Shown here one piece after another: positions 1 to 23,126 of a stretch of DNA of 23,126 bases. The stretch comes from a virus. The stretch's first letter is position 1. Every line of letters starts with the position of its first letter. The DNA lies in the IMG/VR virus record IMGVR_UViG_3300025889_000991, positions 1-23,126 of that record. One strand, given 5' to 3'. The position numbers and the translations under genes were made by a program. The notes under the pieces are model-generated. The model was given only the letters and a program-made list of their open reading frames with translations, was not told the DNA's origin and made no database searches.

Positions 1-861
1 TATTTTATGGTCTATAACATTGTTTGCGTATTGTACGTTAATGCTGTTTTCTGTTAGGTCTATATAAGTGTTTGCGGGTTGTAATCCTAATGCTGTGTAA
101 TTTACATCCGTGTTAGTTGTTATAATTAAATTAAAATCTATTTCTTGGGCTTCCGTAATAAACTGCCATTCGTTCGTGTTTTTGCCGAATAAAAAGCACT
201 TTGTAAATCTTGGGTCTGTTAAAAAAGTTCCTGTAAATGTTAGCCCGTAAGTGTTTTCTATTGCTTCAAATAACTTACTTACTTTAACTGCAGGAAAAAG
301 TTCATCATATTGGATAGCCCCTCCGTTTGTTGTTATGTCTTCGGCTGTAGCATCGCCATACGTCCAAAATCTTGTATTTGCTATTAGTGGATAGCGTACG
401 TCGTAGTCTGTAGCCGTGTCCGTAATTCTGTTGTATATCTCTGTGCCGTCATAGGCGAATTCTAACGAAGTTAAATCCAAGTTGTTAAGCTTATCTTCGC
501 CAAAGGCATCTTTAAGCGTTCTAATGTCGCCATAGAACGTTATAGTGTAGCTTTCTACGTGTCCGTCTTTTAGGTTCGCTTTTTCTAGTTGTATTTTTCC
601 CCTTCTAAAATCTGTTAAGTCTATTTCTATTTTTGCCCTTCTTCGTATGTTGTGGTCTATTGTTCCATCTACGTCACTTTGATAAAAGTGTTCAAAAATT
701 TCATTATTATAAGGGCTTGCAGGTACGGTAAAAGATTGGCTAAAGTCTGTAAATACTTTGCTTATGTCTGCGATGTTTTGAACTGAACTATTAACGCTTA
801 TTTGTTCATCTTGAAATAGTTCTAATCTTCGGCCTTCTATGTATACTTGTACGCTTCGCAT
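1..861 (-). CDS. Phage tail/baseplate-type protein, 3' end outside window
   Basis: The frame is open from an ATG at 861 to the window edge, giving at least 286 residues without a stop; the C-terminus is missing. The N-terminal part contains DFSQSFTVPASPYNNEIFEH, followed by FRRGKIQLEKANLKDG and a YTITFYGD strand. I associate this block from memory with a family found next to tail genes of Flavobacterium and Cellulophaga phages, usually annotated as structural, tail-fibre or baseplate-like. The start codon overlaps the upstream gene's stop in a TAATG junction, which supports both the start and co-translation. The sequence is rich in beta-type stretches and has no signal peptide or membrane segment. 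The virion role rests on family resemblance and position; no biochemical motif is visible. Confidence 0.7.
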   Translation of the reverse strand, partial: MRSVQVYIEGRRLELFQDEQISVNSSVQNIADISKVFTDFSQSFTVPASPYNNEIFEHFYQSDVDGTIDHNIRRRAKIEIDLTDFRRGKIQLEKANLKDGHVESYTITFYGDIRTLKDAFGEDKLNNLDLTSLEFAYDGTEIYNRITDTATDYDVRYPLIANTRFWTYGDATAEDITTNGGAIQYDELFPAVKVSKLFEAIENTYGLTFTGTFLTDPRFTKCFLFGKNTNEWQFITEAQEIDFNLIITTNTDVNYTALGLQPANTYIDLTENSINVQYANNVIDHKI

Positions 862-1937
862 TATATTACGCTGTTAATTGAATTGTAAGCAAATTGGAAT
901 TCTAGTTGATAGTTTATAGTTCCTTTGTTTATTCCTTTGAATAGTTCCGTGTTTTTGGTGTTTAGTTGGGCAGGTTTTCCGTCTATTAAAATTCTTTCGC
1001 TAAACATTAAATCTTGAATAACATTCTTGTAAGATTCTTTTACCCAATCAGTATTAACTTTTATTTTTTTAGTTCCGTTTACGTTAAAGATTTTTCTTTG
1101 TCCTTCTTGTGTGTCGTAGCTTGGCAAAGTAGATTGTAATAAATTGTATTCCGTGTTTTCTACGCCTAAAGAATCCGTACTAACTGCAAAGAACCAAGTA
1201 CGTTGCCATGCGCCATATTTATTAACAAAGTCACAAGCTACAGGAATGTATTTAGGAACGCATTTAGGAACCATTGTAAAGCTGTGTACTACGTTTAATC
1301 CTGCATCTATTATTTCAACTAAATTGCCGTCTGCATAGTAAAGCGGATAAACTCTGTAAAGGTCGTACCAATCGTCAGAAACTATGCTATAACTAAAAGA
1401 AGCCGCTGTTACTAAATTCGTATATTTTACATCGAATCCGTTTTCTAAATAACAAGTTGCTATTCCGCCATTGTAAAGAATTCCACTAGGCGCTGTTAAA
1501 GTTATATCAGGGTCGTAAGGATAATAATACGTTTCGCTGTCTAAATGATAGTTTCCTAAATCGTAATTGCTTCCGTCTTCGTATAGTGTGTAGCCATCAA
1601 AAGCAAAGTAATTAGTAGTATCTAAAAGCGTATCTACGCCTACTACTGTTTTATAACGTTTTATTTGTACGTTGCAGTATTCGTCTGTACTTGTAAGCTT
1701 TGCGTTCGTGTTATAGTTGTTTAAATAAGTTGCGTGGCTTATGTATTCACGAATATAAGGGCTTACATTATAAAGCGTTTGCAAGTTTGTTGAAGATGGA
1801 ATACTTTTACTTAAAGTATACGTAGCACTAGCAGGTACGCTACCTGTGTTCCAAAGATAAATTTCTATTTTAGAAGCCGTTTGATTTAATTCGTTTACTT
1901 CTATTATGTAGGGGCTTCGTGCAAATATGTTACTCAT
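861..1937 (-). CDS. Probable phage tail structural protein (358 aa)
   Basis: A complete 358-residue protein opening MSNIFARSPYIIEV. It is rich in Tyr, Asn, Thr and Ser, with alternating hydrophobic residues suggesting a beta-sandwich. The phrase ARSPYIIEVNELNQTASKIE begins a block I recognise as recurrent in Bacteroidetes phages, where it neighbours the SFTVPASPYNNEIF-type tail protein, as it does here. No enzyme motif, signal peptide or membrane helix is visible. Its ATG overlaps the stop of the upstream gene as ATGA, and its own stop overlaps the next start as TAATG, so it belongs to one translationally coupled tail operon. A distal tail, tube or adhesion role is inferred from context only. 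Confidence 0.65.
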   Translation of the reverse strand: MSNIFARSPYIIEVNELNQTASKIEIYLWNTGSVPASATYTLSKSIPSSTNLQTLYNVSPYIREYISHATYLNNYNTNAKLTSTDEYCNVQIKRYKTVVGVDTLLDTTNYFAFDGYTLYEDGSNYDLGNYHLDSETYYYPYDPDITLTAPSGILYNGGIATCYLENGFDVKYTNLVTAASFSYSIVSDDWYDLYRVYPLYYADGNLVEIIDAGLNVVHSFTMVPKCVPKYIPVACDFVNKYGAWQRTWFFAVSTDSLGVENTEYNLLQSTLPSYDTQEGQRKIFNVNGTKKIKVNTDWVKESYKNVIQDLMFSERILIDGKPAQLNTKNTELFKGINKGTINYQLEFQFAYNSINSVI

Positions 1938-2443
1938 TTCTTTAAGTTTTCTCTTGTTATTTCATCAAATAATTGAAGCATATCTAGTCCGTATTTTTCC
2001 ACAAGTTGGTTAGGCAATCTTTTAAACGCTGATTCAAATGGCTTTGTAAAAAATAAACTTGGCTTTAATCCTTTTTGCCATATTGAACGAACTATTAAAT
2101 GTGCTGTAGATTCGTGACTTGTATATCTTCCTTTTTTATCTCTAAATTGTATGTTTTTTCTTTTTACCCATTCTAAAATGCCTTTCCTTAATCCTCCTTT
2201 TTCTCCCGAACCTGTGCCAAATTTAAAGCCGCCTGTTCCTGAAGAAACGCCTGCTACACCTTGGTCTTGAAAGAATCCATAATCAGGCATTTCAAAAGAT
2301 ATTTGAATACTATTCTTTGATTCTTTAACGTAGCCTGTTATATTTTCTTTTAGGTTTCCTGTATTGGTAGGAGCGTTCGCCTTCGCTTGTTGTATAACGT
2401 AGTCTTTGAATTCATTTAAAAAATCTTGTACATTCTTTAACAT
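1934..2443 (-). CDS. HK97 gp10-like head-tail/tail completion protein
   Basis: A 169-residue protein opening MLKNVQDFLNEFKDYV, then AKANAPTNTGNLKENITGYV. The 'A(K)xxAPxxTGxLxxxI' signature is typical of HK97 gp10-type and minor tail proteins, which act at the head-tail or tail-terminator interface. A Gly-rich stretch near residues 60-85 (VSSGTGGFKFGTGSGEKGG) is probably a loop. The C-terminal half has basic and aromatic residues, ending in an amphipathic segment. It sits between a putative tail completion protein (7-nt overlap) and a tail structural protein (ATGA overlap), which fits the family. The assignment rests on the APxxTGxL motif, size and position. Confidence 0.65.
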   Translation of the reverse strand: MLKNVQDFLNEFKDYVIQQAKANAPTNTGNLKENITGYVKESKNSIQISFEMPDYGFFQDQGVAGVSSGTGGFKFGTGSGEKGGLRKGILEWVKRKNIQFRDKKGRYTSHESTAHLIVRSIWQKGLKPSLFFTKPFESAFKRLPNQLVEKYGLDMLQLFDEITRENLKK

Positions 2444-2892
2444 ATCGTCATATCATTAGGTAGTAATACGTCAAAGGTCATTGTCCAACCTGCCAATTTG
2501 TTTTCGAATCTGTCTATAAATGGTTCGCAGTTTGGGTCGCCTGTTATTTGATATTTATCGTCGTATAAATCGCCCCTTCTTAAGAATTCGTACATTCTAT
2601 TCAATACAGCTAACTGCGTATTTAATACGTCTACTTCATTATCATTGCCTGTAAATAAATCTTCGGTTTCGTCTTTTGATATGTCCACAATATCCATAGC
2701 TAATACGCTAATGTTTGCTTGTTGAACGTTATTAACAAACTGCACGTTATTAACTATGATATGGACCAAAGGAAATATAGTTTGTTTGTTTAGGTCTACT
2801 CTGAAAATATCGCCCTGCGTTACTGTATTCACTATAGGGTCTGCTTCAAAGTGTTCTTTCATTCGTGTTATTAAGTCGTAGTAACCTGTCAT
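2437..2892 (-). CDS. Putative tail completion/terminator-type protein (151 aa)
   Basis: A 151-residue protein opening MTGYYDLITRMKEHF and containing NKQTIFPLVHIIVNNVQF. It has an alternating alpha/beta pattern and an acidic middle (DISKDETEDLF). The layout, an N-terminal helix, strands that pass judgement on a 'P(L/I)VHI' segment, and a C-terminal strand (GWTMTFDVLLPND), resembles small tail-completion or tail-terminator proteins of siphophages, but I cannot name the family with certainty. Its ATG overlaps the stop of the -1 frame of the upstream chaperone-like gene as ATGA (TGA at 2891-2889, ATG at 2892). This is strong contextual evidence that the -1 frame there is really translated. The function is inferred. 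Confidence 0.55.
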   Translation of the reverse strand: MTGYYDLITRMKEHFEADPIVNTVTQGDIFRVDLNKQTIFPLVHIIVNNVQFVNNVQQANISVLAMDIVDISKDETEDLFTGNDNEVDVLNTQLAVLNRMYEFLRRGDLYDDKYQITGDPNCEPFIDRFENKLAGWTMTFDVLLPNDMTIC

Positions 2893-3164
2893 TTTCTATA
2901 TTGTTTTCTTATTTCGTTGTTTTCAATTTGGTTCTTTTGCTTTTCGAACGTGAGATAGGTGAGACATTTAGTAAGGGGTAATCTTGTAACCTCGTCAAAT
3001 TTCGTGAGGTCTCCTTTAGCGATTCCATAAATACTTCCATACCATCCCCATCGTTTATTGAATTGTCCTCGTTCTGTGAAATCGCTGAAATTATGTTGTT
3101 CGTCTTCATCTCGCGTTGTAAATAGTTCAGTGTAGCTGTTAATAATTCGCTTCCTAAACTCCAA
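2889..3164 (-). CDS. -1 frameshift extension of the tail-assembly-chaperone-like gene
   Basis: This is the -1 frame overlapping the end of the 3652 gene. It is open for 91 codons and could begin only at a TTG (3164), so normal initiation is unlikely. Its C-terminal half reads WGWYGSIYGIAKGDLTKFDE, followed by TRLPLTKCLTYLTFEKQKN. That is Trp/Tyr-rich, with the look of a folded domain and familiar to me from tail-chaperone-like proteins of Bacteroidetes phages; the overlapping 0-frame tail is Ser/Lys-rich and looks less protein-like. Its TGA (2891-2889) overlaps the next ATG as ATGA, the coupling used throughout this genome. A slip at the T9 run joins 163 residues of the 0-frame to about 91 here, giving a product of about 254 aa. 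Internal initiation at TTG, or a homopolymer sequencing error, are the alternatives. Confidence 0.6.
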   Translation of the reverse strand: MEFRKRIINSYTELFTTRDEDEQHNFSDFTERGQFNKRWGWYGSIYGIAKGDLTKFDEVTRLPLTKCLTYLTFEKQKNQIENNEIRKQYRK

Positions 3165-3652
3165 AAAAAAAGAAAGGCACCTATTGAAACGCCTAACGGG
3201 GCAAACTTCATTAATTCCTGCATATCTGCATTAGGCTCATATTCTGATATGTCGTAATTTTCGCCTGTTCTTTTAGTTATTGGTCTGTACATTACTGCCA
3301 TCGCTTTGTGGAAATTGTCCCAATCTTGTAAATAGTTTTCTAAATCTACGTATTCACCAAAAGTTATTTCTTCTAAATTGGGTATAAATCCAAATTCGTG
3401 TTCTTCTATTTTAAAAGACTTTTCTAAAAATGGCTTTCTTTTAAACAATTCTGTAAAGTGTGCTATTAACTTGTTTAAATCATTAAACTTAATTTTTGCT
3501 ATTTCTGATAACTTAATAGCGCAGAAAATTTCAATCATTTTTTGTGCTATGAATTCTTCGTCGTTCGAATTCTTTTGAACTTTTAAAAATTGTTGATACC
3601 TACTTAATGGTATTTCATTTAAGGATGTTGGGACTTTTAAATCTACCTTCAT
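2909..3652 (-). CDS. Tail-assembly-chaperone-like protein, 0-frame product (247 aa)
   Basis: A 247-residue 0-frame product opening MKVDLKVPTSLNEIPLSRYQ. Residues 85-125 (EFGFIPNLEEITFGEYVDLE, then WDNFHKAMAVMYRP) form a conserved-looking core that I associate with tail-assembly-chaperone-like proteins of Bacteroidetes phages. Residues 148-170 are hydrophobic. At codons 162-163 the message contains nine Ts, a perfect place for -1 slippage; the -1 frame continues as a Trp-rich domain. Downstream of the slip the 0-frame becomes low-complexity (SRSKSKRTKLKTTK). The arrangement mirrors the lambda gpG/gpGT logic, in which a minor frameshifted product carries a second domain. It lies 31 nt after the large terminase and precedes tail genes. 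The family call is moderate and the dual-frame structure is directly visible. Confidence 0.6.
   Translation of the reverse strand: MKVDLKVPTSLNEIPLSRYQQFLKVQKNSNDEEFIAQKMIEIFCAIKLSEIAKIKFNDLNKLIAHFTELFKRKPFLEKSFKIEEHEFGFIPNLEEITFGEYVDLENYLQDWDNFHKAMAVMYRPITKRTGENYDISEYEPNADMQELMKFAPLGVSIGAFLFFWSLGSELLTATLNYLQREMKTNNIISAISQNEDNSINDGDGMEVFMESLKETSRNLTRLQDYPLLNVSPISRSKSKRTKLKTTK
3163..3171 (-). promoter_or_regulatory. Candidate -1 ribosomal frameshift site (T9 slippery run)
   Basis: On the minus strand the message reads C-TTTTTTTTT-GG. In the 0-frame the heptamer T TTT TTT occupies 3170-3164, so both tRNAs can re-pair after a -1 slip. Reading then passes from TTT|TGG|AGT to TTT|TTG|GAG. The -1 frame is open for 91 codons and ends in an ATGA overlap with the next gene. 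No clear downstream pseudoknot was identified by eye. Confidence 0.55.
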
Positions 3653-3683
3653 ATTATTATAACTTTATTTTCGTGTTTTTGTA

Positions 3684-4847
3684 TTACCTGATATTGTAAG
3701 AGCCATAATTAGCCCTTATTCCGATTGTTTCCATTTCGTGATAACGTAGCGCATCAATAGCGTGATTGAAATGGTCTATAGGCTTGTTTAGTTTAACGCC
3801 TTGTTTGTCTATATCCCAAATATAAGAACGCAGTTCTTTGATTAGATTAGTGCTGTCTTTTGTTACTAGATATTCCTGTTGTTGCATTATGTCAATGCCG
3901 TAGTTTATAGAATCTTTTCCTTTTGTTACGCCTTTAATCGTCTTTCCGTGCCTGCGTATTTCATCTATTGATTTTGGTTCAGCTGAATCCGCATATATTG
4001 GAACATTGTTAGGAAGCACTTTAGCGATGTCGCTGTTTAACATTCCTGTTTGATATTTAAGTTCGTTTAGTATTCGTTTGCCGTTATAGTTGTAAACTTC
4101 TATAATTGCTGTAGGGTCATTCGTATAACCGAAGTCAAGACCTATTCCAATTAAACGCGCTTCGTTTGGCAGTTTGTCAATCTGTTGCCAATTGCTAAAT
4201 ATAACGCCTTCTAAACTTCCTACCTGACCTTCACCGTAGACTTTCCACCAATTAGCCCAAAAATTAGAAGTCTTTGCCTTTTCTTTATTCTTTTCTATTT
4301 GCTTAACGATTGATTCGTCTAGTGCTTCGTTATCCTTATAAGTTAAGATTATAAAGTCTGCATCGGGTTCGTCTTTTAGTTCGGTGTGTACCCAAAATTC
4401 GTTACTTGGATTAAAATCTAAATAAACTTCCCGTTTCGTTCTAATTGCAAGTTCATTGTAGGCCTGAAAGCTTATGTTATTACATTCGTTTATGTAAAGA
4501 ATGTCTCTACGCGCACCCCGTAATTTACTTGAATCGTCAGCGCTAAAAAACTCTATAAAGCTTCCGTTTATAAATTCGTATTTTAGTAGGCTTCTATTAA
4601 AGCTGTTTGGATTGTAGCGACCGCCCCATCGCATTATTTTTTCAAAGTCACGTAAAGCACCCCTACGCAAGTGCGGTATTGATTCGGCAACTACGCTTAT
4701 TTCTAAATCAGGAATATGCATAGCCTTATTAGATAATACCCACAAAATAGAAAACGTTTTAGAAGCAGAAGTTCCGCCCTGTACTATTTTAGTTCGCTTT
4801 GTTAATTTATGAATCTTGCGAAGTGCTGTCGTTTCCGTCAGGTTCAT
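3684..4847 (-). CDS. terL: Terminase large subunit (ATPase-nuclease packaging motor)
   Basis: A 387-residue protein with the full terminase layout. A Walker A variant, GGTSASKT, lies at residues 24-31. A Walker B-like ILYINE is at 116-121 with Glu121 as the likely catalytic carboxylate, and a coupling-motif-like YLDFNPSNEFW follows at 142-152. The RNase H-like nuclease domain shows Asp238 (GLDFGYTNDPTA), Asp287 (YADSAEP) and Asp365 (HAIDALRY). It pumps DNA into proheads at the portal and cuts concatemers. The gene overlaps the small terminase by 41 nt; the chaperone-like gene follows after 31 nt. The lysine position in Walker A (SKT instead of GKT/GKS) is common in Bacteroidetes phage terminases. 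The portal gene is far away, near 22 kb. Confidence 0.95.
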   Translation of the reverse strand: MNLTETTALRKIHKLTKRTKIVQGGTSASKTFSILWVLSNKAMHIPDLEISVVAESIPHLRRGALRDFEKIMRWGGRYNPNSFNRSLLKYEFINGSFIEFFSADDSSKLRGARRDILYINECNNISFQAYNELAIRTKREVYLDFNPSNEFWVHTELKDEPDADFIILTYKDNEALDESIVKQIEKNKEKAKTSNFWANWWKVYGEGQVGSLEGVIFSNWQQIDKLPNEARLIGIGLDFGYTNDPTAIIEVYNYNGKRILNELKYQTGMLNSDIAKVLPNNVPIYADSAEPKSIDEIRRHGKTIKGVTKGKDSINYGIDIMQQQEYLVTKDSTNLIKELRSYIWDIDKQGVKLNKPIDHFNHAIDALRYHEMETIGIRANYGSYNIR

Positions 4848-5223
4848 TTAAATCAAAAAATGGTAATTCTATATTTGTTTGTTCTACTTGTTGAATAGGC
4901 GCACCGTAACCTGAATCCATTAACGCTTTATAAGCAGCTACATCGCCCTCTCTTGCTTTTTTAATTAATGCCAAAGTCATTAAATCTTCTTGGCTCATTG
5001 TTTCGTTTTCGCCTGTTAAAGGATTCTTTAAGTTTTGATTTACTTCAAGCCAATACTTCGCTATTGTGCTTCTATTCTTACTTCCTTTTGGCCTTCCGTT
5101 AGGGTTTCCGCTTTCGCCTTTTTTGAATTCGTGTTTTTTTATGTCTTTTGCGCTCATTGTGCTGTAATTGTGCTGTTTTTTACTATTAATCTTTGCTCTT
5201 TTTGTCATTTTGTTCAATTTCAA
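4807..5223 (-). CDS. terS: Terminase small subunit-like DNA-binding protein
   Basis: A 138-residue protein with KKHEFKKGESGNPNGRPKGS, the 'KGxSGNPxGRPKGSKN' signature of DUF5681-type proteins that commonly precede terL. A helical middle (LTLALIKKAREGDVAAYKAL) and an acidic C-terminus (FFDLNEPDGND) follow. It should recognise packaging DNA and load TerL. It overlaps terL by 41 nt and the end of the ParB-methyltransferase gene by 38 nt. The first ATG is at 5223; a later ATG at 5208 (MTKRAK) or at MSAKDIKK would still keep the signature, so the exact start is uncertain. Confidence 0.8.
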   Translation of the reverse strand: MKLNKMTKRAKINSKKQHNYSTMSAKDIKKHEFKKGESGNPNGRPKGSKNRSTIAKYWLEVNQNLKNPLTGENETMSQEDLMTLALIKKAREGDVAAYKALMDSGYGAPIQQVEQTNIELPFFDLNEPDGNDSTSQDS

Positions 5224-6472
5224 TTATAGGAAATATATTTTTTATTTCTTTTGTATTTCCTTTATAAAATACTAAAACATTTTGATGACATTTACCTACT
5301 TTTCTTTGTGTCATAAATCTTTGAACTCTTTGTGGTAGTGTCCCCAAACTTTCAATTAATATAAGTTCATTATATAGCTTCATTCCATTTTTAATAAATA
5401 TGCGCTTAATATCTTCTATAAAGTTGTAATAATATCCGTCTTTATCTCGAACATCACCAACTGTAATAACCGCAAACCTATTTTCTTTTAAACATTTAAT
5501 AGCATTTGTAAAAGCACTTTTAATTATTTCTATAAAATCTTCATAACTTTCTTGATTGCTAGCATCGTTTTCTAAATCTGAATACACTTCTAAATCAAAA
5601 TAGGGCGGACAACTAAATAATAAATCTTGTGAATTTTCTTTGATATGGTTTAAAACATTTCTCCCATCATCACAAATATATTTAGCACTGAATCCTTTTA
5701 CTCTTTCATTATTTAATTTAGCTTGTTCTTGGCGTAATTCAATACCTGTAAAATTATTACCTAAATAACTGCTTACATAGCCAAACACGGTATCACCCGC
5801 AAAACAATCAAAAGTATTACATTTTTCTAATCCAAACCATTTATTTGTAATTTCAGCTAAAACAGGGTCGAGAATTGAAACGCTTGGCATTTCATTCATA
5901 ACACTTTTTTCACTACTTGTAGAATTGTGTAAAGTGTTTTCTCTGCTTTCGCCAAAATCCTTAATTAAACTTTTCCAAAATTTTTTTCGTTCAATCCAAT
6001 AACCCTGTCTTGTATCTAAAATTGAAAAAGGCGGAATTATAAATTTTTCTTGTAGTTTTTCGTGTGCTATTACTTCTTTGTCTTCTTCTTCTATGCTTAC
6101 ATCAATGGGCAAATCTAATCCCCAATCATCTAATTTTTCTGTGTCCCATTCATTAGCTAACATATCCCAATCCCATTCTCCGAAGCCTACGTTATCTTTA
6201 ATTAAGAATTCGTGTTTTTGTTCTTCCGTCCATTCGTCTGCTACTATAATTGGAGCTTCCTTATATTTTAGCTCTTTTAAGGCTTTTAAGCGCATATTTC
6301 CACCCAAGACAACGTATTTACCGTCTTTGTCAGTAAAAGCGACTATAGGGCGTTTATTTAGCATATCAGGAAATTCCTGAATGCTTTTTAAAAGCTTCTT
6401 GTACTTTTCGTCTCTTATTATTCTTGGGTTATTCGGATTCGTTTTTATATCCGTTATTTTTACTTTTATCAT
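5186..6472 (-). CDS. ParB-like nuclease domain fused to DNA methyltransferase
   Basis: A 428-residue two-domain protein. Residues 1-95 are ParB/Srx-like, with TNPNNPR (11-17) and LGGNMRLKALKEL (56-68), the ParB box region. A linker to about 140 is acidic. The C-terminal part carries methyltransferase motifs: FDCFAGDTVFG (221-231, SAM-binding motif I), FTGIELRQEQ (241-250), and FSCPPYF (286-292, catalytic motif IV). The S-C-P-P-Y form is closest to DNA methylases with SPPY/NPPY motifs, so the target (N4-cytosine or N6-adenine) is unclear. ParB-methylase fusions are common in phages and are thought to modify phage DNA against host restriction. No restriction enzyme gene is adjacent. It directly precedes terS, with overlapping ends. 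Confidence 0.85.
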   Translation of the reverse strand: MIKVKITDIKTNPNNPRIIRDEKYKKLLKSIQEFPDMLNKRPIVAFTDKDGKYVVLGGNMRLKALKELKYKEAPIIVADEWTEEQKHEFLIKDNVGFGEWDWDMLANEWDTEKLDDWGLDLPIDVSIEEEDKEVIAHEKLQEKFIIPPFSILDTRQGYWIERKKFWKSLIKDFGESRENTLHNSTSSEKSVMNEMPSVSILDPVLAEITNKWFGLEKCNTFDCFAGDTVFGYVSSYLGNNFTGIELRQEQAKLNNERVKGFSAKYICDDGRNVLNHIKENSQDLLFSCPPYFDLEVYSDLENDASNQESYEDFIEIIKSAFTNAIKCLKENRFAVITVGDVRDKDGYYYNFIEDIKRIFIKNGMKLYNELILIESLGTLPQRVQRFMTQRKVGKCHQNVLVFYKGNTKEIKNIFPIIEIEQNDKKSKD

Positions 6473-6659
6473 TACTTAATCTAAATAAATTTAAAAATTC
6501 GTCTTCGTCTACTTCTTCGCAGCAAAATAAGTTTTCGCTATCTGTTTCAAAGTGTAAAAAGTGTAGTCCGTCTTTCTGTAGCTTTTCGATAATCATTTTA
6601 GCGTAGTCGTGCATATTTTCGCCACTATCCAAAATAAAGTATTTATTCTCCGTACTCAT
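6429..6659 (-). CDS. Small acidic protein, unknown function (76 aa)
   Basis: A 76-residue acidic protein opening MSTENKYFILDSGENMHDYA. It contains LHFLHFETDSENLFCCEEVD, including a Cys-Cys pair. The C-terminal tail is polar (SNDKSKNNGYKNESE). No known family is recognised. It overlaps both neighbours (17 nt with the upstream Cys-rich gene, 44 nt with the ParB-methyltransferase), so it is probably translated as part of the same operon. The start at 6659 lies inside the upstream gene; no alternative is clearly better. Confidence 0.6.
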   Translation of the reverse strand: MSTENKYFILDSGENMHDYAKMIIEKLQKDGLHFLHFETDSENLFCCEEVDEDEFLNLFRLSNDKSKNNGYKNESE

Positions 6660-7041
6660 CGTAAACCTTTTTTAGTTTGCTTATTGTGTCGCGCCAACAA
6701 GAACCGCAGCTTGAAGACATTTGAACACGTTGATTAAATACCCTTTGATAGATTTCGCTTAATACTGCTTGTTCGCTTACGCTTATTGTATTTTTTCTTT
6801 CACGATTATAGAATTCGTTTAAATAGTTGTATTCGTGTTCTAGTAGGCAGTTCGGCTTTTTGTATGGGAACATTCTATTAAGCTTTGCTTTACGTTCTTC
6901 ACATCCGCAATCTTCGCCTAGTATAAACTTGGCTACCTTTGAAACGCCTGTAGCTTCTAAAACTTGTTCTACAGTATCGCCTAATCCTTCGGCTTTTTTC
7001 GTTCGTCTTTTTCTTGTTGTTGTTTTCGTTTTTTTTTCCAT
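6643..7041 (-). CDS. Cys-rich protein coupled to the sigma factor (132 aa)
   Basis: A 132-residue protein with a Lys/Arg/Thr-rich N-terminus (KKTKTTTRKRRTKKAEG), then GLGDTVEQVLEATGVSKVAK and LGEDCGCEERKAKLNRMF. It has a C-x-C pair near residue 45, another Cys near 60, and a C-terminal SSCGSCWRDTI (C-x-x-C), compatible with metal binding. The 'GLGDTVEQVLEATG..KVAKFILGEDCGCEERK' block seems recurrent in Flavobacteriia phages, but I know no proven function. Its ATG overlaps the sigma factor stop (TAATGG), so the two are coupled. A sigma-associated regulator or zinc-binding accessory protein is only a hypothesis. Confidence 0.7.
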   Translation of the reverse strand: MEKKTKTTTRKRRTKKAEGLGDTVEQVLEATGVSKVAKFILGEDCGCEERKAKLNRMFPYKKPNCLLEHEYNYLNEFYNRERKNTISVSEQAVLSEIYQRVFNQRVQMSSSCGSCWRDTISKLKKVYDEYGE

Positions 7042-7577
7042 TATTCAATTATTAGTTCGTATTCTTTATTCTTGTAATCAATATAGTCTTCGCCTACATT
7101 TTCTTTAATTCTTTGCTTGCAATGTTTAAGCGTTTGAAATATACTTTTTACGCTTATATTAGTTTCGTTGCTTAATTGCCTTATTGATTTTCCTGAATCC
7201 TTGTAAATCTCATATAAAAGTTTATCGTACCAATGCCAAGAAAGTGTTTCTTCTTTTATTTTTTTTAGGATTGTTAAATAGGCTTCGTGTTTTTCTTCTT
7301 CGTTTTCTTCGCTTGTTAAATAGTGTAAATTTTCTATGCTTATTATTTCGTATTTGTCGCGCTCTTTCAGGTAATCTATATAAATGTTTCTAATTACAAA
7401 ATAAACGTAGCTTTTATTTACTTTGCCGTTTGTTATTATGTTTTCAGGCTTGCAGTATTTAATCATGCGTAAATAGGCTTCTTGTACGATGTCTTCAGCT
7501 AAAAATGTTTCGCCAAACTTTCGAACTACTTCAACATAGTCTTTGTGATGTTCAGCGACTTTTTCTAGCCATTTCAT
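7041..7577 (-). CDS. Phage-encoded sigma-70 family RNA polymerase sigma factor
   Basis: A 178-residue protein with an ECF-like two-domain layout. Residues 28-41 (EDIVQEAYLRMIKY) match sigma region 2 with its core-binding helix. KSYVYFVIRNIYIDYLKER (near 56-74) continues region 2. Residues near 131-157 (SIRQLSNETNISVKSIFQTL) form a region 4-type helix-turn-helix. It probably redirects host RNA polymerase to phage promoters, perhaps late ones. It is preceded by 65 nt of non-coding DNA with a TACATTTG sequence and is followed by a coupled Cys-rich gene. The divergence of region 4 makes promoter specificity unpredictable from sequence. Confidence 0.85.
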   Translation of the reverse strand: MKWLEKVAEHHKDYVEVVRKFGETFLAEDIVQEAYLRMIKYCKPENIITNGKVNKSYVYFVIRNIYIDYLKERDKYEIISIENLHYLTSEENEEEKHEAYLTILKKIKEETLSWHWYDKLLYEIYKDSGKSIRQLSNETNISVKSIFQTLKHCKQRIKENVGEDYIDYKNKEYELIIE

Positions 7578-7582
7578 TTATA

Positions 7583-7590
7583 CAAATGTA
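7583..7590 (-). promoter_or_regulatory. Weak candidate promoter (-7 element only) for sigma gene
   Basis: The minus strand reads TACATTTG just upstream of the sigma factor ATG, matching the Bacteroidetes -7 consensus TAnnTTTG. No TTG is found at 19 nt upstream, unlike the three strong promoters in this window. The spacing to the start codon is only about 5 nt, so transcription would give an almost leaderless mRNA. Confidence 0.3.
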
Positions 7591-7642
7591 TGATTATTTT
7601 TTAAAAATTGTATTGACGAGTTTTTAAACAATAAGTTGTTAA

Positions 7643-8287
7643 TTAAAAAAGGCGTTGCTGTGCAATATGATTTTTTATTCTTTTAATAGAAGCTTCGTAA
7701 TAATCTTTATCAAGTTCGCAAGCTGTTAATTTAAATCCGTAATCGTGACAAGCTATCGCAATCGAACCACTACCTAAATGCGTATCAAGAATTTTATCTC
7801 CCTCTTTTGCGTAATGTTCTAAAAGCCATTTGTAAAGTCTAATAGGTTTTTGTGTTGGATGTTGAGTGCCACCTTCAATCATTAATTGCCCTCTATTTAT
7901 TATTTTTCTTCTTAACGCAACATCAAAGGAAGTGAAGGCGAGTTCCCCATCGCTCATCGTTAAATCTTGACCTTTATCCCAAAATACCCACCCCATTGAA
8001 CTTGGCAAATACTTTGTAAAGTAATTTGCACCCCATATAATCTGATTTTTTGAAACTCTAAATAACTCTTTAAAATATGCTTCGGTTGGTATTTCATTAT
8101 CCCATCCTTTATGCTCAAAATGTTTTCTTTTATGTTTTGGTTTTTTTGTAAAAGTTTCTGTTTGCCCACTTCTATTAATACCATAAGGAGGGTCTACTAT
8201 TGCTAAATCAAAATAGTTATCAGGATAACGAGCCATTAACTGCATATTATCCTCGTTTGTAATTGTTAGTTTATCTGTTACTTTCAT
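7643..8287 (-). CDS. Site-specific DNA methyltransferase, N6-adenine type
   Basis: A 214-residue methyltransferase with motif order IV before I, as in the beta class. DPPYG lies at residues 32-36 (motif IV) and DTHLGSGSIA at 168-177 (motif I, SAM binding). HPTQKP (143-148) precedes motif I, as is usual in this class. The DPPY motif favours N6-adenine methylation. Its ATG lies only about 6 nt after the terminator T-run of the upstream gene, so expression depends on read-through or on an unseen promoter. No restriction endonuclease is encoded nearby, consistent with an orphan phage enzyme that could protect phage DNA or alter host gene regulation. The recognition site cannot be read from the sequence. 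Confidence 0.92.
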   Translation of the reverse strand: MKVTDKLTITNEDNMQLMARYPDNYFDLAIVDPPYGINRSGQTETFTKKPKHKRKHFEHKGWDNEIPTEAYFKELFRVSKNQIIWGANYFTKYLPSSMGWVFWDKGQDLTMSDGELAFTSFDVALRRKIINRGQLMIEGGTQHPTQKPIRLYKWLLEHYAKEGDKILDTHLGSGSIAIACHDYGFKLTACELDKDYYEASIKRIKNHIAQQRLF

Positions 8288-8292
8288 AGCTT

Positions 8293-8320
8293 AAAAAAAA
8301 GCCCCTAGTATTGAGGGGCT
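8293..8320 (-). terminator. Rho-independent terminator after the recombination operon
   Basis: On the minus strand AGCCCCT and AGGGGCT form a 7-bp perfect stem around a 7-nt loop (CAATACT), followed by eight T residues. The stop codon (TAG, 8307-8305) of the upstream 77-aa gene lies within the structure. It separates the recombination genes from the methyltransferase, whose ATG starts immediately downstream. Confidence 0.85.
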
Positions 8321-8538
8321 GTTCCTTTTTCGTAATAATATCTACTAACGTATTTATCAATCTTTTTTAACGTGCTTAAGCTAACATCTTTTTCTAGTAA
8401 GAATTTATCTATTTGTATGTGCTGAATTTTTTCACCTGTTTTTTTTATTTCTTTTATTATTTGATAGCGATTTTTTTCTTTTAAGATTTGCTTCAGCATT
8501 TTGCGTAGTGTGTAGTCATCTATAAACATTGTAATCAT
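8305..8538 (-). CDS. Small helical protein, possible regulator (77 aa)
   Basis: A 77-residue protein opening MITMFIDDYTLRKMLKQILK, with basic helices and a C-terminal region IDKFLLEKDVSLSTLKKIDK followed by YVSRYYYEKG. This last block resembles the 'IDKFLxxKxVSLxTLxKID' pattern seen in small HTH-like phage proteins, but no confident family call is possible. A start at the fourth codon (MFIDDY) is equally plausible. Its last codons and stop are embedded in the terminator hairpin. It is the final gene of the recombination operon. Confidence 0.6.
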   Translation of the reverse strand: MITMFIDDYTLRKMLKQILKEKNRYQIIKEIKKTGEKIQHIQIDKFLLEKDVSLSTLKKIDKYVSRYYYEKGTAPQY

Positions 8539-8539
8539 T

Positions 8540-8773
8540 TTAGAAAGGTAGGTCGTTAAAGCCTTCGTTTTTTATTTCGTGTTTTTCTTCAGCTATGTAA
8601 GGTTCGCTTACTAAAACGCTAAAGTACTGCATTCCGTTTTTACTTGTGTTTACCCATAGAGCGATTTGCTTTTCTTCGCCATTTACGTTTATTGTTCCGC
8701 TGTAATCAGGCTGCGTTTCTTTTTCTTTTTTTAGGTTCTTAAATATAGCGCCTCTGTTTATTTTATTTTCCAT
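8540..8773 (-). CDS. SSB-like/DUF736-like small protein with DLPF tail (77 aa)
   Basis: A 77-residue protein with GAIFKNLKKEKETQPDYSG, followed by TINVNGEEKQIALWVN and a beta-rich YFSVLVSEPY. The order 'PDYSGTINVNGxEKxIALW' resembles DUF736-type small OB-like proteins. The extreme C-terminus is GFNDLPF, very like the acidic tip (DDIPF/DDLPF) with which bacterial SSB proteins recruit partners. It lies directly after genes for an ERF annealase and a YqaJ-type exonuclease, so a single-strand-binding or recombination accessory role is plausible. This is inference: the family assignment is moderate and the tail is short. Confidence 0.6.
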   Translation of the reverse strand: MENKINRGAIFKNLKKEKETQPDYSGTINVNGEEKQIALWVNTSKNGMQYFSVLVSEPYIAEEKHEIKNEGFNDLPF

Positions 8774-8775
8774 TG

Positions 8776-8985
8776 TTATTTGTTTTTAAATTGTTTATTA
8801 TAAAATTCAATATTTGTAATATATGGGTTATTTAATTCAGCTTCTGCTCCTTTTACATAAAAAAAACATAGCTGCTCTTTCTCCATTTCTTTGGCTTGTT
8901 GTATAGCTAATCTTAAAATAGAATCTTTTAAATCTATTTCGTTAAAAACTTGTTCAACTAACCATTCTAATGCTGTTTGTTTCAT
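8776..8985 (-). CDS. Small phage protein, unknown function (69 aa)
   Basis: A 69-residue protein opening MKQTALEWLVEQVF, with a helical QQAKEMEKEQLCFFYVKGAE. The 'TAxEWLVEQ...AIQQAKEMEKEQ' pattern is common in small proteins of Flavobacteriia phages, to my memory, but has no assigned role. Its ATG overlaps the exonuclease stop as ATGA, so it is translationally coupled to the recombination genes. Confidence 0.65.
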   Translation of the reverse strand: MKQTALEWLVEQVFNEIDLKDSILRLAIQQAKEMEKEQLCFFYVKGAEAELNNPYITNIEFYNKQFKNK

Positions 8986-9653
8986 ATTGTTTCTATTATT
9001 TTATTATAGTATTCCCTAGCTAGTTCTATTTTTTCTTTTATAGCTTCTATTACGGATTCGTCTTTTTGTATTTTAAAGACTTTTACGCGCTTTTCTAGTG
9101 GAATGTGGTCGAAGTTATGCTTGGCTTCTATAAAGTGCCTTATTTCTTCGCTTTCTTCTATTGCGTGTTCTTTCCAATGTACGCGCCTAATTTCGTCTTC
9201 TACGATTTGTTCAGGCGTGTTTGTTAAGCAATACACTAAAAGGCTTTCTTCTTTGCCTGTAAGCCACATATAGCCTTGTAGTTGGTAGTAGTAATCTTTA
9301 TTAGGAATTTCGTTTTCGAACCACGGAAAAGTAGTTCCGTCGAAGCTTGTTTTTACGTCTATTAATACTTCGTTCGTGTTTACATCAGGTGTGCCTGTAA
9401 TGTAATCGTTTTGAAAGTGTTCTTCGTTCTTATAAATGAATCCAACGTTTAGAACTTCGTTAGCAAGTGTAATAGAATCTTCTTCACATTCGTTCCCTTT
9501 GTCTGTATAACGTGAACTAAATTCTTTTTTTATTCCGTATTTATGTTCTAAAACAAGTTCTTGAATATACGATTGAGCTGTTTTAGATAACTGCTCCGTT
9601 TTTGAACGCGAAGCAGTCATTAATTTACCTATACTTGAACATCTAATTTTCAT
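8982..9653 (-). CDS. YqaJ/lambda-exonuclease-type recombination nuclease
   Basis: A 223-residue protein opening MKIRCSSIGKLMTAS. It shows the PD-(D/E)XK pattern of viral recombinases: Glu55-region (KGNECEEDS), Asp90 (GTPDVN), and Asp99-Val-Lys101 (LIDVKTS), followed by YYYQLQGYMWLTG (121-133, including Gln124). It should degrade dsDNA 5' to 3', giving the single strands used by the neighbouring ERF annealase. Gene order ERF then exonuclease, separated by 2 nt, is a classical phage recombination module. The stop overlaps the next small gene as ATGA. Confidence 0.87.
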   Translation of the reverse strand: MKIRCSSIGKLMTASRSKTEQLSKTAQSYIQELVLEHKYGIKKEFSSRYTDKGNECEEDSITLANEVLNVGFIYKNEEHFQNDYITGTPDVNTNEVLIDVKTSFDGTTFPWFENEIPNKDYYYQLQGYMWLTGKEESLLVYCLTNTPEQIVEDEIRRVHWKEHAIEESEEIRHFIEAKHNFDHIPLEKRVKVFKIQKDESVIEAIKEKIELAREYYNKIIETI

Positions 9654-9655
9654 AA

Positions 9656-10177
9656 TTACGATTTTTTAATTATTTGCATTTGTTCCGTGTCTAGGTCGAA
9701 TTTTTCTATAAGTTCAGACATTGGATAAGAACCTGCTTTAACTGCTTCTAAAGCTTTGTTAAAACGTTCCTTTGTTATTTTAGGTTTGCTCTTTTTTACT
9801 TGTTCGCCTGCTCCGTCCGTGTCTTTGTCTGTTATTATTCCAAGTGCAGAAGAAAGCGCATACCTACGGAAATAAGTTACACCGCTTCCGAAAGATTGAT
9901 AAGTATTCATTCCTTTAAGTTCTACTTCAGGAATTAAAGTACTGCTTTGTATTTGTTCGCCTGTTTCTACATGGAAAAGTACAGTTACTAGATAGTGACG
10001 TTCTTCGTTAGTGTTTAGTAGTTGCGTGAATCCTAGTCCGTGTTTTTTTAGCAGCGGATTAATTACATCAAAAATTGCAGGCAAATCCGCGTATGAATAG
10101 CCGTAGCCTTTTGTTCCTTTGTGAATTACAGGTGCTTCTTGCTGAAAAGCCGCAAGCGCTTTAAATAGATTTTTCAT
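9656..10177 (-). CDS. erf: ERF-family single-strand annealing protein
   Basis: A 173-residue protein with YSYADLPAIFDVINPLLKKH, then GLGFTQLL and SFGSGVTYFRRYALSSALGI, matching the ERF family (P22 Erf type; 'YaxLxxilxxlxPxLxxxGL..R.Y.L....gI'). ERF proteins bind single strands and promote annealing in phage recombination and replication. The gene begins with AACACTATGAAAA, the start-codon context shared by seven genes of this window, and has 53 nt of non-coding DNA upstream. It is transcribed with the exonuclease behind it and probably from the strong promoter at 10.44-10.47 kb. Confidence 0.9.
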   Translation of the reverse strand: MKNLFKALAAFQQEAPVIHKGTKGYGYSYADLPAIFDVINPLLKKHGLGFTQLLNTNEERHYLVTVLFHVETGEQIQSSTLIPEVELKGMNTYQSFGSGVTYFRRYALSSALGIITDKDTDGAGEQVKKSKPKITKERFNKALEAVKAGSYPMSELIEKFDLDTEQMQIIKKS

Positions 10178-10229
10178 AGTGTTAAATTAATTATATGCGT
10201 TATAGATGCGCACCCCCCTTTTTTGTTTT

Positions 10230-10412
10230 TTACTTTTCTAATAAAATATATTTATTAATATCAGATTGAGAAATAGGAAAAGTCCTCATTTGAAATCTTG
10301 AATAAATATAGTATCGAATACCTTTTTTTGTGTTTTTTGAATAAACTGAAAATACTTTACCATTTTCAAATTTTATTTTTTCTCCTGTTGCTTTAAAATT
10401 TTCGTTTAACAT
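10230..10412 (-). CDS. Small protein, unknown function (60 aa)
   Basis: A 60-residue basic and aromatic protein opening MLNENFKATGEKIKFENGKV, with FSVYSKNTKKGIRYYIYSRF. I recognise no family. It is the first gene behind the strong promoter at 10442-10471, with a leader of about 30 nt, and stands immediately before the ERF gene. The regular beta-like pattern suggests a small folded protein. Confidence 0.6.
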   Translation of the reverse strand: MLNENFKATGEKIKFENGKVFSVYSKNTKKGIRYYIYSRFQMRTFPISQSDINKYILLEK

Positions 10413-10441
10413 TTTTCTTTGTTTTAATTAATAATTATATA

Positions 10442-10471
10442 CAAATATAATAATTATATTTAAATAAACAA
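10442..10471 (-). promoter_or_regulatory. Flavobacterium-type promoter for the recombination genes
   Basis: The minus strand reads TTG (10471-10469), a 19-nt spacer, then TATATTTG (10449-10442), matching the Bacteroidetes consensus TTG-N19-TAnnTTTG. It is embedded in ATTATTATATTTGTATATAA followed by TTATTAA, nearly identical to the promoter at 15.3 kb. It fills the 59-nt gap between the nuclease and the 60-aa gene. Confidence 0.75.
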
Positions 10472-10885
10472 CTATTTTTTAAAAAAAATTTCAATAAATT
10501 TTTCGCTTTTATTAAAATACGTCATTAATTCAATGTCGTTCGTACTGCCTTTTCTTGGTGTTCGTCCGCCTATTTTTGTTATTCCTTCAAGCTGTTCTAT
10601 TTTCCCAATTATTAAGCCATCATAACAAGCCCATATAACTACAGGATTTAATTTTTTATCGCATAGCTTTACTAACTTTCTACAGGCTATAGGCAAAGGA
10701 TAAGCTTCTTTTATTGTTTTATTTCTTCCTTTTATTTCTACGTAGCCTATTATTCTTCCGTCTTTTTGTAGTTCAAAGTCTACGTCGTTTTCATCTAATT
10801 TCTTAAAATCTAAATTGTACTTTTGACAAAAAAAATTCATTGTTTCGTATTCTCGCTTCAGGTCTTTAGTCGTTTCGAATCTCAT
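10472..10885 (-). CDS. Putative PD-(D/E)XK nuclease (137 aa)
   Basis: A 137-residue protein with an N-terminal helix (LKREYETMNFFCQKY), then Asp36 in DENDVDFELQ and the paired VEIKGR (Glu50-Ile-Lys52). This is the D...ExK arrangement of the PD-(D/E)XK nuclease fold. The spacing and size suit small Holliday-junction-resolvase-like or restriction-like phage nucleases. It overlaps the NinG gene by 20 nt and precedes ERF and exonuclease genes, so a role in recombination or DNA processing is likely. The specific subfamily is not clear. Confidence 0.65.
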   Translation of the reverse strand: MRFETTKDLKREYETMNFFCQKYNLDFKKLDENDVDFELQKDGRIIGYVEIKGRNKTIKEAYPLPIACRKLVKLCDKKLNPVVIWACYDGLIIGKIEQLEGITKIGGRTPRKGSTNDIELMTYFNKSEKFIEIFFKK

Positions 10886-11390
10886 TTACTTTTTGTTTGT
10901 AAGTTGCTATGATTTCTTTTATTTCAGGAATAGTATATTTTTTTGTTTCGTGTGCTTTTACATATAATTCTAAAAGCTTTTCTGCGCCTATTCTTTTCTG
11001 TATTCCTATTTGATAGTTAAGTAAGTTTCCGTGTTTATGTTGGTTACAGGTTACGCATTGTCCGTGAACATTATCTTCGTCGAAAGTTACGCTTTTGTGT
11101 TTAGTGCTGTAGTAGTGTCCGGCATCGAATTTAGCGCCTAAAGGCTTTTCACAGCTTACACAAAGTTTATTCTTATCTCGTTCTCTAATGTATTTGTTAA
11201 ATACTTGTTGGGCTATTTTCATATAGTCGCTTAATGTCATTAGTTCAGCCTTCATTTTCTTTTTCGTGTTTTTCCAATTTTTAGTCTTTGCAGCTTGGAC
11301 CCAAACACGAACGCAATCTTCCTTCAAGCAATACTTTTGGTTAAAGTGTTTAGCTTCGAATTTTTCCTTGCAATTTCTACAACGTGGCAT
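10866..11390 (-). CDS. ninG: NinG/Rap-like recombination protein
   Basis: A 174-residue protein with two metal-binding regions. The N-terminus carries C4 and C7 plus C21 and C26 (CRNCKEKF...KYCLKEDC), a zinc ribbon. The second half has C77-x-x-C80 (LCVSCEKPLG), GHYYS around H92, then HGQCVTCNQHKHGN (C112, C115 and following His), an HNH-like fold seen in lambda NinG. A basic middle (KTKNWKNTKKKMKAE) probably contacts DNA. NinG/Rap proteins stimulate phage recombination by cutting branched DNA. The start codon overlaps the upstream 27-aa gene's stop (TAATG), and the end overlaps the PD-(D/E)XK gene. Confidence 0.9.
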   Translation of the reverse strand: MPRCRNCKEKFEAKHFNQKYCLKEDCVRVWVQAAKTKNWKNTKKKMKAELMTLSDYMKIAQQVFNKYIRERDKNKLCVSCEKPLGAKFDAGHYYSTKHKSVTFDEDNVHGQCVTCNQHKHGNLLNYQIGIQKRIGAEKLLELYVKAHETKKYTIPEIKEIIATYKQKVNEIRND

Positions 11391-11473
11391 TAATAAAAAG
11401 GCGTTTTAGTGTCTACCATTGCTTTAATTCTTTCTTGTTCAATCCATCGTAAAAACTTCAATAGCTTTTTCAT
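11390..11473 (-). CDS. 27-aa coupled small protein
   Basis: A very short frame, MKKLLKFLRWIEQERIKAMV followed by DTKTPFY, read from the sequence between two larger genes. Its ATG overlaps the upstream stop as ATGA, and its own TAA overlaps the NinG ATG (TAATG). It thus fills exactly the gap between them, which argues for real translation. It forms an amphipathic basic helix. No function is known. Confidence 0.55.
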   Translation of the reverse strand: MKKLLKFLRWIEQERIKAMVDTKTPFY

Positions 11474-11757
11474 AATTCACGGGCTTTTATTTCTAATTCT
11501 AAATCTTTTATTTTGCGCTTTAAATCCATATTTATTAATTCTAATCTAAAAGAACTTTGTATTGCTGCCCTGTATTCCTTTTCTAATGTTCGAAATACTA
11601 AACTTACTTCTTGTAGTTCGTCTTTTGTTTGGTTCATTGATTCAATAATGTCTGTTCTTTCAGGGTGCTTTTCTTTTATTTCGTCAAGGCTTAAAGTTAC
11701 TTTTGTGTAGGTGTGGTTGATTAATACGCCTGCTCTAAATAGTGTTAAATCGTCCAT
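11470..11757 (-). CDS. Coiled-coil-like small protein (95 aa)
   Basis: A 95-residue protein opening MDDLTLFRAGVLINHTYTKV. The rest is Glu/Lys/Leu-rich with heptad-like spacing (MNQTKDELQEVSLVFRTLEK; LELINMDLKRKIKDLELEIK), suggesting a coiled coil. No family is recognised. It starts 2 nt after the upstream GIY-YIG-like gene's stop and overlaps the next small gene as ATGA. Its role in the replication/recombination block is unknown. Confidence 0.6.
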   Translation of the reverse strand: MDDLTLFRAGVLINHTYTKVTLSLDEIKEKHPERTDIIESMNQTKDELQEVSLVFRTLEKEYRAAIQSSFRLELINMDLKRKIKDLELEIKAREL

Positions 11758-11759
11758 AA

Positions 11760-12104
11760 TTATTGTTTTTTTAAAATTTCTTTATATTCTTTAGATATAA
11801 AACGTTCACAACATTCATTCGATTGCAATAAATATTTATATGCATCTGTAATTAAATCTAATGTTTTTTGTTGGTTTAAATTAAAATAAAACCATTCCGT
11901 TCTTTTGTCTTGAAACATTCTATAATCCTCAAAACACCAATGTAAATATTTTTCTACATTATCTTCAAATATATAAATAGACGTTATAAATGGGTTGCTG
12001 CTTAAATGACTATTTATTCTGCTTTTTATATCTTTAGACTTTCCTATTTTAAACATTGTTAATTCTTTATCGGGTAACAGCATAAATAAAATATAAGTTT
12101 TCAT
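11760..12104 (-). CDS. T5orf172/GIY-YIG-like protein
   Basis: A 114-residue protein opening MKTYILFMLLPDKE. It contains FKIGKSKDIKSRINSHLSSN and a terminal WCFEDYRMFQDKRTEWFYFN. The pattern 'KIGKSxDIxxRIxxHL...E..H..F...R..TEWF' is typical of T5orf172/MUG113-type domains of the GIY-YIG superfamily. Such proteins may nick DNA, but the full GIY-YIG catalytic set is not evident here, so activity is uncertain. It overlaps the helicase stop as ATGA, so it is co-translated with the replication genes. Confidence 0.7.
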   Translation of the reverse strand: MKTYILFMLLPDKELTMFKIGKSKDIKSRINSHLSSNPFITSIYIFEDNVEKYLHWCFEDYRMFQDKRTEWFYFNLNQQKTLDLITDAYKYLLQSNECCERFISKEYKEILKKQ

Positions 12105-12997
12105 TGTTTAGCATAAATTTTATTATAAACATTTGGCTGTGGGTTTTCAAGTTCGTAATATATAAACTTTTCTTTGTCGAACCATAAAATAAGTTGCCCT
12201 ATATTACCTACTGAACGCGGTTTAATTTTGTTAAAGTTTACTATTGCTTGGTTGTAGTGTAAATCGTCGCGGTGTACTGTAATCATGCACTTACCTGAAT
12301 TGAACCATTCACTACCTCCTTTTAAATCATATGGCGACGGTACGCTTCTTTTTCCGTTTACTTTTTCTGTTAGTTTAGGATGGATAATTGTATGCAAATG
12401 TAAGTTATTATCTTCAGCTATTTGATTTCTATAAGGAAGAACTACTTCTAAATACTGTGCGTAGCCTCCGTATTCGTTGTAAGGGTGGCTTAAGTCTTTC
12501 CAAGAATCTATTGAAGCTGTTTCTAATCCGTGTTTTTGTTTAAGTTCTACTGCATAATCATAAAATTCAAACGGGGTCATTTTAGCCTTTACGTCTTGTT
12601 TAGTTAGTATTTTAAAGTGTGCTAAAAGCCAATCTATATTACGGCTTATTTCTTCGTCTTTTATTACGTTATGCGCTAAAGGATTAAAACTTTTACCTGT
12701 TAGTTTATGCATCAAATCCGCAATTATTTCTACATTGTTTCCGACATCAGGAAAATAAACTAGGTGTTTCCATCCGTAAAACTTTGAAGTATTTAATAGG
12801 CATTCCATCAATAGCTGCGTTTTACCTGACATTGGGAATCCTGTCCAATCTGTGCAGTTTCCTAGTTGCATAGAATAGTATTCGTCAAGGCCTTTAAATC
12901 CTAAATACTTTCCTTTTTCGTTGTAGTTATCGCGGTGCTTAAACATTTTGTCTATTACGTCCGCTGTTTCTGTTATTTTAAATCCTTCTAATCCCAT
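12101..12997 (-). CDS. DnaB/RecA-type replicative helicase-like ATPase
   Basis: A 298-residue RecA-fold ATPase. The Walker A motif GFPMSGKT is at residues 53-60. The Walker B-like strand ends at Asp164 in ETASIDSWKDL. C-terminal motifs IIHPKLTEK and YDLKGGSEWFNSGKCMITVH match the late DnaB-family motifs around the arginine-finger and sensor region. It lacks the N-terminal primase-binding domain of bacterial DnaB, so it is a short phage-type helicase. It overlaps the end of the DUF6291-like gene by 10 nt and the next gene as ATGA. A role as the phage's replicative helicase is likely. Confidence 0.8.
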   Translation of the reverse strand: MGLEGFKITETADVIDKMFKHRDNYNEKGKYLGFKGLDEYYSMQLGNCTDWTGFPMSGKTQLLMECLLNTSKFYGWKHLVYFPDVGNNVEIIADLMHKLTGKSFNPLAHNVIKDEEISRNIDWLLAHFKILTKQDVKAKMTPFEFYDYAVELKQKHGLETASIDSWKDLSHPYNEYGGYAQYLEVVLPYRNQIAEDNNLHLHTIIHPKLTEKVNGKRSVPSPYDLKGGSEWFNSGKCMITVHRDDLHYNQAIVNFNKIKPRSVGNIGQLILWFDKEKFIYYELENPQPNVYNKIYAKQ

Positions 12998-13554
12998 GGC
13001 GCCTTAAATTTCATAGTGTTGTTTTCTTCGTGTTTTGGCTCATCCTTTAGCCAATTTTTAGCCGTCAAATATAACGATTTGTATTTTTTGTTGTTAGCAA
13101 AGTTTTCTATTGAATCCAATATACGGTCAATTTGTTGTTTAGTATAATCTTTGTTTAGTTTAATGTAATCCGCTTCACTTAAAGACAAATGAGCGAAGCG
13201 CCTATATATATTCTTATTATTATTATCATTATTATTCTTATTATCATTATCATTATCGGGTTTTGTGGGTTTTTCTAAAACCGAGTGGGTTTCTTGGGTT
13301 TGTTTCGGTTTCTTTGGTCTACCGCCTTTAGAACCATTTAATTTATTTCTTTCGCAAGTTTTTTCATAATTTATTAAATCGCGCTGAAATTGATTCTTAA
13401 ACGGAAGAAAAGCCATTTTCATAGCAAAGTCTAACTGCGGTTCTTTTCCTTCGTTATAATCTCTTAAAGCTTTAAATAAAATTCCTGCCTGCTCATTAGT
13501 TAATTCGTCAAGAACTGACAAACTATCTAAATGTAAAATGAATCCTGTTTTCAT
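12988..13554 (-). CDS. DUF6291-like replication-associated protein (188 aa)
   Basis: The N-terminal block MKTGFILHLDSLSVLDELTN followed by EQAGILFKALRDYNEGKEP matches the DUF6291-type pattern found near phage replication genes. I place the start at ATG 13554 rather than at a longer in-frame ATG at 13593, because the family begins at MKTGF and the longer version adds unlike residues coded inside an inverted-repeat region. A basic segment RNKLNGSKGGRPKKPKQTQE is probably DNA-binding. It is followed by an Asn/Asp-rich linker (about residues 103-117) made of AAT/GAT repeats. The C-terminus is helical. Encoded directly before the helicase, it could load it or act as an initiator; this is inference. 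Confidence 0.7.
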   Translation of the reverse strand: MKTGFILHLDSLSVLDELTNEQAGILFKALRDYNEGKEPQLDFAMKMAFLPFKNQFQRDLINYEKTCERNKLNGSKGGRPKKPKQTQETHSVLEKPTKPDNDNDNKNNNDNNNKNIYRRFAHLSLSEADYIKLNKDYTKQQIDRILDSIENFANNKKYKSLYLTAKNWLKDEPKHEENNTMKFKAPWD

Positions 13555-13664
13555 CGGTCGTGGTTTTATAGTAAAGGAAGCCGCCAAATACACACACGAC
13601 CAATGGAATAAATGGCGGTTTATACTTCCTTAAATGATTAATTTTTTTTTGCATTTTGGTCGTG
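13555..13664 (-). repeat. Interrupted hairpin and CACGACC repeats (candidate operator or origin)
   Basis: This 5' non-coding region holds an interrupted inverted repeat. In plus-strand order it reads AAGGAAG-CCGCCA (13574-13586), a 26-nt loop, TGGCGG (13613-13618), six bases, and CTTCCTT (13625-13631); both 7-bp and 6-bp arms are perfect. Overlaid is a second perfect 9-bp inverted pair, CACGACCAA (13595-13603) and TTGGTCGTG (13656-13664). A third copy, CGGTCGTG, ends at 13562 and abuts the downstream ATG. The segment lies between a DnaA-domain-like gene and replication genes. It could be an operator, an mRNA structure or an origin. Confidence 0.6.
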
Positions 13665-13679
13665 CTGCTACAAATATAA

Positions 13680-14048
13680 CTAAATATATTTACCCATTAT
13701 TATACGTTCCTGAATTATTTTTAACATCGTTGTGTTAGTACAGCGTAGTATATCATCCTTTAAGCTTCTTGGCGGTATTACTTGGGCTTCTAATTCCCTT
13801 TTGTAGTCTTCCGTGTTTTTGTTGTAGCTGTAATCTTTTACGGCTGTATAAAATTCGTGCTTATGTATTCCGTTTAGAATCGTAGCGTGATTCTTTTCAA
13901 ACATTTTACCAATTCTTTCTAAAGTAAATCCTTCTTGACGAAGTATAAAATACAAATAGCTTCTTTTGTCTATTATGTGCCTGTGTCGGCTTTTAGTTAC
14001 TAATCCGTCTTTTTCTATTAGTTCTTTTATTTTATCAATTTTTTTCAT
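13680..14048 (-). CDS. DnaA domain IV-like (helix-turn-helix) protein
   Basis: A 122-residue protein. Residues 20-65 contain KSRHRHIIDKRSYLYFILRQ and EGFTLERIGKMFEKNHATIL, followed by NGIHKHE. This matches the DNA-binding domain IV of DnaA ('R.iamYLxR...sLxeIGxxFgrdHaTVxxaixk'), with the signature segment NHATILNGIHKH in the recognition helix. No AAA+ domain is present, so it is a stand-alone DNA-binding protein. Similar small proteins occur in Bacteroidetes phages. It may bind the repeat region immediately downstream (13555-13664) or compete with host DnaA. Its ATG overlaps the end of the 57-aa gene. Confidence 0.75.
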   Translation of the reverse strand: MKKIDKIKELIEKDGLVTKSRHRHIIDKRSYLYFILRQEGFTLERIGKMFEKNHATILNGIHKHEFYTAVKDYSYNKNTEDYKRELEAQVIPPRSLKDDILRCTNTTMLKIIQERIIMGKYI

Positions 14049-14208
14049 CTTCTATTAATTCTATTTTAGTTATTAATTTTTCCCATTTATCGAATTTTGT
14101 TCGCGCGTGTTCTTTGTCGTATGCTTCAACTACCTGCCAACAAATATGTGAAGGCGCTTTTTCCGTAGTGCCTAGATAGCACCTGAAGTAAATCCTGTAA
14201 GCTTTCAT
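14035..14208 (-). CDS. Small protein, unknown function (57 aa)
   Basis: A 57-residue frame read by eye: MKAYRIYFRCYLGTTEKAPS, then HICWQVVEAYDKEHARTKFD. It opens with a beta-like strand and continues with a helix. Its ATG overlaps the upstream stop as ATGA, and it overlaps the next gene's ATG by 14 nt, so it is tightly packed in the operon. No family is recognised. The sequence composition looks like a real folded protein. Confidence 0.6.
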   Translation of the reverse strand: MKAYRIYFRCYLGTTEKAPSHICWQVVEAYDKEHARTKFDKWEKLITKIELIEDEKN

Positions 14209-14447
14209 TTTTTTATCTTTATTTTAATGTTTAAATCCTTTTCGAAGTTGTTCCAACATTGTAAAACAATTCTATTAGTAAAACATGGAAAACGTCTTTT
14301 AAATTCTTCTACCCACCAAGTTTTAAAAGCTGTATATTCTAAATAGTCCATGCCTTCTTCTTCAGATAGCATATAATTTAAAGCTACTGCAAAGCTTATA
14401 AATTCATCTTTAAGTGCGTTTCTTTTTATTCGTGTTCGTCTTTTCAT
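14205..14447 (-). CDS. Small basic protein, unknown function (80 aa)
   Basis: I start this gene at ATG 14447 (MKRRTRIKRNALKDEFISFA) and not at an in-frame ATG at 14522, because 14447 is preceded by GAACACTATGAAAAG, the recurrent start context of this region, and because the longer frame runs through another gene (14544-14410). The product of 80 residues is basic at the N-terminus and helical later (YTAFKTWWVEEFKRRFP). Function is unknown. Confidence 0.65.
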   Translation of the reverse strand: MKRRTRIKRNALKDEFISFAVALNYMLSEEEGMDYLEYTAFKTWWVEEFKRRFPCFTNRIVLQCWNNFEKDLNIKIKIKK

Positions 14448-14544
14448 AGTGTTCTTCTTTAGCCTTACAAAAAGCAAGGTATAATTCAAAATTAAAGTGT
14501 CCGTTATTACGCCACCATTCAATCTGTTTAAGTAGTTTATTCAT
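14410..14544 (-). CDS. Short coupled protein (44 aa)
   Basis: A 44-residue frame reading MNKLLKQIEWWRNNGHFNFE, then LYLAFCKAKEEHYEKTNT and a Lys-rich end. It overlaps the upstream gene's stop by 8 nt and the next gene's ATG by 38 nt. The protein-like composition (WW, HFNFELYLAF) suggests real coding. The opposite possibility, that the alternative frame encoding MNGGVITDTL extends the next gene, is less likely because this frame is more protein-like. No family is recognised. Confidence 0.6.
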   Translation of the reverse strand: MNKLLKQIEWWRNNGHFNFELYLAFCKAKEEHYEKTNTNKKKRT

Positions 14545-14878
14545 TTATTAAGTATCTATAGTAATAATAATCCGAGTTCAATTTTTCTTCTATTAATTCG
14601 TAGTGATTTTCGTAAATATAATCCGTAAATTTTTCACTTAATTGTTCTAAAAATTCATCTTCTATTCCGTAGCCATATTCTTCTTCTGTTCCGTCAGGAT
14701 ATTGTTCTAAACAAATTCCGCAATCTACACTTAAAAAGCAGCCTATGCCGTTTTCGTATTCCTGTCCGTAGTGCCAATGCCATGTACAATACAAAGTATA
14801 AAGGCAGCCTTCTTCTTGTGAACAAACTTGTACGTTATCATTTCCGCACAAATCAAAATATATATTTTCTAATTTCAT
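14537..14878 (-). CDS. Acidic Tyr/Cys-rich protein, unknown function (113 aa)
   Basis: A 113-residue acidic protein with six Cys and many Tyr and Trp, for example SQEEGCLYTLYCTWHWHYGQ and LSVDCGICLEQYPDGTEEEY. It ends in SDYYYYRYLINE. Cys residues at about 11, 19, 25, 31, 47 and 53-56 might bind metal, but no known ribbon spacing is evident. Its ATG overlaps the upstream stop as ATGA. No family is recognised. The strong acidity is reminiscent of small phage inhibitor proteins, but that is speculation. Confidence 0.6.
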   Translation of the reverse strand: MKLENIYFDLCGNDNVQVCSQEEGCLYTLYCTWHWHYGQEYENGIGCFLSVDCGICLEQYPDGTEEEYGYGIEDEFLEQLSEKFTDYIYENHYELIEEKLNSDYYYYRYLINE

Positions 14879-15081
14879 TTTTCTTTAATTTTATTTATTA
14901 GGTGGATTTTAATTTCTTCTAAATTTTTGGTGTCAATCCATTCTAAAAAGTGGTATGCATCAAGCATTATAGTATATCTTTCTTCCATAATTTTATCTTC
15001 CATTTCAATGTATATGCAGCTCATTTCTTTGTCTAACATATAACAATCTATTTCAGGGAATTCTATTCTTTTTTCTTTCAT
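14875..15081 (-). CDS. Small acidic protein, unknown function (68 aa)
   Basis: A 68-residue protein opening MKEKRIEFPEIDCYMLDKEM, with alternating Glu, Lys and Ile/Met. It contains SCIYIEMEDKIMEERYTIM and LDAYHFLEWIDTKN. It looks like a small alpha/beta protein. It follows the 59-aa gene by 12 nt and overlaps the next gene as ATGA. No family is recognised. Confidence 0.6.
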   Translation of the reverse strand: MKEKRIEFPEIDCYMLDKEMSCIYIEMEDKIMEERYTIMLDAYHFLEWIDTKNLEEIKIHLINKIKEK

Positions 15082-15093
15082 GATGTTATAAAT

Positions 15094-15273
15094 TTATGGT
15101 AAAACATATATTGTACTACCTGTCAAAACTTGTTTAGCGTGTTTTTTAGCGTCTTTATACATTCCACTAAATACAGTTGTATTACCATAATTGTCTTGAA
15201 ATATCCAACCCCCATAACCTTTTGGCATTTTTGAATGAGAACCGTAAAATTTGTTTGTGTTAATTGTTTTCAT
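15094..15273 (-). CDS. Small early protein (59 aa)
   Basis: A 59-residue frame read by eye: MKTINTNKFYGSHSKMPKGY, then GGWIFQDNYGNTTVFSGMYK and DAKKHAKQVLTGSTIYVLP. Strand-like and helical stretches suggest a compact fold. The ATG lies in the context AAAACACTATGAAAAC, 25 nt downstream of the TATATTTG of a strong promoter (15298-15327). No family is recognised. It is the first gene of its own transcription unit. Confidence 0.6.
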   Translation of the reverse strand: MKTINTNKFYGSHSKMPKGYGGWIFQDNYGNTTVFSGMYKDAKKHAKQVLTGSTIYVLP

Positions 15274-15297
15274 AGTGTTTTATTTAATAATTATATA

Positions 15298-15327
15298 CAA
15301 ATATAATAATCTTTTTTAAATGTGCAA
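15298..15327 (-). promoter_or_regulatory. Flavobacterium-type promoter, second copy
   Basis: On the minus strand TTG (15327-15325), a 19-nt spacer and TATATTTG (15305-15298) match TTG-N19-TAnnTTTG. Downstream, GTATATAATTATTAA is shared with the promoter at 10.44 kb. The promoter lies in the 104-nt gap between the 42-aa membrane protein and the 59-aa gene. Confidence 0.8.
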
Positions 15328-15377
15328 AACTTTTTAACATTTTTTTTTGCAATTTCATTTTTATTCGATTTAAGGCG

Positions 15378-15506
15378 TTAATGATTGAACCAATATATAA
15401 TGAATCCACCTACAAGCAGAAACGCTGTTAGAGGGGCTAAAAAGTGCCTTAAAACGTCTTTATGTTCTTCCGTTACAGGCGTAAAATAGTTAATTAGTTT
15501 TTTCAT
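15378..15506 (-). CDS. Single-helix membrane microprotein (42 aa)
   Basis: A 42-residue frame: MKKLINYFTPVTEEHKDVLR, then HFLAPLTAFLLVGGFIIYWF. The second half is a single transmembrane helix with an aromatic edge. The context is AATCACTATGAAAAA, the recurrent start motif. It lies after the 68-aa gene by 11 nt. It might be an early membrane-acting phage protein; no family is recognised. Confidence 0.55.
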   Translation of the reverse strand: MKKLINYFTPVTEEHKDVLRHFLAPLTAFLLVGGFIIYWFNH

Positions 15507-15517
15507 AGTGATTTTTT

Positions 15518-15724
15518 TTAGTATTCGTAAATAGATTCGTCTTCATATTCCTTGTATAATTCTTCAAGGAAATTTTCTTCAATGTTTCCAATTTTGGATT
15601 TAGTGACCGTTGTTTTAAATTGTGATTGCCGAATTAACATTTTTAAAGTATTTCTTAAATGGCTTACAGTCATTAAGTCAACATCAATTTTTTCTCCGTT
15701 TTTCATTGTCCAATAGTATTGCAT
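15518..15724 (-). CDS. Small early phage protein (68 aa)
   Basis: A 68-residue protein beginning MQYYWTMKNGEKIDVDLMTV, followed by SHLRNTLKMLIRQ. The pattern 'YYWTxKNGExIxxxxMTxxHLxNxLKML' recurs in small phage proteins (mostly uncharacterised) according to my memory. The C-terminus is acidic. The ATG is in the context AAACACTATGCAAT, and the gene lies 5 nt after the preceding one. Function is unknown. Confidence 0.65.
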   Translation of the reverse strand: MQYYWTMKNGEKIDVDLMTVSHLRNTLKMLIRQSQFKTTVTKSKIGNIEENFLEELYKEYEDESIYEY

Positions 15725-15729
15725 AGTGT

Positions 15730-15921
15730 TTATTTTAAGGATTCGTAGTCAATAGGTTCTTTAATTTCGTTCAGTAATAAATAAAGCGTTGCCCATCGTT
15801 CGCGGAAAAGAACGGCAGTACTTGAATCTTCGCCTAATTTTTCTTCGTAATACTTTAAATCTTTGTAAGCCTTTTCGTGTTTGGCTTTGATTGTTTCAAC
15901 AATTTCTTCTCGTGTTTTCAT
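15730..15921 (-). CDS. Small helical early protein (63 aa)
   Basis: A 63-residue protein opening MKTREEIVETIKAKHEKAYK, with helical charge patterns and an ATLYLLLNEIKEPID end. It resembles short coiled-coil phage proteins, but no family call is possible. The start context is AAACACTATGAAAAC, 12 nt after the stop of the preceding 44-aa gene. Confidence 0.6.
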   Translation of the reverse strand: MKTREEIVETIKAKHEKAYKDLKYYEEKLGEDSSTAVLFRERWATLYLLLNEIKEPIDYESLK

Positions 15922-15933
15922 AGTGTTTAAATT

Positions 15934-16068
15934 TTAAAAATTCCAATTTAATCTAAAACTTAATTCTGCTTTTAAATCAATAAGTTCTTTTATTTCTTCA
16001 TTCGACTTGATTCCTTTTTTTGTTTCAATTTCTTTAATTCTTTTCTGTATTTCTTTAATTGTTTTCAT
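15934..16068 (-). CDS. Early small coiled-coil-like protein (44 aa)
   Basis: A 44-residue frame read by eye: MKTIKEIQKRIKEIETKKGI, then KSNEEIKELIDLKAELSFRL. It is Lys/Glu-rich and helical. The ATG is in the context AAACACTATGAAAAC and lies about 24 nt after the TATATTTG of the promoter at 16093-16122. It is the first gene of the early operon. No family is recognised. Confidence 0.55.
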   Translation of the reverse strand: MKTIKEIQKRIKEIETKKGIKSNEEIKELIDLKAELSFRLNWNF

Positions 16069-16092
16069 AGTGTTTTTCTTAATTGTTATACA

Positions 16093-16122
16093 CAAATATA
16101 ATAACTATTTTTAATTGTGCAA
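16093..16122 (-). promoter_or_regulatory. Flavobacterium-type promoter, first early promoter
   Basis: On the minus strand TTG (16122-16120), a 19-nt spacer and TATATTTG (16100-16093) match the Bacteroidetes consensus. It lies in the 188-nt non-coding region between the phosphoesterase gene and the first early small gene, downstream of the terminator at 16174-16197. It probably drives the early small genes. Confidence 0.78.
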
Positions 16123-16173
16123 TACTTTTTAACAAAATATTTAAAAAAAAAGTAAAAAAAGTTTCAGGAATAT

Positions 16174-16197
16174 AAAAAAGGCGCTCCGAAGAACGCC
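16174..16197 (-). terminator. UUCG-loop rho-independent terminator
   Basis: On the minus strand GGCGTTC and GAGCGCC form a 7-bp stem (one G-U pair) closed by a UUCG tetraloop, followed by TTTTTT. It lies about 60 nt downstream of the phosphoesterase stop and separates late/lysis genes from the early operon. The 16201-16256 stretch holds only a weak AAGCAC/GTGCTT inverted repeat. Confidence 0.85.
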
Positions 16198-16256
16198 CTT
16201 TACACTATGAACAAGCACAATAGAGATTAATTATGGAATTAGTGCTTATTGCGAAT

Positions 16257-17147
16257 TTACAAAGGAAATTTGAAACTATCTACTTGTTTGTTGTAATAAT
16301 CTTCAGTTTCTGTCTTAATTCTTTTGTAACTAATCTCTAAAATACGTCCGCCTGTAGGTTTTACCGGTGCCGACCTTTCCACGTGCCAACCTTTAGAACC
16401 TGTGCCGTACTCCTCTTTATAAGTTCCTGTAATCATTAAGTGAAGCTGTTTTTGAACGTGTCTATAATTATTGCTTCCTAATGTTACAACATCTCTAACG
16501 TCATTTCTAGCAGCGTTTTCGTGAATATGTCCCATTGTAAACACGTCAAAGTCTTCGTACATTTCCAAAGCCCTAGTTAAATTAAGCGCGCCCTTTGTCA
16601 CTACACCACCGCCACCTGAACCGTGAAAATACTTTATCTTACAAACCCTTCTATCAGGTCTGTTATTTGGCTTTTGTCGTACTGCGTTGTTTATTATTAG
16701 CCAACCGCCATAGCCACCTGTTTGAACGTTTGTATTATTCTTTAAATTTAGAAGCTTTACAAAGCGTTTTAAGATGTCCGTTTCTTGAAACTTAATAATA
16801 CTTGTTTCGTGGTTTCCGTAGCCTATTACAGTAAGTAAGTGCGCGTATGGACTCCACCATTCAACGGCAGTTTCTACTACAGAATCTAAATAGTTTGCGT
16901 TATTTAATTCAGGTCTTATTTCGCTTTTATTACGTCTAGGATCGCCCCTTCCTGCCATCAGGCAGAAGAAGTCCCCATTGACCATTATAGGAATACTTTC
17001 TTTTAGGCAGTAGTCTAAATCTTTTTTAAGTAGTTTCCTGTCGCATTTTGGATTATCCCAATGAATGTCCGAAAGCATAGCGATCCGTGTTTTCGTACCG
17101 TCTAGTTTTATTTCGTGAATGTTTTCAGCGTGTCTTATTATTTCCAT
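16257..17147 (-). CDS. Calcineurin-like metallophosphoesterase
   Basis: A 296-residue metallophosphoesterase. Metal-binding motifs appear in order: Asp27-Ile-His29 (SDIHWD), Gly58-Asp59 (NGDFF), Gly111-Asn112-His113-Glu114 (GNHETS), His175 (FHGSGG) and GHIH (206-209). This is the standard MPE signature for a bimetal hydrolase acting on phosphodiesters or phosphomonoesters. The substrate is unclear: DNA, RNA, nucleotide or pyrophosphate hydrolysis are all possible. It is the last gene of the lysis block, overlapping the spanin-like gene by 10 nt, and is followed by the UUCG terminator. Confidence 0.88.
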   Translation of the reverse strand: MEIIRHAENIHEIKLDGTKTRIAMLSDIHWDNPKCDRKLLKKDLDYCLKESIPIMVNGDFFCLMAGRGDPRRNKSEIRPELNNANYLDSVVETAVEWWSPYAHLLTVIGYGNHETSIIKFQETDILKRFVKLLNLKNNTNVQTGGYGGWLIINNAVRQKPNNRPDRRVCKIKYFHGSGGGGVVTKGALNLTRALEMYEDFDVFTMGHIHENAARNDVRDVVTLGSNNYRHVQKQLHLMITGTYKEEYGTGSKGWHVERSAPVKPTGGRILEISYKRIKTETEDYYNKQVDSFKFPL

Positions 17148-17572
17148 TTGCTCATGCGTATTGCATACCCTATAATTAATGCAATTACGATTCCAATGCC
17201 AAGCCCTAAAAAGAATTTTGTGAATACGTTGTTTTCTGCTTTTGTTTGTTTAGTTTCTTCTTTTTCTACTTGTACTTTTGCTCGTTCTCTTATTCTTATA
17301 GTGTCGCGTATTAACTTGTTTTCTATTCTTATTTCACGTATAGTTTTAGGAACGTAAACATCTTTGTAATAAATAACAGTATCTTTTGAAGTAAAGAATT
17401 TTTGGTAAACTATTGTATCGTGTTTTATTACGGGAATGCTGTCAATAGTTGTTATTCGGATTGTGTCGGATTTGTTAGTTATTTCAAGCCCTTTTTTTAT
17501 TGCTTTATTGTAGTGCCATTTAGCGGAACAAGAACAAATAAAACAAATTAAAATTAAATTAAATATCCGCAT
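17138..17572 (-). CDS. Putative unimolecular spanin (lipoprotein plus C-terminal helix)
   Basis: A 144-residue frame from ATG 17572 (an in-frame ATG at 17590 adds six residues). The N-terminus MRIFNLILICFICSCSAKW is a short lipoprotein signal peptide with a lipobox-like I-C-S-C, so Cys15 may be lipidated. The middle is charged and beta/helical (KDTVIYYKDVYVPKTIREIR) for the periplasmic part. A C-terminal transmembrane helix FFLGLGIGIVIALIIGYAI ends near residue 137. An outer-membrane lipid anchor plus an inner-membrane helix in one polypeptide is the architecture of u-spanins (such as T1 gp11), which fuse the two membranes in lysis. It follows the amidase, overlapping by 14 nt, which fits. 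Confidence 0.65.
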   Translation of the reverse strand: MRIFNLILICFICSCSAKWHYNKAIKKGLEITNKSDTIRITTIDSIPVIKHDTIVYQKFFTSKDTVIYYKDVYVPKTIREIRIENKLIRDTIRIRERAKVQVEKEETKQTKAENNVFTKFFLGLGIGIVIALIIGYAIRMSKWK

Positions 17573-17969
17573 ATTCTTTTTTAGCATCAAATGAAGGGCA
17601 GGCTTTACTTGAAAAATCCCTATGCCCGTAAATAACTGCTTCAGGGTGCAGTTTTTTTAGTGTTTTAAGTAAAAGTAACAGGCTTTCTTTTTGCGCTTCT
17701 GTACGCGTGTCTTTTGCGTATTTCATTTCGCTATCCATTCCGCCTACATAAGTAATTCCTATAGAAGTTGAATTTTTGCCTTGTGTATGCGCTCCTATTT
17801 TGTTTAAGTCACGTCCATATTCAATGGTCCCATCTAATAAAACTACAAAATGGTAGCCTATACCGCTCCAACCCCTGCGCCTGTGCCATTTGTCGATGTC
17901 TTCAGCATCAAAGTATTTGTTTTCAGGCGTTGCTGTGCAGTGTACTATTAATTCACTTATCTTTCTCAT
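17559..17969 (-). CDS. N-acetylmuramoyl-L-alanine amidase endolysin (T7 lysozyme type)
   Basis: A 136-residue Amidase_2 domain protein. Zinc ligands are His10 (IVHCTAT), His116 (GHRDF) and Cys124 (ACPSF). Lys122 corresponds to the catalytic Lys of T7 lysozyme, and Tyr39 to its partner Tyr. The central part contains GAHTQGKNSTSIGITYVGG. No signal peptide is present, so export depends on a holin. It cleaves the amide bond between MurNAc and L-Ala in peptidoglycan. The length equals a single catalytic domain with no cell-wall-binding part. It overlaps the holin by 17 nt and the spanin-like gene. Confidence 0.93.
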   Translation of the reverse strand: MRKISELIVHCTATPENKYFDAEDIDKWHRRRGWSGIGYHFVVLLDGTIEYGRDLNKIGAHTQGKNSTSIGITYVGGMDSEMKYAKDTRTEAQKESLLLLLKTLKKLHPEAVIYGHRDFSSKACPSFDAKKEYADI

Positions 17970-18426
17970 TTATTCCTTTGTATTCGCTTGTTATTTCTTT
18001 TGCCCTTCTAAACAACAATTTTAAAGATGCGTATAAATCTTTGCCGTATATTGCTTTGTAGTTTTCATTTATAGAAACAATTTCTATAGAAACAAGAACT
18101 AAAGCCAAAACTTTAGTAACTAAAAATTCAATACTAAAGAACTGCGCTATAATGTCACTAACTAAAAACTTATCTATTAAAAAGAATAGAAGTACGGTAG
18201 TTTCATAAAGCATTATTTTACTAATAATTTGTGATAAACCCCTGCTTGTAACTTTTTGTTTTAGCTTAATGCTTTTATAGATTCCTGTAATAGTGTCTAG
18301 TAGTATAGCAAAAGCAATTAAAATAAGAATTCCGCTTATAGGTAAAAAGAACGAAAACACGATTGAAGCCATTTTTAAAGAGTTTAGTTTGAGTTTTGTA
18401 AGTAATATAAATAACTGCGTTTTCAT
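17953..18426 (-). CDS. Holin-family membrane protein (157 aa)
   Basis: A 157-residue protein with several hydrophobic segments: residues about 23-47 (FSFFLPISGILILIAFAILL), near 73-90 (LYETTVLLFFLIDKF) and near 101-118 (LVTKVLALVLVSIEIV). The cytosolic segment DTITGIYKSIKLKQKVTSRG with GLSQIISKIMLYE is the pattern of the phage holin family Phage_holin_4_1. The C-terminus is charged. It precedes and overlaps the amidase gene by 17 nt, the classical holin-endolysin order. It should form the membrane lesions that release the amidase. Its ATG overlaps the upstream 51-aa protein as ATGA. Confidence 0.8.
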   Translation of the reverse strand: MKTQLFILLTKLKLNSLKMASIVFSFFLPISGILILIAFAILLDTITGIYKSIKLKQKVTSRGLSQIISKIMLYETTVLLFFLIDKFLVSDIIAQFFSIEFLVTKVLALVLVSIEIVSINENYKAIYGKDLYASLKLLFRRAKEITSEYKGINEKDK

Positions 18427-18578
18427 TCCTGAAGTTGTGTTATAAGATTAAAAGTTAAATAAATTAATATAAAAATACCGCCTATTCTTACGTATATTTC
18501 TGTACCTGCTATAAACATTGAAATTCCTAAAGCGTAGCCTATTAAGAAATAAAGAATTGCTAATGTTTTTATGTGCAT
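18423..18578 (-). CDS. Two-helix membrane protein, possible second holin or antiholin (51 aa)
   Basis: A 51-residue frame: MHIKTLAILYFLIGYALGIS, then MFIAGTEIYVRIGGIFILIY and a short polar end. Two transmembrane helices are joined by a short turn, as in class II holins. The stop overlaps the next ATG as ATGA, coupling it to the holin-family gene, so it lies in the lysis cassette. It may be a holin, an antiholin or a holin regulator. No family assignment was possible. Confidence 0.6.
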   Translation of the reverse strand: MHIKTLAILYFLIGYALGISMFIAGTEIYVRIGGIFILIYLTFNLITQLQE

Positions 18579-18611
18579 ATTATATTAACTTATTATTCGT
18601 CTTTTTGTAGC

Positions 18612-18851
18612 CTATTTTACTAAAGGTTCTTCTGTTACTTCAAATTCTGTTGGTTCGCCTAATATAACTCGTATGCTTTCATCAAAAATTATATACCAAA
18701 AAACAGGCGTATCTAAATTTGCCGTTTCGTAATCTACCCAATAAATTGTAGTGTCTTCAGGTGTAACAGGCAAGCCGTAATAGTCAGCACATTGCTTTCT
18801 TGCATTTATAGCATCTTGTTCGATTGTATATTTATATCCGTTAATAAGCAT
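18612..18851 (-). CDS. Small phage protein, unknown function (79 aa)
   Basis: A 79-residue acidic protein beginning MLINGYKYTIEQDAINARKQ, with CADYYGLPVTPEDTTIYWVD and PVFWYIIFDESIRVILGEP. It is a single-domain sequence, probably alpha/beta. I recognise related short proteins beside fibre genes in Flavobacteriia phages, but have no function for them. It overlaps the fibre-like gene by 11 nt. Confidence 0.6.
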   Translation of the reverse strand: MLINGYKYTIEQDAINARKQCADYYGLPVTPEDTTIYWVDYETANLDTPVFWYIIFDESIRVILGEPTEFEVTEEPLVK

Positions 18852-19779
18852 TCCAATAAGTATTAATGTTTGTTTCTATTCCTGTTCTATTTGCGCTTTG
18901 CTCTGAATTCCAATAAATGTATTCTTGATATTGACCGATAGTATAATTGGCGCCTGCTTGACCAAATGCATCTATATTGTTCCCTAAAGCAGGGGCTTCT
19001 GTTCCTGTTGTTGGTTGAGCAGAACCATTTAAGTACATTGTTTTTAAATTACTTGCGTTTTTCTCCGATGTTATAATATATCCGTCTGCCGTTGTGATTG
19101 TGTTATGAATAACTAAAGAGGGCGTATAGCTTCGTAAAGTTCCATTTCCAATCCATACTAAAGGAGTTTGTCCATTTGCACCGCCAATAATACCTGCTAC
19201 ACCTAATCCAATTAAAACGCCTGTTGTAGTTTGTCGCCTTGCAACACTTACAGATAAGTATTGAGTATTCGGCAAAATTCCACTTGTTAAACTATATCTA
19301 TCGCTTGTCCAAGTTGTGGTAATTTTACTTGTGTCTACGTCTAAAATTAATGAACCACTTGAAACGATTTGAGCCTGATTAGTTGCCGTTGCTTGTGTAG
19401 AATTATTTGCGTTCGTGCTTTGGTCGTACCATGTAGTTACAAAGCCATTATTAGCACCCACAAAAGAAAGCAAAGAAGCCGTGTCTAAATCATTGCCATT
19501 AAAAGCAATATCTTGTTCTGCATTGTCGTTTGAACGCCTTACCCTTATTGCGCTTCCTGTATATGCTGTTCTTAATTTACGTAAAGAATAAGCTAGTGCG
19601 GCATTTGGATAATCGTCTAAAATTAAACTAGCACTTGCTCCGCTTCCTGTTATGTTAGTTTCTCCTGTAGGCGTATCGTCATAAATAGCACCCCAATTAA
19701 TAGTATTATTGGTTTTTCCTTTGCCCCAATCAATAGTATTATTAACTGCGCCCTGTCCCCAATCTATAGTATTTGCCAT
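18841..19779 (-). CDS. Fibre/adhesin-like structural protein with NTIDWG repeats
   Basis: A 312-residue protein. Residues 3-33 contain three tandem copies of NTI(D/N)WG(x)G(xx)N. The body has YPNAALAYSLRKLRTAYTG and SFVGANNGFVTTWYDQSTN, a pattern seen in arabinofuranosidase-B-like/lectin-like domains of phage fibre proteins. It has no catalytic residues that I can defend, so binding rather than hydrolysis is likely. Predicted strands and Thr/Ser/Asn richness fit an exposed appendage. It follows the 330-aa protein by 1 nt and precedes the lysis region. A receptor-binding role is plausible. Confidence 0.65.
   Translation of the reverse strand: MANTIDWGQGAVNNTIDWGKGKTNNTINWGAIYDDTPTGETNITGSGASASLILDDYPNAALAYSLRKLRTAYTGSAIRVRRSNDNAEQDIAFNGNDLDTASLLSFVGANNGFVTTWYDQSTNANNSTQATATNQAQIVSSGSLILDVDTSKITTTWTSDRYSLTSGILPNTQYLSVSVARRQTTTGVLIGLGVAGIIGGANGQTPLVWIGNGTLRSYTPSLVIHNTITTADGYIITSEKNASNLKTMYLNGSAQPTTGTEAPALGNNIDAFGQAGANYTIGQYQEYIYWNSEQSANRTGIETNINTYWNAY
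19681..19773 (-). repeat. Tandem repeat encoding NTIDWG motifs
   Basis: Two 33-nt units and one partial unit (19773-19741, 19740-19708, 19707-19681 on the minus strand) encode NTIDWGQGAVN, NTIDWGKGKTN and NTINWGAIY. The copies are close but not identical at DNA level, so this is an in-frame repeat within the fibre-like gene that may vary by unit number. Confidence 0.7.
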
Positions 19780-19780
19780 T

Positions 19781-20773
19781 TTAGTATGTTCTTCTTAAGT
19801 TAGTAATATGCGTCAAAATTGAGTTGCTTGTTGATGCACTTCCCCAAGTAACACAAACTTCTAAAGTGTTGCTTGCTGTAGTGTCAAATGTCGTATTGTT
19901 CAAAGTTTGAAACATTTTTCCCTGAAATGAAGTACCTGAATTTTGTATGTAGTTAAATTCAGCACAAGTAAAAATAGAAGCTGTTGTAGCTGCGCCTATT
20001 GTTCTTATTGTAAAGTCTGCTTCTATTTCATAAGGCTGACTAGTCATATTAGGAATTGTAAGCGTTCCGCTCGAAGCCAAAACTACGCTTCCCGACTTTA
20101 ATTCTATAATTATTGTTTCGTTGTTTAGGGATGAAATATCTCCTTTAATGTTACAGTGAAAAGAGTCTCCAACTTGAAAAGCATTAGCAGGTACAGTTAA
20201 ACTTCCTACGCCTGTTCCAATAATGTTTGTTGGCGTTGTAGTATTTGTTACGGCTGTTCCGTTTGCTGTTTGTGAAAACAATCCAACACTTAAATTTGAA
20301 AAACTTAAAGCACCTGCGCCATCCGTTCTTAACACTTGTCCTTGTCCGCCATCCGTTTGTGGAAAAGTGTAAGCTTCGTTAAATTCTATAGTTCCGTCAT
20401 TTTGTACTTTGAAAGCTGTTGTACTTGTATCGCGTATTTTAAAAATATCGCTTGTAGCAGCGCCTGAAGGGTCAATAAAAAAATCTACAAAAGGCGTTCC
20501 GCTTGGCGAAGGAACTGCGTTACTTTGAAAGTATAAGTATTCTAATTTAGAAAACTTTAAAAAGTTGCTATTGCAGTCTATTGTTCTATCTGTCGAAAGT
20601 TGCCCATCTCCATTGTAAATAGTTGTACTACCTGCACCGCCTACAACTTCTGCGCCTGTAATATGTTTAGTTACATATCCGCCTAGTCCGTCACTTTCAG
20701 CTATTGGAATTAAATCCGTAGAAGCTAGGTTAGTTCCCTTTGCTGTTAATTGACTTATTTTCTTTTCTGCCAT
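19781..20773 (-). CDS. Fibre-type structural protein (330 aa)
   Basis: A 330-residue protein opening MAEKKISQLTAKGTNLASTD, then LIPIAESDGLGGYVTKHITG. This N-terminal block is typical of Bacteroidetes phage fibre or appendage proteins. The body contains Thr/Ser/Gly-rich beta stretches (STTIYNGDGQLSTDRTID; QTDGGQGQVLRTDGAGALSF). No catalytic or membrane motifs are visible. It lies between a head-tail connector-like gene and another fibre-like protein. The 36-aa frame 20840-20730 overlaps its start. Role in receptor binding or virion decoration is inferred. Confidence 0.7.
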   Translation of the reverse strand: MAEKKISQLTAKGTNLASTDLIPIAESDGLGGYVTKHITGAEVVGGAGSTTIYNGDGQLSTDRTIDCNSNFLKFSKLEYLYFQSNAVPSPSGTPFVDFFIDPSGAATSDIFKIRDTSTTAFKVQNDGTIEFNEAYTFPQTDGGQGQVLRTDGAGALSFSNLSVGLFSQTANGTAVTNTTTPTNIIGTGVGSLTVPANAFQVGDSFHCNIKGDISSLNNETIIIELKSGSVVLASSGTLTIPNMTSQPYEIEADFTIRTIGAATTASIFTCAEFNYIQNSGTSFQGKMFQTLNNTTFDTTASNTLEVCVTWGSASTSNSILTHITNLRRTY

Positions 20774-20840
20774 TTGTTAATTTTTTTAAGTATAACTTAA
20801 GCTTTTTAATGTTGTCTTCTTTTGGTCTGTATTTCTTCAT
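20730..20840 (-). CDS. Small basic coupled protein (36 aa)
   Basis: A 36-residue frame: MKKYRPKEDNIKKLKLYLKK, then LTNGRKENKSINSKGN. Its ATG overlaps the upstream stop as ATGA, and it runs 44 nt into the next gene. Composition is basic and helical at the N-terminus. The overlap type supports translation, but the short length and the overlap with a well-supported gene keep confidence low. No family is recognised. Confidence 0.35.
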   Translation of the reverse strand: MKKYRPKEDNIKKLKLYLKKLTNGRKENKSINSKGN

Positions 20841-21337
20841 AAAACCCACCCTGAAAAATTAGTGTCCGTGTTTGGGTACATATCGCCGTTGCTGTTCGTA
20901 TTATATTCAGGAAACTTTGATTGATTAAAACACATATAATCTATAAATCTTTGCGTATAGTGTTCAGCTATTTTGCGTTCTTTTTCAATTAAAAAGTCTA
21001 CTTCGTTTTTTTCTACGTTTTGGCTGTTTTCTGAATTGTGTTTAAATACGCCCTTGTTAGCGATTGTATACGCTGCGAAAGGTAAGTATTCAACCATTGC
21101 GTAGTGTATTAGCATCGGCTTTATATACGTTTCTACAAGCGTTAAATAATCGCCTGCTAATGTACCTGCTACTATGTCCGCTTGAATCTTTTGTAGTAAG
21201 TCCGTTCCTAAATATCCTTGTATGTGAATATCTTGTGAAATCTTAATATATTGAATGAATTTGTCCGTGTCTACGTTGCCATTCATGGCCGTAAACTTTA
21301 CTAGGTCTGTTCGTGTTATTAAAAGTGCTTCTGCCAT
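20837..21337 (-). CDS. Head-tail connector-like protein (DUF6712 type)
   Basis: A 166-residue protein opening MAEALLITRTDLVKFTAMNG, then NVDTDKFIQYIKISQDIHIQ. The order 'LITRxDL.....NVDxDKFIxYIxxAQDxxIxxxLGxxLxxxI' fits the DUF6712-type connectors found after portal genes in Bacteroidetes phages. The middle is helical (YLTLVETYIKPMLIHYAMVE). The C-terminal segment is polar. It lies 2 nt after the portal stop. It probably acts at the portal-tail interface; this rests on family resemblance and position. Confidence 0.7.
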   Translation of the reverse strand: MAEALLITRTDLVKFTAMNGNVDTDKFIQYIKISQDIHIQGYLGTDLLQKIQADIVAGTLAGDYLTLVETYIKPMLIHYAMVEYLPFAAYTIANKGVFKHNSENSQNVEKNEVDFLIEKERKIAEHYTQRFIDYMCFNQSKFPEYNTNSNGDMYPNTDTNFSGWVL

Positions 21338-21339
21338 CG

Positions 21340-23109
21340 TTATTGGTTTTTAGGTAAAAAGCCCTGATTAGGCATATCTATTGGTCTTGTGCTTACTAAT
21401 TGAGGATTTTTTACTATATATCCTAAAGCTTCTGCTTTTCTTACTGCGATTCTTTTAATATCTGCACTATTAACGTCAATCGCTTTTCCTGAAGGAACGG
21501 CATACACTTGTTTATTCCAACGATGGTAACAATTACCACCGCCTTTATAAAGCCAAGTACTATATAAATCTGCGCCTTTCGGACCCCATCCCGGATTAAC
21601 AGGTTGGTTGCCCATAGCAATTATGTCTTCTTTTCTGTAAATCTTTCCTGCTGCCATCATTTTTTGACAGAATTCTCTAGAATTAGGCTTTTGTTCGCCT
21701 GCATATACATACCTAGTTATGAATTTAATTTGGTCAATAACCTCATCTTGTTGGCTTCTTATATTTGGTCTGCTATCTCCTGTGCTTACAAAATTGTATA
21801 TTTTACTTAAAAGGCTTTGTTTAGGCTGTTTGCTTAATAGTTCGGTTTCTTCTTCGTCCGTGTCGTAATCTACTTCGTGTTCGTCTATTAGTAGCCAATC
21901 AGGATTAGGCGTTTCGCCTGCATCTTCTATGAATTTATCTAGTGCGCTTTTTTCTTCGTCTTTTGGGTCCTCGCTTAATTCAAGGCCTGTTTCTTCTTGT
22001 ACTTGTTCCGTAGTTTGTGCGTTTTCTAAATCCGTAAATTCTAAAGGCTTCAAAGTTCTAAAGAATAAGTTTAAGCTTACGCCATTAAACGCTAGTATTT
22101 CATCAAATGCATCTAGTAAAATTTCCTGAATAGGCTTAATTACCATATTGTTGAATAATACAAAACTGCTTTGTAATTCATCGCTATTAGAACTAAAGCC
22201 GTTGCTATTTGCTACTCCAAATAAAAGCGGGCTTGTTACTGAATGTCCTAACATTATTTTTCGCATAGCTTCTTCGCTTAAAGTTGAGTAAAGGTCAGGC
22301 GCATCATTCACGGGCATAGAATCTACTGTAGTTTTACTTTCTGCATTATTGTTGAATGCTACTATTACTTTTTCTCCTGTTGTTCCTGTAAGCTGTGAAA
22401 GAACTTTACTTTTAATCATTATTTGTTGTTCTTCACTTGGCACGCCATTATTAAAATTTATTACAGCACGCCCACTAAATCCGCAGTTTACTTCGTTAAT
22501 TAAGTAACAAGAAATGTCTTCTTCTAGTTGTGCGTATGGTAAAGCCCCGTGATAATCTACATAGCTGTAGTATTTCATTCCTACTGAATAAGGACGTATA
22601 TACATTATTTCAATCGGTTCTTTTGAATAGCCAAAAGCAGGAATTCTTTTAGGCGGAAATTTTTTCGTGTCTTCCCAATTATCCGAAAAATAGTAGGCTT
22701 CTACTTCGCCTTTTTCGTTGCATTTTTCTGCTCTTAAAAGTTGAATAGGAACATGGTAAACGGCTTTTATTTTCTTTCTGTCTTTTGTGTAGATAAGTTG
22801 AACAGCGCATTGTCCTAACATTTTTAAATCGCTTACTAAATGACGAACGCAATCCTTTGTAAATAAAGCCATCATTTGAGCGTATTCGTTAGGCTTTCTT
22901 GAAGCATCTGTAGCAGAAAGACCACGGCCGTAAATTAATCGCGTACAGCTGTTTATTATGGCGTTATTCGTTGTTGAATTCGTGTATCTGTCAATTAAGT
23001 ATTGAAAGTAATTATTGTCCTCTCCGTATTCTACCCATTCATCTCGTTTAGATTCTTTTATTTCAGGCTTTGAATAGCTGTTTAGTTCTAAAAAATGTAA
23101 ATTATTCAT
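21340..23109 (-). CDS. Portal protein with extra C-terminal domain
   Basis: A 589-residue protein. Residues 1 to about 365 look like a phage portal (ring through which DNA enters): RYTNSTTNNAIINSCTRLIY, SVTSPLLFGVANSNGFSS and an amphipathic helical PIQEILLDAFDEILAFNGV. An acidic linker follows (ETPNPDWLLIDEHEVDYDTD). The C-terminal part, from about residue 450, contains FCQKMMAAGKIYRKEDIIAM, then NPGWGPKGADLYSTWLYKGG and CYHRWNKQVYAV. In related phages the tail block seems to occur alone, so here it is a fusion or a typical C-terminal extension. Its start is at the right end of the window (ATG 23109). The portal stands far from the terminase genes, unlike the usual order. Confidence 0.8.
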   Translation of the reverse strand: MNNLHFLELNSYSKPEIKESKRDEWVEYGEDNNYFQYLIDRYTNSTTNNAIINSCTRLIYGRGLSATDASRKPNEYAQMMALFTKDCVRHLVSDLKMLGQCAVQLIYTKDRKKIKAVYHVPIQLLRAEKCNEKGEVEAYYFSDNWEDTKKFPPKRIPAFGYSKEPIEIMYIRPYSVGMKYYSYVDYHGALPYAQLEEDISCYLINEVNCGFSGRAVINFNNGVPSEEQQIMIKSKVLSQLTGTTGEKVIVAFNNNAESKTTVDSMPVNDAPDLYSTLSEEAMRKIMLGHSVTSPLLFGVANSNGFSSNSDELQSSFVLFNNMVIKPIQEILLDAFDEILAFNGVSLNLFFRTLKPLEFTDLENAQTTEQVQEETGLELSEDPKDEEKSALDKFIEDAGETPNPDWLLIDEHEVDYDTDEEETELLSKQPKQSLLSKIYNFVSTGDSRPNIRSQQDEVIDQIKFITRYVYAGEQKPNSREFCQKMMAAGKIYRKEDIIAMGNQPVNPGWGPKGADLYSTWLYKGGGNCYHRWNKQVYAVPSGKAIDVNSADIKRIAVRKAEALGYIVKNPQLVSTRPIDMPNQGFLPKNQ

Positions 23110-23126
23110 AAACTATAAAATCGTTG

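Follow-up and report, generated by a model that had tools for sequence, protein, structure and literature searches.

In an IMG/VR virus record of 23,126 bases (the window, meaning the whole stretch of DNA analysed), a 247-aa gene next to the terminase large subunit gene contains a run of nine T's at which a switch into the -1 frame would replace its C-terminus with another one. Comparison with hundreds of related loci demonstrates that the two alternative ends are encoded by the same DNA and that both are under selection. The conserved switch into the -1 frame and a product joining the N-terminal domain to the -1 domain are well supported, and we infer from these comparisons that the fusion protein is in fact produced, that RNA polymerase rather than the ribosome makes the switch and that the products have a chaperone role. 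The joint reading, a two-product gene resembling lambda G/GT, switched most probably by polymerase slippage and acting in tail assembly, has in our estimate a probability of about 0.5.

All parts of the gene lie on the minus strand. The 0-frame gene (2909..3652) consists of an N-domain (codons 1-163; 3164..3652), corresponding to the putative G-like part common to both products, and a conserved 84-aa tail (2909..3163), and a profile search matched it to phrog_32199 (E=5e-14, residues 5-176). The T9 run (3163..3171, A9 on the plus strand) falls in codons 161-164 (CTT TTT TTT TGG) and embeds the heptamer T_TTT_TTT in the right register (3170..3164), where a ribosomal -1 shift could occur. From the run, the -1 frame continues for 91 codons (2889..3164) through a Trp/Tyr-rich, putatively T-like domain that has a WGWY motif and no Met codon, and its TGA stop (2891..2889) overlaps the ATG of the next gene (2892..2890) in an ATGA (2889..2892). 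In the third frame, a TAG (3154..3156) would terminate translation of a transcript with eight U's. Direct reading thus bears out the original prediction on the T9 run, its in-register heptamer and the extent, composition and ending of the -1 frame. The run by itself is unremarkable: four further nine-base A/T runs occur in the AT-rich window, and about 4.5 runs of this length are expected from dinucleotide shuffles. The signal above chance is the conservation of the run and of the frame relation, not the presence of T9. A further A9 on a coding (minus) strand lies at 7029-7037, just after the start of a 132-aa gene (6643..7041).

To determine how widely this arrangement is conserved, we scanned IMG/VR viral contigs for relatives with profiles for the N-domain and the -1 domain, which identified at least several hundred loci in a family that is larger still, at least 356 of them distinct and harboring both domains. 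Among the matches listed, the second domain lies in the -1 frame in 355 of 356 distinct relatives, and the run is T9 in 322 and T10 in 33 of these 355, with no shorter run. The -1 domain is 52-90% identical in relatives, and in alignments its conservation starts at the T run. The single exception is a locus (L105:478-1239) in which one more T, giving a T10 at 959-968, joins both domains in one open frame; it may be a genuine, constitutive fusion or result from a homopolymer error. This locus is the one point in favor of a sequencing or assembly indel in a gene that is truly single-frame, as would be the case if the number of T's were altered. Since the -1 relation is found in 355 distinct contigs among the matches listed and in two isolate genomes, and since both frames are under selection, that reading is already refuted for the family and has next to no probability here. 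At a further locus (L003:4489-4761), the -1 frame is interrupted by a stop at codon 13 while the remaining domain is intact, a possible case of decay or assembly error.

The -1 frame might instead be an overlapping gene in its own right, started independently and not fused, which is how the corresponding ORF of the Nonlabens phage P12024L (P12024L_41) is annotated, from an internal ATG. Across 172 non-redundant loci, an ATG is found within the first 40 codons of only five -1 domains, and 151 have no ATG, GTG or TTG in codons 2-40. With start codons missing from most loci, as Met codons are from the window's -1 domain, independent initiation is unlikely; it would also leave unexplained both the strict run and a conservation that begins there. 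Furthermore, single-frame versions seem to exist: besides L105, three BFVD proteins of 244-267 aa (A0A6J5N0W0, A0A516L5A8 and A0A6J5MY57) are matched by both domain models, which suggests that they are natural fusions of the N-domain and the -1 domain. A separate gene is therefore very improbable. The overlap of the -1 stop with an ATG, which the original prediction had noted as a recurrent form of coupling, is present in 121 of the 172 loci. Another candidate single-frame version, gp017 of Flavobacterium phage laban6-1, was rejected, as its C-terminus fails the -1 profile (hhalign probability 0.1); this 301-aa single-frame protein (L156:2656-3561) has a similar FLFF segment and a faint similarity to the N-domain (E=0.4).

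We next assessed the coding status of both frames after the run by resampling synonymous codons, drawn from the codon usage of the N-domain, to estimate how often either frame would be open by chance. With the 0-frame protein kept constant, an open -1 frame has a mean probability of 0.0008, which rules out chance; with the -1 protein kept constant, the mean probability of an open 0-frame is about 4e-5 per locus, but all 114 loci tested have one. Substitution patterns point the same way. In the 0.60 identity bin, third positions of the -1 frame, which are second positions of the 0-frame, show a divergence of 0.37, against 0.59 at free third positions, and fourfold sites differ by 8.2% in the overlap versus 23.6% upstream. 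In 50 disjoint pairs, none of 232 changes silent in the -1 frame creates a 0-frame stop (5% expected; P = 1.3e-5), and the share of them that are conservative in the 0-frame exceeds expectation (45% vs 34%; P = 8e-4). The overlap is thus dual-coding by these sequence measures, with the 0-frame tail as a genuine second C-terminus rather than the low-complexity filler that the original prediction took it for. The constraint on it is real but weaker than that on the -1 frame, with a tail identity of about 0.50 where that of the -1 domain is about 0.62; the -1 domain is the more conserved end, as had been supposed in calling it the real C-terminus, but it is not the only selected one, and the reverse situation, in which the 0-frame tail alone is conserved, does not hold. 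The tail continues past the site for a median of 63 selected codons (range 7-101; 172 non-redundant loci), whereas in lambda only 19 nt are shared between the annotated G and T genes. The corresponding distance averages 26 nt in a large collection of annotated phage frameshifts (PMC10274946).

A ribosomal -1 shift and the insertion of one U by the polymerase yield an identical fusion, so that protein sequence alone cannot decide between them. In the original prediction, the ribosome makes a canonical programmed -1 shift at U_UUU_UUU in a tail assembly chaperone gene, and part of the evidence agrees with this: T_TTT_TTT is in register in all 355 relatives among the matches listed, lambda G/GT and many phages are documented to use ribosomal -1 shifting, and the tail-gene shifts of the phages covered by the same source are ribosomal (PMC5009743). 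The codons of the [LVI]FF[WY] motif moreover provide flanking T's, and the T's beyond the heptamer could on this account reflect amino-acid constraint. Seven T's would suffice for the ribosome, yet runs of seven or eight are absent among the matches listed. Counted as T's upstream and downstream of the heptamer, the extra T's are (1,1) in 317 relatives, (1,2) in 21, (2,1) in 11, (0,2) in five and (0,3) in one, amounting to at least two in all 355 of these matches. In 173 non-redundant sequences, the upstream T has disappeared on four separate occasions, and in each case the run has two or three downstream T's instead of the usual one, so that the register shifts retain at least nine. On the tree of these sequences there are eight changes between T9 and T10, with T10 arising repeatedly and T8 never, and both Phe codons at the run are TTT in every sequence, compared with a general TTT usage of 68%. 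As the motif [LVI]FF[WYLF] and the heptamer together supply part of T9, the argument from run length rests mainly on the four register shifts and on the absence of T7 and T8.

No stimulatory RNA structure was detected downstream of the run in 60-nt windows at 60 loci (mean z of -0.23 to +0.22 versus shuffles), and no other slippery heptamer is used over the wide divergence of the relatives among the matches listed. In E. coli, U_UUU_UUU was found to be much less shift-prone than A_AAA_AAG, and highly efficient slippage of bacterial RNA polymerase has been reported on runs of nine A's or T's (PMC5009743). A run that always has nine or more T's, register shifts that preserve nine and the lack of downstream structure favor slippage by RNA polymerase, giving an mRNA with ten U's, over a ribosomal -1 shift; on this sequence evidence, the polymerase is probably responsible, and the ribosome is a substantial but distinctly less probable alternative. 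What stands of the original prediction is a conserved switch with the heptamer in register; the polymerase fits the length of the run and its surroundings better than the ribosome proposed there. The same slippage could produce transcripts one U shorter, in which reading stops 5-6 codons from the start of the run in 347 of 355 relatives among the matches listed, although this stop may merely follow from dual coding.

Slippage at such runs has precedents outside phage tail genes. In Thermus thermophilus dnaX and Citrobacter rodentium tssM1, transcriptional slippage at runs of nine or more A's or T's, like the one described here, produces mRNAs of variable length and two C-termini, which are both required in the case of tssM1 (PMC5009743; PMC4256274). 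The alternative frames of dnaX and tssM1 end at early stops, whereas both frames are long, overlapping and conserved in the present case.

The resemblance to lambda G/GT lies in architecture and setting. Both systems have a common N-domain, a C-terminal domain in the -1 frame and a location among the late structural genes of a phage that also encodes a tape-measure protein. The analogy drawn by the original prediction is a reasonable one. In lambda-type phages, the G and T parts bind the tape-measure protein and the major tail protein and are absent from the virion. The lambda slippery heptamer is G_GGA_AAG, unlike the T9 or T10 found here, and no significant sequence homology to lambda G/GT was found. 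In contrast to lambda G/GT, the gene is also not adjacent to the tape-measure gene.

In the window, the terminase large subunit gene (3684..4847; PF17288 and PF04466) lies directly upstream on the minus strand, and downstream on the same strand follow a 151-aa gene matching phrog_30964, of unknown function (2437..2892), a 169-aa gene whose weak profile matches make it a candidate HK97-gp10-like or connector protein (1934..2443), and a 358-aa gene of the same late block (861..1937), in an order conserved in relatives. The longer relatives extend this order from TerL, the two-ended gene, the 151-aa gene and the HK97-gp10-like gene to a gene of 349-370 aa, one of 755-797 aa, a tape-measure gene of 620-690 aa, a protease-like gene (labeled by eye), capsid and portal. 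The tape-measure gene, five genes downstream of the two-ended gene, was identified by profile in one relative (G002; E=5e-16) and also matched in P12024L; the window contig ends before this position, and the tape-measure evidence comes from relatives. Elsewhere in the window, inspection of translations by eye pointed to a 428-aa ORF (5186-6472) that combines a ParB-like N-terminal part with a part resembling a DNA methylase, and to a second methylase-like ORF (7643-8287).

Sequence and structure searches gave faint indications of function. The N-domain weakly matches phrog_166, annotated as tail protein, in 16 of 34 proteins (best E=2.6e-4), and a structural search of BFVD returned a faint match (E=0.28) to an entry bearing the name tail assembly chaperone, while the Pfam tail-chaperone models gave no significant match (Phage_TAC_7, E=0.12 for one member; Phage_p2_ORF12, E=0.029). 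Folded separately with AlphaFold (AF2), the N-domain is predicted with a pLDDT mostly of 80-91 and a helix extending into the 0-frame tail, and the -1 domain is predicted as all-helical (pLDDT 70). Structural comparison with the PDB yielded nothing beyond generic matches to helices, chiefly in the helical part 160-231, and PDB sequence searches gave nothing meaningful. Whichever machine makes the switch, the product might be something other than a tail assembly chaperone, for instance a packaging or neck factor, given its place directly after TerL and five genes from the tape-measure gene and the lack of significant Pfam matches. The two-product architecture, the tail matches of phrog_166, the faint structural match and the lack of any other chaperone candidate in the late block make such a role the less probable reading. 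By analogy in architecture and setting, a lambda G/GT-like tail assembly chaperone is the reading we hold with reasonable, if limited, confidence.

The only isolate relatives with a convincing match in the phage collection are the Nonlabens phages P12024L and P12024S (Inhavirus). As in the window, their N-domain (about 27% identity) lies directly after TerL, T9 stands at the equivalent position and the WGWY domain (about 31%) is encoded in the -1 frame; their 0-frame tail extends only 25 residues past the FF of the run. In both genomes, the two halves were deposited as separate hypothetical proteins (P12024L ORFs 40 and 41; P12024S ORFs 38 and 39), and PHROGs assigns them to two families of unknown function, phrog_32199 and phrog_38404; the deposited annotation thus missed the switch, as the original prediction had anticipated for automatic annotation. 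P12024L_40 and P12024L_41 (JQ823123.1, 23946-24640; L154:5995-6689) look like one recoded gene that could be re-annotated as such, as could P12024S_38 and P12024S_39. A scan of bacterial genome contigs returned no relative, and hence no prophage or host link; the gene family appears to belong to a large group of uncultured phages akin to flavobacterial phages.

Under the joint reading favored here, normal expression would give the 247-aa product, consisting of the N-domain and the 0-frame tail. RNA polymerase slipping on T9 would add one U, and a normally decoding ribosome would then read the -1 frame, giving a second product of about 254 aa in which the N-domain is joined to the helical WGWY domain, so that a stretch of roughly 80 codons would be read twice, once in each frame; a transcript with eight U's would give a truncated N-domain. 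The two longer products would act with the tape-measure protein as a tail assembly chaperone pair.

The lambda G/GT frameshift is a textbook case of recoding and is conserved across long-tailed phages. A literature search, with most subscription journals outside its reach, found no case joining a tail assembly chaperone with transcriptional or polymerase slippage. Together, these results correct the annotation of isolate genomes and PHROGs, which treat the two halves as unrelated proteins, and provide several hundred natural variants of one dual-coding region. They tentatively suggest that widespread phages make their chaperone pair by polymerase slippage at T9 or T10, with the two C-termini overlaid on the same DNA; transcripts with eight U's might add a truncated third product. 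If the polymerase does make the switch, the ratio of the products would matter more than which machine makes them.
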